Positions 1-64,000 of a stretch of DNA of 64,000 nucleotides are shown here, piece by piece (the first letter of the stretch is position 1; each line of letters opens with the position of its first letter). The notes under the pieces are model-generated. The model made no database searches, was not told the DNA's origin, and was given only the letters and a program-made list of their open reading frames with translations. The position numbers and the translations under genes were made by a program. The stretch covers positions 186,001 through 250,000 of the forward strand of contig NZ_AXDW01000010.1 in assembly GCF_000474945.1 (NCBI RefSeq), in the 5' to 3' direction. Origin of the DNA: Solimonas soli DSM 21787. Its GTDB lineage: Bacteria > Pseudomonadota > Gammaproteobacteria > Nevskiales > Nevskiaceae.

Positions 1-1890
<1,890 letters not shown>

Positions 1891-1910
1891 GCGCCGTCAC
1901 GGAGACCGCC

Positions 1911-2801
1911 ATGGCCGAACCCACCAAGAAGCTCGCGGTCCTGATCGACGCCGACAACACGCAGCCCTCGATCGCCACGGCGCTGCTCGCCGAGATCGCC
2001 AAGTACGGCGTGGCCAACGTCAAGCGCGTCTATGGCGACTGGACGACGGACAACCTGAAAGGCTGGAAGAAGGTGCTTGTCGATCTGGCGATCCAGCCGA
2101 TCCAGCAGTTCAGCTACACGACCGGCAAGAACGCGACCGACAGCCGCATGATCATCGACGCGATGGACCTGCTGTACTCGGATCGCTTCGACGGCTTCTG
2201 CCTCGTGTCTAGCGACAGCGATTTCACCGGCCTTGCTTCGCGCCTGCGCGAGGCGGGCCTCACGGTCTACGGCTTCGGCGAGCGCAAGACGCCGGTGTCG
2301 CTGCGCGCCGCCTGCGACAAGTTCATCTATCTCGACGTGCTGCGCGAACCGGCGAAGGCCAAGAGCGCCAGGCCGGCCGAGCCCCGCGCGGACAAGACGC
2401 TCGACAAGGGGGCCGAGAAAAGCGCGCCGAAAAAGTCTGCCAGGGCACCGGCCCCGCTGCCGGCCCTGGTCGAGGTGGAGCGCTCCTCGCCGAACGTCGG
2501 CGCCGACGCCGAACGCGCCGCCGAGCCGCGCGCCGAGAAGAGCGATCCGAAGACCGACGCCGAACTGCACGAACTGCTCGAACAGGCGATTGAGGATGCC
2601 GCCGACGACGACGGCTGGGCGCCGCTCGGTGCCGTCGGCCAGCTCATTTCCAAGCGCAAGGCCGATTTCGACTCGCGCAATTACGGTTACAAGAAGCTCA
2701 GCGAACTGGTCGTCGCGACCGGCCGCTTCGAGATCGACGAGCGCAAGTCGGCGGACGGCCGGCAGCGCAGCGTCTACCTGCGCGATCCGAAGGCCGCTTA
2801 G
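1911..2801 (+). CDS. NYN-domain protein with C-terminal OST-HTH/LOTUS domain
   Basis: A 296-residue protein. Residues about 7-145 form a NYN (PIN-like) domain: '[10 protein letters not shown]' holds the first acidic pair, and '[15 protein letters not shown]' and '[15 protein letters not shown]' hold the remaining Asp residues expected to bind metal. A charged Ala/Lys/Pro-rich linker (about 145-220) leads to an OST-HTH/LOTUS domain (about 222-290), ending '[11 protein letters not shown]'. Bacterial proteins of this plan are thought to be RNA nucleases or RNA binders, but the target is unknown. The gene lies 20 bases after murA, between murA and hisG, a pair that is adjacent in Pseudomonas, so it looks like an insertion into that neighbourhood. 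Confidence 0.85.
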
Positions 2802-2878
2802 CGCCGCCGCAGCGGACGCGTCAGCGCCGGGCGGCTACAATGCCGCCCCTTTCGCGTTTTACTGCACGAGATCCGGCG

Positions 2879-3520
2879 ATGACCGCGCTGACGCTGGCCC
2901 TGTCCAAGGGCCGCATCCTCGAAGAAAGCCTGCCGCTGCTGGCCCGCATCGGCCTCGACCCGGCCGGCGACATCGATCGCCTGCTGCGCGTGCCTTCGCG
3001 CACGCCCGGCGTGTCGCTGCTGATCATCCGGCCGGCCGATGTGCCGACTTACGTCGAGCACGGTGCCGCCGACCTCGGCATCGTCGGCAAGGACGTGCTG
3101 ATGGAGAACGGCAGCCGCGAGTTGTACGAGCCGCTCGACCTCGACATCGCCAAGTGCCGTCTCTCGGTCGCGGCCAGGAAGGACGCGCCGCCGCGCGATC
3201 CGCGCCGCCGCCTGCGCGTCGCCACCAAGTATCCGGAAATCACCCGCCGCCATTTCGCCGACAAGGGCGAGCAGGTGGAAATCATCAAGCTCTACGGCTC
3301 GATGGAACTGGCGCCGCTGGTCGGCCTTGCCGACGTGATCGTCGATCTGGTCGCCACCGGCGGCACCTTGCGCGCGAACGGCCTCGACGAAACCGAAATC
3401 ATCTGCCAGGTCAGCTCGCGCCTCGTCGTCAACAAGGCGGCGATGAAAACCAAGAACGCCGCGATCAGTGCGCTGCTCGCGCAGATCCGCCGGGCTGGGC
3501 AGAGCAGGAAGGCGGCGTGA
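2879..3520 (+). CDS. hisG: ATP phosphoribosyltransferase, short form
   Basis: HisG joins ATP and PRPP in the first step of histidine biosynthesis. The product is 213 residues and begins '[17 protein letters not shown]', a typical HisG start; an in-frame ATG 13 codons upstream is rejected because family homology begins here. The PRPP-binding loop is '[14 protein letters not shown]' (about residues 156-169). At this length it lacks the C-terminal regulatory ACT-like domain of long HisG. Short HisG normally needs HisZ, which is not in the window. It is followed by hisD with five bases between the stop and the chosen ATG. Confidence 0.97.
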
Positions 3521-3525
3521 CGATC

Positions 3526-4818
3526 ATGGACGTCCGCCGCCTCGACACGCGCCGCGCCGACTTCGATGCGCAGCTGACCGCGCTGCTCGACCGTGCGCCG
3601 GAAACGAGCGCGGACGTCACCCGCGTCGTCGACGGCATCGTCGCCGACATCCGCGCACGCGGCGATACCGCGCTGCTCGAACTGACGAACCGCTTCGATC
3701 GCCGCACGCTGAACAGCGCGGCCGCATTCGAAGTGCCGAAGGTGCAATGGGCCGCCGCCTGGGAGGCGCAGCCCGCCGATCTGCGCGCCGCGCTCGAAGC
3801 GGCCGCCACACGCATCCGCGCCTACGCCGAACGCCAGAAACTGGCGCCGTTCGCCTTTACCGACGAGTTTGGCAACACGCTCGGCCAGGAAGTGCGCGCG
3901 CTCGAACGCGTCGGCATCTACGTGCCGGGCGGCAAGGCGGCGTATCCCTCGTCGGTACTGATGAACGCGATTCCGGCCAAGGTCGCCGGCGTCGACGAGA
4001 TCATCATGGCGGTTCCGGCGCCAGCCGGCGAACTCAATGCGGTCGTGCTCGCCGCCGCGCATCTCGCCGGTGTCGATCGCATCTTCACGATCGGCGGCGC
4101 GCAGGCCGTCGCCGCGCTCGCCTACGGCACCGCCACCATTCCGCCTGTCGACAAGATCGTCGGTCCCGGCAACGCCTACGTCGCCGCGGCGAAGCGCGCA
4201 GTGTTCGGCCGCGTCGGCATCGATTCGATCGCCGGACCGAGCGAAATCGTCGTCATCAGCGACGGCGGCTCCGATCCGCGCTGGATGGCGATGGACCTGT
4301 TCTCGCAGGCCGAGCATGGCGAGGATTCGGAAGCCATCCTGATCTCGCCGGACGCGGCGTTCCTCGATCGCGTCGCCGCGGCGATGGCCGAGCGCGTGAC
4401 GACGCTGCCGCGCGAGAAGATCGTGCGCACCTCGATCGGCGAGCGCGGCGCACTGATTCTGGTGCGTGATCTAGCCGAAGCCTGCGCGCTGTCGAACCGC
4501 ATCGCGCCCGAGCATCTCGAACTCGCCGTCGAAGCGCCGCGCGCCCTGATTCCGCAGATCCGCCACGCCGGCGCGATCTTCGTCGGCCGCCACACGCCCG
4601 AAGCCTTCGGTGACTACTGCGCCGGCCCGAACCACGTGCTGCCGACCTCGCGCGCCGCGCGCTTCTCCAATCCGCTCGGCGTCTACGAATTCCAGAAGCG
4701 CAGCAGCCTGATCGAATGCACGACGGATGGCGCCAGGCCGCTCGCGCAGATCGCCGGCCGCATCGCCGACGCCGAAGGCCTGCAGGCCCACGCACTGAGC
4801 GCGCGCGATCGGGGTTGA
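3526..4818 (+). CDS. hisD: Histidinol dehydrogenase
   Basis: HisD oxidises L-histidinol to L-histidine in two NAD-dependent steps using a zinc ion. The 430-residue product has the family length and recognisable segments: '[22 protein letters not shown]', '[12 protein letters not shown]', '[10 protein letters not shown]', '[13 protein letters not shown]' (Gln/His zinc ligands) and 'PEHLEL' near the end. The ATG at 3526 was chosen; a GTG at 3517 that overlaps the hisG stop is in frame and would add three residues. The his genes end here: hisC, the usual next gene, is absent, and an insertion sequence begins 50 bases downstream. Confidence 0.97.
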
Positions 4819-4868
4819 AACAGGCTCTTTTCCCCCGCCTTACCACCCTGCTTCGGAGTGACCAAAAG

Positions 4869-4889
4869 TGGCCCCGCCAAATCGGACAG
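4869..4889 (+). repeat. Left terminal inverted repeat of the IS
   Basis: The 21 bases match the reverse complement of 6022-6042 at 16 positions. A second inner pair, 4894-4909 against 5993-6008, matches at all 16 bases, which suggests the inner pair is also under selection, perhaps as a transposase site. Confidence 0.75.
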
Positions 4890-4948
4890 CCGGATAAGTG
4901 ATGTTCTGCTCTAATCGGACGGCGCCGGTGGCGCCCAAGGAAGAGCAG

Positions 4949-5158
4949 ATGAGAAGGCCCAGAAGGAATCACACCCCGGCGTTCAAGGCCAAAGTGGCAG
5001 TGGCTGCAGTCAAGGGCGAGAAGACCCTGGCGCAGCTGGCCGAGCAGTTCGGACCAAGCGTGATGGACCTGCAGGCCAAGATCGGACAGCTGACGATGGA
5101 AAACGATGTTTTAGAACGCGCGCTCGATCGAGTCCACGGCCCGAGCGCCAAGCGATGA
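4949..5158 (+). pseudogene. IS3-family transposase OrfA, internally shortened
   Basis: This frame encodes 69 residues, starting 'MRRPRRNHTPAFKAKVAVAAV', a classic IS3 OrfA helix-turn-helix start. The ATG at 4949 is preferred over one 17 codons upstream because it matches the family start. After 'LAEQFG' the sequence jumps almost at once to 'DLQAKIGQLTMENDVLERAL', the leucine-zipper-like end. From memory of the family, roughly 20 residues between these parts (the second half of the HTH and the linker) are missing. The stop overlaps the OrfB start codon as ATGA, the usual arrangement for coupling or frameshifting. Confidence 0.7.
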
Positions 5159-5988
5159 TCGACCGGACAGCGGCGCTGCCGGTGACGCAGCAGTGCCGGA
5201 TTCTGGAACTCTCACGATCGACGGTGCATCGCCGGCAGCCTGGATTGCCCGAAGCCGATCTGACGCTGATGCGCCGGATCGACGCGCTGCATCTGGAATA
5301 TCCCTTCCTGGGCAGCCGGCAGCTGCGCGACTGCCTGCGTCTGGAGGAACACCGGATCTGCGGCAAGCGCGTCCGGCGCCTGATGCGGCTGATGGGTATC
5401 GAGGCGATCTACCGCAGGAAGAACACCAGCAAACGCCACCCGCAGCATCCGGTGTTCCCGTAGCTGCTGCGCGGGCTGACCCTCGACCCTCGATCGACCC
5501 ATCAGGTCTGGGCGATGGACATCACGTACTTGCCCATGAAGCGGGGCTTCGTCTACCTCGCCGCCGTGCTCGACTGGGCCACGCGCCGCATCCTGTCGTT
5601 CCGGCTGTCGAACAGTCTGATGACGGACTTCTGCATCGAAGCCGTCGAGGAGGCACTGGCCCGCCACGGCACGCCGGAGATTTTCAATACGGATCAGGGC
5701 AGCCAGTTCACCGGCTTCGAGTTCGTCAGCCTGCTCCAGGGCCATGGCATCCGGATCAGCATGGACGGCAAGGGCTGCTGGCGCGACAACGTCTTCGTCG
5801 CGCGGCTGTGGAAGACAGTCAAGTACTAGGAGGTCTACCTGCACGCCTACGAGTCCGTGTCCGAGGCGCGGCAGCAGCTGACTCGCTACATCACGTTCTA
5901 CAACACCCGGCGTCCGCACTCGTCGCTTGACGTCCAGACCCCCGACACCGTGTACTTCGCCGCGCTGCCATCACGGCTCGCGGCTTAA
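5155..5988 (+). pseudogene. IS3-family transposase OrfB with two amber codons and a lost catalytic Glu
   Basis: The frame from 5155 to 5988 encodes an OrfB integrase interrupted by TAG at 5461-5463 and 5827-5829, which replace expected Tyr and Glu codons. The integrase core is visible: Asp122 in 'WAMDITYLP', Asp180 in 'FNTDQGSQFT', then 35 residues later 'NVFVARLW' has Ala216 where the family has Glu ('FVERLW'). The D-D(35)E triad is therefore broken even if the stops were suppressed. The end 'NTRRPHSSL' is intact in style. The element is dead and probably an old arrival. Confidence 0.88.
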
Positions 5989-6021
5989 CCCGGCAGAACA
6001 TCACTTATAAAACCGGGAAAG

Positions 6022-6042
6022 CTGTCCGACGAAGCGGGACCA
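6022..6042 (-). repeat. Right terminal inverted repeat of the IS
   Basis: Partner of the left end at 4869-4889, with 16 of 21 bases identical in inverted orientation. The last three bases are CCA, the mirror of the left TGG. Confidence 0.75.
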
Positions 6043-6067
6043 CTTCTACCTCACTCCTACTTTCCCC

Positions 6068-6805
6068 TCATCGCAATTTTCTGGAATTGCGTCGGCGTGA
6101 TGACCGAGTTTTAGCTTTTTTCGGCCGTTGTAAATGCGCTGCGACGATTTCACTCAACTCTTCGATCAATTGGTGACGGGAAACGTTCTCAGGCAAGTGT
6201 GCAACATAATTCTGCACGGTGTGCACGACCGCATTTTCCATGACGAAAACCCGCGTATCTAGGTGCTTGGGAGAGCACTTTGGCATGTGCAAGCGCATAT
6301 AAGCTCGGGTGCTGTTGCGGATCATGTTGTCCAATGACAACGGCATCGCGGGCAGTGATAGCTCCGGGTAGTGAAGCGGCAGTCCCAGCAAGACTTTCCG
6401 GTCTTTTTCGTACAACTCGACGAGAGACCGAACGATGATCTTGAGCGCACGGTCGGGCGTCATGCTGATGACGTCATACAACACTGCTCGAACGGTATGG
6501 GCAGCGCGTGCAGACGCATCTTCGTACAGGGCCAGCACGATGGCTTCCTTGTTCGGGAAATATTGGTAGAGCGATCCGATGCTCACCCCTGCTCTCGCGG
6601 CAATCTTCTCCGTACTGAGCTCGTGCCATTTTTCCGTATCCACTAACTCACGCGTGGCCTGCATGATGTTGCCGACTGTGATCTGCGCGCCCTCGTACCT
6701 CGGCGTGCGCCTCCGGCCGAACTTCCTTGCAGCACGCTTCTGACTCGAAACGACCTCCGATTCGCGTGCTTTCTCCGGCTGCCGCATTTCTTCTTTGACT
6801 TTCAT
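6068..6805 (-). CDS. TetR-family transcriptional regulator
   Basis: A regulator of about 245 residues. A basic, poorly conserved N-terminus of some 45 residues precedes a TetR DNA-binding domain: 'IAARAGVSIGSLYQYFPNKEAIV' is the diagnostic recognition helix region. The rest is helical, as expected for a ligand-binding and dimer domain, and the tail 'KKAKTRSSRRRNSRKLR' is strongly basic. The ATG at 6805 was chosen; an upstream TTG at 6820 and an internal ATG at 6787 are possible. It faces the membrane-protein gene at 6957 across about 150 bases, so it probably controls the island operon. The effector is unknown. Confidence 0.85.
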   Translation of the reverse strand: MKVKEEMRQPEKARESEVVSSQKRAARKFGRRRTPRYEGAQITVGNIMQATRELVDTEKWHELSTEKIAARAGVSIGSLYQYFPNKEAIVLALYEDASARAAHTVRAVLYDVISMTPDRALKIIVRSLVELYEKDRKVLLGLPLHYPELSLPAMPLSLDNMIRNSTRAYMRLHMPKCSPKHLDTRVFVMENAVVHTVQNYVAHLPENVSRHQLIEELSEIVAAHLQRPKKAKTRSSRRRNSRKLR

Positions 6806-6956
6806 GTGAGGGACATACAAGGAATATACGAGTTGAATATGAGGTTATCTCACATAGATCATCCCGACAACAAAAAGGCCGTGCCCGGATTCAGGCTGCG
6901 TCAGCGTCTCAGCGGTTGCCTGTGCCGATCACTATCCATGGAAACCGGAGGAGCGA
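6806..6956. promoter_or_regulatory. Divergent control region between tetR and the island operon
   Basis: AT-rich stretch separating the TetR gene and the plus-strand operon. An inverted pair ATGTGAG (6804-6810) and CTCACAT (6849-6855) flanks it, and an AATATA at 6823-6828 could be the minus-strand -10 (TATATT). These are weak candidates for a TetR operator and promoter; no standard -35 partner is clear. Confidence 0.3.
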
Positions 6957-7673
6957 GTGGACCGAAGCCATCAATGGGGCATTTGGTGCGGGATTCTGTA
7001 TCTGGTCGTGTGCGGGAGCGGATTTGTCCTGATCTCAGGCTTCTTTCCGCCACTGAATCCGCAACTCGGCCCTGCTGAGCTGAGCCAGTTATTCATCAAG
7101 AACGCCAGTTCGATCAAGGTTGGAATGATCTTGGTTCAGTCATCCGCCTTTCTCTACATGGCATGGGGCGTTTCGCTATCCGCGCTCATTCGCCGAATCG
7201 AGAGCGACGATGCTCATTTCCTCAGCACTTGTCAGATGATCGGCAGCATCTGGCTTGCCTTCTTTTTTGTGCTGCCGCCAATGATCTGGGGTGCCTTGGC
7301 TTACCGACCTGACATCGATCCTAAACTTCTGCACTTCGCGAACGATGTCAGCTGGATTCTGTTCATCACGCCAGTGCCGCCAGCGCTGATGCAGTACATC
7401 CCTCTAGGTGTGGCCATTCTTCGCCAGCACGAGGAGAACGCCATATTCCCCCGGTGGTTGGGCTATTTCTCGCTCTGGGCTAGCTTCATGTTCGCACCGG
7501 GCTGGCTTCCGTATTTCTTCCAAAACGGACCATTTGCCTGGCACAGCGTATTCGCGTTCTGGGTGCCCGTCGTCGTGTTCTCGACGATCGTCATGACCCT
7601 GCTTTCCTTCATGCATCAGATCGCGAAACAGAGGGGTCGGATTGAACCGGGAACTCGTAGACCAAGGTTTTGA
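6957..7673 (+). CDS. Polytopic membrane protein of unknown function
   Basis: A 238-residue inner-membrane protein with about six hydrophobic segments, the first at residues 8-30 and the last near 195-220, and a basic C-terminus 'KQRGRIEPGTRRPRF'. It starts with GTG at 6957, preceded by a good ribosome site (GGAGGA). I do not recognise a characterised family. It is the first gene on the plus strand after the TetR regulator and lies 58 bases before the TonB-dependent receptor, so it probably belongs to the same island unit, perhaps in uptake of the same compound. Its base composition is clearly less GC-rich than that of the flanking core genes. Confidence 0.75.
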   Translation: MDRSHQWGIWCGILYLVVCGSGFVLISGFFPPLNPQLGPAELSQLFIKNASSIKVGMILVQSSAFLYMAWGVSLSALIRRIESDDAHFLSTCQMIGSIWLAFFFVLPPMIWGALAYRPDIDPKLLHFANDVSWILFITPVPPALMQYIPLGVAILRQHEENAIFPRWLGYFSLWASFMFAPGWLPYFFQNGPFAWHSVFAFWVPVVVFSTIVMTLLSFMHQIAKQRGRIEPGTRRPRF

Positions 7674-7731
7674 TCAGTTCCCCAAAACATAAAGTAAAAG
7701 AATTACGTTGTTGCGATATGGGAGGAGAAAA

Positions 7732-10317
7732 ATGCGTATTTGGATCAAGAAAATCGCAATGTCCGCGGTATGTATATGGAGCGTCGGCGCCTGGACGGCT
7801 CGCGCGGAGAACGGGCCTGCTTCCGAGGCGCCCGTTCCGGAGCAGGAACAATTTCCTCCGATGAACGCAGGCACGATGCAGGTGGCCGAGGATCGCGGCG
7901 CGGAAGACGGCAGCGAGGCGGCCGGTGCTGGGCCGCTGCCCACGATACCGGTGCCCTCATCGGAAGACGACGGATCCGCGACAGAAGCCTCTCGAGGGAA
8001 TAATGGACAAAGTCGTCTGATCGAAGAGATCATTGTCACGGCGCAGAAGCGGGAAGAGCGCCTCAAGGATGTGCCCATCTCCATCGCGGCCTTCAGCGCG
8101 GATTTCCTCAGCGCCAAAGGCGTGTCGACCCAGCAGGACTTGCCGAAAATCACGCCGGGACTGACTTTCAGCGGCGCCGTCAGCTTCGCTTCTGCGTATA
8201 TCCGCGGCGTAGGCACGGACGCCTTTCTTCTGGCCGATCCGGTCGTGGTGACTTACATCGACGGCGTTTACTTCCCAGCCGCCACGACGCAGTTCGAGAA
8301 CTTCGGCATGGTCGAGAAGGTCGAGATAGACAAAGGACCACAAGGAACGCTGTTCGGACGCAACGCCTTGGGTGGCGTCATCGCCGTCACGACGCTGGAT
8401 CCCTCTCTGGAGTCCGTCAAGGCTTCTGCAGATGTGAGCTACGAGAGCTTCGTCGGAATCGACCCCGGCCGTTACGCTCTGGACGCGTCGGGCTACGTGA
8501 GCATCCCTGTCATGGATTCGCTCGCCGTCAGCGTGTCCGGGCTCTATCGGCAGAACGACCCCAACTTCGAAGACTGGGTCGGCCCCGTCAACACTCGCCA
8601 TCCGCTGGAGGCAGGCCGTGCCGATTCCTTTCGGATCAAGACGCTCTGGAATCCGACCGACTGGTTCAAGCTCAGGCTCAACGCTTCCAATTTCTATTCG
8701 AATGATCCGCAAAGGACGTTTGCGGTCAACTTCGCGCCCTCCCCGCTGCTGGGGGCGGCGATCAAAGCACAGGATCCGTACGGAAAGGGACAAGTCGATA
8801 CATCTCCAGCCAGCTGGAGCAAGGGCAGGACTTACTTTGGCGACCTCACCTTGCACACCGACTGGACGGACATACAGTTTCTGGGCAGCGACCAGAAGAT
8901 CAAGTCCATGGTCCGCTACGACTTCGATGCCTCGCCGATACCGATCGCGGAATACTACATGCACAATGACGGGCCGATCTTTTCGAGCGGCCGTTCGGCC
9001 GAACTGCGCTTCCTATCGAACGACAGCGCGCCTGACTGGTTGCAGTACATCGCGGGCATCTACGCCTACGAGCAACAGTCGGGCCTCGAGCACGCGGTCA
9101 TCTCCGCGCTCGCGACCAATCTGAACGAGGGCCGAATCGCAGGCATCGCCGTGCCCGGCCTCTCCGATTTCTACAAACAGCTCATTCAGATTCCCGGCGT
9201 GGGCGGCCTACTTCCCCCGGGCGTGCAGCTAGCGCTGGGCGGTGCGCTGAAGGCCAGATCGATCGCAGGTTATGGCCAAGTGACCTTCAAGCCTTACGAC
9301 TGGGGCTCGTTGACGCTGGGCGGTCGCTACACCGAGGACAAGAAGTGCATCGACTACGCGTATCAGGGTGCCTACTTGAGCGACGAAACCCTCGTGACTC
9401 TGCTCAACTACAGCGGCTGCGATGCGTCACCGTACCGGGGTATCGTCCTGAACAAGACCGACGATGCCGAGTATCGCAGCAAGACTTACCGCTTCGATCC
9501 CAAGATCACACTCGATTTTCGTCCCGGCGATGGCTGGCTCGGACGCGATCCGCTTCTGTATCTCAGCTATCAGACGGCTTCCATCGGCGATACCTTCAAC
9601 GTCGTCAGCCTGCTGAATAGTCCATCCCTCGCGCTGGGCAGCAAGATCGCGGCTTACGAGCTGGGCCTCAAGACGGTTCTTTTCGATGGCCTTGCCAGCG
9701 TCGATGGCGCCGTCTTTCACTACCGCGAAACGAACGCGCAATCCCAGGTGGTCTCGCTGCAATCCGGTGGGGCCGTCCATTTCGAGAATGTCCCCGAGCT
9801 GCGCACCGTCGGCGCGGATCTGAGCATGGTGTCCTCGATCCTGCCAGCACTGACGAACGACGGCCTGGTCCTGACATTGAGCATGTGCTACCTGAATTCG
9901 AAGTACGAGAGCTATCCGAACGCCTCGGGCTTTTCGCCGACCACCGGCCTGTATTCCAACGACTACGACTTGACCGGAAACCGTGTCGTCCAGACCCCCA
10001 CGTTCACCGCGAACGCGGGATTGAACCAGACCATTCAATTGTCCAGCGGATCGCTCGAGTTCGGTATCGATTGGTACTACAACAGCGGCTTTTATTTCCA
10101 CGCGCAGAACACGGCAACGTCGCATGTGGCTGCTTATGACACGCTCGGCTTCACGATCAGCTACCTGTACCAACCCTGGAATGTCCGCATTACGGGATTC
10201 GGTCGAAACATTCTCAACGAGCGCTACATGAACGGAATCTTCATCAACGATTTTGGCGCGGACGCATTTCCCGCCCGCCTTTCGTCCTACGGTGTGACGC
10301 TGCACTGGGATTACTGA
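7732..10317 (+). CDS. TonB-dependent outer-membrane receptor
   Basis: An 861-residue outer-membrane transporter driven by TonB. The ATG at 7732 follows a strong ribosome site (GGAGGAG) and starts a signal peptide ending near 'WTARA' (about residue 25); an in-frame ATG eight codons upstream is less likely. An acidic Ala/Glu/Pro linker of about 70 residues precedes the plug, which begins 'EEIIVTAQKREERLKDVPISI' in the style of sphingomonad-type receptors. Plug motif 'KGPQGTLFGRNALGGVI' is clear, and the beta-barrel ends in an aromatic residue, '...TLHWDY'. Receptors of this subgroup often take up plant, steroid or aromatic compounds, not only iron complexes; the substrate here is unknown. Confidence 0.95.
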   Translation: MRIWIKKIAMSAVCIWSVGAWTARAENGPASEAPVPEQEQFPPMNAGTMQVAEDRGAEDGSEAAGAGPLPTIPVPSSEDDGSATEASRGNNGQSRLIEEIIVTAQKREERLKDVPISIAAFSADFLSAKGVSTQQDLPKITPGLTFSGAVSFASAYIRGVGTDAFLLADPVVVTYIDGVYFPAATTQFENFGMVEKVEIDKGPQGTLFGRNALGGVIAVTTLDPSLESVKASADVSYESFVGIDPGRYALDASGYVSIPVMDSLAVSVSGLYRQNDPNFEDWVGPVNTRHPLEAGRADSFRIKTLWNPTDWFKLRLNASNFYSNDPQRTFAVNFAPSPLLGAAIKAQDPYGKGQVDTSPASWSKGRTYFGDLTLHTDWTDIQFLGSDQKIKSMVRYDFDASPIPIAEYYMHNDGPIFSSGRSAELRFLSNDSAPDWLQYIAGIYAYEQQSGLEHAVISALATNLNEGRIAGIAVPGLSDFYKQLIQIPGVGGLLPPGVQLALGGALKARSIAGYGQVTFKPYDWGSLTLGGRYTEDKKCIDYAYQGAYLSDETLVTLLNYSGCDASPYRGIVLNKTDDAEYRSKTYRFDPKITLDFRPGDGWLGRDPLLYLSYQTASIGDTFNVVSLLNSPSLALGSKIAAYELGLKTVLFDGLASVDGAVFHYRETNAQSQVVSLQSGGAVHFENVPELRTVGADLSMVSSILPALTNDGLVLTLSMCYLNSKYESYPNASGFSPTTGLYSNDYDLTGNRVVQTPTFTANAGLNQTIQLSSGSLEFGIDWYYNSGFYFHAQNTATSHVAAYDTLGFTISYLYQPWNVRITGFGRNILNERYMNGIFINDFGADAFPARLSSYGVTLHWDY

Positions 10318-10382
10318 GCATCGAGCGGGATCAATGCTTTCCCCCGAAATCGCGCAACAGCGCAACCGAACAGGAGAAAGAT

Positions 10383-10946
10383 GTGGATGCAGCGAGAAAC
10401 AATGCCGTTCGAATTCCCGGAGAATCCGGAATCTGGTTCGTCGTATTCGCCGAGTTGATGGCGTTCACGGTTTTTTTCTCTGTGGCGCTTGTGTACCGGA
10501 TATTCGATCCTTCCTCGTATTCCGAATCGATCCTGTTGCAGAACCAGCTCGTCGGGCTACTGAACACCGTGATCCTGATCACGAGCTCGTTGACAGCCGC
10601 AGGCGCCGTACATGCGGTGAAGAACGGCGAGGAAAGGCGGGCGTCGCGTCTGGTGCTTGTCACGATCGGCCTGGGTCTGCTTTTCGTCGCAGTCAAGTAC
10701 TTCGAATGGGGATCGAAGATCGAGCGGGGCATAACTCTGAACGCCAATCCCTTCTTCATGACGTATTACGTTTTTACCGGAATCCATCTTGCCCACGTCT
10801 TGATAGGTTTGGCGCTGCTGATTTCCGTGTATCGCGCGCTGCAGCGCGGAGCGGCCTTGAAGATCACGGAGATCGCCGCGCTATTTTGGCATTTGGTCGA
10901 CTTGCTCTGGATCATTCTTTTCACCCTCTTTTATCTGCTCCGATAA
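10383..10946 (+). CDS. Heme-copper oxidase subunit III-like protein (NorE type)
   Basis: A 187-residue membrane protein with five hydrophobic segments, matching the short subunit III-like NorE group. It begins 'PGESGIWFVVFAELMAF' and carries 'YYVFTGIHLAHVLIGL' and 'WHLVDLLWIILFTLFYLLR', the hallmark end of cytochrome oxidase subunit III. The GTG at 10383 follows AGGAG and gives the best family start. NorE proteins help nitric oxide reductase or related enzymes, yet no norC/norB or oxidase subunit I/II gene is nearby. It is followed after nine bases by a subunit IV-like gene. Confidence 0.85.
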   Translation: MDAARNNAVRIPGESGIWFVVFAELMAFTVFFSVALVYRIFDPSSYSESILLQNQLVGLLNTVILITSSLTAAGAVHAVKNGEERRASRLVLVTIGLGLLFVAVKYFEWGSKIERGITLNANPFFMTYYVFTGIHLAHVLIGLALLISVYRALQRGAALKITEIAALFWHLVDLLWIILFTLFYLLR

Positions 10947-10955
10947 CTAACGGCC

Positions 10956-11225
10956 ATGTTTACAAAAGGGATGCTGATCGCCTGGTTCATTCTCATCACT
11001 GCGGGCTTTTTCTCGACGAGCCTGGGCTTCGTGGGAGTCGAAGACCGATTCGTTATAGGGATTTCGCTCATCTTGATCGGTTTTGCGAAAAGCGCTCTGC
11101 TCATGTGGGAATTCATGGAAGTTCGCAACGCGCCGGCGATCATCAAGGGCATCGGCTGCGCCTGGATCGTGCTTACGGCGACATTACTGAGCATTCTGTT
11201 TTCATATCCGGACCTGGGGCATTGA
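10956..11225 (+). CDS. Prokaryotic cytochrome oxidase subunit IV-like protein (NorF type)
   Basis: An 89-residue protein with three hydrophobic segments. 'RFVIGISLILIGFAKSALLMWEFMEVRNAP' is typical of the COX4_pro/NorF family, where a conserved F-x-E-V/M-R segment follows the second helix. It lies nine bases after the NorE-like gene, and such pairs occur together in denitrification loci. Here they stand between a TonB-dependent receptor and an unknown membrane protein, which suggests support for some other membrane redox enzyme. That role is an inference from context only. Confidence 0.8.
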   Translation: MFTKGMLIAWFILITAGFFSTSLGFVGVEDRFVIGISLILIGFAKSALLMWEFMEVRNAPAIIKGIGCAWIVLTATLLSILFSYPDLGH

Positions 11226-11316
11226 TTCCTGAGAATAGACGTTTGAGGAATACCTGCCAGATGGGCACGCAACAGTCTCGTAGAACTGGCCGCTGAAAAG
11301 TCTCCAGGAGAACAAG

Positions 11317-12129
11317 ATGTCATCAGATCAAGTAGCTCCTTTTGGCGCTCTGGTCCCTGATTTTGAGCTGGCGTTCATCGTGTTCAGCGCGCTGATGAAT
11401 GCCGGATGTCTGATCTACGGAGCTATTCTCGCCAAGCGTATGCGGTCGTGCCTTCCCTTGCTGGTTCTACCGGCAGGGCTGGTGACGGTCGTTGTCGAAG
11501 CCACTGTGGCACATCTGGGTCACGTATGGCATCCCCGTGTCGGGCAGACAGAGCTATACAATTCCTATGGCACCTCAATCCCGGTCTATCTTGCTTTTGT
11601 CTACTCTTTCTATTTCGGCATCGCTTATCTGGCGGCACTACACGCAGCGTCAATCAATGTCCTGACTCGTCGTCGACTATGGACGGCCGCTGGTTTCGTC
11701 GCGATCGGTGCCTTCGCGATGGAAATTCCGGTCGTCCAATCTGGACTATGGATTTATTTTGGTACGCAATCACTTTGGTTCTTCAAGGGGTCGTTGCCAA
11801 TATGCTGGGTCTTGATGAACGTCAGCTGCGTCTTTTTCGCGGCGACCGTTTTACTCATGGCAAGGTCAATTCTTGTGGGCTGGCGTCAGCTCTGCTTCCT
11901 GCCCATGTCTCCCATAGCTGCATATATGGGACACATTGGCTCTGGATTTCCTTTTTACCTGGTTGCCAACAGCAGCTATGCATCCAATCCAGTCGCTGTA
12001 CAGGCGAGTGGAATCATGACGGCCATAAATTCCGTACTGATCATTTCCTTCTGTATCCACCTGCTGACTCGCGAGTTTGAAGGATGTCATGTCTGTGGGA
12101 GCGCGGAGCCGCCCAGCGGCGGCGCATGA
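11317..12129 (+). CDS. Seven-helix membrane protein of unknown function
   Basis: A 270-residue protein with about seven hydrophobic segments. The ATG at 11317 is preceded by CCAGGAGAAC, a good ribosome site. Polar residues sit inside membrane segments: Glu and His in 'VVVEATVAHLGHVWHP', and a phrase 'FAMEIPVVQSGLWIYFGTQSLWFFKGSLPICW' recalling membrane proteins of unknown role in actinobacterial and sphingomonad catabolic clusters. I cannot name a family with confidence. The C-terminus 'CHVCGSAEPPSGGA' has a CxxC pair that might bind metal. It lies within the island unit, 28 bases before the phosphotransferase gene. Confidence 0.65.
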   Translation: MSSDQVAPFGALVPDFELAFIVFSALMNAGCLIYGAILAKRMRSCLPLLVLPAGLVTVVVEATVAHLGHVWHPRVGQTELYNSYGTSIPVYLAFVYSFYFGIAYLAALHAASINVLTRRRLWTAAGFVAIGAFAMEIPVVQSGLWIYFGTQSLWFFKGSLPICWVLMNVSCVFFAATVLLMARSILVGWRQLCFLPMSPIAAYMGHIGSGFPFYLVANSSYASNPVAVQASGIMTAINSVLIISFCIHLLTREFEGCHVCGSAEPPSGGA

Positions 12130-12157
12130 AGATCAAGCGAAACACTAAGGAAGAAAC

Positions 12158-13129
12158 GTGTCATCGACAGACAACAACAGCGCTGCAAACTGGGTCGCCG
12201 AAGTGACGGGCGCAACGAATATCAGTATCGTGCCGCTGGCCGAGCCGGGCATGTCGCGGGCGATCCTGTTGGTTACCGGTACACTGCGCGACGGCACTGC
12301 GTTGGACGCGCTGATCAAGCAGGAAAGTGGGCGCGGGCCGTTCTACGACACGCCGTTCGGCTTGCGCCGCGAGGCCGAAGTCATGCGCACAGCCGCGCGT
12401 GCCGGGGTTCCTGTCCCGCGAATTCTGGCGGTATCGGACGATGAATCCTGCTTCCTCATGGAACGCCTCCGCGGCAGTGCCGCGTCGCATTTTCGCGACG
12501 CGGCAGAGGAGCGTTCGGTGCGCGCGAGCTACCTGAAGAATCTTTCCGCTCTGCACGCTGCCAGTGTATCTGCGTTCCCGCTGCCGTTTTCGGGGGCTCC
12601 GGATTCCCGGCAGGCGATATTGAGTGACATGGAAGATTTTTGCCAGATATATGAGCGCTTCTGTCCAAGGGATGCCACGATCGAAGCTGCCTTCGTATGG
12701 ATGAAGGACAACGTCCCGCAAAATCTGGAGTCTCCTTCTCTGCTGCACGGTGACGCCGGTCCTGGCAACTTCATGCACGAGAATGGTGGGGTGACGGGGT
12801 TTATCGATTGGGAGATGGCCCATCTCGGCGATCCCGCGGACGATCTGGCATGGCTCTGGTTTCGCAAGAAAGTTCTTCGTCAGGATGCGGATTTAGGCGA
12901 CTGGTATGACGAATACTCGATTTATTCGGGCCGTCCGTTCGATGCCGGCAAAGTAGCGTACTTCCGTGTCGCCGTCCTGATCCGTACTTCGATCGCGGCC
13001 CGCATGATCCAGGTTCGCAATCCAGACCGAGACCTCGAAATGGCCGACATCGTGGTGGGCCTCTTGGGCTTGGCGCTTCAGGAGCGGAACGGCGCCGATG
13101 TCGGCGCAAGTATTCCTCCCTTGCGATAA
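12158..13129 (+). CDS. APH-fold phosphotransferase family protein
   Basis: A 323-residue protein of the aminoglycoside phosphotransferase/choline-kinase fold. The catalytic loop 'LLHGDAGPGNFMHENGG' (H-G-D-x-x-x-x-N) and metal-binding 'GFIDWEMAHLGDPADDLAW' (D-W-E, then D-P) are intact at about residues 190-230. It begins with GTG at 12158 after AAGGAAG. Family members of this kind, found in catabolic clusters with acyl-CoA enzymes, are not drug-resistance proteins and are suspected to phosphorylate small alcohols or terpenoid or steroid intermediates. The pairing with the next gene is a recurrent arrangement as far as I recall. Confidence 0.88.
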   Translation: MSSTDNNSAANWVAEVTGATNISIVPLAEPGMSRAILLVTGTLRDGTALDALIKQESGRGPFYDTPFGLRREAEVMRTAARAGVPVPRILAVSDDESCFLMERLRGSAASHFRDAAEERSVRASYLKNLSALHAASVSAFPLPFSGAPDSRQAILSDMEDFCQIYERFCPRDATIEAAFVWMKDNVPQNLESPSLLHGDAGPGNFMHENGGVTGFIDWEMAHLGDPADDLAWLWFRKKVLRQDADLGDWYDEYSIYSGRPFDAGKVAYFRVAVLIRTSIAARMIQVRNPDRDLEMADIVVGLLGLALQERNGADVGASIPPLR

Positions 13130-13270
13130 ACAGCCACACATCGCGGCGAACGGAGTCATATCCGTGCGAACCGGATAACCGAAGCCCCTGGGGTGGAGAA
13201 CGGATTGCCGGTCTATACGGCGGACTGACTTGTATTTCCCATCAATCACGAATCAGGCAGGACAATCGAC

Positions 13271-14242
13271 ATGGCACTCGACATCACCAGAAGCCAGCCC
13301 CCCGCAATCGGCATGGAGCATCATGGCAATCACCCGCCCGACGGGGGGGAATGGTTTCAGGAAAGCGCGCTGTTCAACTTTTCAGATCCACGCTCTGGTA
13401 TTGGCGGGCAGTACCGGATCGGCATACATCCCGTCCACCAATCTGCTCATCTTTACACTTGGACACAGATCAACGGGAAGATGGTGGACAAGCGTTTCAT
13501 CGAAGGACTGAAGCTCCCTGAAGGAGACGTCAACGACTGCGCACTCTCGGATGTCACGTTCGCGACGCTCGAACCATACAAGAAGTACCGTATCCAAGTC
13601 GTCCAGCCCGAGTTCGAACTGGACGTCATATGGGAAGCCTTCACGATTCCGATACAAATGGGCTTCAACGTCGGTGGCGCGACGGTCGCTGCCGGGCACT
13701 ACAACTGCATCGGCCGTGCCACTGGCAAAGCTATGTACAAGGGAGTGGAGTTCAGCATCAATGGCGATGGCTTCATGGATCATTCCTGGGGTGCGAGAAA
13801 GACGCACGTGCCTGGATCGCGGTGGATTCTGGCGATAGTCGATCCAGAATGCTTTTTCATGGCCTTGCCGCTGCTCACCGACGTTGGCCGTTTCATGGCA
13901 GGTTACGTCGCATTCGATGGGAAGCTCCGCATGCTGACCAACGACTTCGACATCAACATGACGATGCGGGACGACTGGTTCACGCCCGCGGCTTGCGACG
14001 CCCGTTTCTTCGACGAAGATGGAAGGGGCTTCCGGTTAAGTGGACGGAGCTTGGGACCAAGCAGCAGCCAGCCGTTCTTGGGGGGAAAAGCCTATACGCA
14101 TGCTCTTGCGGAGTTTGAGTTTGGCGGTCGCATCGGTCGTGGCCTCCTCGAGTCATCCGCTCCGGAAAATCTGCTGCCATCGATGAACAAGGCGTACCAA
14201 CTCGATCCGGCGGGTATTTGGTGCGCAAGGCAGGGACTTTAG
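13271..14242 (+). CDS. DUF7064/DUF7065-like (CrtC/AttH-type lipocalin-like) protein
   Basis: A 323-residue soluble-looking protein with no signal peptide. It is rich in beta-strand patterns: 'ESALFNFSDPRSGIGGQYRIGIHP' at residues 30-53 and 'GDGFMDHSWGARKT' at about 165-178, the D-H-S-W-G motif seen in hydroxyneurosporene synthase (CrtC)/AttH-like folds and in DUF7064/7065 proteins. I make this match from memory, so it is tentative. CrtC-type proteins hydrate or hold isoprenoid substrates. With the phosphotransferase upstream, a role in handling a hydrophobic terpenoid or steroid alcohol is plausible but unproven. Its stop overlaps the next, convergent gene by three bases. Confidence 0.65.
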   Translation: MALDITRSQPPAIGMEHHGNHPPDGGEWFQESALFNFSDPRSGIGGQYRIGIHPVHQSAHLYTWTQINGKMVDKRFIEGLKLPEGDVNDCALSDVTFATLEPYKKYRIQVVQPEFELDVIWEAFTIPIQMGFNVGGATVAAGHYNCIGRATGKAMYKGVEFSINGDGFMDHSWGARKTHVPGSRWILAIVDPECFFMALPLLTDVGRFMAGYVAFDGKLRMLTNDFDINMTMRDDWFTPAACDARFFDEDGRGFRLSGRSLGPSSSQPFLGGKAYTHALAEFEFGGRIGRGLLESSAPENLLPSMNKAYQLDPAGIWCARQGL

Positions 14243-15042
14243 TCATCCGGCTGCCCACGACTCGAATCATGTGAGGCAAAGCTTCTGCCTTCGATCGCCA
14301 TACGCAGCTGCCGATAGCCCTCGACGAGCCGCGGCCCCGGGCGGCCGAGAAATTCCTCGCTGATGGCGACGATGCGGCGCTCACGGATCGCGTTGACGGC
14401 CTGCCAGCCTTCGCGCTTCAGCACCACGTCGGCGCGATACTTGTCGACCTTCACGCCGCACCAGCTCATGGCCAGCACGTCGATGCCGGTGTCGGGCGCC
14501 TGATCGGCGACCAGCGTGTGCGTTTGCGTGTCGCACTCCGCGAGCGCGTTGCGGCCGCCGGCACGTTCGATCAGATCGTGCACCCATGAGCGCCGCGCGG
14601 CGCCGATGACGGGTTTCGGCCACCACTCGACGAGCACGCGCGGCGCATCCTCGCGTGGCGTACATACCGGCATCTGCGCCTGCATGTCGCCAACCAGCTG
14701 CTCGCCTCGCGCGGCGACGCCGAGTGCGGCGGCGATGCGGCGGATGTCATCGAACACATCGTCGAGATTCTGCGGATTGCAGACGACCAGCGGCACGCCG
14801 GACGCTTCAAATGCCGCGACGATGCGTTCGTGTCCCGGCACGGTCAGCGAGCTGAGCACGAGATCCGGACGCAGGGCGAGGGCGGCGTCGACGTCCAGCT
14901 GCAGATCGCGGCCGAGCTGCGGCAGGCGACCGACGACACCGGGCGGAAAATCCGAATCGCTGTCGACCGCGACGAGCGCGTCTTGCAGGCCGAGCGCGCA
15001 GACGATCTCGGTGTTCGAGCAGGTATGCGAGACGACGCGCAT
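14239..15042 (-). CDS. BtuF-like cobalamin-binding substrate-binding protein
   Basis: About 267 residues of the periplasmic-binding-protein fold (BtuF/FecB type). Typical features are 'TEIVCALGLQDALVAVDSDSDFP' near the start, 'LRPDLVLSS', 'WWPKPVIGAARRSWVHDLIERAGGRNA' and 'EEFLGRPGPRLVEGYRQL' at the end. It has no visible signal peptide, like many cytoplasmic-looking cobalamin-binding homologues encoded without a transporter. The ATG at 15042 ('MRVVSHTC') fits the family start; an ATG at 15060 overlapping the upstream gene's stop is possible. It is cotranscribed with the SRPBCC gene before it. Confidence 0.8.
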   Translation of the reverse strand: MRVVSHTCSNTEIVCALGLQDALVAVDSDSDFPPGVVGRLPQLGRDLQLDVDAALALRPDLVLSSLTVPGHERIVAAFEASGVPLVVCNPQNLDDVFDDIRRIAAALGVAARGEQLVGDMQAQMPVCTPREDAPRVLVEWWPKPVIGAARRSWVHDLIERAGGRNALAECDTQTHTLVADQAPDTGIDVLAMSWCGVKVDKYRADVVLKREGWQAVNAIRERRIVAISEEFLGRPGPRLVEGYRQLRMAIEGRSFASHDSSRGQPDD

Positions 15043-15053
15043 GACATTGCGTT

Positions 15054-15488
15054 TCAGCATTCGATCCGCGCGAACGCCTTGCGCGCACTGCGCCGCCACG
15101 CGAGCCCGAGGGCGCGTTGCACGAGCGCCGCGGCGCCCGGGAACTTGCCATCGAAGCGGATCAGGTAGTCGAGCTCGGTGCCCCGGCCGGTTTCCTTGAG
15201 GTGAATCGTGCCGAGATGATTCTTCAGCGGGCCGCCGCGCACGATCGTGTATGCGAGGCGCGTCGGACGCTCGAAGCCGACGATCTTCTCGTCGAAGGAC
15301 AGCGAGCCCGGGCCGATGCGGCGAATCGAGCCCAGACCATTCGGTTCGGACGGATCGTCGCCGGCGCGGATTCGCAGGCAACGGCTGCCGAACAGCGCGG
15401 CGAAGTTCTCGTGTATGGAGAGAAATTCGAAAACCGCGGTGACGGGCGCGGCGATCGTTTCATTGAAGCGGAGTTCGTGCGCAGGCAT
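15054..15488 (-). CDS. SRPBCC (START-like) family protein
   Basis: A 144-residue protein of the SRPBCC fold, a deep hydrophobic pocket used by polyketide cyclases and lipid carriers. The start 'MPAHELRFNETIAAPVTAVFEFLSIHENF' has the classic 'I-x-A-P-x-x-x-V-F' entry, and 'EPNGLGSIRRIGPG' and 'GTELDYLIRFDGKFPG' fit the later strands. The ATG at 15488 was chosen because homology starts here; the longer frame runs into rnpB. The ligand is unknown. Its stop lies 11 bases before the chosen start of the BtuF-like gene. Confidence 0.8.
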   Translation of the reverse strand: MPAHELRFNETIAAPVTAVFEFLSIHENFAALFGSRCLRIRAGDDPSEPNGLGSIRRIGPGSLSFDEKIVGFERPTRLAYTIVRGGPLKNHLGTIHLKETGRGTELDYLIRFDGKFPGAAALVQRALGLAWRRSARKAFARIEC

Positions 15489-15559
15489 GGGCTTGGACGG
15501 AGAAGGCGGGACGCTGACTCTAGCAGCGGCGGCCGGCAAAAGAGCCGATAATGCGGGCC

Positions 15560-15998
15560 GGAGTCGGCCGGGCAATCGCTGCCGCGCAAGCGGGGGAGGA
15601 AAGTCCGGGCTCCACAGGGCAAGGTGCCAGGTAACGCCTGGGCGGCGCGAGCCGACGGAAAGTGCAACAGAGAGCAAACCGCCGAACGCCTTCATGCAGT
15701 GGGAGCACCTGTCGCCCGCGGGGCGGCGAAGTGCCTCCTACAAGCCGCAAGGCCGCGTGAAGGGCGTGGCAAGGGTGAAACGGTGCGGTAAGAGCGCACC
15801 GCGAGTCCGGCAACGGACCGGCACGGCAAACCCCACCTGGAGCAAGACCAAATAGGGAAGGACCGGCGGCAACGTCGGACACGTGGCCCACGTGCCTTCC
15901 GGGTAGGTTGCTCGAGCGGCGCAGCGATGCGTCGCCTAGAGGAATGATTGCCGGAACGCGCAAGCGTCCGCACAGAACCCGGCTTACAGGCCGACTCC
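15560..15998 (+). ncRNA. rnpB: RNase P RNA, bacterial type A
   Basis: The catalytic RNA of RNase P, which trims tRNA 5' ends. The conserved blocks are present in order: GAGGAAAGTCCGGGCTCC near 15596, AGAGAGCAAACCGCC near 15670, AAGGGTGAAACGGTGCGGTA near 15771, the CAAATAGGG segment near 15848, and the closing ACAGAACCCGGCTTACA near 15972. The ends pair: GGAGTCGGCC at 15560 with GGCCGACTCC at 15989-15998, followed by a run of six T. The P12 arm (about 15684-15768) is much longer than in E. coli and contains an extra palindrome. It lies divergently from the SRPBCC gene. Confidence 0.97.
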
Positions 15999-16302
15999 GA
16001 TTTTTTCGCACCACTTCAGAACGAGCAGACGTTCTTCCTGCGCTGCCGTAGGGCGCTCGAAGTGTGATAATAAGTAAAACTATATAACAGAAATATATTT
16101 TTGAGCTCGAAAAAACGAAGCGAGCCGTCGTGCCGGTCTGCCTGAAGCGTTCCTGAACAAAAACCACGCTGCATCGCGCCTCTATGCCGTCTTTAACATG
16201 AACTTGTTCTGCTAAGAAGATGTTTACAAAGCAGATTGTTCATTGGGTCGGCTTGTTTACTCTAAGCTGCTGTTTCAACGTGATTTTTCGCCCAAACCTC
16301 GC
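15999..16302. other. Gene-free AT-rich stretch upstream of the mra promoter
   Basis: About 300 bases without a supported gene. It starts with the T-run after rnpB, has a very AT-rich part at 16065-16100, and contains a second possible promoter (TTGTTC at 16236-16241, TACTCT at 16258-16263, 16-base spacer). I see no tRNA or conserved RNA fold. Confidence 0.5.
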
Positions 16303-16331
16303 TTGCGCACGGGGGTGTGGTGGGATATAGT
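16303..16331 (+). promoter_or_regulatory. Predicted sigma-70 promoter of the dcw cluster
   Basis: TTGCGC (16303-16308) and TATAGT (16326-16331) are separated by 17 bases. Transcription would begin near 16338, just at the edge of the MraZ operator, so bound MraZ would block it. Confidence 0.65.
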
Positions 16332-16340
16332 CGTCGGAAA

Positions 16341-16370
16341 GTGGTGGAAAGTGGGAGAAAGTGGGGGACG
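16341..16370 (+). promoter_or_regulatory. MraZ operator: three 10-bp GTGG repeats
   Basis: Three consecutive 10-base units each start with GTGG (16341, 16351, 16361). MraZ is known to bind spaced TGGG-type repeats with 10-bp period upstream of its own gene in E. coli and mycoplasmas. The position, 14 bases before the mraZ start, fits autorepression of the cluster. Confidence 0.8.
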
Positions 16371-16383
16371 CCCCGCGGCGCGC

Positions 16384-16833
16384 ATGTTGTTTTCCGGGTC
16401 ACATCATCTGTCGATCGACGAGAAAGGGCGGCTGGCCGTGCCGGCCCGCTTTCGTCAGCACCTGCTCGAACGGTGCGGCGGACAGCTCGTGATCACCCGG
16501 GGTCCGGAACCCGCCTGCCTCGTGATCTATCCGATGCCGGAATTCGTGCGCCTCGCCGACGACATCGAAAACATGGCCGATCGCGTGCATGCCGAGCAGG
16601 CCAAGGCCATCACCATCGGCTTCGCCGTCGATGTCGAGATGGACAAGCAGGGCCGCATCCTTGTGCCCCCGCATTTGCGCAAGATCATCAAGCTCGACGG
16701 GCCAGCCGTGCTCATGGGCCAGATCCGCCGCTTCGACCTGTGGGCATCGGACGAATACGAGGCGCGCTTCGGCGGCGGCTCCGCGCTGTTCGGCGACAGC
16801 GCGCACGATGCGTTCCGGACGCTGAAGCGGTGA
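16384..16833 (+). CDS. mraZ: Transcriptional regulator MraZ
   Basis: MraZ is a DNA-binding repressor of the dcw cluster with two AbrB-like (SpoVT) halves. The 149-residue product shows them as 'GSHHLSIDEKGRLAVPARFRQHL' (residues 5-27) and 'VDVEMDKQGRILVPPHLRKII' (about 82-102), each with the D-x-K/Q-G-R-x-x-x-P motif. The ATG at 16384 matches the family start 'MLFSG'; upstream in-frame codons run through the operator. No strong ribosome site is visible. It is the first gene of the cluster, 60 bases before the chosen rsmH start. Confidence 0.96.
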   Translation: MLFSGSHHLSIDEKGRLAVPARFRQHLLERCGGQLVITRGPEPACLVIYPMPEFVRLADDIENMADRVHAEQAKAITIGFAVDVEMDKQGRILVPPHLRKIIKLDGPAVLMGQIRRFDLWASDEYEARFGGGSALFGDSAHDAFRTLKR

Positions 16834-16893
16834 GCGCCGGCCATGCCTTTCGACCTCGGCCCTTCCATCGACCGGAGCGGGCCTGACGCCGCC

Positions 16894-17778
16894 ATGAACC
16901 TGCATCGTCCGGTGATGCTCGAAGAAGCCGTCGCCGGCCTTGCGGTCCGCGACGGCGGTATTTACGTGGACGCCACCTTCGGTCGCGGCGGCCACAGTGC
17001 GGCGATTCTCGGGCGGTTGTCCGCGCAGGGACGCCTGCATGCCTTCGATCAGGATCCGCAGGCCGTCGCGCATGCGCGCGAACGCCATGCCGGCGATGCG
17101 CGCCTCACGATCCATCACCACAACTTCGCGGAACTCGCGCGCGTCGCGGCGCAGGCCGGCATCGCCGGCCGCGTCGACGGTGTGCTGATGGACCTCGGGG
17201 TCTCGTCGCCGCAGCTCGACGATGCGGCGCGCGGGTTTTCGTTCGGCAAGGACGGCCCGCTCGACATGCGCATGAATCCGCAGGCCGGCGACTCGGCGGC
17301 GGCGTGGCTGGCGCGGGCGAAGGAAGAAGAGATCGCCGACGTGCTCTGGCAGTACGGCGAGGAACGCAACAGCCGGCGTATCGCGCGTCGCATCGTCGAG
17401 ACGCGCGGCGCGGCGCCGCTGATGAAGACGGCGCAGCTCGCCGCCCTGATCGCCTCCGTGCCGGGTCCGCGCTCGAAGCACATCCATCCGGCGACGCGCA
17501 GCTTCCAGGCGATCCGAATCCACATCAATCGCGAGCTCGAAGTGCTGAGCGAAGGCCTGCGCCAGGCGGTCGACGTGCTGGCGCCCGGCGGGCGCCTCGT
17601 CGTCATCAGCTTCCACTCGCTCGAAGACCGCATCGTCAAGCGTTATCTGCGCGATGAAGCGCGCAAGGATGCGCCGACGCTGAAGCTGCACGGCAAGCAG
17701 TTTCCGTCGGCGGCCGAGGCCGAAGACAACCCGCGTGCGCGCAGCGCCGTGCTGCGCATCGCGGAGCGCCTGCCATGA
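16894..17778 (+). CDS. rsmH: 16S rRNA (cytosine(1402)-N(4))-methyltransferase
   Basis: RsmH (MraW) methylates C1402 of 16S rRNA in the decoding centre using S-adenosylmethionine. The product is about 294 residues. It starts '[16 protein letters not shown]' and has the SAM-binding '[14 protein letters not shown]', then '[19 protein letters not shown]' and '[15 protein letters not shown]', all diagnostic, and finishes with '[14 protein letters not shown]'. An ATG at 16843, ten bases after mraZ, is in frame and would add 17 residues; the family start favours 16894. Confidence 0.95.
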
Positions 17779-17887
17779 CGCCTACGACGCGCGTGGCGCG
17801 GCGCGGTGCTCTTCGGTGGCGTCGCTGGCCCCCGGTGTCGCGGTCTTCGTGCCGCGCCCTGGGCCCCGCCATGCCGGTCGCGTCGAC

Positions 17888-18160
17888 GTGAAGCGCGGCC
17901 TGCTCATGATTCCGCTGGCGCTGGTCGTGGCGATCGTCGTCTCGGCGCTCGCCGTGGTCAGCACCAAGCACGAGAACCGTCAGCTCGTCACCGAGCTGGA
18001 GGGCCTGCGCACGGAACGCGATCGTCTCGACATGGAATGGGCGCAGCTGCAGCTTGAAGAAGCGACGCTCGCCAGCAACAACCGCGTCGAGCACATCGCC
18101 CGCGAGCAGCTGGGCATGACCGAGCCGCGCGACTACGTGATCGTCGAGGACAAGCCGTGA
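17888..18160 (+). CDS. ftsL: Cell division protein FtsL
   Basis: FtsL is a bitopic septal protein that joins FtsB and FtsQ and helps activate FtsWI. The 90-residue product has one membrane segment (about residues 6-25, 'LMIPLALVVAIVVSALAVV') followed by a heptad-rich coiled coil 'ENRQLVTELEGLRTERDRLDMEW' and the conserved 'RVEHIAREQLGM' end. It starts with GTG at 17888. Unlike other junctions in the cluster there are 109 bases between the rsmH stop and this start. The stop overlaps the ftsI start as GTGA. Confidence 0.9.
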   Translation: MKRGLLMIPLALVVAIVVSALAVVSTKHENRQLVTELEGLRTERDRLDMEWAQLQLEEATLASNNRVEHIAREQLGMTEPRDYVIVEDKP

Positions 18161-19986
18161 GCGCGCGCGACGCCGGACCTGCCGGCGGGCGGCGCGTCGC
18201 CGCGCCGGCCGCCGAGCCGGTCGCCGGCTGGCGCCGCGGCTTCGTGCTCGGCGCGCTGGCGCTCGGCGCCGGTGTGGTGTTCGGCCGTGCGTTCCAGCTG
18301 CAGGTCATCGATCAGGACTTCCTCGCGCGCGAAGGCGACAAGCGCTCGATCCGCACGATGACGATTCCCGCGCACCGCGGCGCCATCGTCGACCGGCGCG
18401 GTGAGCCGCTGGCCCTTTCGGCGCCGGTCGAATCGCTGTGGGCCGTGCCGCAGGCGCTGCTCGATTCGCCGCAGCATGTCGATGCGGTGGCCAGGCTGCT
18501 CGGCCGCAAGCCCGCCGAATTCCGCAAGTTCCTCGAGGCGCGCGCCGAGCGCAAGTTCGTCTACATCAGCGATCCGCTGTCGCCGGGCGAAGCCAAGCGC
18601 GTGCTCGCGCTCGGCGCGCCGGGCGTGTTTTCCGACCCTTCGTACGCACGCTATTACCCGGCCGGCGAAGTCGCCGGCCAGCTCGTCGGCTTCTGCGGCC
18701 GCGACGGTGCCGGACTCGAAGGCATGGAGAAGGCGCAGGAGTCGATCCTCGCCGGCAGGCAGGGGTCGCGCCGCGTGATCCGCGACCGCGCCGGTCACAT
18801 CGTCGAGGACAATCTCGAATACACGGAAGCGCAGTCCGGCGAGGACGTGCAGCTGACCATCGACCTGCGCATCCAGTATCTCGCCTACCGCGAGCTGAAG
18901 AACGCGGTGCTCGAGCACAAGGCCAAGGGCGGCACCATCGTCATCGCCGACAGCGCGACCGGCGACATCCTCGCGGTCGCTTCGCAGCCCGGCTTCAATC
19001 CGAACAATCCGGGCGAGCGCAAGCCGCCGGGCACGCGCAACCGCGCCATCGTCGATTCCTTCGAACCGGGGTCAACGGCCAAGCCGCTGCTGATCTCGGA
19101 GGCGCTCGAACTCGGCCTGTTCCAGCCGACCAGCGTGGTCGACACGGGCGCCGGCACCTTGAAAGTCGGTGCGCTGACCGTGCGCGACGTGCATCCGGGC
19201 GGCGTGATGGATCTCGCCAAGATCCTCGCCAAGTCGAGCAACGTCGGTGCCGCCAAGATCGGCCTCACGCTCGGGCCGGAAGCGGTGTGGACGGGCTTCC
19301 AGCGCTTCGGCATCGCCGAGCCGATCTACACCGGCTTTCCCGGTGAAGCCTCGTCGGTGCTGCGTCACTACAACGAGTGGGGCCAGATCGCCACGGCGAC
19401 GGCGTCCTACGGCTACGGCTGGTCGGTGACGGCGCTGCATCTCGTGCGCGCCTACGCGGCGCTGGCCAACGACGGCCTGATGCCGCAGCTGCGGCTGATC
19501 AAGAACGCGCGCCCGGTGCCGCCGCAGCGCGCGATCTCGGCCAACACCGCGCGCGAAGTACGGCGCATGCTGGAGACGGTCGTCGCGCCGGGTGGCAGCG
19601 CGACGCGCGCGGCGATCCAGGGCTACAAGGTCGCCGGCAAGACCGGCACCGCGCGCAAGCTGTCCGATACCGGCGTCTACGATCCGAACCGCCATCAGGC
19701 CCTGTTCGTCGGCATGGTGCCGGCCGAGCGGCCGCGGCTGGTCGGCCTGGTCGTCATCGACGAGCCGGGCGAAGGTGCCTACTACGGCGGCCTGGTCGCC
19801 GCGCCGGTGTTCGCGAGCGCGATGCAGGGCGCCGCGCGCCTGCTGCAGATCTCGCCGGACGGCACCGGCACGCCCGATCTCGCGCCGCCGACCGCGTCAC
19901 GCACGACGGTCGCGCTGCCCGCCCCGGGCCCGGCGGCGCCGACCCAGCACGCGGCGCTGGTGAAAGTCGCGGAGCCGCACCTGTGA
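18157..19986 (+). CDS. ftsI: Peptidoglycan transpeptidase FtsI (PBP3)
   Basis: FtsI cross-links septal peptidoglycan in partnership with FtsW. The 609-residue product has an N-terminal membrane anchor (about residues 24-45), a pedestal domain, and a class B penicillin-binding domain with all three active-site motifs: S-T-A-K with nucleophile Ser306, S-S-N at about 360, and K-T-G at 495. It starts with GTG at 18157, four bases overlapping ftsL, and ends four bases into murE. The Pro/Ala-rich C-terminal tail is unremarkable. Confidence 0.97.
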   Translation: MSARDAGPAGGRRVAAPAAEPVAGWRRGFVLGALALGAGVVFGRAFQLQVIDQDFLAREGDKRSIRTMTIPAHRGAIVDRRGEPLALSAPVESLWAVPQALLDSPQHVDAVARLLGRKPAEFRKFLEARAERKFVYISDPLSPGEAKRVLALGAPGVFSDPSYARYYPAGEVAGQLVGFCGRDGAGLEGMEKAQESILAGRQGSRRVIRDRAGHIVEDNLEYTEAQSGEDVQLTIDLRIQYLAYRELKNAVLEHKAKGGTIVIADSATGDILAVASQPGFNPNNPGERKPPGTRNRAIVDSFEPGSTAKPLLISEALELGLFQPTSVVDTGAGTLKVGALTVRDVHPGGVMDLAKILAKSSNVGAAKIGLTLGPEAVWTGFQRFGIAEPIYTGFPGEASSVLRHYNEWGQIATATASYGYGWSVTALHLVRAYAALANDGLMPQLRLIKNARPVPPQRAISANTAREVRRMLETVVAPGGSATRAAIQGYKVAGKTGTARKLSDTGVYDPNRHQALFVGMVPAERPRLVGLVVIDEPGEGAYYGGLVAAPVFASAMQGAARLLQISPDGTGTPDLAPPTASRTTVALPAPGPAAPTQHAALVKVAEPHL

Positions 19987-21488
19987 GCGGCGCGCCACGT
20001 TCGCTGAAGACCCTGCTCGCCGGCTACGGCGTGCCGGCGCCGGATTTCGACGTCACCGGCGTCGAGATCGATTCGCGCCGCATCGGCGCCGGCGATCTGT
20101 TCCTCGCCTGCAAGGGCACCGGCGGCACGCACGGCCTGGCGCACCTCGAACAGGCGCTGCGGCGCGGCGCGGCGGCCGTCGCCTGGGAGCCGGCGAGCGG
20201 CTTCGGCGAGCCGGACATCGGCATTCCGCAGATCGCCGTGCCGGATCTCGCGCGCCGCGCCGGCGAGATCGCCGCGCGCTTCCACGGCCGCCCGTCCGAG
20301 CATCTGTACTGCGTCGGTGTCACCGGCACCGATGGCAAGACCTCGACGGCGTACCTGATCGCCCAAGCCCTGGATGCGCTGCGGCATCCCTGCGCCTACA
20401 TCGGCACGATCGGCATCGGCCGCGTCGGCCAGCTCGACAAGAACACGCACACGACGCCGGACCCGGTCACCCTGCAGCAGTGGCTGGCGCGCCTGCGCGG
20501 CGAAGGCGTGCGCGCCTGCGCGATGGAGGTGTCGTCGCACGCGCTCGATCAGGGCCGCGTCGCCGGCGTGCATTTCCGCACCGCGGTGCTGACCAACATC
20601 ACGCGCGACCATCTCGATTACCACGGCACGGTCGAGCGTTACGCCGCCGCCAAGCGCCGCCTGTTCGAGCGCGAGGAACTGGCGAGCGCGGTGCTGAACC
20701 GCGACGACGCGCATGGCGCCGCCTGGGCCGATGCGCTCGAGCCGCGTCTGCAGGTCATTCGCTACGGCATCGAAGGCGCCGCGCCGCGCGGCGCCTACCT
20801 CATCGCGCGCGATCTGCAGCTGAGCGTCGCCGGCCTCGCCTTCACGATCGACAGCCATCTGGGCCGCGCGTCGCTGAAGAGCGGCCTGCTCGGTCGCTTC
20901 AACGTGCACAACCTGCTCGCCGCGCTCGGCGCGCTGCTCGCGCACGAGCTGCCGCTCGCCGATGCCGTTGCCGCGCTCGCGCAGGCGCACACCGTGCCGG
21001 GCCGCATCGAAGGATTCCGTGGGCCGCGCGCGAGGCCGCTGGTCGTCGTCGACTACGCGCACACGCCGGAAGCGCTGCGCCAGGTGCTGGCGGCGGCGCG
21101 TGCGCACACGCCGGGCCGGCTGCATGTCGTGTTCGGCTGCGGCGGCGATCGCGACCGCGGCAAGCGGCCCTTGATGGGCGCCGCGGCGACCGAACTGGCC
21201 GACCGGGTGATCGTCACCGACGACAATCCGCGCAGCGAATCGCCGCAGGCGATCGTTGCCGAGATCCTCGCCGGCATCGGCCTCACCGCGAAGCCGGTCG
21301 AGGCGCCGCGGGTCATCCATGACCGCGCCGCGGCGATCCGCGCGGCGGTTGCCGAGGCGGCGGCGGACGATGTCGTGGTCGTCGCCGGCAAAGGTCACGA
21401 GGACTACCAGATCTACGGCAGCGAGGTGCGTGCGTTCAGCGATCGCGCCTTCGTGGCCGATCTCGTCGGTGCCGAGGTGCGCGCATGA
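19983..21488 (+). CDS. murE: UDP-MurNAc-tripeptide synthetase (meso-Dap adding)
   Basis: MurE adds the third amino acid to UDP-MurNAc-L-Ala-D-Glu in the cytoplasm. The 501-residue protein carries the Mur ligase ATP loop 'GVTGTDGKTSTAYLIAQAL' at about residue 115 and 'DYAHTPEALRQVL' in the C-terminal domain. A D-N-P-R motif near residue 415 marks the enzyme as meso-diaminopimelate specific. It starts with GTG at 19983 overlapping ftsI. After its stop the cluster is broken by 181 bases that include a strong hairpin. Confidence 0.97.
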   Translation: MSGAPRSLKTLLAGYGVPAPDFDVTGVEIDSRRIGAGDLFLACKGTGGTHGLAHLEQALRRGAAAVAWEPASGFGEPDIGIPQIAVPDLARRAGEIAARFHGRPSEHLYCVGVTGTDGKTSTAYLIAQALDALRHPCAYIGTIGIGRVGQLDKNTHTTPDPVTLQQWLARLRGEGVRACAMEVSSHALDQGRVAGVHFRTAVLTNITRDHLDYHGTVERYAAAKRRLFEREELASAVLNRDDAHGAAWADALEPRLQVIRYGIEGAAPRGAYLIARDLQLSVAGLAFTIDSHLGRASLKSGLLGRFNVHNLLAALGALLAHELPLADAVAALAQAHTVPGRIEGFRGPRARPLVVVDYAHTPEALRQVLAAARAHTPGRLHVVFGCGGDRDRGKRPLMGAAATELADRVIVTDDNPRSESPQAIVAEILAGIGLTAKPVEAPRVIHDRAAAIRAAVAEAAADDVVVVAGKGHEDYQIYGSEVRAFSDRAFVADLVGAEVRA

Positions 21489-21538
21489 CACGGTGCCGTG
21501 AGCGCGCGGCGCGAGCGTGGGGCGAGCCGGGCTTTCCT

Positions 21539-21561
21539 GGACGGCCAGGGCTTGGCCGTCC
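21539..21561. repeat. Palindromic repeat between murE and murF
   Basis: A 9-bp perfect stem with a 5-base loop; the core GGCCA-GGGCT-TGGCC resembles the GGCCA-GGGA-TGGCC hairpins near ddlB and mtnC. A second hairpin (GACCAC-GCCA-GTGGTC) follows at about 21573-21588. The gap starts with ATGACACGGTGCC directly followed by GTGAGCG, similar to the GTGAGC that opens the other elements. Confidence 0.6.
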
Positions 21562-21669
21562 ATGCCGGCGAGCGACCACGCCAGTGGTCCGGGGCGCAGG
21601 CCGGGAATGCGCGCAACGCGCCGACCGCGCTGTACTTTCATTCTGCGTCGCACCTTCGGAGGCGCGCTC

Positions 21670-23034
21670 GTGATGTTCGCGCTGTCCGAGCTGGCGACCC
21701 TGCTCGACGCCGAGCTGCGCGGCGGCGATCGGCGCTTCGCGCGGGTGTCGACCGACAGCCGCGCGCAGCTCGACGGCGCGCTGTTCGTCGCGCTGAAGGG
21801 CGAGCGCTTCGACGGCCATGCCTTCGTCGCGCAGGCCCGCGCCGCCGGCGCGGTCGCCGCGCTGGTCTCCGAGTTCGTCGATGCCGACATCCCGCAGCTC
21901 AAGGTCGGCGACACGCTGGCCGGCCTGCAGCAGCTGGCGCGGCTGTGGCGGCAGCGCTTCGACATCCCGGTCGTCGCCGTCACCGGCAGCAACGGCAAGA
22001 CCACGACCAAGCAGATGCTGGCGGCGATCTTCCGCACGCGCGGCGCGGTGCTCGCCACCGAGGGCAATCTCAACAATCACATCGGCGTGCCGCTGACCCT
22101 GCTGAAGCTGCGCGGCGAACATCGCACGGCGGTGATCGAGATGGGCGCCAGCCATCGCGGCGAGATCGCCCTGCTGACCTCGATCGCGCGGCCGAATGTC
22201 GGCGTCGTCACCCAGGCCGGCGACGCGCATCTCGAGGGTTTCGGCTCGCGCGAGGGCGTGGCGCTCGGCAAGGGCGAGCTGTTCGCCGGTCTCGGCGAGC
22301 GGGGCGTCGCCGTGATCAACGCCGAGGACGTGTACTTCCCCTTGTGGCAGCAGCTCGCCGGCAGGGCCGCGGTGCTCAGCTTCGGGCTGCGCGACGGGGT
22401 CGATGTGCGCGCGCTGCACGTCGAGCCGCAGGCCGGCGCCGGCACGCGCTTCACCCTGGCCGCGCCGCAAGGCCGCGCCGAGGTGCTGTTGCCGATTCCG
22501 GGCCGTCACAACGTGATGAACGCGCTCGCCGCCGCGGCCTGCGGCATCGCTCTGGGGCTCGAGCCGGCGCAGATCGCCATCGGCCTCGCGCAGATGGAGG
22601 GCGCCGCCGGCCGCCTCAGCTGGAAGACCACGGCGCAGGGCGCGCGCGTGCTCGACGACAGCTACAACGCCAATCCGACTTCGCTGCGCGCCGGCCTCGA
22701 GTTGCTGGCCGAACTGCCGGGCCGGCGCTGGCTGGTGCTCGGCAACATGGCCGAACTCGGGGCGGACACCGCGCGGCTGCACGCCGAGGCCGGCGCCGCC
22801 GCGCGCCAGCTCGGCATCGAGCGGCTGTTTGCCGTCGGGCCGCTCGCCGCCGAAGCGGCGCGCGCCTTCGGCAGCGGCGGCGAACGCTACGACGACACCG
22901 AACAACTCGCGGCCGCGCTCGCGCCGCAACTCGACAAGACCATCACGCTGCTGGTGAAGGGGTCGCGCTCGGCGCGCATGGAACGCGTCGTCGCCGCGCT
23001 CACCGGCGAAGCCGTGACGGGGGGAACTCACTAG
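21670..23034 (+). CDS. murF: UDP-MurNAc-tripeptide--D-Ala-D-Ala ligase
   Basis: MurF attaches D-Ala-D-Ala to complete the UDP-MurNAc pentapeptide. The 454-residue product has the ATP loop '[19 protein letters not shown]' at about residue 105, '[13 protein letters not shown]' and '[18 protein letters not shown]', the last being a MurF hallmark. The ATG at 21670 follows a good ribosome site (CGGAGG, eight bases away); longer in-frame starts run through the repeat. Its stop overlaps the mraY GTG by one base (TAGTG). Confidence 0.97.
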
Positions 23035-24119
23035 TGCTCTACCATCTCGCGGAATTCCTCAAGCAGTACGTCAGCGGCTTCAACGCCTTCACCTACCTGA
23101 CGCTGCGCAGCGTGCTCGGCGTGCTGACCGCGCTGATGTTCTGCTTCTCCTTCGGGCCCTGGCTCATCGAGCGCCTGTATCGCTTCAAGTTCGGCCAGCC
23201 GGTGCGCAGCGACGGGCCGCAGACGCACCTGAAGAAGACCGGCACGCCGACCATGGGCGGCGTGCTGATCCTCGGCGCGATCGCCGTGTCGACGCTGCTG
23301 TGGGCCGATCTGCGCAGCCGCTTCGTGTGGTTCGCGCTGATCGTCACGCTGGCCTTCGGCGCGGTCGGCTTCGCCGACGACTACATCAAGATCAAGTACA
23401 AGGATCCGAAGGGCCTGCCGGCGCGCAAGAAGTACTTCTGGCTGTCGCTGGTCGGCTTCGGCGTGGCGACGCTGATCTGGTGGACGGCGAAGTCGCCGGC
23501 CGAAACCACGCTGATCTTTCCGTTCATCAAGAACGTGTCGATCTCGCTCGGCATCTTCTTCATTCCCTGGACGTACCTGGTCGTCGTCGGTTCGAGCAAC
23601 GCGGTCAACCTCACCGACGGCCTCGACGGCCTCGCCATCATGCCGACGGTGCTGGTCGCCTCGGCGCTCGCCATCTTCGCCTACGCGAGCGGCAACGCGA
23701 AGTTCGCGACCTATCTCGGCATTCCGTTCATCAGCGGCGCCGGCGAGCTGGCGATCTTCTGCACGGCGATCGCCGGCGCCGGCCTCGGCTTTCTCTGGTT
23801 CAACGCCTATCCGGCGCAGGTTTTCATGGGTGACGTCGGCGCGCTGGCGCTCGGCGCGGCGCTCGGCGTGGTCGCCGTGCTGGTGCGCCAGGAAATCGTG
23901 CTGGCGATCATGGGCGGCATCTTCGTCGCCGAGACCGTATCGGTCGCGCTGCAGGTCGGCTACTTCAAGTACAGCGGCGGCAAGCGCATCTTCCGCATGG
24001 CGCCGCTGCATCACCACTACGAGCTCAAGGGCTGGCCGGAGCCGAAGATCATCGTGCGTTTCTGGATCATCACGCTGATTCTCGTGCTGATCGGTCTGGC
24101 GTCACTGAAGGTGCGCTGA
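23034..24119 (+). CDS. mraY: Phospho-MurNAc-pentapeptide translocase
   Basis: MraY moves phospho-MurNAc-pentapeptide to undecaprenyl phosphate, making lipid I on the inner membrane. The 361-residue product has about ten membrane helices and the conserved acidic loops: '[14 protein letters not shown]', '[15 protein letters not shown]', '[16 protein letters not shown]' and '[11 protein letters not shown]', ending with '[18 protein letters not shown]', the histidine-rich loop. It starts with GTG at 23034 and its stop is one base before the murD start. Confidence 0.98.
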
Positions 24120-24120
24120 G

Positions 24121-25491
24121 ATGAACGCCGCGCCGCGGACATCAGGCATGGGGAATCGGTACGACGGGCAGCGCGTGCTCGTGGTCGGCCTCGGCGTGTC
24201 CGGCGTGTCGGCGCTGCAGTATCTGGCGCGCGAAGGCGCGACGCTCGTCGTCACCGATTCGCGCGCCGCGCCGAAAGGCATCGACGAGCTGCGAGCGCGT
24301 TATCCCGCCGCCGAATTCCATCTCGGCGCGTTCGGCGCGCCGGCGCCGCTCGCGCAGTACGCGATGGCGGTCGTCTCGCCGGGCGTGGCACTCGACGAGC
24401 CGTTCGTGCAGGCGCTTGTCGCCGCCGGCGTCGAGATCGTCGGCGACATCGAGCTGTTCGCGCGCGCCGCGAACGCGCCGGTCGTCGGCATCACCGGCAG
24501 CAACGGCAAGAGCACGGTGACCACGCTGGTCGGCGAGATGGCGAAGGCGGCCGGGCTGCGCGTCGGTGTCGGCGGCAATCTCGGCACGCCGGCGCTCGAC
24601 CTGCTGCGCGACGACGCCGAGCTGTACGTGCTCGAGCTGTCCAGCTTCCAGCTGGAGACCACGCACACGCTGAAGTGCATCGCCGCGACGATCCTCAATC
24701 TGTCGCAGGACCATCTCGACCGTCACGGCACGATGGAGCACTACGGCCGCGTCAAGGCCCGCATCTTCAGCGGCGCGCGCACGGCGATCGTCAATCGCGA
24801 CGATGCGGCGGTGATGGGGCTCGCGCCGCCGGGCGCGACGAGCTTCGGCCTCGACGCGCCGCGCGGCGCCGACTACGGGCTGCTCGAGAGCGCCGCCGGC
24901 ACGACGCTGGCGCGCGGCGCCGAAGCGGTGCTGCCGCTGTCGGCGCTGAAGATCTTCGGCCTGCACAACGCCGCCAACGCGCTCGCCGCGCTGGCGCTCG
25001 CCGATGCCGCCGGCATTCCGCGCGCGGCCAGCGTCGCGGCGCTGCGCAGCTTCGCCGGCCTGCCGCACCGCTGCGAGTTCGTCGCCAGCGTGAACGGCGT
25101 CGACTACTTCAACGACTCGAAAGGCACCAACGTCGGCTCGACGCTGGCGGCCTTGAACGGGCTGCCGGCACCGATCGTCTGGCTCGGCGGCGGGCAGGGC
25201 AAGGGCCAGTCCTTCGTCGAACTGCGCGAGGCGCTGGCGCGCAAGGGGCGTGCCGCCGTGCTGTACGGCGAAGATGCCGCGCTGATCGAGCGCGACGTGT
25301 TCGGCGCGCTGCCGATCTGGCGCGAGTCCGACCTGCACGGCGCGCTGCGCCGCGCGCAAACGCTGGCGCAGACGGGCGATCGCGTGCTGCTGTCGCCGGC
25401 CTGCGCGAGCTTCGATCAGTTCAAGAGCTACGTCGATCGCGGCGAGCAGTTCCGCGCCGCGGTGCGCGGACTGGCGGAGGTGCCGGCATGA
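24121..25491 (+). CDS. murD: UDP-MurNAc-L-alanine--D-glutamate ligase
   Basis: MurD adds D-glutamate to UDP-MurNAc-L-Ala. The 456-residue product shows an N-terminal Rossmann-like 'VLVVGLGVSGVSALQYLAREG', the ATP loop 'GITGSNGKSTVTTLVGEM' at about residue 125, 'NLSQDHLDRHGTMEHY' and 'FNDSKGTNVGSTLAAL'. The first nine residues before an internal Met are poorly conserved, so the true start could be slightly later. The stop overlaps the ftsW start as ATGA. Confidence 0.97.
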   Translation: MNAAPRTSGMGNRYDGQRVLVVGLGVSGVSALQYLAREGATLVVTDSRAAPKGIDELRARYPAAEFHLGAFGAPAPLAQYAMAVVSPGVALDEPFVQALVAAGVEIVGDIELFARAANAPVVGITGSNGKSTVTTLVGEMAKAAGLRVGVGGNLGTPALDLLRDDAELYVLELSSFQLETTHTLKCIAATILNLSQDHLDRHGTMEHYGRVKARIFSGARTAIVNRDDAAVMGLAPPGATSFGLDAPRGADYGLLESAAGTTLARGAEAVLPLSALKIFGLHNAANALAALALADAAGIPRAASVAALRSFAGLPHRCEFVASVNGVDYFNDSKGTNVGSTLAALNGLPAPIVWLGGGQGKGQSFVELREALARKGRAAVLYGEDAALIERDVFGALPIWRESDLHGALRRAQTLAQTGDRVLLSPACASFDQFKSYVDRGEQFRAAVRGLAEVPA

Positions 25492-26663
25492 GCACGGCCG
25501 CCGCCAGCTGGGGTGTTCCGCAGGCGCGCTACGGGCTAGACGCCTGGCTGTGCGGCGCGATCGCGACCTTGCTGATCTGGGGCCTGATCATGGTCGCCTC
25601 GGCGTCGGTCGCGCAGGCCGAGAAGCTGACCGGCGAGCCGTATTACTTCTTCCTGCGCCAGCTGGTGTTCCTTGCCCTGGGCGGCGGCATCGGCTTCACG
25701 CTGTACTGCGTGCCGATGCAGCAGTGGGCGCGCAGCAGCACCTGGCTGTATCTGTTCGCGATCGGCCTGCTGGTGCTCGTGCTGGTGCCGGGTGTCGGCG
25801 TCAAGGTCAACGGCGCACGGCGCTGGATCGACCTCGGCCTGTTCCGCCTGCAGGCCTCGGAGCCGGCGCGCCTCGCCCTGATCCTCTATGTCGCCAGCTA
25901 CATCACACGCCGGCAGGCCTCGCTGCAGGCCGGCTTCAAGGGGCTGGCGATGCCGCTGATCGCGGTGCTGATCCCGACCTTCCTGCTGATGATGGAACCG
26001 GATTTCGGCGCCACCGCGATCCTCATGGGCGTCGTCTTCCTCATGCTGTTCCTCGGCGGCGCGCGCGTTCTGTATTACCTCGCCTTCCTCGGCTTCGCGG
26101 TCAGCGGCCTGGTGCTGATCGCCATTGCCGCGCCGTATCGCGTCAAGCGCCTGCTCAACTTCATGAACCCCTGGGCCGACGTCGAGAATGCCGGCTGGCA
26201 GCTCGCGCAGTCGCTGATCGCCGTCGGCCGCGGCGAATGGACCGGCGTCGGCCTCGGCAACAGCGTGCAGAAGCTGCTGTACCTGCCGGAGATGCACACC
26301 GATTTCATCTTCGCGATCTTCGCCGAGGAGTTCGGCCTGCTCGGCATCAGCCTGCTGCTCACGCTGTTCGGCATCGTCGTCTGGCGCGGCTTCGCGATCG
26401 CGCGTCGCGCCGAGCTCGACGGCCGCCGTTTCCAGGCCTATCTGTGCTACGGCCTGACCGGCTGGCTCGGCCTGCAGGCGCTGATCAACATGGCGGTCAA
26501 CATGGGCCTGCTGCCGACCAAGGGCCTGACCCTGCCGCTGCTCAGCTACGGCGGCTCCTCGCTGCTGACGGTCTGCGCGCTGCTCGGCCTGATCCTGCGC
26601 GTCGACTACGAGAATCGCGCGGCCGCCTTCGGCGTCACGTCGGCGGAGGATCGCCAGCCATGA
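25488..26663 (+). CDS. ftsW: Septal peptidoglycan glycosyltransferase FtsW
   Basis: FtsW is the SEDS-family polymerase that builds septal glycan strands from lipid II, working with FtsI. The 391-residue product has about ten membrane helices. Conserved SEDS features are 'GARRWIDLGLFRLQASEPARLALILYVA', 'MMEPDFGATAIL' with the catalytic Asp, 'LPEMHTDFIFAIFAEEFGLLG' and 'LPLLSYGGSSLL'. The ATG at 25488 overlaps the murD stop, and its end overlaps the murG start. Confidence 0.97.
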   Translation: MSTAAASWGVPQARYGLDAWLCGAIATLLIWGLIMVASASVAQAEKLTGEPYYFFLRQLVFLALGGGIGFTLYCVPMQQWARSSTWLYLFAIGLLVLVLVPGVGVKVNGARRWIDLGLFRLQASEPARLALILYVASYITRRQASLQAGFKGLAMPLIAVLIPTFLLMMEPDFGATAILMGVVFLMLFLGGARVLYYLAFLGFAVSGLVLIAIAAPYRVKRLLNFMNPWADVENAGWQLAQSLIAVGRGEWTGVGLGNSVQKLLYLPEMHTDFIFAIFAEEFGLLGISLLLTLFGIVVWRGFAIARRAELDGRRFQAYLCYGLTGWLGLQALINMAVNMGLLPTKGLTLPLLSYGGSSLLTVCALLGLILRVDYENRAAAFGVTSAEDRQP

Positions 26664-27730
26664 GTCTCAAGTTCATGGTGATGGCCGGCGGCACCGGCGG
26701 CCACGTCTATCCGGCGCTCGCGGTGGCGCAGGAACTGCGCGCCCGCGGCCACGAAGTGCGCTGGATGGGCGCGCCGCAGAGTTTCGAGGCGCGCGTCGTG
26801 CCGCAGAGCGGCTTCAACATCGATTTCATCCGCGTCTCGGGCCTGCGCGGCAAGGGCATTGCCAAGCTGCTGCAGGCGCCGCTGCTGATCGCGCGCGCCG
26901 TGCTCGATGCACGCGCGATCCTCAGGCGCGAGCGTCCGCACGCGGTGCTCGGCATGGGCGGCTTCGCGGCCGGTCCGGGCGGCCTCGCCGCCTGGCTGGG
27001 CGGTCTGCCGCTGGTGATCCACGAACAGAATGCGGCCGCCGGCTTCACCAACCGCGTGCTCGCCAAGCTCGCGCGCATCGCGCTGCAGGCGTTTCCGGAC
27101 ACCTTTGCGAACGGCCGCACGGTCGGCAACCCGGTGCGCGGCGGTTTCGCCGAACTGCCGCCGCCGGCCCGGCGTCTCGCGCACGGCGGCGCTCCGCGCC
27201 TGCTGGTGATCGGCGGCTCGCAGGGCGCGCGCGCCCTGAACGAGAACGTGCCGAAGGCGCTCGCACTGCTGGCGCCGCAGGAGCGGCCGCAGGTGCGCCA
27301 TCAGGGCGGCCGCACGCTCGACGCCGCGCTGGCGGCGTATCGCGCTGCGCGGGTCGAGGCCGAAATCACACCGTTCATCGACGACATGCCGGCGGCCTTC
27401 GCCTGGGCCGATCTGGTCGTCTGCCGCGCCGGCGCGTCGACCATCGCCGAGGTGAGCGCCGCCGGCAACGCGACGGTGCTGGTGCCGTTTCCGGCGGCGG
27501 TCGACGACCATCAGACCAAGAACGCAGCGTATCTCGTGCAGGCCGGCGCCGCCGTGCTGCTGCCGGAGTCGGCGATGACGCCGCAGGTGCTCGCGGCCAC
27601 GCTGCGCACACTGCTCGCCGACCGCGCCAGGCTGACGGCGATGGCGGAAGCGGCGCGTAGCCGTTCCTGGAGCGGTGCGGCGCGGGTCATCGCCGACGCC
27701 TGTGTCGCCGCCGCCGGGGTCGAGCCATGA
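26660..27730 (+). CDS. murG: Lipid II synthase MurG
   Basis: MurG transfers GlcNAc from UDP-GlcNAc to lipid I, giving lipid II at the cytoplasmic face of the membrane. The 356-residue product has the N-terminal glycine loop '[21 protein letters not shown]', '[20 protein letters not shown]', '[16 protein letters not shown]' and the UDP-GlcNAc-binding '[24 protein letters not shown]'. It overlaps ftsW by four bases and murC by four bases. Confidence 0.98.
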
Positions 27731-29163
27731 GCGCCGTGCTGCAGAACCTGATGATGGCGCCGATGCGCCGCGTGCGCCGCATTCACATGCTCGGCATCGG
27801 CGGTTCCGGCATGGCCGGCATCGCCGAGGTGCTGATCAATCTCGGCTACCAGGTCAGCGGCACCGATCTCAAGGACAGCGCCGCGACGCGGCGCCTGCGC
27901 GAGCTCGGCGCGACCATCCATCTCGGCCATAGGGCCGAGAACGCGCACGGCGCCGACGCGATCGTCGTGTCGACGGCGGTCAAGGCCGACAATCCGGAAG
28001 TCGTCTACGCGCACGCGCAGCGCATTCCGGTCGTGCGCCGCGCCGAGATGCTCGCCGAGCTGATGCGCTTCCGCTACGGCATCGCCATCGCCGGCACGCA
28101 CGGCAAGACGACGACGACCAGCCTCGTCGCCAGCGTGCTCGCCGAAGGCGGGCTCGATCCGACCTACGTGATCGGCGGCAAGCTGAAGTCCGCCGATACC
28201 AACGCGCGGCTCGGCCTCGGCCATTACCTCGTCGCCGAGGCCGACGAGAGCGACGCCTCGTTCCTGCACCTGTCGCCGATGATCGCGACAGTGACGAACA
28301 TCGACGCCGATCATCTCGAAACCTACGCGCACGACTTCAGGAAGCTGCGCGCCACCTTCGTCGAGTTCCTGCATCGCCTGCCGTTCTATGGCCTGGCGAT
28401 CGTCTGCATCGACGATCCGGTGGTGCGCGAGATCCTCAACGACATCGGCCGTCCGGTGCTGACCTACGGCTTTCGCGACGACGCCGACCTGCGTGCGTTC
28501 GACGTGCGGCCGGAGGGCAGCGGCGCGCATTTCACGGTCGTCTTCCCCGACGGCGGGCGCGAGGAATTCCATCTGAACCTGCCGGGCCAGCACAACGTGC
28601 AGAACGCGCTGATCGCGATCGCCATCGGCCGTGAACTCGGCGTGTCGGTCGAGGCGACGCGGCGCGCGCTGTCGCACTTCGGCGGCGTCGGCCGGCGCTG
28701 CGAACCGCACGGCGAGCTGAAGCTCGCCGACGGCGGCCGCGCCCTGCTGGTCGACGACTACGGGCATCATCCGCGCGAGATCGCCGCGACCTTCCAGGCG
28801 ATGCGCGCCGCGCACCCGCAGCGGCGCCTGGTCGTCGCCTTCCAGCCGCACCGCTATTCGCGCACGCGCGATCTGTTCGAGGACTTCGCGGCGATTCTCT
28901 CGCAGGCCGACGCGCTGCTGCTCGCCGAGGTCTATGCCGCCGGCGAGGCGCCGATCGAAGGCGCCGACGGTCGTGCGCTGGCGCGCGCGATCCGCGCGCG
29001 CGGCAAGGTCGAACCGGTGTTCGTGAGCGGCGTCGCCGAGCTGCCGGAGGCGCTGATGCGCGTGCTGCGCGACGGCGATCTGCTGCTGACCATGGGCGCC
29101 GGCGACATCGGCGGCCTGCCGGCGCAGCTGGTGCAGCAGTACGGCGCCGGAGGCCGGCCATGA
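27727..29163 (+). CDS. murC: UDP-N-acetylmuramate--L-alanine ligase
   Basis: MurC adds L-alanine to UDP-MurNAc, the first amino-acid step. The 478-residue product has '[23 protein letters not shown]' at the start, the ATP loop '[18 protein letters not shown]' near residue 120, '[14 protein letters not shown]' and '[15 protein letters not shown]'. It overlaps both murG and murB by four bases, so murG-murC-murB read as one tightly coupled block. Confidence 0.98.
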
Positions 29164-30074
29164 CCGCCGCCGTGACGAGCGCCGCGCAGAACGTCGAACT
29201 GCGCAATGAACCGATGGCGCGGCACACCTCGTGGCGCGTCGGCGGTCCGGCCGACCGCTACTTCGAGCCGGCGTCGCGCGCAGCCTTGTCGGCCTTCGTG
29301 CGCAGCCTGCCGGCGCAGGAGCCGATCCTGTGGATCGGTCTTGGCAGCAATCTGCTGGTGCGCGACGGCGGCCTGCGCGGCACGGTGATCGGCCTGCACG
29401 GCGCGCTCGACGCGCTGGCCGCCGACGGCGCGACGATCACCGCCGAGGCCGGCGTGCACTGCGCGCGGCTCGCCAAGTTCGCCGTCGGCAGGAAACTTGC
29501 CGGCGCCGGCTTCTTCGCCGGCATTCCCGGCACGGTCGGCGGCGCGCTGGCGATGAACGCCGGTGCGCACGGCGGCGAGACCTGGGACGTCGTCAGCGAA
29601 GTCGAGATCATGCGTCGCGACGGCAGCACGGCCTGGCTGCCGAAAAGCGCGTTCCGCCATGCCTACCGCCATGTCGAAATGCCGGCCGACATGGTCGGCT
29701 TCGTCGCCGCGCGTTTCGTCTTCGAGGCCGACGCCGACGGCAAGGCCGAGGCCGACATGAAGGCCTGGCTGGCGCGGCGCAAGGCGACGCAGCCGGTCGG
29801 CCGTCCGACCGCCGGCAGCACCTTCCGCAATCCACCCGGCGATCACGCCGCGCGCCTGATAGAGAGCTGCGGCCTCAAGGGCCATCGCCTCGGCGGTGCC
29901 GAAGTGTCGACCTTGCACGCGAATTTCATCGTCACCGACGAGACCGCGCGCGCCGCCGACGTCGAACAGCTGATCGCGCACATCCAGGACACTGTTTTTG
30001 CGAAGACCGGCGTCCGGCTCGAACCGGAAGTGCGCGTCGTCGGAGACGCGCTGGAAAAAGGAGTGATGCCATGA
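29160..30074 (+). CDS. murB: UDP-N-acetylenolpyruvoylglucosamine reductase
   Basis: MurB uses NADPH and FAD to reduce enolpyruvyl-UDP-GlcNAc to UDP-MurNAc. The 304-residue product looks like the shorter type II enzyme. FAD-binding parts are '[19 protein letters not shown]', '[17 protein letters not shown]' and '[23 protein letters not shown]'; the catalytic segment is '[26 protein letters not shown]' with the active Ser. After its stop the dcw block is interrupted by the repeat described at 30097-30449. Confidence 0.97.
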
Positions 30075-30096
30075 ATGGCATCACTTCCCAGCGCGT

Positions 30097-30247
30097 GCCC
30101 GGCCAGGGATGGCCGGGCCGGGGATCAATGGGGAGCTGCCGTCGCGCCAGGGATGGCTGCGCCAGGCTGCGGGAGGCGCCGCGCGTGGCTAGGAAGACCA
30201 ACGATCCCAAGGATTTCGGCCGGGTCGCCGTGCTGGCGGGCGGCTGG
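30097..30247 (+). repeat. Direct repeat copy 1: element end plus truncated ddlB start
   Basis: This 151-bp unit is identical to 30299-30449 except for one base (30124 against 30326). It contains a GGCCA-GGGA-TGGCC hairpin with an 8-bp stem (30098-30117), a second GCCAGGGATGGC core (30146-30157), a ribosome site and the first 21 codons of ddlB. It ends exactly where a GTGAGC sequence begins. Confidence 0.95.
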
Positions 30248-30394
30248 GTGAGCGGCCGCGCTTGCGAAGTGCCGGTGGCACTTCGCGCGGACGCGAACGC
30301 CCGGCCAGGGATGGCCGGGCCGGGGGTCAATGGGGAGCTGCCGTCGCGCCAGGGATGGCTGCGCCAGGCTGCGGGAGGCGCCGCGCGTGGCTAG
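30185..30394 (+). pseudogene. Truncated duplicate of the ddlB 5' end, read as a 69-codon leader frame
   Basis: The GTG at 30185 has the same upstream region as the real ddlB start. It encodes the same first 21 residues as ddlB (VARKTNDPKDF to LAGGW), then continues through the spacer hairpin and the second repeat. It stops with TAG at 30392-30394, overlapping the true ddlB start region (30387). If translated it would behave as an upstream frame coupled to ddlB. Confidence 0.7.
30248..30298 (+). repeat. Spacer with GTGAGC and a perfect 10-bp hairpin
   Basis: The 51 bases between the two direct repeats start GTGAGC, contain a perfect 10-bp stem with a 3-base loop (30264-30273 pairs with 30277-30286) and end GCGAAC. 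The same order of parts occurs on the minus strand before mtnC (57755-57858). Confidence 0.85.
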
Positions 30395-30449
30395 GAAGAC
30401 CAACGATCCCAAGGATTTCGGCCGGGTCGCCGTGCTGGCGGGCGGCTGG
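30299..30449 (+). repeat. Direct repeat copy 2: element end plus intact ddlB start
   Basis: Second copy of the 151-bp unit, with the hairpin at 30300-30319 and the second core at 30348-30359. It runs into the intact ddlB gene, whose first 21 codons are inside the repeat. Confidence 0.95.
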
Positions 30450-31352
30450 AGCAGCGAGCGTCAGGTCGCGCTGTGGAGCGGCGAAGGCATCCACAAGGCG
30501 CTGCTCGACAAGGGCGTCGATGCGACGCTGATCGACGCGACGCCCGAGCGCGTGCTGAACCTCAAGCACGAAGGCTATGACCGCGTCTTCAACATCCTGC
30601 ACGGCACCGGCGGCGAAGACGGCACGGTGCAGGCGGCGCTCGAGCTGCAGGGCATTCCGTACACCGGCAGCGGCGTGCTCGCCTCGGCGCTGGCGATGGA
30701 CAAGCTGCGCACCAAGCGTCTGTGGAAGGCCGAAGGGCTGCCGACGCCGGACTGGCTGTGGATCGAGAGCGAACGCGATCTCGACGAGGCGGCGCGCCGC
30801 TTCGGCTTGCCGCTGATGATCAAGCCGTCGGAAGAAGGCTCCAGCGTCGGCGTCAGCAAAGTGAAGTCGGCCGATCAGCTGTACCCGGCCTGGCAGCTGG
30901 CGCGCGGCGACCGGCAGCGTGTCGTCATGGCCGAGCGCTTCATCGGCGGCGGCCGGCACGGCCACGAATTCACCTGCGCGATCCTCAACGGCGAAGCCCT
31001 GCCGACGATCCGCATCGAGCCGGACGGCGAGTTCTACGACTACCAGGCCAAGTATCTCTCCGACAACACGCGCTACCACTGCCCGAGCGGCCTCGACGCC
31101 ACGCTCGAGCGCGAGATCCAGGCGATCTGCCTGCGCGCTTTCGAGATTCTGGGCGCGCGCGCCTGGGGCCGTGTCGACTTCATGCTCGATGGCGACGACC
31201 GTCCGTGGCTGATCGAAGCGAACCTCGTGCCGGGCATGACCTCGCACAGCCTCGTGCCGATGGCGGCCAAGGCGCGCGGCATCGACTACGCCTCGCTGTG
31301 CTGGGCGATTCTCGAAGACACCCTCAGCGGTGCGGCGGAGGGCGGCGGATGA
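30387..31352 (+). CDS. ddlB: D-alanine--D-alanine ligase B
   Basis: DdlB joins two D-alanines using ATP, supplying MurF. The 321-residue ATP-grasp enzyme shows 'VAVLAGGWSSERQVALWSGEGI' at the start, 'FNILHGTGGEDGTVQAALELQGIPYTGSG', 'KPSEEGSSVGVSKV' and 'WLIEANLVPGMTSHSLVP'. The GTG at 30387 follows GGGAGG; an ATG 19 codons upstream lies inside the repeat and is rejected. The 5' end is duplicated at 30185. Its stop overlaps an ATG at 31349 that was probably the ancestral ftsQ start. Confidence 0.96.
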   Translation: MARKTNDPKDFGRVAVLAGGWSSERQVALWSGEGIHKALLDKGVDATLIDATPERVLNLKHEGYDRVFNILHGTGGEDGTVQAALELQGIPYTGSGVLASALAMDKLRTKRLWKAEGLPTPDWLWIESERDLDEAARRFGLPLMIKPSEEGSSVGVSKVKSADQLYPAWQLARGDRQRVVMAERFIGGGRHGHEFTCAILNGEALPTIRIEPDGEFYDYQAKYLSDNTRYHCPSGLDATLEREIQAICLRAFEILGARAWGRVDFMLDGDDRPWLIEANLVPGMTSHSLVPMAAKARGIDYASLCWAILEDTLSGAAEGGG

Positions 31353-31358
31353 CCGCGC

Positions 31359-31632
31359 TGGGAGCTGCCTATGCCATGGACATCGCTGTGCTGCCGTTTG
31401 GCAAGTCGCCAGGCAAGGCGCGGGACCCGCACTTGGGTGATTCCCGAGAAACGGCCCGCAGCGCGGCATGGCGGCTTGCCAAAAAACGGCATCCCAAAGG
31501 GGCCGGACCGTTTTGGCCCATCGCGGCGTCACTCGTCGCTTGCGCGCGTTCGAGTGCGCGGCGCTCCTCGTTTCTGGCGCTGGGCCAAAACGGCCTCGGC
31601 CACAGCGATGCCCATGGCACAGGCAGCTCCCA
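31359..31632. repeat. 274-bp element with 32-bp terminal inverted repeats, inserted at the ftsQ start
   Basis: The ends 31359-31390 and 31601-31632 are inverted copies with 30 of 32 bases matching. Inside are two further hairpin arms: about 31393-31410 with 31471-31490, and a perfect 13-bp pair 31508-31520 with 31581-31593, giving a branched fold. It is flanked by ATGACCGC (31349-31356) and ATGACGGC (31634-31641), a likely imperfect target duplication. It contains no stop in the ftsQ frame. It encodes nothing recognisable, so it looks like a MITE-type element. Confidence 0.85.
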
Positions 31633-31633
31633 C

Positions 31634-32401
31634 ATGACGGCCGACGACCTGCTCGACTTCGATTCCACGCCGCTGCGCCGGCACCTGCTGCTGGCGATCG
31701 GCATCGCCGCCTTCGCGGCGGTGCTCGCCGCCGGCTGGGGCGCACTCGAATTCGGCAGCCGCGAGCCGGTCGCGCGCATCCAGGTCGAGGGCCGCTTCAC
31801 GCGCCTCAAGCTCGCCGATGTCGACGCCGCCGTGCGGCCGCTGGTCGATCGCCGTTTCGGCGAGCTCGACCTCGGCGCCGTGCGCGCCGCGGTCGAGGCC
31901 TTGCCGTGGACCTCGCGCGCCAGCGTCGAGCGCGTGTGGCCGGCGACCGTGCGCGTGCGCGCCTGGGAGCGCGTGCCGTTCGCACGCTGGGGCGACGACG
32001 CCTTGCTCGATACCGAGGCGCGCGCCTTCACGCCGCCGGCGGCCGAGATTCCCGAAGGCCTGCCGCAGCTCGCCGGCACCGCCGGACACGAGGCGCTGGT
32101 CGCCGACATGTTCCGCGCCCTCAGCGCGCGGCTGATCCAGTCCTCGTTCCCGCTGCAGGGCCTCACGCAGGACGCGCGCGGCGAATGGAACGCGCACACC
32201 GCGAACGGCGTCGAGCTGCGCTTCGGTCGCGAGGATCCGCAGGACAAGCTCGAGGTGCTGCTCGGCCCGGCCGAGCACGCGCTGAAGGACCGCATGGCCG
32301 ACGTGCAATACATCGACCTGCGCTACACGAACGGATTTTCCGTCGGTTGGCGCACGTCGCCGAAACCTGAATCGAAGAGCGAACCGAGGGAGGGCCACTG
32401 A
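31634..32401 (+). CDS. ftsQ: Cell division protein FtsQ
   Basis: FtsQ is a bitopic inner-membrane protein that holds FtsB and FtsL at the septum. The 255-residue product from ATG 31634 has a cytoplasmic tail, one membrane helix (about residues 18-40), a POTRA domain ('VARIQVEGRFTRLKLADVDAAV') and the beta domain with 'SVERVWPATVRVRAWERVPFARW'. An in-frame ATG at 31349, overlapping the ddlB stop, would add 95 residues encoded by the inserted repeat. I prefer 31634 because the extension is repeat DNA, although no Shine-Dalgarno sequence is visible before it. The stop is one base before ftsA. Confidence 0.92.
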   Translation: MTADDLLDFDSTPLRRHLLLAIGIAAFAAVLAAGWGALEFGSREPVARIQVEGRFTRLKLADVDAAVRPLVDRRFGELDLGAVRAAVEALPWTSRASVERVWPATVRVRAWERVPFARWGDDALLDTEARAFTPPAAEIPEGLPQLAGTAGHEALVADMFRALSARLIQSSFPLQGLTQDARGEWNAHTANGVELRFGREDPQDKLEVLLGPAEHALKDRMADVQYIDLRYTNGFSVGWRTSPKPESKSEPREGH

Positions 32402-33631
32402 ATGGCACGCCGCGAAGAGCGCAACCTGCTGGTCGGCATCGACATCGGCACCGCGAAATGCGTGGCCGTGGTCGGCCAGCAGATGCCGGAAGGTCACATC
32501 GAAATCGTCGGCTACGGCGAGGCGCCGTCGCGCGGCATGAACCGCGGCGATGTCGTCAACATCGAGCACACGACGCAGGCGATCAAGCGCGCCGTCGAGA
32601 ACGCCGAGCACATGGCGAACTGTCGCGCGCAGTCGGTGTTCGTCGGCATCTCCGGCACGCACATCCGCAGCCTGAACTCGGCGGGCGTCGCGCCGGTGCG
32701 GGCCGGCAGCGTGTCGGAGCGCGACGTCGACAACGTCATGGACGCGGCGCGCGCGATCGCGATTCCGGCCGACCAGAAGATCCTGCACGTGATCCCGCAG
32801 GAGTTCGTCGTCGATGGCCGCGAGGGCATCCACGATCCGGTCGGCATGCACGGCGTGCGGCTCGAGGCCAAGGTGCACATCGTCACCGGCTCGATCTCGG
32901 CGGCGCAGAACATCTACAAGTGCGTCGAGAGCTGCGGCCTCAAGGTCGACAAGCTGATCCTGCAGCACCTCGCGTCGAGCTACGCGACGCTGCTGCCGGA
33001 CGAGCGCGATCTCGGGGTCTGCATGGTCGACATCGGCGGCGGCACCTCGGACATCGCCGTGTTCCGCGGCGGCACGATCCGCCATACCGCCGTGCTGCCG
33101 ATCGCCGGCAACCAGGTCACCAACGACATCAGCGTCGCCTTCCGCACGCCGGCGCCGTACGCCGAAGAACTGAAGGTGCACTACGGCGTGGCGCTGCCGC
33201 AGTTCGCCGCCGCGCACGAGGAGATCGAGGTGAAAGGCGTCGGCGACGCGCCGTCGCGGCGCCTGTCGCGCCTGACGCTGGCCGAGGTCATCAAGCCGCG
33301 CTACGAGGAACTGTTCCGCTTCATCCGCAAGGAGCTGCACCGCTCGGACTGGTACGAGCTGGTCGCCGGCGGCGTGGTGCTGACCGGCGGCGCGGTGCAG
33401 ATGCCGGGCGTCGTCGAGCTCGCCGAGGAGGTATTCGAGCTGCCGGTGCGGCTCGGCCTGCCGCACGAGGTGCAGGGCATCAAGGACGTGGTGCGCAACC
33501 CGGCCTGCGCGACGGCGGTCGGCCTGCTCATGTACGGGCGCCAGAACGCGCCGCAGGTCGCCGCGGTGCCGACGCAGGGCGTCGGCCACTGGCTGGCGCG
33601 CGTCAACGAATGGATCAAGGGCAGTTTCTGA
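32402..33631 (+). CDS. ftsA: Cell division protein FtsA
   Basis: FtsA is an actin-like ATPase that tethers FtsZ to the membrane. The 409-residue product shows 'LLVGIDIGTAKCVAVVG', 'MVDIGGGTSDIAVFRGG', 'GGVVLTGGAVQMPGV' and an amphipathic C-terminal helix 'LARVNEWIKGSF', the membrane-targeting end. It directly follows ftsQ and is separated from ftsZ by a 222-base region holding a strong promoter. Confidence 0.97.
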   Translation: MARREERNLLVGIDIGTAKCVAVVGQQMPEGHIEIVGYGEAPSRGMNRGDVVNIEHTTQAIKRAVENAEHMANCRAQSVFVGISGTHIRSLNSAGVAPVRAGSVSERDVDNVMDAARAIAIPADQKILHVIPQEFVVDGREGIHDPVGMHGVRLEAKVHIVTGSISAAQNIYKCVESCGLKVDKLILQHLASSYATLLPDERDLGVCMVDIGGGTSDIAVFRGGTIRHTAVLPIAGNQVTNDISVAFRTPAPYAEELKVHYGVALPQFAAAHEEIEVKGVGDAPSRRLSRLTLAEVIKPRYEELFRFIRKELHRSDWYELVAGGVVLTGGAVQMPGVVELAEEVFELPVRLGLPHEVQGIKDVVRNPACATAVGLLMYGRQNAPQVAAVPTQGVGHWLARVNEWIKGSF

Positions 33632-33686
33632 GCGGCGAAGAGGTCGGGCTGGTAGTGAAATTTTTACGTTTTCTGAAGTCTTGTCA

Positions 33687-33715
33687 TTGACATTGGCACA
33701 GTGATTCATTATTTT
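33687..33715 (+). promoter_or_regulatory. ftsZ: Strong sigma-70 promoter for ftsZ
   Basis: A perfect TTGACA (33687-33692), a 17-base spacer and TATTTT (33710-33715) lie in a very AT-rich patch that contrasts with the surrounding GC-rich DNA. It would give ftsZ its own supply of transcript, with a leader of about 130 bases. Confidence 0.8.
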
Positions 33716-33853
33716 AATTTCGCGGAAATGTTTACAAAGAAAAACGGACATCCGCGGGCCGAGTCTGCAGGACTTCGTGAAGTGAGCGCGTGGCGGCAGG
33801 CGCGCGTTTGGATGAACACGGACGAGCGCCTCTGAGGCGTCAGGAGCACAAAG

Positions 33854-35110
33854 ATGGGCGGACAGACACGGGAAATTTTCGAACTGATGGATGGCCAGCG
33901 GCGACGCGCGGTCATCCGCGTCATCGGCGTCGGTGGCGGTGGTTGCAACACCGTCAACCAGATGGCGCAGGCGTCGATCGAAGGGGTCGACTTCATCAGC
34001 GCCAACACGGATCGCGATCACCTTGAGCGCTGCGTGCCGACCAATCAGCTGCAGATCGGCGCGGAGATCACGCGCGGCCTCGGCGCCGGCTCCGATCCGA
34101 ACGTCGGCCGGCAGGCGGCGGAAGAGGATCGCGACCGCATCCGCGAAATGATCGAAGGCACGGACCTGCTGTTCGTCACCGCCGGCATGGGCGGCGGCAC
34201 CGGCACGGGCGCGGCGCCGGTCATCGCGCAGATCGCCAAGGAGCTGAACATCCTCACCGTCGCGGTCGTCACCAAGCCGTTCGCGCACGAAGGCAAGAAG
34301 CGCATGGCCGTGGCGCAGCGCGGCATCGACGAACTGCGCCAGTTCACCGATTCGCTGATCCTCATTCCGAACGAAAAGCTGTCGCTCGTGCTCGGCAAGA
34401 AGGTGACGCTGCTGAACTGCTTCAAGGCCGCCAACGACGTGCTGCAGAACGCAGTGCAGGGCATCTCCGACCTGATCACCCGTCCGGGCCTGATCAACGT
34501 CGACTTCGCCGACGTCAAGACGGTGATGTCGAACCGCGGCATGTCGATGATGGGCATCGGCATGGCGACCGGCGAGGATCGCGCGCAGCGCGCCGTCGAG
34601 ATGGCGCTGTCGAGCCCGCTGCTCGACGACATCGAGCTGCACGGCGCGCACGGCCTGCTGGTCAACGTCACCTGCGACGAGAGCCTCTCGCTCGAAGAGT
34701 ACGAGTACATCAGCGCGCGCGTCAGCGAGATCGCGTCCGACGAGGCCGATGCCAAGGTCGGCATGTCGATCAATCCGAACCTCAACGGCGAGCTGCGCGT
34801 GACGGTCGTCGCCACGGGCCTCACCGGCAGCAAGGCGGTGGCGGCGCCGACGCTCAGCGCGCCGGCCGCCATGCCGGGCAATCCGCGCGTCGCGCAGTTC
34901 ATCCGTCCGGCCGAGCCGGCGCTGTACGCGCAGACGCAGCCGGCCTATGGCCAGCCGATGCCGCACATGGGTTCGCCGAACCTCGAGATTCCGGCCGTGC
35001 ATCGCCAGCAGCAGCGCAAGGTCGCGGCGACCGGCGGCAGCGCGTTCCCGCTCGGGCTCGACGAGGACATCATCAACATTCCGGCTTTCCTGCGGAATCA
35101 GGCGGACTGA
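33854..35110 (+). CDS. ftsZ: Cell division GTPase FtsZ
   Basis: FtsZ is the tubulin-like GTPase that forms the division ring. The 418-residue product has 'VIGVGGGGCNTVNQM', the tubulin signature 'FVTAGMGGGTGTGAAPVIA' at about residues 107-125, and 'NVDFADVKTVMSNRG'. A variable Pro/Gln-rich linker leads to the C-terminal peptide 'DEDIINIPAFLRNQAD', which binds FtsA and ZapD; zapD is also in this window. A good ribosome site (CAGGAG) precedes the ATG. Confidence 0.98.
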   Translation: MGGQTREIFELMDGQRRRAVIRVIGVGGGGCNTVNQMAQASIEGVDFISANTDRDHLERCVPTNQLQIGAEITRGLGAGSDPNVGRQAAEEDRDRIREMIEGTDLLFVTAGMGGGTGTGAAPVIAQIAKELNILTVAVVTKPFAHEGKKRMAVAQRGIDELRQFTDSLILIPNEKLSLVLGKKVTLLNCFKAANDVLQNAVQGISDLITRPGLINVDFADVKTVMSNRGMSMMGIGMATGEDRAQRAVEMALSSPLLDDIELHGAHGLLVNVTCDESLSLEEYEYISARVSEIASDEADAKVGMSINPNLNGELRVTVVATGLTGSKAVAAPTLSAPAAMPGNPRVAQFIRPAEPALYAQTQPAYGQPMPHMGSPNLEIPAVHRQQQRKVAATGGSAFPLGLDEDIINIPAFLRNQAD

Positions 35111-35174
35111 AATCCGTTCGCTGCCGCCGTCCACCGTCCGGGGCGGCGGCCGCCACCGGCGCCCTGGCGTCGGA

Positions 35175-35203
35175 CTGACCCGCTGCGAAACTGCTGTTAC
35201 AAT
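35175..35203 (+). promoter_or_regulatory. lpxC: Predicted lpxC promoter
   Basis: CTGACC (35175-35180), 17 bases, then TACAAT (35198-35203), with a TG two bases before the -10 giving an extended -10. Transcription would start near 35210, directly before the hairpin at 35215. Confidence 0.6.
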
Positions 35204-35214
35204 TCCGTGTCCTT

Positions 35215-35252
35215 GGCGCGGCGCTGCTTGGCGCCGCGCCTTTCCTTTTTTT
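35215..35252 (+). terminator. Intrinsic terminator between ftsZ and lpxC, inside the predicted lpxC leader
   Basis: A perfect 10-bp GC stem (35215-35224 with 35231-35240) and 6-base loop are followed by TTTCCTTTTTTT. It should end ftsZ transcripts. It also lies downstream of the predicted lpxC start point, so it may attenuate lpxC. Confidence 0.8.
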
Positions 35253-35269
35253 GCCGGACAGAAGGTGAC

Positions 35270-36193
35270 ATGGTTCGTCAACGCACGCTGAAGCAGGCGG
35301 TACGCGCGAGCGGCATCGGCCTGCACTCGGGTCGCAAGGTGTACATGTCACTGCTGCCCGCCGGCCCGGATACCGGCATCGTCTATCGCCGCACCGATCT
35401 CGATCCGCCGGTCGAGATTCCCTGCGACGCGCACATGCTGCGCGAGGCCGTCATGTGCAGCACGCTGGTCAACGACGCCGGCGTGAAGATCATGACCGTC
35501 GAGCATCTGATGTCGGCGCTCGCCGGCCTCGGCATCGACAACTGCGTGGTCGAGCTGTCGGCGCCGGAAATCCCGATCATGGACGGCAGCTCCGGTCCGT
35601 TCGTGTTCCTCGTGCAGTCGGCCGGCATCCACGAACAGGACGCGCCGAAGCGCTTCCTGCGCATCCGCCAGCCGGTGCAGGTGCAGGACGGCGACAAGTG
35701 GGCGCGCTTCGAGCCCTATGAAGGCTTCCGCCTCGCCTTCAACATCGACTTCAAGCATCCGGTGTTCAAGTCGTCGGGGCAGACCGCCGTCATCGAATTC
35801 TCGACGGCGAACTACGTCAAGGAAGTGTCGCGCGCGCGCACGTTCGGGTTCCTGCGCGAACTCGATACCCTGCGCGCCAACAACCTCGGCCTCGGCGCCA
35901 GCCTCGACAATGTCGTCGCGCTCGACGACTTCCGCGTCGTCAACCATGATGGCCTGCGCTACGACGACGAATTCGTGCGCCACAAGATTCTCGACGCGGT
36001 CGGCGACCTCTATCTGCTCGGCCACCCGGTGATCGGCGCCTATACCGCCTACAAGTCCGGCCACGCCCTCAACAACAAGCTCGTGCGCGCCGTACTCGAC
36101 GATCCGTCCTCATACGAGATCGTGACCTTCGAGGACCAGGCGGCCAGGGCGCCGATCGCCTACGTCCGCGGCAGCCTGGCGACCGCCGCCTGA
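35270..36193 (+). CDS. lpxC: UDP-3-O-acyl-N-acetylglucosamine deacetylase
   Basis: LpxC is the zinc deacetylase that commits UDP-3-O-acyl-GlcNAc to lipid A. The 307-residue product begins '[21 protein letters not shown]'; an in-frame start 21 codons upstream lies in the terminator and is rejected. Zinc ligands are in '[21 protein letters not shown]' and '[17 protein letters not shown]' (H-x3-D), with a later catalytic His in '[11 protein letters not shown]'. Its presence confirms an LPS-bearing Gram-negative host. Confidence 0.98.
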
Positions 36194-36230
36194 AGTCGCG
36201 GGGGCGGCGGCCCAATTCTTGCTCGTCAAT

Positions 36231-36246
36231 CCGGCCGAGTGGCCGG
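36231..36246. terminator. Weak hairpin between convergent lpxC and dciA
   Basis: CCGGCC-GAGT-GGCCGG forms a 6-bp stem between the two convergent genes but lacks a long T run, so its function as a terminator is uncertain. Confidence 0.35.
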
Positions 36247-36281
36247 CTTGCTCTGTTGTGGTGCGGCCCCTACACTCGGGG

Positions 36282-36596
36282 CTAGACCGTGATCGGGGGG
36301 CGTACCTTGGCTTCGAGCCGGGTACAGGAAAGCCGGAAACGGTCGTTCAGCCATTCCAACAATGAGCCGCTGCGGTGACGCAAGGGCACGAGGGCTGACG
36401 CGGAAGCCGAAAAGATCACCACGGTCTGCTCGCGAATGTTCGCGACGCGGATCTGTTGGATCCAAGGCTCGTCGCACCAGAGAGGCAAGGCGCGGTTGAT
36501 ATCGGTGAGGCATTGCAGGCGTGCGAGCCACGGCGTGCCGCTGCTGTTTTGCGGCAACCGATGCATCAGCTGCTTTACGGATAGCGGATCGCGCAC
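36282..36596 (-). CDS. dciA: DciA-like (DUF721) replicative helicase-loading protein
   Basis: DUF721 proteins were shown to be DciA, which helps load the DnaB helicase in bacteria without DnaC. The 104-residue frame fits: 'LARLQCLTDINRALPLWCDEPWIQQIRVANIREQTVVIFSASASALVPLRHR' resembles the domain core. The location between lpxC and an M23 peptidase/secA pair is the standard place for this gene. The GTG at 36596 is chosen because a TACAAT -10 lies at 36627-36632 on this strand; a GTG at 36641 would give 119 residues and overlap the next gene head to head. Confidence 0.75.
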   Translation of the reverse strand: MRDPLSVKQLMHRLPQNSSGTPWLARLQCLTDINRALPLWCDEPWIQQIRVANIREQTVVIFSASASALVPLRHRSGSLLEWLNDRFRLSCTRLEAKVRPPITV

Positions 36597-36617
36597 CAGG
36601 GACTCGGGCAAGGGACG

Positions 36618-37541
36618 ATGGATATTATTGTAGTCAGCCACCAGCGTGGACGGACCTGGCGTCTGCGCCTTGACGTGCGTCACGTCTTTGGCTGGCTGCC
36701 GTTCGCGCTCGCCGGCCTGCTGCTGCTGGGCGCGAGCTTTGCCGTCGGATACTGGACGCGCGGAGGTTCGAGCGTGCTGCCGCCGCGGCTGGTCGCCGCC
36801 TGGGCGGCCGAAGTCGGGCAGCAGCGGCAGGCGCTGTCGGTGGCCCGGGCCGAAGCCGAGGAGAACTCCGCGGCGCTGTCGCGCCGGCTCGCCGAATTGC
36901 AGGCGCACGTGTTGCGTCTCGACGCCGCCGGCCAGCGGCTCACCGAGATCGCCGGGCTCGACGAAGGCGAGTTCAATTTCAGCCTGCCGCCGGCGATCGG
37001 CGGCCCCGAGGACGCCAGCGAGGACGCGCCGGACGACCCGGTGCTGCGCTCGCTGGCCAATTACGAGCGGCAGCTGAGCGACCGCGAGCGCCAGTTCCGC
37101 GTGCTCGAGGACTTGCTGGTGGCGAGCCGCCTGCAGCGCGAGGTACGGCCCTCGGGCTGGCCCATCCAGGCGGGATTCATCAGCTCACTGTTCGGTACCC
37201 GCACCGATCCGTTCACCGGCCGCATGGCGCGGCACGCCGGCATCGATTTCGCCGGCCGCATGGGCGCCAGCGTGCAGGCCGTCGGTGCCGGCATCGTCAC
37301 CTACGCCGGACCGCGCGAGGGCTACGGCAATCTCGTCGAGATCAACCACGGCAATGGCTACGCGACCCGCTACGGGCACAACAGCGCGGTGCTCGTGCAC
37401 ATGGGCGACAAGATTTCGCGCGGGCAGGCCATCGCCCGCATCGGCTCGACCGGCCGCTCGACCGGTCCGCATGTGCACTTCGAAGTGCTGTACAACGGGA
37501 CTCAGGTCGACCCCCAGGCCTTCATCCAGGCCGCGCGCTGA
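36618..37541 (+). CDS. M23-family peptidoglycan endopeptidase, membrane anchored
   Basis: A 307-residue protein with an N-terminal membrane anchor (about residues 28-46), a coiled-coil stretch (about 60-120) and a C-terminal LytM/M23 domain. The domain has both zinc motifs: 'HAGIDFAGRMG' (H-x3-D) and 'GPHVHFEVLYNG' (H-x-H), so it should be an active metallopeptidase cutting peptide cross-links. AAGGGA lies before the ATG at 36618. It sits just upstream of secA, as in Pseudomonas, and is read away from dciA. Confidence 0.93.
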   Translation: MDIIVVSHQRGRTWRLRLDVRHVFGWLPFALAGLLLLGASFAVGYWTRGGSSVLPPRLVAAWAAEVGQQRQALSVARAEAEENSAALSRRLAELQAHVLRLDAAGQRLTEIAGLDEGEFNFSLPPAIGGPEDASEDAPDDPVLRSLANYERQLSDRERQFRVLEDLLVASRLQREVRPSGWPIQAGFISSLFGTRTDPFTGRMARHAGIDFAGRMGASVQAVGAGIVTYAGPREGYGNLVEINHGNGYATRYGHNSAVLVHMGDKISRGQAIARIGSTGRSTGPHVHFEVLYNGTQVDPQAFIQAAR

Positions 37542-37670
37542 GCCTGCGGCGGCCGCGCGGCTTGAATCGCTGCGGCCCGCCCCAAGCAAGGCATAATACG
37601 CGCCCAAATAAGCGTCATTCTCTTTTGGCCGGGCGCCACGCGCGTCGGCCTACCGCCCTGTCACGAGCTT

Positions 37671-40442
37671 ATGTTCAACAATGTTTTGGCCCGGGTCTTC
37701 GGAAGCCGTAATCAGCGCATCCTGAAGAAGCTCGACCCGCTGGTGGCAGCCGTCGGCGCGCTCGAAGCGAAGTACGCGGCGCTCGGCGATGCCGAGCTGG
37801 CGCAACAGACCGTCGTGCTGCGCGAGCGGCTCGCCAAGGGTGAAACGCTCGAGCAGATCCGCGCCGACGCCTTCGCCGTGGTCCGTGAAGCCGGCAAGCG
37901 CGTGATGGGCATGCGCCACTTCGACGTGCAGCTCATCGGCGGCGCGATCCTGCACGAAGGCAAGATCGCCGAAATGCGCACCGGCGAAGGCAAGACGCTG
38001 GTCGCGACCCTGCCGGCCTATCTCAATGCGCTGCCCGGCAAGGGCGTGCACGTGGTCACCGTCAACGACTATCTGGCGCGTCGTGACTCGGAGTGGATGG
38101 GGCGCATCTTCCGCTTCCTCGGCCTGTCGGTCGGGGTCATCGTTTCCGGCCAGACCACGGAGGAGAAGCGCGAGGCCTACGCCTGCGACATCACCTACGC
38201 GACCAACAACGAACTCGGCTTCGACTATCTGCGCGACAACATGGCCTTCTCGCTCGCCGATAAGGTGCAGCGCGGCCACCACTACGCGATCGTCGACGAA
38301 GTCGACTCGATCCTGATCGACGAGGCCCGCACGCCGCTGATCATCAGCGGCCCGACCGATGACGATCCGGAGCTGTACCGCAAGATCAACGCGCTGATCC
38401 CGAAGCTGGTCGCGCAGAAGGAAGAGGATGGCCCGGGCGATTTCTCGGTCGACGAGAAATCCAAGCAGGTGCATCTCACCGAGGAAGGCCACGAGAAGGT
38501 CGAGGACCTGATGCGCGCGGCGCAGCTGCTCGATGCCGAGGACTCGCTGTACGACGCCTCGAACATCGTCCTGCTGCATCACCTCAACGCCCTGCTGCGC
38601 GCCCACCATCTGTACAAGCGCGACGTCGAGTACATCGTGCGCGGCGGCCAGATCGTCATCATCGACGAATTCACCGGCCGCATGATGCCGGGCCGCCGCT
38701 GGTCCGACGGCCTGCATCAGGCCATCGAGGCGAAGGAAAGCGTCAAGATCCAGCAGGAAAACCAGACGCTCGCCAGCATCACCTTCCAGAATTACTTCCG
38801 CCTGTACGGCAAGCTGTCCGGCATGACCGGCACGGCCGACACCGAGGCCTTCGAGTTCCAGAGCATCTACGGCCTCGAAGTGGTGGTGATCCCGACCAAT
38901 CGGCCGATGCTGCGCAAGGACCAGGGCGACCTGGTGTTCATGAACGCGCAGGACAAGTTCAAGGCGGTGATCGCCGAGATCAAGCAGGCGCATGCCAAGC
39001 AGCAGCCGGTGCTGGTCGGTACCGCGAGCATCGAGACCTCCGAGCTGCTGTCGGGCCTGCTGAAGAAGGAAGGCATCGCGCACGAGGTGCTGAACGCCAA
39101 GCAGCACGAGCGCGAGGCGGAGATCGTCGCGCAGGCCGGCCGTCCGGGCGCGGTGACGATCGCGACGAACATGGCGGGCCGCGGTACCGACATCGTGCTC
39201 GGCGGCAATCTCGATGCCGAGATCGCGCAGCTGCCGGAGGACGACGCCGCCGCGCGCGAAGCCGCCAAGGCGGCGTGGAAGCAGCGCCACGAGCAGGTGC
39301 TGCAGGCCGGCGGCCTCTACGTCATTGGCTCCGAACGCCACGAATCGCGGCGCATCGACAACCAGCTGCGCGGCCGTTCCGGCCGTCAGGGCGATCCCGG
39401 CGCTTCGCGCTTCTACCTGTCGCTCGACGACACCCTGATGCGCATCTTCACGCCGCCGCGCATGCGCGCCATGCTGCAGGGCCTCGGCATGCAGGAAGGC
39501 GAGGCGATCGAGCATCGCTGGGTGACGCGCGCGATCGAGACCGCGCAGCGCAAGGTCGAGGCGCACAACTTCGACATCCGCAAGCAGCTGCTCGAATACG
39601 ACAACGTCGCCAACGACCAGCGCAAGGCCGTATACGAACTGCGCGACCAGATCATGGCGGCCGAGCGCGTCACCGACATGGTCGACACCATCCGTCCGGA
39701 CGTCGTCAGCGCCGTGATCGACGCGCACATCCCGCCGCAATCGATCGAAGACCAGTGGGACGTCGAGGGCCTGCAGGAAGCCTTCCGCCGCGACTTCGCG
39801 CTCGACCTGCCGATCAAGAAGTGGCTGGACGAGGAACGCGATCTCAACGAGAAGAGCCTGCGCGCGCGCCTGCTCGATCAGGTTCGCGGCGCCTATGAAG
39901 CGAAGAAGGCGCAGGTCGGCGCGCCGGTGCTGGAGCACTTCGAGAAGGCGGCGATGCTGCAGACGCTCGACAATCTCTGGCGCGAGCACTTGGCCGCGGT
40001 CGACTACCTGCGCCAGGGCATCCATCTGCGCGGCTACGCGCAGAAGGACCCGAAGCAGGAGTACAAGCGCGAGGCCTTCGGCATGTTCAACGACATGCTG
40101 GCGCGCTACAAGCACGAAGTGATCACCATGCTGTCGCGCGTGCGCATCCAGACCGAGGCCGAGGTTCAGGCCGTCGAGGAACAGCGCCGGCGCCAGGCCG
40201 AGCTGCTCGAAAAGCGCATGCAGCTGCAGCACGACGCCGCGCCGACCGCCGTCGACAATGCGCCGACCGAAGCGGCGCCCGCCCCGGGGCCGGCCGTCGC
40301 GCCGCGCCGCTTCGAGCCGGCGCCGGTCGCCGTCGAGCGCCCGGCGACGATGGTGCGCGAGATGCCGAAGGTCGGCCGCAACGATCCTTGCCCTTGCGGC
40401 AGCGGCAAGAAGTACAAGCACTGCCACGGCGCTCTCGTCTAG
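37671..40442 (+). CDS. secA: Preprotein translocase ATPase SecA
   Basis: SecA drives protein export through SecYEG. The 923-residue product has '[21 protein letters not shown]' (Walker A), '[23 protein letters not shown]', '[13 protein letters not shown]' and '[14 protein letters not shown]'. An Ala/Pro-rich linker ends with the zinc-binding '[14 protein letters not shown]' tail that contacts SecB and phospholipid. No secM-type leader is visible upstream; the 129-base gap holds only a CATAAT-like -10 at 37592-37597 without a matching -35. Confidence 0.98.
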
Positions 40443-40633
40443 CGCTGCGCATTCGTCTGCTGCGCGGGCCGATCTCGCGCCCGCCGTGCTCGCTGTGCTG
40501 CAGCACAGCTGTGCGCGGCGAACGCGACCTCGGCCCTGCTCACAACGACGACTGCGCAGCGCCTCGCGTTTGCTGCGAGTGTGGAGCTTTTGAAGCCGCT
40601 GGCTTGAACAGCCGGATCACCGCAAAATGGCGA

Positions 40634-40662
40634 GGCGCCTGGGTAACGGGCGCTTTTCTTTT
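40634..40662 (+). terminator. Possible terminator between secA and argJ
   Basis: GCGCC (40635-40639) pairs with GGCGC (40649-40653) and is followed by TTTTCTTTT. The stem is short, and it lies only 20 bases before the argJ start, so it could also act in the argJ leader. Confidence 0.4.
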
Positions 40663-40681
40663 GGCTGTCATTGGAATCGTC

Positions 40682-41902
40682 ATGGCCGTCCATCTGTCCG
40701 AACCAAAGAATCTGTTGCCGGTCGCCGGCGTGCGTCTCGGCGTCGCCGAGGCGGCGATCAAGAAACCGGGGCGCAACGATCTGCTGATCGTCGAGCTTGC
40801 CGAAGGCAGCCGCGTTGCCGGCGTGTTCACGCAGAACGCCTTCGCGGCCGCGCCGGTGCAGCTGTGCCGCGAATATCTGCAGGCCTCGTCGGCGATTCGC
40901 GCCCTGGTCGTCAACGCCGGCAACGCCAACGCGGCGACCGGCAGCGGAGGGCTCGATGACGCGCGCGCGACGACGCAGGCGGTCGCCGCCGCGCTCGGCT
41001 GCGCGGCGGCCCAGGTCCTGCCGTTCTCGACCGGCGTGATCGGCCAGCGACTGCCGATGGATCGCCTGCTGGCGGCGGTGCCGAAAGCCGCGGCGGCGCG
41101 CGACGCCGGCCACTGGAATCTCGCGGCGCGCACCATCATGACCACGGACACCGTGGCGAAGGGCGCGAGCCGGCGCGTGCAGACTTCGCAAGGCGAGATC
41201 ACCGTCACCGGCATCGCCAAGGGCGTCGGCATGATCGAGCCGCACATGGCGACCATGCTGGCCTTCGTCGCCACCGACGCATGCCTGACGCCGGCTGCGA
41301 CCGATGCGGCGCTGCGCGCGGCGGTCGACGTGTCGTTCAATTGCGTGACCGTCGACAGCGACACCTCGACCAACGATTCCTGCGTGCTTTGCGCGACGGC
41401 ACAGGCCGGCACGCGCGACATCGATGTGGACGATGTCGATTACGGCGCGGTGTCCGCCGCGATCCGCGAGGTTTGCCTGCTGCTGGCGCAGGCCGTGGTG
41501 CGCGACGGCGAGGGGGCGACGCGCTTCATCACCATCGACGTCGGCGGCGCGCGCGACGTCGCCGAGGCGCGTCAGGTCGGTTACGCGATCGCCAACTCGC
41601 CGCTGGTGAAGACGGCGATGTTCGCCGGCGACGCCAACTGGGGGCGCATCGTCATGGCGATCGGCAAGGCCGGCGTCGCCGGCCTCGACCCCGGCAAGGT
41701 CGGCGTCGCGCTCGATGACGTGATCCTGCTCGAAGGCGGCGAGCCGCATCCCGGCTACCGCGAGGAGCGCGGCGCGGCGATCGTCGCCAGGCCGGAATTC
41801 ACGATCCGCGTGACGCTGGGCCGCGGCGACGCGCAGGCCCGGCTGTGGACCTGCGACTTCAGCTACGAGTACGTGAAAATCAACGCGGAATACCGCACCT
41901 GA
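40682..41902 (+). CDS. argJ: Glutamate N-acetyltransferase/amino-acid acetyltransferase
   Basis: ArgJ transfers the acetyl group from N-acetylornithine to glutamate, recycling it in arginine biosynthesis. The 406-residue product has 'VFTQNAFAAAPVQLCREYL', 'VVNAGNANAATG', and the self-cleavage site 'KGVGMIEPHMATMLAFVATDA', where cleavage before the Thr makes alpha and beta chains and frees the nucleophile. The C-terminus 'DFSYEYVKINAEYRT' is typical. The ATG at 40682 was chosen because the longer frame runs into the secA end. It overlaps the next gene by one base. Confidence 0.97.
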   Translation: MAVHLSEPKNLLPVAGVRLGVAEAAIKKPGRNDLLIVELAEGSRVAGVFTQNAFAAAPVQLCREYLQASSAIRALVVNAGNANAATGSGGLDDARATTQAVAAALGCAAAQVLPFSTGVIGQRLPMDRLLAAVPKAAAARDAGHWNLAARTIMTTDTVAKGASRRVQTSQGEITVTGIAKGVGMIEPHMATMLAFVATDACLTPAATDAALRAAVDVSFNCVTVDSDTSTNDSCVLCATAQAGTRDIDVDDVDYGAVSAAIREVCLLLAQAVVRDGEGATRFITIDVGGARDVAEARQVGYAIANSPLVKTAMFAGDANWGRIVMAIGKAGVAGLDPGKVGVALDDVILLEGGEPHPGYREERGAAIVARPEFTIRVTLGRGDAQARLWTCDFSYEYVKINAEYRT

Positions 41903-42831
41903 TGCGACCGCGCATCGCCGTCGCCGCCGGCTGCCTCGTCAATGCGGCCGGCGAGGTGCTGATCGCGCAGCGGCCCGAGGGCAAGATCGCCGCCGGGCAG
42001 TGGGAATTTCCCGGCGGCAAGATCGAGGCCGGCGAATCGCCGCGCGCGGCGCTGCTGCGCGAGCTGCACGAGGAACTCGGCGTCACCGTGCGCGAGGCGC
42101 GGCCGCTGATCAAGGTCGTGCACGACTACAGCGATCGCACGGTCGAACTCGATTGCTGGCGCATCACCGCCTGGGGCGGCGAAGCGCAGGGTCGCGAGCG
42201 GCAGGCGTTGGCCTGGGTCGCGCCGGCGCGGATCAAGGATTATCCGATCCTCGCCGCCGATGGGCCGATCGTCGCCGCGCTGCGCCTGCCGGCGCACTAC
42301 GTGTTCACGCCGCCGGACATCGATGCCGACGCGCTGCTCGCGCGCCTGCCGCGCCTGCCGCACGGCGCGCTGCTGCGCCTGCGCCTGCCGGCACTGCGCG
42401 ACGGGGACTATCGCGCGCTCGCCGCCGCGGTGATTGCCGCGGCGCGGCCGCTGGGTCTGCGCGTCATCGTCGATCGCGAACCGGAGATGGCCGCGCGGAT
42501 CGGCGCGTCGGGCTGGCACGCGACGACGACAGTGCTCGCCACCCTGCCGGCCCGGCCGGCCGGCCCGGCCTTGTGTCTGGCGTCGGCGCACACGCCGGAT
42601 GAGTTGCGGCGTGCCGCCGCGCTGGGCTTCGACGCGGCGGTGCTCGGCGCGGTGCGGCCGACCGCCAGCCATGCGGGCGCGGCGGGCCTCGGTGAGGCAC
42701 AGGCGGCGCACTGGACGCAGCGCGCCAACCTGCCGGTGTACTGGCTCGGCGGGATGGGGCCGGACGATCTGCACGCCGTGCAGCAGCGGTATGCGCAGGG
42801 CATCGCCGCCATCAGCGCCTACTGGTCCTAA
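41902..42831 (+). CDS. Nudix hydrolase fused to a ThiE-like domain
   Basis: A 309-residue two-domain protein. Residues 1-130 are a MutT-type Nudix domain with the complete box 'GGKIEAGESPRAALLRELHEELGV' (G-x5-E-x7-R-E-x2-E-E-x-G), expected to hydrolyse 8-oxo-dGTP or a similar nucleotide. Residues about 150-309 resemble thiamine phosphate synthase (TIM barrel), with 'LRVIVDREPEMAARIGASGWHAT' and 'PVYWLGGMGPDDLHAVQ'. This fusion is known in Pseudomonas and relatives, next to argJ; the role of the ThiE-like part is unclear. The ATG at 41902 overlaps the argJ stop. Confidence 0.92.
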   Translation: MRPRIAVAAGCLVNAAGEVLIAQRPEGKIAAGQWEFPGGKIEAGESPRAALLRELHEELGVTVREARPLIKVVHDYSDRTVELDCWRITAWGGEAQGRERQALAWVAPARIKDYPILAADGPIVAALRLPAHYVFTPPDIDADALLARLPRLPHGALLRLRLPALRDGDYRALAAAVIAAARPLGLRVIVDREPEMAARIGASGWHATTTVLATLPARPAGPALCLASAHTPDELRRAAALGFDAAVLGAVRPTASHAGAAGLGEAQAAHWTQRANLPVYWLGGMGPDDLHAVQQRYAQGIAAISAYWS

Positions 42832-42843
42832 AGCCTGTCAACG

Positions 42844-43056
42844 CTACGGCTTGTCGGGATCGCCGGGCGGCGTCTGGTCGTCGCTCGGAATGCCGAAACG
42901 GCCGCCGAACCATTCGCCGAGATCGAGCAGCTTGCAGCGCTCCGAGCAGAAGGGACGCCAGGGATTGCTGTCGTCGAGGCGCACCGACACGCCGCATTGC
43001 GGGCAGGAGCCGATGCGATAGGGACGACCGCCGTTTTCGGGTGCCGGCGTGCTCAC
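42844..43056 (-). CDS. yacG: DNA gyrase inhibitor YacG
   Basis: YacG is a small zinc protein that binds GyrB and blocks DNA binding by gyrase. The 70-residue product has the four-cysteine zinc site 'CPQCGVSVRLDDSNPWRPFCSERCKLLDLGEW' (C-x2-C, then C-x3-C) and an acidic, Pro-rich end. It starts with GTG at 43056, four bases overlapping zapD (GTGA). It is the last gene of the pil-coaE-zapD-yacG block and converges on the Nudix gene. Confidence 0.93.
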   Translation of the reverse strand: MSTPAPENGGRPYRIGSCPQCGVSVRLDDSNPWRPFCSERCKLLDLGEWFGGRFGIPSDDQTPPGDPDKP

Positions 43057-43832
43057 AGATTGCAGCACTGCAGCTGGAAGGCAATGTCGCTCTGCGCCTG
43101 CTGGGCGCGACTGCTGATGTCGCGCAGGCCCATGAAGCGCACCGTGAAGCGGTGGCGGCCGGCGCTGATCTCCGGATAGACGCCGGCGGCCGCCGGCACC
43201 AGCACGCGCACCAGCACGCAGGGGCCGGTCGGCGTGTGCAGATAAATGCCGTTGCCGGCCGAGACCGCCTCGGGCTGCACGCTGCTGCGCAGCAGCTTCA
43301 GGTACAGCAGGATGGCGCGCTCGAAGGGGCGCAGGTCGGCGAACCAGGCGTCGAGATCGCGCTCGATGTGCGCGCGCGGCTGCGACAGCCACCAGTGGTA
43401 GTGCGGCAGGTCGAAGCCGCAGGTGCCGCCGGGAATCGTCGAGCGGTTGAGGATGCTGGTGAGAAAGTCGCTGCCGCGCAGCAGCGAATTGGCGAACTGC
43501 GTGGCGAGCTGCTGCAGTTCGTTGAGCGCCGCGGTGATCTCGGCCAGCACGCCGCGCAGGCGTTCCTGGTCGACGCTCGGTTTCGCCGCGAGGCGCGTGA
43601 GATGGTGATACTGATCGGTCAGTTCCTTGAGGATGTCGTTCTTCAGGTCGGAGCGCGAGATGACGACCAGCAGATCGAGCAGCGCGTGCAAGGTCGAGCG
43701 CACGCCGTGCACGGCGCCGTCCTTGCGATGGTGGCGATACTGCGCGAACAGCAGCTCGAGGCGCAGAAAGGTGCGCACCCGCTCGTTGAGCGGCTGCTCG
43801 AACACCAGATCCGCGACGTCCCGTTCGCTCAC
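43053..43832 (-). CDS. zapD: Cell division protein ZapD
   Basis: ZapD cross-links FtsZ filaments through the FtsZ C-terminal peptide. The 259-residue product matches the family: 'FEQPLNERVRTFLRLELLFAQYRHH' at the start, 'ILKELTDQYHHLTRL', 'CGFDLPHYHWWLSQPRAHIERDLDAWFADLRPF' and 'FMGLRDISSRAQQAQSDIAFQLQCC' at the end. It lies between coaE and yacG, the usual order. Its FtsZ partner is encoded at 33854-35110. Confidence 0.95.
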   Translation of the reverse strand: MSERDVADLVFEQPLNERVRTFLRLELLFAQYRHHRKDGAVHGVRSTLHALLDLLVVISRSDLKNDILKELTDQYHHLTRLAAKPSVDQERLRGVLAEITAALNELQQLATQFANSLLRGSDFLTSILNRSTIPGGTCGFDLPHYHWWLSQPRAHIERDLDAWFADLRPFERAILLYLKLLRSSVQPEAVSAGNGIYLHTPTGPCVLVRVLVPAAAGVYPEISAGRHRFTVRFMGLRDISSRAQQAQSDIAFQLQCCNL

Positions 43833-43847
43833 TTCAAGGTATGACGG

Positions 43848-44510
43848 CTAAATTTTGATTGTGAACGAGTTCTCAATAGCCGGCAAACGCAGGCCGGGGG
43901 CCTTGAAGTCGCCGCGTTCGGCGAGTTGCAGGTAATAGCGATGCAGGCTGGCGACCGCTTGCCTCACGGCCGCCGGCTCGCCGGCGTTGAACAGCACGTC
44001 GTGCGCGGCGCCGAGGCGCGCCTCGCGGCTCAGCTGTGCCGCGAGCATCTGCCGCGCCAGCGACTCGGCAATGCGGTCGCGCTCGACGAGCCGCGCCAGC
44101 TGCAGCTCGACCGGCGCATCGACCAGCAGCACGCGGTCGACCATGTCCTGCATCTTCGCTTCGAGCAGGATCGCCACGCTGAGCATGCAGTACGGGCCGC
44201 GCTGCGTCGCGCGCCAGGCCCGCATCCGTTCGCGAATCAGTGGATGCGTGATCGCTTCGAGCCGCTGCCGCGCCGCGGCGTCGGCGAAGACGTGCTCGCG
44301 CATGCGGCGGCGGTCGAGCCCGCCGTCGGCGGCGATGAAGTCCGCGCCGAACTGCGCGGCGATCGCGGCGAGGCCGGGCGAGCCGGGCGCGACCACGTCG
44401 CGCGCGACGCGGTCGGCGTCGAGCACCGGCACGCCGAGTGCCTCGAACTGCGACTGCACCAGCGACTTGCCGCTGGCGATGCCGCCGGTCAGGCCGATGG
44501 TCAGCGTCAT
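43848..44510 (-). CDS. coaE: Dephospho-CoA kinase
   Basis: CoaE phosphorylates dephospho-CoA in the last step of coenzyme A synthesis. The 220-residue product has the P-loop 'IGLTGGIASGKSLVQSQFEALG', 'VLDADRVARDVV', 'ITHPLIRERMRAW' and 'VLLVDAPVELQLARLVERD'. The ATG at 44510 overlaps the pilD stop (44507) by four bases; the longer frame upstream is a shadow of pilD. Confidence 0.96.
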   Translation of the reverse strand: MTLTIGLTGGIASGKSLVQSQFEALGVPVLDADRVARDVVAPGSPGLAAIAAQFGADFIAADGGLDRRRMREHVFADAAARQRLEAITHPLIRERMRAWRATQRGPYCMLSVAILLEAKMQDMVDRVLLVDAPVELQLARLVERDRIAESLARQMLAAQLSREARLGAAHDVLFNAGEPAAVRQAVASLHRYYLQLAERGDFKAPGLRLPAIENSFTIKI

Positions 44511-45373
44511 GCCATCACCGCCCGCAGGTAGAGATGGTTGAGCGCATCGCCGAACATCAGCACCAGCCAGCCCGCCGCCGCCAGATAGGGACCGAAGGGA
44601 ATCGGCACCTCGCGGCCATGGCGGCGCGCGACGATCAGCGCGACGCCGACCGCGGCGCCGACCACCGACGACAGCAGCACGATCGCCGGCAAGGCCTGCC
44701 AGCCGAGCCAGGCGCCGAGCGCGCCGAGCAGCTTGAAGTCGCCATAGCCCATGCCTTCCTTGCCGGTCGTCAGCTTGAACAGCCAGTAGATCGACCACAG
44801 CGCGAGATAGCCCGCCATGGCGCCGGCGACGGCGGCGCGCAGGTCGGCGAACACCGGCACGAACGCGAGCAGCAGGCCCAGCCACAGCAGCGGCAGCGTC
44901 AGATCATCCGGCAGCAGCTGCGTGCGCAGGTCGATCACCGCGAGCGCGAGCAGCGTCCAGCTGAGCAGCAGCGCCGCGGCGAGCTGCGGTCCGTAGCCGA
45001 AGCGCCAGGCGCAGGCCGCGGCGAGCAGGCCGGCCGCCAGCTCGACGAGCGGATACTGCAGGGAAATGCGCGTGCCGCAACTGGCACAGCGGCCGCGCAG
45101 CGCGAGCCAGCTCAGCACCGGCACGTTGTGCCAGGGCTTGATCGGCGCCCCGCACTGCGGGCAGCACGACGGCGGATGGGCGAGCGTGACGCGCGCTTCG
45201 TCGAGCGGCGGCAGCTCCAGCGCCTCGCGCGCCTCGCGCTTCCAGGCCTGTTCCATCATGCGCGGCAGGCGCAGGATGACGACATTGAGGAAGCTGCCGA
45301 TCAGCAGGCCGAGGATCGTCGCGCAGGCGACGAGCAGGACCGGACTGCTGCGCAGCCCTTCGAGCAGGGTCAT
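44507..45373 (-). CDS. pilD: Type IV prepilin peptidase/N-methyltransferase
   Basis: PilD cleaves and N-methylates type IV pilins and pseudopilins in the inner membrane. The 288-residue product has eight hydrophobic segments, the N-terminal methylase loop with two zinc CxxC pairs ('CPQCGAP' and 'CASCGTR'), and the two catalytic aspartates in 'VIDLRTQLLPDDLTLP' and 'GKEGMGYGDFKLLGALGAW'. It lies 12 bases after pilC and overlaps coaE. Confidence 0.97.
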   Translation of the reverse strand: MTLLEGLRSSPVLLVACATILGLLIGSFLNVVILRLPRMMEQAWKREAREALELPPLDEARVTLAHPPSCCPQCGAPIKPWHNVPVLSWLALRGRCASCGTRISLQYPLVELAAGLLAAACAWRFGYGPQLAAALLLSWTLLALAVIDLRTQLLPDDLTLPLLWLGLLLAFVPVFADLRAAVAGAMAGYLALWSIYWLFKLTTGKEGMGYGDFKLLGALGAWLGWQALPAIVLLSSVVGAAVGVALIVARRHGREVPIPFGPYLAAAGWLVLMFGDALNHLYLRAVMA

Positions 45374-45385
45374 GGCGGCTTCCGG

Positions 45386-46606
45386 CTAGATCGCCTGGCC
45401 GAGCTTGAAGATCGGCAGGTACATGGCAACGACGAGGCCGCCGACCACGACCCCGAGCACCGCCATGATCATCGGTTCCAGCAGGCTCGACAGCGCATCG
45501 ACGAGCGCATCGACTTCGGCCTCGTAGAAGTCGGCGACCTTGGCGCACATCGAATCGAGCGCGCCCGACTCTTCGCCGATCTGCACCATCTGCGTCGCCA
45601 TGTTCGGGAACAGGTTCGCCTGCTGCATGGTGAAATTGAGCTGCTGGCCGGTCGCGACCTCGTCGCGCATCTTGAGGATGGCTTCGGTGAAGATGATGTT
45701 GCCGGCCGCCTTGCCGACCGATTCCATCGCCTCGACCAGCGGCACGCCGGCGGCGAACATGGTCGACAGCGTGCGCGCGAAGCGCGCCACCGCGGACTTG
45801 TAGAGAATGTCGCCGATCACCGGCACCTTCAGCAGCACGCGATCGAGGAAGCGCCGGAACGCCCGCGATCGCTTGTGGGCGAACGTCAGGCCGAAGACGC
45901 TGCCGCCGATGATCAGCGCGATCATCCACCAGAACGACTGCACGAACTTCGACAGGCCGATCACCATCAGGGTGAAGGCCGGCAGGTCGGCGCCGAAGCC
46001 CTGGAACAGGTCCTGGAACTGCGGCACGACGAAATACAGCAGGATGCCGGTGACGATGAAGGCGACGACGATGACGGCCGTCGGGTAGGTCAGCGCCTTC
46101 TTGACCTTCTTCTTGATCGCCTCGGTCTTTTCCTTGTACGTGGCGATCTTGTCGAGCAGAGCTTCCAGCGTGCCGGACTTCTCGCCGGCCTCGACCAGAT
46201 TGACGACGAGATCATCGAAATGGAGCGGGAACTTGCCGAGGCTCTCGGAAAACGAGGAGCCGCCCTCGATGTTCAGCTTGATCGCCATGATCATCTCGCC
46301 GAGGCTCGGATTGTCGTGGCCGCGGCCGACGATCTCGAGCGACTGCACCAGCGGCACGCCCGCCGCCATCATCGTCGCCATCTGGCGCATGAAGATGGCG
46401 ATCTCGGCGCTGGTGATCTTGCGCTTGCGCTTGGCGAACAGCGCCGACTGCTTGCGCACGAAGATGGGATTGATGCCGTCGCGGCGCAGCTGCAGGCGAA
46501 TGAAGTGCTCGCTCGGGCCGACGCGCTCGCCCTTGATGCGGTTGCCCTTGCGATCGGTGCCCTCCCAGCGAAACTGATGTTCCTTCACTGCCGGCGCGTT
46601 GGCCAT
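45386..46606 (-). CDS. pilC: Type IV pilus inner-membrane platform protein
   Basis: PilC is the inner-membrane core on which PilB acts to polymerise pilin. The 406-residue product has two T2SSF domains, each with 'F-x-R-Q-M/L-A-T-M-x-A-A/S-G-V-P-L' type starts: 'FMRQMATMMAAGVPLVQSLE' (about residue 72) and 'FARTLSTMFAAGVPLVEAMES' (about 275), and three membrane helices near 175, 220 and 380. It lies 59 bases downstream of pilB. Confidence 0.97.
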   Translation of the reverse strand: MANAPAVKEHQFRWEGTDRKGNRIKGERVGPSEHFIRLQLRRDGINPIFVRKQSALFAKRKRKITSAEIAIFMRQMATMMAAGVPLVQSLEIVGRGHDNPSLGEMIMAIKLNIEGGSSFSESLGKFPLHFDDLVVNLVEAGEKSGTLEALLDKIATYKEKTEAIKKKVKKALTYPTAVIVVAFIVTGILLYFVVPQFQDLFQGFGADLPAFTLMVIGLSKFVQSFWWMIALIIGGSVFGLTFAHKRSRAFRRFLDRVLLKVPVIGDILYKSAVARFARTLSTMFAAGVPLVEAMESVGKAAGNIIFTEAILKMRDEVATGQQLNFTMQQANLFPNMATQMVQIGEESGALDSMCAKVADFYEAEVDALVDALSSLLEPMIMAVLGVVVGGLVVAMYLPIFKLGQAI

Positions 46607-46665
46607 CTGTTGCGTCCCCTAGACCCGTTTTTCATGTGCCGCCCTGCCGCGGCGTCCCGCCCCGT

Positions 46666-48399
46666 TCAGTCGCCGACCGTACAGGCATTGGCCTGAAGCA
46701 GGTCGATCACGCCGTTGCGCACCTTGCGCAGGGCCGAGGCGCGCAGATCGGCGACGCCCTCCTGTGCGGCCTGCCGCGCGAGCTCGATCGCGCTGCCGCC
46801 CTCCATGATGATCTGGCCCATCGCCGGCGAGAACGGCATCACCTGATAGATGCCGGTACGGCCCTTGTAGCCGCCGTCGCACTGGTCGCAGCCCACCGCT
46901 TCGTAGATCTCGAAATCCGGGCTGTCGACCTCGGCTTCGCTGAAGCCCTGGCGCAGCAGTTCGGCGCGCGGGATTTCGGCGCGGCGCTTGCAGCTCGGAC
47001 ACAGCTTGCGCGCCAGGCGCTGGGCGATGATCAGCGACAGCGTCGAGGCGATGTTGTAGGCCGGCACGCCCATGTTCATCAGGCGCACCACGGTTTGCGG
47101 CGCGTCGTTGGTGTGCAGCGTCGACAGCACGAGATGGCCTGTCTGCGCGGCCTTGATGGCGATCTCGGCGGTTTCCAGGTCGCGGATTTCGCCGACCATG
47201 ATGACGTCCGGGTCCTGACGCAGGAAGGCCTTCAGCGCCGCCGCGAAAGTGAGGCCGACGCGCGGATTGACGTTGACCTGGTTGATGCCGGGCAGATTGA
47301 TTTCCGCCGGGTCCTCGGCCGTCGAGATATTGATGTCGTCGGTGTTGAGGATGTTGAGGCCGGTGTAGAGCGACACGGTCTTGCCCGAGCCGGTCGGTCC
47401 GGTGACGAGGATCATGCCCTGCGGCTGCTGCAGCGCCTTGAGATAGCCTTCCTTCTGGTCGGGCTCGTAGCCGAGCGCGTCGATGCCGAGCTGCGCCTGC
47501 GAGGGATCGAGGATGCGGCAGCAGATCTTTTCGCCGAACAGCGTCGGACAGGTGCTGACGCGGAAATCGATCGCCTTGGTCTTCGAGATGTACAGCTTGA
47601 TGCGGCCGTCCTGCGGCACGCGGCGCTCGGCGAGGTCGAGGCGCGACATGACCTTGACGCGCGCGGCGAGGCGCCCGGCCATCGCCGTCGGCGGCGTGGC
47701 GACGGTCTTCAGCTCGCCGTCCTTGCGGTAGCGGATGCGGAAGGATTTCTCGTACGGCTCGAAATGGACGTCCGAGGCGCCCTGGTTGATGGCGTCGACC
47801 AGGATCTTGTTGACGTAGCGGACGATCGGCGCGTCTTCGGCGTCGGCCTTGGTGACGTCGAGGCCGGTATCGGCTTCGCCGCCCTCGACCTCGAGATTCT
47901 CGAGATCGGCGTCGCCGAGATCCATCTTCTGCGCTTCGGTGGCCTGGATCGCCGCGTCGATGGCGCGGACGAGCTTGTCCTCCTCGACCAGCACCGCCTC
48001 GGTCATGTTGCCGGTGGCGAACTTGATCTCGTCGAGGGCCTGCAGATTGGTCGGATCGGAGACGGCGACGAAGGTCTTCTTGCCGCGCTTGAACAGCGGC
48101 AGCGCGTGCACCTTGCGCAGGACCTTGTCGCTGACTTCGCGGGCGACCGCCGGGTCGATGTCGAGCGCGGCGATGTCGACCAGCGGCGCACCGAACTCGA
48201 GGCTCGCGGCCTCGGCGATCTTCTGCGCCGACAGCATCTTGCTTTCGACCAGCGCCGAGACGAAGGGCACGCCGTTCTTCAGTGCGCGCTGCTGCGCGTC
48301 ACGCGCCTGCTCGTCGCTGATCAGCTTGTCGGCGACGAGCCGGCGCGCCAGTCCGCCGAGGAAGACGGGATTCGCGGGAGGAGCGGTACCGATAGCCAT
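46666..48399 (-). CDS. pilB: Type IV pilus assembly ATPase
   Basis: PilB is the hexameric ATPase that extends type IV pili. The 577-residue product has an N-terminal MshEN-like domain ('SAQKIAEAASLEFGAPLVDIAAL'), Walker A 'GPTGSGKTVSLY' near residue 333, an Asp-box and His-box region 'DVIMVGEIRDLETAEIAIKAAQTGHLVLSTLHTNDA', and a tetracysteine zinc site 'CPSC...CDQC'. It heads the pilB-pilC-pilD-coaE-zapD-yacG block. No pilin gene is present beside it. Confidence 0.97.
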   Translation of the reverse strand: MAIGTAPPANPVFLGGLARRLVADKLISDEQARDAQQRALKNGVPFVSALVESKMLSAQKIAEAASLEFGAPLVDIAALDIDPAVAREVSDKVLRKVHALPLFKRGKKTFVAVSDPTNLQALDEIKFATGNMTEAVLVEEDKLVRAIDAAIQATEAQKMDLGDADLENLEVEGGEADTGLDVTKADAEDAPIVRYVNKILVDAINQGASDVHFEPYEKSFRIRYRKDGELKTVATPPTAMAGRLAARVKVMSRLDLAERRVPQDGRIKLYISKTKAIDFRVSTCPTLFGEKICCRILDPSQAQLGIDALGYEPDQKEGYLKALQQPQGMILVTGPTGSGKTVSLYTGLNILNTDDINISTAEDPAEINLPGINQVNVNPRVGLTFAAALKAFLRQDPDVIMVGEIRDLETAEIAIKAAQTGHLVLSTLHTNDAPQTVVRLMNMGVPAYNIASTLSLIIAQRLARKLCPSCKRRAEIPRAELLRQGFSEAEVDSPDFEIYEAVGCDQCDGGYKGRTGIYQVMPFSPAMGQIIMEGGSAIELARQAAQEGVADLRASALRKVRNGVIDLLQANACTVGD

Positions 48400-48544
48400 G
48401 CGTTCGATCAGCCGGAATGCGTCGTACGGGGCAGTGGATGATCACTGCAATGTAGGGGCCGCCCGTGGCGGGCGTCAATGCGGCCACGCTCCGGACACCG
48501 CCGGCGGGGAGTCCGCCCGTCGGCGGCGCCGCGCGTCCGGCAAC

Positions 48545-48574
48545 GCAAAACGGACGGCGGACCGTCCGTTTTGC
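48545..48574. terminator. Perfect 13-bp hairpin after rho
   Basis: GCAAAACGGACGG (48545-48557) pairs with CCGTCCGTTTTGC (48562-48574) around a CGGA loop. The T and A runs lie in the stem, so it works on either strand. It follows the minus-strand rho stop by about 70 bases and should separate rho from pilB. Confidence 0.8.
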
Positions 48575-48646
48575 TCAGGCGATACGGCACCGTCGCCGTT
48601 CGCGGGTCGGCGCCGCGCGCGCCGCCGCGGCGCGCGGCCGGGTGCC

Positions 48647-50182
<1,536 letters not shown>

Positions 50183-50197
50183 AAGGGGTTTGCTGGA

Positions 50198-50539
50198 TCA
50201 GGCGACGGTAATGTGGGGAGCGACGAAGGCGGTGAGCTGAGCCTTGTGTACGGCGCCGACCTGCGTCGCGGCCGGCGCGCCGTTCTTGAACAGGATCAGC
50301 GTCGGGATGCCGCGGATGCCCAGCGAGGCCGGCGTCTGCGGGTTTTCGTCGACATTGAGCTTGACGACCTTGAGCTTGCCGATGTTCTCGGCGGCGACCT
50401 GATCGAGGATCGGCGCGATCATGCGGCAGGGACCGCACCATTCCGCCCAGAAATCGACGAGCACCGGCTGCGTCTGGCTGGCGAGCTTGACGTCCTGCTC
50501 GAAGCTGGCGTCGGTCACGGCGGAAATGTGTTCACTCAT
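50198..50539 (-). CDS. trxA: Thioredoxin
   Basis: Thioredoxin reduces disulfides in cytoplasmic proteins. The 113-residue product has the W-C-G-P-C active site in '[22 protein letters not shown]' at about residue 37 and the cis-proline segment '[14 protein letters not shown]'. The ATG at 50539 was chosen because homology begins '[17 protein letters not shown]'; the longer frame is unsupported. It is upstream of rho and divergent from rhlB, the same order as in E. coli. Confidence 0.97.
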
Positions 50540-50801
50540 GGATGGGCCTCGGCAATGGAAGGGGCTGCGGGAAAACGCCCGCACGCTCCGGAAGTGGGGT
50601 CGGTTCCTGCGGATCGAGCCGCGCAAAACCGGCGGCAGATCGCTATGATTAATCTTTGTACGACGGGGAAATAGCGCGGACCGGATGCAGCAAGCGTTTC
50701 AAATCGCTGCAGGGTCATTGATTGAGCGTTATTTGATCTGAAACCTCCGCGCCTTGCAAGAGCCGATCCGCCTGCCGGCAAGACCTTTGATGCGAACTTG
50801 A

Positions 50802-52064
50802 ATGCAACCTGACCACCTTTCCAGCACGCGCTTCGCCGACCTGCCCCTGCATCCGACGCTGCAGGCGAGCCTGGCGCAGCTCGGCTATACCCATTGCACG
50901 CCGATCCAGGCGCAGGCGCTGCCCAAGGCGCTCGCCGGCGAGGATCTCGCCGGGCAGGCGCAGACCGGCACCGGCAAATCGGCCGCCTTCCTGCTGGCGG
51001 CGATGAATCACCTGCTCACGCATCCGCGCGCCGAGGGTGACGATCCGAACCAGCCGCGCGCCTTCATCCTCGCGCCGACGCGCGAGCTGGCCGTGCAGAT
51101 CCACAACGACGCGCTCGGCCTCGGCAGCCAGACCGGCCTGCGCATGACGGTCTGCTACGGCGGCGCCGGCTACGAGCTGCAGCGCCAGAGCATCGAGGGC
51201 GGCGTCGACATCCTGATCGGCACGCCGGGCCGCCTGATCGACTACTTCAAGCAGGGCACCTATCACCTCAAGCAGATCGAGGTGCTGGTGCTCGACGAAG
51301 CCGACCGCATGTTCGATCTCGGCTTCATCGCCGACATCCGCTACCTCATCCGCAAGATGCCGCCGGCCGCGCAGCGCAAGAACTACCTGTTCTCGGCGAC
51401 GCTGTCGCACCGCGTGCTCGAACTGGCCTTCGAGCACATGAACAATCCGCAGAAGATCGAGATCGAGCCCGATCAGGTCACCGCCGAGCGCGTGCGCCAG
51501 GAGCTGGTGCACGTCGCCAACGACGAGAAGCTGCCGTTCCTGGTCGGCCTGCTGCGCAGCCGCAACGCCTTCCGCACGCTGGTTTTCCTCAACACCAAGC
51601 GCGGTGCCGAATTCGTCGAGAGCGGACTCAAGCTCAACGGCTTCGACGCGCGCGTGCTGTCCGGCGACGTTTCGCAGGGCACGCGCCTGCGCCTGCTCGA
51701 GGATTTCAAGGCGGGCAAGCTGCCGGTGCTGGTCGCCACCGACGTCGCCGCGCGCGGCCTGCACATTCCGGGCGTCGATCTGGTCGTCAACTACGATCTG
51801 CCGCAGGACCCGGAAGACTATGTGCACCGCATCGGCCGCACGGCGCGCGCCGGCGCCTCGGGTGACGCGGTGTCGCTGTGCTGCGAGACCTGGGTCTACT
51901 CGCTGCCGGAGATCGAGAAGTACATCGGCAACCGCCTGCCGGTGATGGCCGACGGCCATGCCCTGATCGCCACCGACTTCGTCGCGCCGAAGCCCGAACC
52001 GCGCCGTCATCACGGCGGTCCGAGCGGCGGACGTGGACGTCGTCCGGCGCACCGGCGGCGCTGA
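50802..52064 (+). CDS. rhlB: ATP-dependent RNA helicase RhlB
   Basis: RhlB is the DEAD-box helicase of the RNA degradosome. The 420-residue product has a Q motif ('GYTHCTPIQAQALP'), motif I 'AQTGTGKSAAF', motif II 'VLDEADRMFDLGF', motif III 'FSATL' and motif VI 'HRIGRTARAG'. The C-terminus is a short basic Arg/Gly tail. Position opposite trxA-rho supports RhlB rather than another DEAD-box protein. The 175-base gap before it has no clear single promoter. Confidence 0.93.
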   Translation: MQPDHLSSTRFADLPLHPTLQASLAQLGYTHCTPIQAQALPKALAGEDLAGQAQTGTGKSAAFLLAAMNHLLTHPRAEGDDPNQPRAFILAPTRELAVQIHNDALGLGSQTGLRMTVCYGGAGYELQRQSIEGGVDILIGTPGRLIDYFKQGTYHLKQIEVLVLDEADRMFDLGFIADIRYLIRKMPPAAQRKNYLFSATLSHRVLELAFEHMNNPQKIEIEPDQVTAERVRQELVHVANDEKLPFLVGLLRSRNAFRTLVFLNTKRGAEFVESGLKLNGFDARVLSGDVSQGTRLRLLEDFKAGKLPVLVATDVAARGLHIPGVDLVVNYDLPQDPEDYVHRIGRTARAGASGDAVSLCCETWVYSLPEIEKYIGNRLPVMADGHALIATDFVAPKPEPRRHHGGPSGGRGRRPAHRRR

Positions 52065-52113
52065 GTTGCCCAGGGTCCGGCCGCGAACGCCGCCGCGGGC
52101 CCGACGGCCGCCA

Positions 52114-52141
52114 TTGCCTTGTTGGGAAATATTGATATATT
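52114..52141 (+). promoter_or_regulatory. Predicted promoter of the PBP7-like gene
   Basis: TTGCCT (52114-52119), a 16-base spacer and TATATT (52136-52141) lie just before the ribosome site AGGAGAG at 52151, giving a short leader of about 20 bases. Confidence 0.55.
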
Positions 52142-52166
52142 CCGGCACTTAGGAGAGAAACCTGAG

Positions 52167-53456
52167 ATGAACCGCGGCCCCTACCGAGCCTTGACCGGCG
52201 TCGACTACGAAGTGACCAGGCCGCGCGCACGACCGCGTCGCCTGCAAGCCCTGCTCGGCCTGGTGGCGCTCACCGCGTTCGGCTCGATCTGGCTGCTGCG
52301 CGACGATGCTTCGGCCAATGAAACCGCCGCGATGCGAACGAGCGCCGCCGCGACGGCCACGACGGCCGACGCCACTGGCGCGGCGCTGCGCATTCCGCTG
52401 ACGCAGGTCGCGACCACGTCCGGTGCGGGCGCCTCGGCGGCGACCGCCGCCGACGAGCAGGGCGAACCGGCGGCGATGCAGCTCGCGGCCCTGTCCGCGC
52501 TGCCGGCCGGCGCGCAGGCCGCGCGTGAGGCGGCCGCCGTGCAGGCGCCGGCCAACGCCGAAACGCCGGACGAGGATGTCGTCGATTCGATCACCGAGCA
52601 GATCGAGAAGAAACCCGAGAAGAGAAAGCTCAGCCTGCCGAAGGGGCTGAAGCTCAAGTCCAGCGTGGTGCTGGTCGTCGACCAGAACACGCAGGAAGTG
52701 CTCGCCGAGCAGAACGCCGACACCGCGCAGCCGATCGCCTCGCTGACCAAGCTCATGACGGCGCTGGTGGTGAGCGAAGCCAAGCTGCCGCTCGACGAGA
52801 TCATCGAGATCACGCGCGACGACATCGATCTCGAGAAGCACTCGTACTCGCGGCTGTCGCCCGGGCTCAAGTTCACCCGCCAGGAGCTGCTGCTGCTGGC
52901 GCTGATGTCGTCGGAGAACCGTGCCGCTTCGGCGCTCGGTCGCGCCTATCCCGGCGGCCGCGCGGCCTTCATCCGCGCGATGAACGCCAAGGCCCAGCAG
53001 CTCGGCATGACGCACACGCATTACGTCGACAGCAACGGCCTGTCGAGCGGCAATGTCTCGACCGCGCACGATCTGGTCAAGCTGGTCGAGGCCGCCTACA
53101 AGGTGCCGCTGATCCGCGAGTTCTCGACCGAGGTCGAGCACACCGTCAAGCCCGGCCGGCGCACCCTGCATTTCGTCAGCAGCAACCGCCTCGTGCGGGC
53201 GAGGAACGACTGGCGCATCGGCCTGCAGAAGACCGGTTTCACCAACGAGGCCGGCCGCTGCCTCGTCATGCAGGCGACCGTGAAAGGCCGTCCGCTGGTC
53301 ATGGTGCTGCTCGATTCCGACGGCACCTACACGCGCTTCGCCGACGCGCAGCGCGTGCGCAACTGGGTGGAAGGCCGCGGCAGTTCGGTCGCCACCAAGA
53401 CCACGGCGTCGAGCAAGTCGCCGAGCCGCCGCGCGCGCGCGCGCAGCTCGTCCTGA
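52167..53456 (+). CDS. pbpG: D-alanyl-D-alanine endopeptidase (PBP7-like, family S11)
   Basis: A 429-residue low-molecular-weight penicillin-binding protein expected to cut peptide cross-links in the periplasm. A basic N-terminus and membrane anchor (about residues 28-45) precede a 100-residue Ala/Thr-rich linker, then the S11 domain. All three motifs are intact: S-L-T-K in 'QPIASLTKLMTALVVSE', S-x-N in 'MSSENRAASALG' and K-T-G in 'GLQKTGFTNEAG'. The ATG at 52167 follows AGGAGAG; an ATG 16 codons earlier lies in the promoter. The long linker is unusual for PBP7. The C-terminus is Ser/Arg-rich. Confidence 0.85.
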   Translation: MNRGPYRALTGVDYEVTRPRARPRRLQALLGLVALTAFGSIWLLRDDASANETAAMRTSAAATATTADATGAALRIPLTQVATTSGAGASAATAADEQGEPAAMQLAALSALPAGAQAAREAAAVQAPANAETPDEDVVDSITEQIEKKPEKRKLSLPKGLKLKSSVVLVVDQNTQEVLAEQNADTAQPIASLTKLMTALVVSEAKLPLDEIIEITRDDIDLEKHSYSRLSPGLKFTRQELLLLALMSSENRAASALGRAYPGGRAAFIRAMNAKAQQLGMTHTHYVDSNGLSSGNVSTAHDLVKLVEAAYKVPLIREFSTEVEHTVKPGRRTLHFVSSNRLVRARNDWRIGLQKTGFTNEAGRCLVMQATVKGRPLVMVLLDSDGTYTRFADAQRVRNWVEGRGSSVATKTTASSKSPSRRARARSSS

Positions 53457-53479
53457 TTCCGCGAACACGCGGCAGCGCA

Positions 53480-53501
53480 GAGGCCCCGCGGGGCCTCTTT
53501 T
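53480..53501 (+). terminator. Intrinsic terminator after the PBP7-like gene
   Basis: GAGGCCCC (53480-53487) pairs with GGGGCCTC (53490-53497) around a 2-base gap and is followed by TTTT. It separates the gene from the convergent yrfG. Confidence 0.85.
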
Positions 53502-53512
53502 GCTTGGCGCGC

Positions 53513-54229
53513 TCAGCGCGGCGCGCGGCGCTCGTCGGCGAGCGTGACGGCGAGTTCGGCGAGCGTTTCCACCGAACGCATGGACGGAATCGGCCGCGCC
53601 GGCAGGCCGCTGTCCGGCTTGCGGATGCCGATCACCTGGCCGATGCCATAGGCCTGCGCCGACGACAGCACCGGCATGCTGTCGTCGGCGAACAGCGTGC
53701 GCCCGGGCTCGAACGGATAGGCCTCGCGCAATGCTTCCCAGAAGCGACGGTCTTCCTTCGGATAGCCGAAGTCGTGCGAGCTGATCACGTGCTCAAAATA
53801 GCGGCCGAGGCCGGTGTGCTCGAGCTTCAGCGACCAGCTGTCGCGGTGCGCGTTGGTGGCGATCCACAGATGGCGGCCGCTGCGCTGCACCATCCGCAGG
53901 AATTCCTCGACGCCGGGAATCGGCCGGATCAGGGTGCGGATCTCGCGCTTGAGTTCGGCCATGTTGATGCCGGTCTCGCGCGTCCAGTGATCGGTGCAGT
54001 ACCAGGGCAGGGTGTGCTGCACGGCGCTGAAGCGTGGCTCGAGTTCGCGCCGCGCGGCATCGACTTCGAGGCCGTTCTTCTCGGCGTAGCGTGCCGGCAC
54101 CAGTTCGCGCCAGAAATAATTGTCGAAGGCGAGGTCGAGCACGGTGCCGTCCATGTCGAGCAGCACCCAGTCGACGCGATGCCAGTCGACGAGATGAACA
54201 TTGGCGAGATGATCATTGAGTCCGGTCAT
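53513..54229 (-). CDS. yrfG: GMP/IMP nucleotidase YrfG (HAD family)
   Basis: YrfG dephosphorylates purine nucleotides. The 238-residue HAD protein has motif I 'VLLDMDGTVLDLAFDNYFW' (nucleophile Asp at about 25), a 'WIATNAH' motif II, and 'YPKEDRRFW' and 'LFADDSMPVLSSAQAYGI' for motifs III-IV. It reads away from cysQ, separated by 20 bases; in Pseudomonas the same neighbours occur. Specificity for GMP/IMP is taken from the E. coli homologue. Confidence 0.88.
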   Translation of the reverse strand: MTGLNDHLANVHLVDWHRVDWVLLDMDGTVLDLAFDNYFWRELVPARYAEKNGLEVDAARRELEPRFSAVQHTLPWYCTDHWTRETGINMAELKREIRTLIRPIPGVEEFLRMVQRSGRHLWIATNAHRDSWSLKLEHTGLGRYFEHVISSHDFGYPKEDRRFWEALREAYPFEPGRTLFADDSMPVLSSAQAYGIGQVIGIRKPDSGLPARPIPSMRSVETLAELAVTLADERRAPR

Positions 54230-54249
54230 GCCCTTATGATACGGGCACC

Positions 54250-55070
<821 letters not shown>

Positions 55071-55071
<1 letters not shown>

Positions 55072-55598
55072 TGGACGATGCGCGCCTCGCCGCCCTGCAC
55101 GCCGGGCTGGGTATCACGGCCGCGATGCTCGCCGAACGCCGCCTGCGGCCGCACGCCGAGGCGCGGCGCCTGCAAGCCGTCGGTCTCGGCAGCGACGGCC
55201 GCGACAAGCTGCTGCTGCCGGCTGCGGCGCGCGCCTGGCTGGCGATGCGCGATGCCGCTGCCGCCGACGGCGTCGCGCTGCATCTGATCTCCGCCTTCCG
55301 CAGCGTGGAGTTTCAGGCCGCGCTGATTCGCAACAAGCTCGCCAAGGGCCAGGCGATCGCCGATGTGCTGCGCGTCAATGCACCGCCCGGTTACAGCGAG
55401 CACCACAGCGGCCGCGCGGTCGACATCGGCGATGCGATCACGCCGGCGCTCGATGCAGCGTTTGAAGCGACGCCGGCCTTCGCCTGGCTCGCCGCGCGGG
55501 CCTCGCGTTACGGCTTCCGCCTGTCATATCCGCGCGGCAATGCCGAGGGATATCGGTACGAGCCTTGGCACTGGTGCTGGCATCGCGGCGCGGCGTAG
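55071..55598 (+). CDS. D-alanyl-D-alanine carboxypeptidase, VanY-like (M15B)
   Basis: A 175-residue zinc peptidase. The M15 motifs are clear: 'LISAFRSVEFQAALIRNKL' (S-x-F/Y-R-S), zinc site 'GYSEHHSGRAVDIGD' (S-x-H-x-x-G-x-A-x-D) and 'YEPWHWCW' (E-x-x-H). It has no signal peptide or membrane anchor in the chosen frame, so either it acts in the cytoplasm or the N-terminus is not as predicted. The ATG overlaps the cysQ stop by one base. It could trim peptidoglycan peptides; it does not by itself indicate vancomycin resistance. Confidence 0.88.
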
Positions 55599-55742
55599 CC
55601 GTCCATGGCGCGACCTCCCTCTTGATCTGGCCCCGGCCCGGCATTTCGTCCACTTCGCCATGACATCGAGTCATGCCTCAGCGGCGCGAAAGGCTCCCGG
55701 GCCGGGCATTCGCCGACGCCGCGCGTGACCTCGAGTCATGCC
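55598..55742 (-). repeat. Degenerate tandem palindromic repeat at the acyltransferase 3' end
   Basis: Two blocks of 47 bases (55631-55677 and 55696-55742) share their ends: both start with a CCC(C/G)GGCC(C/G)GGCATT core and end in a GTCAT palindrome TCGAGTCATGCC, while the middles differ. A GCCGTCCATGGC at 55598-55609 resembles the second core of the mtnC element (57767-57778). The last codons of the acyltransferase lie inside the second block. Confidence 0.6.
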
Positions 55743-56967
55743 CGAAACGTGTCGGCTCAGCCCTGGCGCTGCCGCCGGCATCGCCGGTCGCGCCTTGCAG
55801 CCGGCGCCTGAGGCGCGCCGCCGGCTTCTCGACGCAGTAGTAGCCGAACGCGCCGCAGGCGACCGCCGCGACGAGGTTGTACGGCCAGCTGTGCAGGGCC
55901 GACGCGGCGCGATACGCGTCGGCCGGACCGAGGAACAGCTGCTGCCAGAGGTAGAGGCTGTATGAAATGCGGCCCAGCCACAGCAGCGGCGGCACGGCGA
56001 GCGCGCGACGCAGGCAGCCGTCGGGCAGCGCGATCTCGGCAACGACGAGCAGGGACGTGACCGGGATCAGCAGTGCGTAGAGCGGCAGCCAGCTGAGATG
56101 ATCGTCGAGATCGCGACCGCGCAGCCAGGCGACGACGAGCGCGGTGACGACGAGGCCGCCGAGCACGAGTCCGCGGCGCGGCACGCGAATCCAGGCCGCG
56201 AGCCAGGCCGGGCGCCGCGGCGCGTGCAGCGCCATCGCCAGCAAGCAGCCGGCGGCCAGATGCGGCAGGTACGGCAGGACGTTCTGCAGGGGCTTCAGGT
56301 AGCCGACCGTCAAGGGCGTGAGCAGCACGCTGCCGAGCACCAGCACGGCGAGCAGGGTCGTCACCCGCGCGGGCGAGAGGGCGAGCGCGAAGACCAGCGG
56401 CCACAGGAGATAGAACTGCTCTTCGAGCGACAGACTCCAGATATGGCCGAAGAACCAGTCGCCCGGCAGGAGCGTGGTGTTCTTGGTCAGCGTCAGGGCG
56501 CCGAAGAATGAAGGCCACGACCACGTCACGAGTCCGGCCGCGGCGGCGATCGCGATGCCGAGCGCGGCGGCGGCGAACGGCGGCACGATGCGCAGCGCGC
56601 GTCGCAGCCAGAAGGCGCGCAGATCGACGCGGCCGCTGCGCTCGCGCTCGCGCAGCAGCAGCCAGGTGATGATGAAGCCGCTGATCGTGAAGAACAGCTC
56701 GACGCCGACGATGCCCATTTCGCCGAGCGGGCGGATCAGCGCCGGCGCATTCGCCGTGTGTGCGCCGTGGCCGAACAGCACGATGCCGATCGACACCGCG
56801 CGCAGGCCGTCGAGGGCATCAATGCGGCCTTGCGGCACGGCGGCGGGCGCGCCGCCGCTGCGCGCATCGTTGGCCGCCGCACCGAAGCGTGGGGCCGGGG
56901 AGCACCGCGCGGGCGCGGCTTCGGGTGCGCGGCGCAGGCTCGCGCGCAGGGCAGGTTTCGCGTCCAT
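55678..56967 (-). CDS. Acyltransferase 3 family membrane protein (OafA/YrhL-like)
   Basis: A 429-residue protein with about ten membrane helices that should acylate a sugar of LPS, peptidoglycan or another envelope glycan. Family features are 'IDALDGLRAVSIGIVLFGHG' with the catalytic His, 'VELFFTISGFIITWLLLRE', 'SFFGALTLTKN' and 'WSLSLEEQFYLLWPLVFA'. The N-terminal 45 residues are Ala/Arg-rich and poorly conserved. The C-terminal 20 or so residues ('GHDSRSRAASANARPGSLSRR') are encoded by repeat DNA, so the original stop may have been displaced. Confidence 0.92.
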   Translation of the reverse strand: MDAKPALRASLRRAPEAAPARCSPAPRFGAAANDARSGGAPAAVPQGRIDALDGLRAVSIGIVLFGHGAHTANAPALIRPLGEMGIVGVELFFTISGFIITWLLLRERERSGRVDLRAFWLRRALRIVPPFAAAALGIAIAAAAGLVTWSWPSFFGALTLTKNTTLLPGDWFFGHIWSLSLEEQFYLLWPLVFALALSPARVTTLLAVLVLGSVLLTPLTVGYLKPLQNVLPYLPHLAAGCLLAMALHAPRRPAWLAAWIRVPRRGLVLGGLVVTALVVAWLRGRDLDDHLSWLPLYALLIPVTSLLVVAEIALPDGCLRRALAVPPLLWLGRISYSLYLWQQLFLGPADAYRAASALHSWPYNLVAAVACGAFGYYCVEKPAARLRRRLQGATGDAGGSARAEPTRFGHDSRSRAASANARPGSLSRR

Positions 56968-57079
56968 GCCTAAAGCGACCCCGCTTGGGCGCGCGAAGTT
57001 CGCCTCGCCCGCCCGCGCGATGTCCGCCGATGAACGAGGGCTGAAGATGGTCAGCCCGCGCGCCGCGATGGCGCAGGCT

Positions 57080-57754
57080 TCAGAACTTCACGTCGGCGAA
57101 GTCGCGCGCCTGCGGATGCGCGGGCGCAGGCTGCGCCTTCGCATCGCGAAGCAGCTGGCAGGTGGCGAGGCCGGCCTCGCGCGCGGCGTCGAGCTCGGCA
57201 CCGACATCGGAGAGGAACAGCACCTCGCGACCGGCGAGACCGATCTCGCGCAGGATCGCGCGATACGACGCGGCCTCGCGCTTGGCGCCGATGCGCGTGT
57301 CGAAGTAGCCGGAGAACAGCGGCGTCAGATCGCCGTAGGCGGTGTGGCCGAAGATCAGGCGCTGCGCCTCGACGGAGCCGGAGGAATAGACGTAGAGCGC
57401 CTTGCCCGCGGCGTGCCAGCGCTTCAGGTATTCCGGCGTGTCGGCGTAGACGTGGCCCTGCAGCTCGCCGTTCTCGTAGCCGACTTTCCAGATCAGGCCC
57501 TGCAGGGTCTTCAGCGGCGTCAGCTTGCGGTCCTCGGCGATCCATTGATCGAGCACGTCGGCGGCTTCGTCGATCGACAGGTCGCGGCCGACGATCTGTT
57601 CGACGTCGTCGAGCAGGTGCTGGACGCGGTCGTCACCGGCCTGCTCGCGCAGGAAGGCACGCAGGCGCTGCTTCGCGTACGGAAACAGCGTCTCGTGGAC
57701 GAAATCGATCGAGGAGGTGGTGCCCTCGATATCGGTGACGATGGCTTTGATCAT
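57080..57754 (-). CDS. mtnC: Enolase-phosphatase E1
   Basis: MtnC enolises and dephosphorylates 2,3-diketo-5-methylthiopentyl 1-phosphate in the methionine salvage pathway. The HAD protein of 224 residues begins 'MIKAIVTDIEGTTSSIDFVHETLFPYA' with nucleophile Asp in D-I-E-G-T-T, and has 'YVYSSGSVEAQRLIFGHT' and 'LFLSDVGAELDAAREAGL'. An ATG two codons earlier (57760) is possible, but AGGA is correctly spaced for 57754 and the duplicated start downstream of mtnD also begins 'MIKAI'. It follows mtnD after a repeat of about 145 bases. Confidence 0.96.
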   Translation of the reverse strand: MIKAIVTDIEGTTSSIDFVHETLFPYAKQRLRAFLREQAGDDRVQHLLDDVEQIVGRDLSIDEAADVLDQWIAEDRKLTPLKTLQGLIWKVGYENGELQGHVYADTPEYLKRWHAAGKALYVYSSGSVEAQRLIFGHTAYGDLTPLFSGYFDTRIGAKREAASYRAILREIGLAGREVLFLSDVGAELDAAREAGLATCQLLRDAKAQPAPAHPQARDFADVKF

Positions 57755-57858
57755 TTTCATTCCTGAGCCGTCCCTGGCGCGGTGTCCGGCCAGGCCATCC
57801 CTGGCCTGGCGTTCGCCGGGACGAATGTCCGCCGGACATTCGTCGATGCCCGGCTCAC
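57755..57858 (-). repeat. Palindromic element inserted between mtnD and mtnC
   Basis: Read on the minus strand the 104 bases start GTGAGC, then have a perfect 10-bp stem with 3-base loop (57821-57843), GCGAAC, an 8-bp GGCCA-GGGA-TGGCC hairpin (57790-57809) and a GCCAGGGACGGC core (57767-57778). This is the same order and stem sizes as at ddlB. Confidence 0.9.
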
Positions 57859-57890
57859 CCCTCGATGTCGGTGACGATGGCCTTGATCAT
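57855..57890 (-). pseudogene. Truncated duplicate of the mtnC 5' end
   Basis: The 32 bases 57859-57890 match the intact mtnC start 57723-57754 at 30 positions. They encode MIKAIVTDIEG and then stop at once with the TGA formed by the GTGAGC of the repeat. The fragment lies nine bases after the mtnD stop, where an intact mtnC would be expected. Confidence 0.85.
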
Positions 57891-57899
57891 GCGCGAGGC

Positions 57900-58451
57900 T
57901 CAGGCCGCCTGCTCGAACTTCGGAAAGCGCTCGGCGATGGTGTCGCCGGTGAAGTGGCCGACCCAGCCTTCCGGAATGCGGAAGAAGCGGATCGCCTTGA
58001 AGTCCGGCTTCGGACCCATGTCGAACCAGTGCGTGACATTGGCGGGCAGGTTGATGAGATCGCCCTTCGTGCACACGGTCAGGTAGACCTTGCCGTTGGC
58101 GCGGATGTAGAAGGCGCCGGCGCCGTCGACGAAGAAGCGCGTCTCGAAATCGTCGTGCGTGTGTTCGGAGAGGAACTTGCCGCGCGCGGTTTCGGCGGCC
58201 GGGTTGTCCGGCTGCATGCTGACGACATCGATGCTGACGAAGCCGTACTTCCTGTTGAGGATGTCGATTTCCTTGCGGTACGCGGCGATGACCTCGTCCT
58301 GGCCGGCGTTGCGCGTCAGCGGCCGCGACGCTTCCCAGCGCTCGAACTCGACACCGATCGCGGCCAGCTGATCGCGGATTTCCTCGAAGCCGGTATACGT
58401 GCCGAGCGGCTGGCCCGGTTCGCGATCCGAATAGACGACGAGCGTGGTCAT
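57900..58451 (-). CDS. mtnD: Acireductone dioxygenase
   Basis: MtnD cleaves acireductone to the keto-acid precursor of methionine using iron (or off-pathway with nickel). The 183-residue cupin has its metal motif in 'LSEHTHDDFETRFFVDG' (H-x-H-x4-E) and the last ligand His in 'ANVTHWFDMG'. The ATG at 58451 follows an excellent ribosome site (AAGGAGG); the longer frame adds unlike sequence. It is 14 bases after mtnB. Confidence 0.97.
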   Translation of the reverse strand: MTTLVVYSDREPGQPLGTYTGFEEIRDQLAAIGVEFERWEASRPLTRNAGQDEVIAAYRKEIDILNRKYGFVSIDVVSMQPDNPAAETARGKFLSEHTHDDFETRFFVDGAGAFYIRANGKVYLTVCTKGDLINLPANVTHWFDMGPKPDFKAIRFFRIPEGWVGHFTGDTIAERFPKFEQAA

Positions 58452-58465
58452 GGCGTGCCTCCTTC

Positions 58466-59065
58466 TCAAACGGGCGACGAGTGCAGCTCGCACTCGAACA
58501 TGAATTCCAGGGCCTCGACGCGCCAGCGCGCCTGCGCCACGTCCGCGCCCCAGGCGTACAGGCCATGGCCGGCGATGACGTAGGCGGGGGTCCGCGGATG
58601 TTCCTTCATATGGGCGTCCACGGTCGCCGCAAGGCGCGGGATGTCCTGATCGTTGGCGAACACCGGCACCTCGACCGCGGCCTCGTGCGTGGTGATGCCG
58701 GGCAGCAGCTTCAGCAGCTCGTAGCCGGCGAGGCGGATCGCCGCGAGGCGCCGCGACAGCACGGTGTTGGCGATCGAGTGCGTGTGCAGCACCGCGCCGA
58801 TCCGCGGGTCGTGGCGGTACAGCTGGCAGTGCAGCAGGGTTTCATACGAGGCCTTGCGCGTGCTGCCGACCGGCACGCCGTCGAAGCCGGCTTCGAGGAA
58901 ATCGTTCTCCGTCAGCTCGCCCTTGTGGCAGCCGCTGGCGGTGATCAGCATGCGCTCGGCGGACAGCCGCGCCGAGAAATTGCCGCCGGTCGCCGGCACC
59001 CAGCCGCGCTGGTGGAACAGGCGGCCGGCGTCGATCAACGGTCGGGCGAAATTCGGGATGCTCAT
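58466..59065 (-). CDS. mtnB: Methylthioribulose-1-phosphate dehydratase
   Basis: MtnB dehydrates methylthioribulose 1-phosphate in methionine salvage. The 199-residue class II aldolase-fold protein has 'RGWVPATGGNFSARL', 'GAVLHTHSIANTVLSR' (zinc His pair) and 'YVIAGHGLYAWGADVAQARWRVEALEFMFECEL' with the third zinc His. It is first in the minus-strand mtnB-mtnD-mtnC unit. The mtnA/mtnK part of the pathway is not in the window. Confidence 0.95.
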   Translation of the reverse strand: MSIPNFARPLIDAGRLFHQRGWVPATGGNFSARLSAERMLITASGCHKGELTENDFLEAGFDGVPVGSTRKASYETLLHCQLYRHDPRIGAVLHTHSIANTVLSRRLAAIRLAGYELLKLLPGITTHEAAVEVPVFANDQDIPRLAATVDAHMKEHPRTPAYVIAGHGLYAWGADVAQARWRVEALEFMFECELHSSPV

Positions 59066-59186
59066 GGGGCGCGCATTCTGGGCCAGCGCGGCGGACCCTG
59101 CCAGTCGGCAGGCTCGCCGCGACGAGACGTTTCTAAGCTTATCGCCGGCAGCTTATAGCCGGCCGATGTGTCAGTTCGTCGCCGCT

Positions 59187-59219
59187 CGCCGGCGCGCCGC
59201 GAGGGCGAGCGCGCCGGCG
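59187..59219. repeat. Perfect 11-bp GC palindrome just after mgtE
   Basis: CGCCGGCGCGC (59187-59197) pairs with GCGCGCCGGCG (59209-59219), four bases past the mgtE stop. There is no T run, so it is not a standard terminator; it may protect the mRNA 3' end. Confidence 0.5.
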
Positions 59220-59223
59220 GCGA

Positions 59224-60672
59224 TCAGGACATCAGGAAGATCGAGGCGAGTCCGAGGAAAATGAAGAAGCCCATGGTGTCGGTGGTCGCCGTCAGCAGCA
59301 CGCTGGAGCCCATGATCGGATCGCGGCCCAGGCGCTTGAGCGCGACCGGAATGGCCACGCCGGCGAAGGCGGCGACGATCAGTTCCAGGATCATGGCGCC
59401 GTAGATGACCAGCGACAGCTGCCACTTGCCGTAGATCAGGAAGGTCACGGTGCCGAGCGCCGCGCCCCACAGGCTGCCGTTGAGCAGGGCGATGAGGAAT
59501 TCCTTGAGGAAGGTGCGGCGCAGGCGCGCCGAGCCGAGCTGGTCGAGCGCCATGGCGCGGATCACCAGCTCCATAGTCTGCGTGCCGGTATTGCCGCCGA
59601 GCGAGGCGATGATCGGGATCAGGGTCGCCAGCGCCGCGAACTGCACGATCACGTTCTCGAAGTTGCCGATCACGCGCGAGGAGGCGAACGAGGTGACGAG
59701 ATTGAGGCCGAGCCAGGGCCAGCGGTTGCGGCCGCTCTTCAGCACCGGTTCGTAGAGATCCTCGCCGTGCGGCAGGCCGACTTGGCGCAGGCTTTCGTTC
59801 TGCGCGCGCTCGTTGATCTCGTCGATCACGGCATCGACGGTCAGGCGGCCGACGACCTGCTTGTGCAGGTTCACGACCGGCGCCGAGATGAGGTCGTACT
59901 TCTCGAAGGCGTCGACCGCGTCGCGGTCGCGGTCGTCGGTGTAGAAGTAGGTCGGCTGCGGCAGCATGACCTTGCTGACCTCGTCCTCAGGCTCCTCCAG
60001 CAGCAGCTTGTCGAGCGGCAGCACGCCGCGCAGCGTGTGGTTGCGGTCGACGACGATGATTTCGTTGGTGTGCGGCGGCAGCGGCTTCTTGCGGCGCAGC
60101 AGGCGGTGCACGGCTTCCAGCGTCGTGTCCTCGCGCACGGCGATGTAGTCGAGATCCATCATCGCGCCGACGCTGTCGTCGGGGAAGCTGAGGACCGAGC
60201 GCACCTCGATCTGGTCGGCGCGGTCGACGTGTTCGAGCACTTCGGCGCGCTGCTCGTCGGGCAGCGAGCTGACCAGGTCGGCGATGTCGTCGGAATCCAG
60301 CGTGCGCACCACCGCCGAGATTTCCTCCGGCGCCATGTGCTCGACCAGCGAGCGGCGCACCATGTCGGAGGCTTCGAGCAGCACGGCGCCGCGGCGCTCC
60401 GGGCGTACCAGCGCCCAGGCCATTTCGCGCGCCGCCGGCTCCAGGCTTTCCAGCACGAAAGCGATGTCGGCCGGGTGGAAGTGCGCCAGGCGCTGCGACA
60501 GCGCCGCCTGGTGCTGGCGCGCGACCAGCTGCGCGACGACGTCCTGCTTGCGGTTCTCCGAGCGCGACAACAGCTCGACTTCGATCGCCTGCCGCGACAG
60601 CAGCTCGATGACCTGCGCGCGCGCATGTTCGAGGTGACGATGATGCGGCGTCGTTTCGGTGCTGTCGGTCAT
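59224..60672 (-). CDS. mgtE: Magnesium transporter MgtE
   Basis: MgtE is a Mg-gated inner-membrane magnesium channel. The 482-residue product has the cytoplasmic N domain ('LAHFHPADIAFVLESL'), two CBS domains ('DLDYIAVREDTTLEAVHRLL' and 'YDLISAPVVNLHKQVVGRLTVD') and five membrane helices with 'ASLGGNTGTQTMELVIRAMAL' and 'DPIMGSSVLLTATTDTMGFFIFLGLAS', the latter holding the pore Asp. I see no magnesium riboswitch in the 123 bases upstream. Confidence 0.97.
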   Translation of the reverse strand: MTDSTETTPHHRHLEHARAQVIELLSRQAIEVELLSRSENRKQDVVAQLVARQHQAALSQRLAHFHPADIAFVLESLEPAAREMAWALVRPERRGAVLLEASDMVRRSLVEHMAPEEISAVVRTLDSDDIADLVSSLPDEQRAEVLEHVDRADQIEVRSVLSFPDDSVGAMMDLDYIAVREDTTLEAVHRLLRRKKPLPPHTNEIIVVDRNHTLRGVLPLDKLLLEEPEDEVSKVMLPQPTYFYTDDRDRDAVDAFEKYDLISAPVVNLHKQVVGRLTVDAVIDEINERAQNESLRQVGLPHGEDLYEPVLKSGRNRWPWLGLNLVTSFASSRVIGNFENVIVQFAALATLIPIIASLGGNTGTQTMELVIRAMALDQLGSARLRRTFLKEFLIALLNGSLWGAALGTVTFLIYGKWQLSLVIYGAMILELIVAAFAGVAIPVALKRLGRDPIMGSSVLLTATTDTMGFFIFLGLASIFLMS

Positions 60673-60795
60673 CGGCGCGGGCGGCAGGCCGGGTTTTCGG
60701 GTCGGCGCATTCTACGCCGGGCCGCCGTGCAGTCGTTCGGTCCGGCTTGCTAAAGTCGCGGCGCGCATGAACCCATTCCGCTTTCCCGATCACGC

Positions 60796-62661
60796 ATGAA
60801 CGGCCGCCCGCCACCCCTGCCGGAGCCGCCGCGTCCCGACGGTGGCGTCGCCGGCTTCTTCCGCGTCTTCCGCTACAGCGGCCGCGCGCTGCGGCTGGTC
60901 TGGTCGACGAGCCCGCTGCTGCTGCTGTTCCTCGTGCTGCTGACGATCGCCGCCGGCGTGCTGCCGGCGGCGATCGCCTACGTCGGCGCGCGCATCGTCG
61001 ACGCCGTGGTCGCGGCGATCGCGCTGGCGCAGGGCGCCGCGCACGCGGGCGGCTGGCGGGACTATCGCGAGGTCCTCGAATGGGTCGCGCTCGAGGGCGT
61101 GGTGGTCGCCGCGGCCGGCGGCACGACGCGCATGCTGTCGCTGTGCCAGGCGCTGCTGCGCATCCAGCTCGGCCAGCGCGTCAACGTGATGATCCTCGAG
61201 AAGGCGCTGACGCTGACGCTGACGCACTTCGAGGATTCCGAGTTCTACGACAAGCTCAACCGCGCGCGCCGCGAGGCCTCGGTGCGGCCGCTGGCGCTGA
61301 TCATCAAGACCTCGAGCCTCGCCCAGAACGCGATCTCGCTGCTCTCCTACGGCGCGCTGCTCTGGCAGTTCTCGCCATGGGCGGTGAGCATCCTGCTGAT
61401 CGCCGGCGTGCCCTCGTTCATCGCCGAGGCCAAGTATTCGGGCCAGGCCTTCCAGCTGTTCCGCTGGCGCTCGCCGGCGACGCGCATGCAGAACTATCTC
61501 GAGACCGTCATCGCGCGCGAGGACCACGCCAAGGAGGTCAAGCTGTTCGGCCTCGGGCCGCTGCTGCTCGGCCGCTACAAGGGCATCTACGACAAGCTCT
61601 ACGGCGAGGAACGCGATCTCGCCGTGCGCCGCGACGGCTGGGGTTTCGCGCTCGGCCTGATCGGCGTCTGCGCCTACTACGGCGCCTACGCCTGGGTGGC
61701 GATCGCCACGGTGATGGCGCGCATCACGCTCGGCCAGATGACCATGTACCTCGCCCTGTTCCGCAACGGCCAGGGTGCCGTCACCGCGATCCTCTCGGCG
61801 GTCAGCGGCATGTACGAGGACAATCTCTATCTGTCGACGCTCTACGAATATCTCGAAACGCCGGTCACGCCGCCGGCCGGCGATGCGTTGAAGGGCCCGG
61901 ACCCGCGCGACGGCATTCGCTTCGAGCACGTTTACTTCACCTATCCCGGCGCCGACGAGCCGGCGCTGCACGACATCGATCTGCACATCAGGCCCGGCGA
62001 ATCGCTGGCCCTGGTCGGCGAGAACGGCGCCGGCAAGACCACCCTGATCAAGCTGCTGACGCGGCTCTACGTGCCGACGCGCGGCCGCATCCTGCTCGAC
62101 GGACTCGACCTCCGGGACTGGAACGAGGACGCGCTGCGCGCGCGCATCGGCGTGATCTTCCAGGACTTCGCGCGCTACCAGTTCACCGTCGGCGAGAACA
62201 TCGGCGTCGGTGACGTGCGCCACTTCGACGACGAGGCGCGCTGGCGCGAGGCGGCGGACAAGGGCATGGCGACGCCGTTCGTGGAGACGCTGCCGCAGAA
62301 ATTCCACACCCAGCTCGGCAAATGGTTCCGCGAAGGTCGCGAGTTGTCGGGCGGGCAGTGGCAGAAGATCGCCCTGTCGCGCGCCTTCATGCGCAGCGAG
62401 GCCGACGTGCTGGTGCTCGACGAGCCGACCTCGGCGATGGATGCCGGCGCCGAGGCGGAAATCTTCGCGCACTTCCGCGCCCTGATGCGCGACCGCATCG
62501 CCATCCTCATCTCGCATCGCTTCTCGACCGTGCGCATGGCCGACCAGATCGTCGTCATCGACAACGGCCACATCGTCGAGCGCGGCGACCACGCGGCCTT
62601 GATGAAGGTGAACGGCATCTACGCGCACCTGTTTTCGCTGCAGGCGCGCGGCTACCAGTAG
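60796..62661 (+). CDS. ABC transporter, fused permease and ATPase
   Basis: A 621-residue half-transporter of the ABC exporter type. Residues about 30-330 hold the membrane domain with five to six helices, and residues about 370-610 the ATPase: Walker A 'GENGAGKTTLIKLL' near 407, signature 'LSGGQWQKIALSRAF' near 516, and Walker B 'VLVLDEPTSAMD' near 540, then 'SHRFSTVRMADQIVV'. It probably works as a homodimer. Substrate unknown; no partner genes are adjacent. Confidence 0.93.
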   Translation: MNGRPPPLPEPPRPDGGVAGFFRVFRYSGRALRLVWSTSPLLLLFLVLLTIAAGVLPAAIAYVGARIVDAVVAAIALAQGAAHAGGWRDYREVLEWVALEGVVVAAAGGTTRMLSLCQALLRIQLGQRVNVMILEKALTLTLTHFEDSEFYDKLNRARREASVRPLALIIKTSSLAQNAISLLSYGALLWQFSPWAVSILLIAGVPSFIAEAKYSGQAFQLFRWRSPATRMQNYLETVIAREDHAKEVKLFGLGPLLLGRYKGIYDKLYGEERDLAVRRDGWGFALGLIGVCAYYGAYAWVAIATVMARITLGQMTMYLALFRNGQGAVTAILSAVSGMYEDNLYLSTLYEYLETPVTPPAGDALKGPDPRDGIRFEHVYFTYPGADEPALHDIDLHIRPGESLALVGENGAGKTTLIKLLTRLYVPTRGRILLDGLDLRDWNEDALRARIGVIFQDFARYQFTVGENIGVGDVRHFDDEARWREAADKGMATPFVETLPQKFHTQLGKWFREGRELSGGQWQKIALSRAFMRSEADVLVLDEPTSAMDAGAEAEIFAHFRALMRDRIAILISHRFSTVRMADQIVVIDNGHIVERGDHAALMKVNGIYAHLFSLQARGYQ

Positions 62662-62847
62662 CGGGCACCGTCCTTGCAGGCGGCTGCGCCGTCACGCGCC
62701 GGTCCGCGAGGCGGTGCATGATCCCGACCGACGGTGGCAGCGCGGATGGTGGATGCCGGCGCGGCATGGCTGCCCTCACCCCTCTCCCACGGCGTGGGCG
62801 AGGGACATTCGCCTCGCTATGCGAGATTCTGGTTGAAGGAGATGCAC
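62662..62847. other. Intergenic region with a CCTCTCCCA/TGGGCGAGG palindrome
   Basis: Between the ABC exporter and osmC. A hairpin of the common CCCTCTCCC type lies at about 62775-62807, followed by an AAGGAG ribosome site for osmC. No gene is supported here. Confidence 0.45.
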
Positions 62848-63276
62848 ATGAAGATCGAACGCTCGGGTTCGGCCGTCTGGAGGGGTGGCCTCAAGGACGG
62901 GCGCGGCGCCATCTCGACGCAGAGCGGCGCGCTCAAGGAACATCCATACGGCTACGCCAGCCGCTTCGAGGGTGTGGCCGGCACCAATCCTGAGGAACTG
63001 ATCGGCGCCGCGCACGCCGGCTGCTTCACGATGGCGCTGTCGCTGATGCTCGGCGAGGCCGGCCTCAAGGCCGAGAAGCTGGAGACCAGGGCCTTCGTCA
63101 CGCTCGAGCAGGGCGAGGGCGGCTTCTCGATCCCGACGATCCGGCTGGTGCTCAAGGCGAAGATTCCGGGCACCGACGACGCCACCTTCCAGTCGATCGC
63201 CGCCAAGGCCAAGGCCGGCTGTCCGGTGTCGAAAGTTCTGCGCGCCGACATCACGCTCGAGGCGACGCTGGCCTGA
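62848..63276 (+). CDS. osmC: OsmC family peroxiredoxin-like protein
   Basis: OsmC proteins reduce organic peroxides with two cysteines. The 142-residue product has both: 'GAAHAGCFTMALSLML' (about residue 55) and 'AKAGCPVSKVLRADITL' (about 125). The ATG at 62848 is well spaced from AAGGAG; one two codons upstream is too close. It resembles OsmC more than OhrR-controlled Ohr. No regulator gene is next to it. Confidence 0.93.
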   Translation: MKIERSGSAVWRGGLKDGRGAISTQSGALKEHPYGYASRFEGVAGTNPEELIGAAHAGCFTMALSLMLGEAGLKAEKLETRAFVTLEQGEGGFSIPTIRLVLKAKIPGTDDATFQSIAAKAKAGCPVSKVLRADITLEATLA

Positions 63277-63386
63277 GCCGCGGCCGCGCGCCGCGCCGGC
63301 GCATGATCGTCTTTCCGCAGTAAGCGCGATGCGGCCGCCGACGCGATAATCCGCGCGATCAGGTCGACCTCGGGAAGCAACATCGC

Positions 63387-64000
63387 ATGATTTCGTTCAC
63401 GGATCGCGTCGCCATCGTCACCGGCGCCGGCAACGGGCTCGGTCGCCAGCACGCGCTGGCGCTGGCGGCGCGCGGCGCGAAACTCGTCATCAACGATCTC
63501 GGCGGCGCGCGCGACGGTACCGGCGGTTCGTCGGCGGCGGCCGAGGCGGTCGTCGCGGAAATCCGTGCGGCGGGCGGCGAGGCGATCGCCAACGGCGCGT
63601 CGGTGACCGATGCACCGGCGGTCGAGGCGATGGTCAAGCAGGCCGTCGAGCAGTGGGGCCGCGTCGACATCCTCGTCAACAATGCCGGCGTGCTGCGCGA
63701 CAAGACCTTCGCGAAGATGACGCTCGACGACTTCCGCTTCGTGGTCGACGTGCATCTGATGGGCGCCGTCAATTGCACGAAGGCAGTGTGGGAGCTGATG
63801 CGCCGGCAGAACTACGGCCGCATCGTCATGACCACTTCGTCGACCGGCCTCTACGGCAACTTCGGCCAGTCCAACTACGGCGCCGCCAAGCTGGCACTGG
63901 TCGGCCTCATGCAGACGCTGGGACTCGAGGGCGCCAAGAACAACATCCGCGTCAACGCGCTGGCGCCGACCGCCGCGACGCGCATGACCGAGGACATCCT
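63387..64000 (+). CDS. Short-chain dehydrogenase, (3R)-hydroxyacyl-CoA dehydrogenase type, partial
   Basis: The gene runs off the right edge; 204 residues are visible. It has the SDR cofactor motif 'VTGAGNGLGRQHALALAARGAKLVINDLGG', 'ILVNNAGVLRD', and the catalytic set in 'TTSSTGLYGNFGQSNYGAAKLALVG' (Ser, Tyr, Lys). The start and the 'NDLGG' segment resemble the dehydrogenase half of peroxisomal multifunctional enzyme type 2 (HSD17B4/Fox2). It would oxidise a (3R)-hydroxyacyl-CoA in beta-oxidation of fatty or steroid side chains. Whether a hydratase domain follows cannot be seen. Confidence 0.88.
   Translation, partial: MISFTDRVAIVTGAGNGLGRQHALALAARGAKLVINDLGGARDGTGGSSAAAEAVVAEIRAAGGEAIANGASVTDAPAVEAMVKQAVEQWGRVDILVNNAGVLRDKTFAKMTLDDFRFVVDVHLMGAVNCTKAVWELMRRQNYGRIVMTTSSTGLYGNFGQSNYGAAKLALVGLMQTLGLEGAKNNIRVNALAPTAATRMTEDI

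Follow-up and report, generated by a model that had tools for sequence, protein, structure and literature searches.

YPAL, also called RU-2, is a 168-bp element of Yersinia that is not AT-rich and contains internal inverted repeats. In the excerpts of the paper drawn on here, it shows target duplications of variable length (3-26 bp) and an open frame with in-frame fusions (PMC2229807). GTAG and CGTC REPs, together with REPINs, are units of 20-40 bp whose hairpins carry an unpaired end tag and which occur in many copies and in clusters. In the excerpted text, CGTC repeats have no associated transposase, and the word "duplication" is absent from the main text of that paper (PMC3733652). Rickettsia palindromic elements (RPE), according to excerpts of two sources, insert in frame within protein genes (PMC2229807, PMC10969869). 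Long direct repeats of variable length, from 8 to 514 bp, are made by the insertion sequences IS1549 and IS1634, and no mechanism had been proposed for them by 2008 in the part of the review drawn on (PMC2266710).

Compared by description only, and with excerpted accounts, YPAL is nearest in kind to the element that we describe here, sharing both internal inverted repeats and a variable target duplication, yet its duplications of 3-26 bp are set against 28-114 nt in our clean cases. The GG target, the three hairpins, the duplication of whole gene ends, and the tandem arrays belong to the present element and are absent from the YPAL description as excerpted (PMC2229807). With the GTAG and CGTC REPs, as far as the excerpts describe them, our element has in common the tagged-hairpin design, the many copies, and the clusters; it differs in its 115-bp length, three ordered hairpins, and long flank duplications. 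A copy in frame inside purT recalls the RPE as excerpted, but this was the one in-frame internal case noticed, and many other copies lie at gene borders. IS1549 and IS1634 have a DDE transposase and terminal repeats, whereas the present element is without both.

A further likeness is to the integrative elements of tRNA and tmRNA genes, in which a matching fragment carried on the element makes the entered gene whole again. Restoration of the entered gene is shared, but the copies described here track the sequence of the host itself, being alike within genomes and differing between them. In the literature searched, which included few subscription papers, we recognised no description of the present element or of gene-end duplication by a palindromic repeat. 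The combination of a GTGAG end, a GG target, a one-sided duplication of 28-114 nt, and spared genes, RNAs, and riboswitch was likewise unseen in that literature.

Form, copies, and spread of the element

Reading of the loci in the window (the whole 64,000-nt stretch of DNA that was analysed) and alignment of further copies gave a GC-rich, three-hairpin element of ~115-120 bp with GTGAG as its usual 5' end. A long, variable hairpin 1 is followed by CGCCCGGCCAGGGATGGCCGGGC and then by GCGCCAGGGAYGGC. An earlier note on this DNA had set the length at about 100 bp; the measured value is neither that nor the 72 nt of positions 30248-30319, which cover hairpins 1 and 2 on the 5' side of the second element at ddlB. 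Across 13 aligned copies, 13 of 19 base pairs had changes on both sides, so the hairpin pairing has been kept despite sequence change. Paired cells made up 92.2% of the hairpin alignment vs. 77.8% after shuffling, the structure being taken from the same alignment. No terminal inverted repeats were found: the ends, GTGAGCC and GGAYGGC, read as non-complementary, and the inverted repeats are internal. Rfam gave no matches up to E 1 in window positions 29000-33000, which hold the ddlB copies only.

The 4.19-Mb draft genome containing the window (G000) had 27 matches to our covariance model, R1, at E<1e-3, bearing out the earlier claim of a repeat family. Four of these matches lie within the window at three loci, namely ddlB (twice), mtnC, and 55594-55760. 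The sequence profile missed the four weakest covariance-model loci (L091-L093 and L095). In the same genome, CCAGGGATGG occurred 24 times, about half of these by eye in other sequence, vs. once for the reversed control pattern.

Element matches were present in 7 of 11 genus genomes, a set that includes Solimonas aquatica, S. flava, and Sinimarinibacterium flocculans. Among the matches listed, G010 had the most of the genus genomes, with at least 38. Of 114 genomes sampled from the class (gammaproteobacteria), 14 also had matches, each belonging to a different family. GTGAG was found at the start of 56/154 genus copies and 70/137 copies of a wider set described below. A long form of the element was seen at L110, L088, L084, L159, and L063, where a nested palindrome of ~55 nt (GCGTTT...AAACGC) extends hairpin 2. 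In G121, a complete genome from a distant family, five loci (L355, L357, L358, L361, and L362) held overlapping pairs of matches on opposite strands with alike flanks, which may be a larger composite palindrome.

The ddlB and mtnC loci

The features at ddlB in the window, all on the + strand, are as follows.

30046..30161, + strand, first (upstream) element copy at ddlB (R1, E 1.0e-17)
30097..30254, + strand, left half of a 158-bp direct repeat, 97% identical to 30299-30456 at a spacing of 202
30185..30247, + strand, 63-bp truncated ddlB start, ending in GGCTGG and abutting the element; identical to 30387-30449 and also seen in the flank tests
30248..30363, + strand, second element copy, beginning with GTGAG, hairpins 1-3 (R1, E 7.8e-18)
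30330..31352, + strand, ddlB open frame, D-Ala-D-Ala ligase (Pfam PF07478, 2.5e-50)
30373..30378, + strand, GGGAGG, read directly, a likely ribosome-binding site between the element and the ddlB start
30387..30449, + strand, right copy, the first 63 bp of ddlB from GTG, by sequence identity and with GTG as the probable start

The observation that first drew attention to 30248-30319, a repeat preceded by a truncated copy of a gene start, was real: the truncated ddlB copy matches the gene start at 63/63 bp, and the two mtnC start copies agree at 30/32 bp. Of the duplication sizes given previously, 32 bp at mtnC stood, and 151 bp at ddlB is replaced by the 158-bp repeat. Since G000 carries two tandem elements, the latter takes in hairpins 2-3 in addition to the gene start. 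Hairpin 1 of the upstream copy (30046-30161) is unlike hairpin 1 of the second copy (30248-30363).

Two sister genomes, G006 and G007, have a simpler ddlB form consisting of gene-start copy, one element, and gene. In these two as well as in G004 and G023, the left ddlB copy retains the junction with murB, so what was added at ddlB is the element plus a second gene start. The last residues of murB in these four genomes are as in element-free genomes. G000 is unlike its relatives in that the end of murB runs into the first element sequence (window 30033-30074). Past the end of ddlB, window positions 31359-31632 hold a different element of ~270 bp with an open frame and 32-nt terminal inverted repeats that are 94% complementary; a second copy of it was absent among the loci examined.

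The remaining two loci in the window are on the - strand.

57859..57890, - strand, 32-bp truncated mtnC start, two differences from 57723-57754
57763..57858, - strand, element copy at mtnC (R1, E 2.4e-13)
57723..57754, - strand, right copy, the first 32 bp of mtnC from ATGATC (repeat and flank comparison)
57080..57760, - strand, mtnC open frame, acireductone synthase (TIGR01691, 1.1e-80)
55594..55760, - strand, third element locus, long form with extended hairpin 2 (R1, E 3.2e-9)

At 55594-55760, flank duplication was not above chance (score 27). At mtnC, across eight genomes, the left and right copies were alike at 29.9 of 32 positions on average within genomes, whereas between genomes the figures were 27.0/32 for left-right and 28.0/32 for right-right pairs. 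Since many genomes have an element at this site, the likeness points to homogenisation or repeated insertion rather than to simple age. For that reason, the identity of the copies cannot be used as a sign of recent insertion.

Flank duplications compared with chance

Aligning the copies with their flanks, a check that the earlier note had proposed, revealed that flank duplication exceeds chance. A flank-to-flank direct repeat with a score of at least 45 was present at 40/151 genus copies vs. 0/1116 random positions in the same DNA, the 40 including tandem-array copies where the match can be the neighbouring unit or an unmasked arm of hairpin 1. At a score of at least 35, the counts were 44/151 and 3/1116. 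The 151 copies, with usable flanks, come from seven genomes and represent most of, rather than every, match listed. Among 3736 cross-site control pairs, some of them orthologous, scores ran as high as 146, and 41/151 copies lay above the 99.5th percentile of these controls; the random-position control is the fairer one.

A wider set, which overlaps the genus set and consists of 134 copies in 105 stretches picked out of a genome collection by a pattern search, gave scores of at least 45 at 20 copies vs. 2/1370 random positions. Six of these 20 are Solimonas records or L249, a metagenome-assembled genome (MAG) with an L108-like stretch, and eight more look like tandem arrays. Seven wider-set sites were clean (L258, L293, L252, L247, L317, L283, and L294) and mostly new, L293 being the ddlB site of G023. 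The record of L249, titled Porticoccaceae MAG, shares an aligned 68-base stretch with the Sinimarinibacterium locus L108, and its contig is perhaps misassigned.

Boundaries were read from a cleaner genus subset of 20 copies (score of at least 35) at 18 loci, three of them ddlB and three mtnC, among the 46 copies with a complete 5' end. The left copy stopped exactly at the 5' end of the element in 19 of these 20 copies (18 loci). The right copy began 0-67 nt past the 3' end in clean cases, and 138 nt past it at one tandem site; this 3' boundary of the duplication was often blurred. Counted as gap plus matched length, the duplication spanned 28-114 nt in clean cases, with 177 at one tandem site left out. 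Such lengths exceed those of ordinary transposon target duplications, as had been claimed. No duplication accompanied 24 of the 46 complete-5'-end copies; the 22 counted as having one are the 20 above plus L102 (score 28) and L193 (score 32), added by eye. Duplications other than at tRNA sites were few in G121.

What is duplicated and which copy stays whole

The view that the element copies gene starts proved too narrow, as it is the ends of genes and RNAs that are duplicated, not gene starts as such. Duplicated gene starts include those of ddlB, mtnC, and mutL (identified by NCBIfam or Pfam), with mtnC also duplicated in Stenotrophomonas sp. MMGLT7, and that of a phosphoglycolate-phosphatase-like gene in a Hydrocarboniphaga MAG, whose model match falls below curated cut-offs. 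Others, named by eye, were mnmG, a metallo-hydrolase-like gene, a SelT-like gene, and purA in a Lysobacteraceae MAG. Gene 3' ends were duplicated in NAD synthase and pterin dehydratase (model matches) and, by eye, in leuS, a response regulator, and typA, the last at two different points in two genomes. Among RNAs, a glycine riboswitch is duplicated at one orthologous locus in 5/5 genomes, where the right copy scores 61-68 bits and the left 34-40 bits. A tmRNA is also duplicated, its right copy being complete, and a whole tmRNA or tRNA lies to the right of the element at L294, L302, L270, L349, L363, L359, L354, and L368. The tRNA copies are cut in or near what we take to be the D-arm.

At sites judged singly, the polarity was such that the right copy continues into the whole gene or RNA and the left copy is truncated. 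L126 is an exception, in which the duplicated stretch takes in the right gene's end together with the left gene's start, and both genes are whole. The tRNA-like copies at L176, L193, and L364 had no complete tRNA next to them, and at L176, the repeat seems by eye to extend beyond the modelled 5' end of the element. These four sites are at odds with a simple picture.

Duplication starting exactly at start codons was a candidate that weakened on inspection: the stretch that precedes the start codon also shows partial likeness from copy to copy. It looks as if this preceding sequence decays faster between copies.

Sites with and without the element

To compare occupied and empty sites, we searched 41 genomes per gene and compared 30 loci each for ddlB and mtnC. 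The duplication was present at 5/30 ddlB loci, and all five had the element, four by profile and one by eye (the diverged element of G004, which the profile missed). At mtnC, 11 loci had the element; the duplication was detected at 10 by score, above the largest cross-genome control, and at the eleventh, in G019, by eye. According to the earlier note, gene-start duplications that pre-date the element or are independent of it would speak against its claim. This result was absent: the duplication was seen at 0/25 ddlB loci and 0/19 mtnC loci without the element. Two of these 19, in G002 and G003, had no profile match but seem to hold element remnants.

A single event inherited everywhere was rejected for the typA, mtnC, and ddlB groups, as insertion points differ between some lineages. 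Different entry points in one gene were seen for typA (G000 and G010), mtnC (Solimonas and Stenotrophomonas), and ddlB (MAG REEB218). However, 26 of 78 loci were common to two or more genomes, and much of the present distribution is thus inherited. Because of these shared loci and the apparent remnants at two mtnC loci, many insertions must be old. From the copies and the empty sites between genomes, we infer that the element is mobile.

Target site, copies without duplication, and tandem arrays

GG precedes GTGAG in 47/56 genus copies and 66/70 wider copies, against a background in which GG makes up 8-9% of dinucleotides. Where GTGAG occurs elsewhere in the same loci, GG stands before it in 44/161 (genus) and 120/542 (wider) cases. 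The right copy has GG too, so the GG is part of the target. The element thus lies directly 3' of its target GG, and the duplication extends leftwards over the near gene end.

Copies without duplication differ in their surroundings. The frame closed by the element's TGA is open for 390 nt or more upstream in 19/24 copies without duplication vs. 2/22 with, a threshold that was set after seeing the values, and none of the other five frames is longer in only 9/24. These copies fit entry of the element close to the 3' end of a gene lying upstream, a position at which a duplication would not be needed. At L072 (G000:C8:50065-50184), the element lies in frame inside purT and adds ~40 residues (TIGR01142, 2.8e-170 in two stretches), with no target duplication detected. 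A long duplication is therefore not obligatory, given the 24/46 copies without one and the purT copy without any.

Tandem arrays of the element plus its duplicated stretch were also seen. Units made of a tRNA 5' part and the element were repeated seven times in G059 and three times in G051, with a complete tRNA after each array. The G059 array (L349, 600-1760), which has seven units of ~145 nt and then a complete tRNA-Met, is a possible source of tRNA-half transcripts. Tandem copies at ddlB in G000 and mutL in G010 were alike in hairpins 2-3 and unlike in hairpin 1.

Leader frames

Built-in leader frames, also claimed previously, were supported at part of the sites. The leader frame, which reads onward from the truncated gene start, ended on the downstream start codon, with an overlap of 4 or 8 nt, at 12/24 gene-start sites, vs. 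5/48 in the other two frames. At 10/24 sites, it reached a stop within the opening bases of the element or slightly beyond them. Because the sites are partly related and three start codons were chosen by script from several options, the Fisher p of 0.0004 for the start-codon overlap is too small. The 24 sites, nine of mtnC and five of ddlB, are a part of those known; left out were mtnC of G000 (motif not found), ddlB of G006, mtnC of G007 and G022, L143, and L145. Three different ddlB element sequences (G006/G007, G004, and G023) all end the leader frame on the start codon. Judged from sequence, these results support leader frames that are built in at some sites.

How the duplications may arise

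We favour polar, one-ended insertion by a putative mobilising enzyme, with template switching as the main rival. At a probability of roughly two in three, the repeat would be a small, non-autonomous insertion element that makes a polar, one-sided target duplication, whose survivors are those in which the entered gene is whole, and which is later subject to recombination. The 5' end of the element would join first, at a specific site after GG. The other end would then rejoin the target at a variable point upstream, so that the stretch between is duplicated. Insertions within a gene would survive only when the duplicated stretch reaches past the gene's near end, and since only gene-sparing insertions survive, the survivors would look as if gene ends had been purposely copied. 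One-sidedness could stem from a bias towards short distances between the specific left junction and a loose right one, together with selection that keeps insertions leaving the gene whole. Arrays of the element plus gene fragment would arise, expand, and contract through unequal recombination of one direct copy with the other; this process would also keep the copies alike and remove the element cleanly. At some protein genes, a leader frame running through the element and stopping at the intact gene's start codon may have allowed translational coupling to be retained.

Replication template switching without a dedicated enzyme, a form of which the earlier note had raised, strikes us as unlikely, if far from negligible. 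A hairpin would stall replication, the nascent strand would jump to an element copy at GG microhomology, copy it, and return upstream of its point of departure, and the element would be a passive fold-back sequence rather than a transposon. Variable duplication length, one-sidedness, the adjoining of GG to the 5' G, and the tandem copies at ddlB (G000) and mutL (G010) that share hairpins 2-3 and differ in hairpin 1 all agree with this process, as does the finding that none of three enzyme families (Y1, IS1634-type, and reverse transcriptase) tracks the element in the 11 genus genomes. However, the recurrent GTGAG end and the 84-94% preference for GG look like enzyme specificity, and the class-wide spread suggests a mobile element.

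Movement by any of these three families has a much poorer claim. IS200/REP chemistry, with its tagged hairpins and its insertion on the 3' side of a short motif, resembles what is seen here, and there is a slim chance that a RAYT (Y1 transposase) moves the element in the manner of a REP, the duplications coming from aberrant joining of the second end. Y1 (PF01797) matches do occur in relatives, with six in G001, three in G008, and one each in G003, G005, G006, and G007. Yet the search for a RAYT gene elsewhere in the genome, as had been proposed, gave 0 matches in G000, and G010, with at least 38 element copies, also had none, so the REP/RAYT-like part of the earlier proposal was not borne out. 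Moreover, G003 has a Y1 match and no element match, and at 10 of 13 Y1 loci examined, there was no neighbouring copy beyond chance (one match, E 3.4). Nor is the element a palindrome of 20-40 bp tagged GTAG or CGTC. As PF01797 presence does not follow copy number in the 11 genus genomes, a RAYT was rejected as mobiliser.

A retroposon using target-primed reverse transcription, a slightly fainter prospect, would account for variable target duplications, a folded element, and targets that are transcribed genes. Known target-primed insertion, however, has its specific junction at the end opposite to the 5' end that is specific here, and among present hosts, RVT_1 (PF00078) occurs in 3/11 genus genomes and in only 2/7 element carriers. 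Reverse transcriptase was rejected as mobiliser since PF00078 does not track the element. A miniature of a DDE insertion sequence appears every bit as improbable as the retroposon. The bacterial precedents reported in the excerpted review for long variable duplications, IS1549 and IS1634 at 8-514 bp, are of this type (PMC2266710), but terminal inverted repeats were not seen in our element, and the IS1634 model NF033559 matched 1/11 genus genomes, below its cut-off, against the element's 7/11. The short, fixed-length target duplication of a DDE-mobilised MITE does not correspond to 28-114 nt in clean cases or none detected. An IS1634-type transposase does not track the element and was likewise rejected as mobiliser.

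Returning to polar insertion, we tentatively suggest, as a reading somewhat less likely than not, that the element represents an undescribed class of polar mobile elements. In this class, the 5' end would join after GG and the 3' end would rejoin tens of nucleotides upstream, duplicating the end of the entered gene by means of a putative enzyme. Essential genes, tRNAs, tmRNA, and a riboswitch would thereby be left whole, and tandem arrays and coupled, translated leaders would follow.

Significance

These results pose the question of which enzyme or replication process lies behind long, one-sided target duplications. IS1549 and IS1634 pose a similar question, for which the 2008 review, in the part drawn on, gives no model (PMC2266710). 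They also carry a warning for annotation, as gene starts at element sites are easily miscalled. For the genomes that carry it, the element can repeatedly supply duplicated gene fragments and new leader sequences, and it provides a natural origin for coupled leader peptides and for second copies of riboswitch aptamers and tRNA 5' parts. A small element can, in this way, repeatedly enter essential genes without breaking them.
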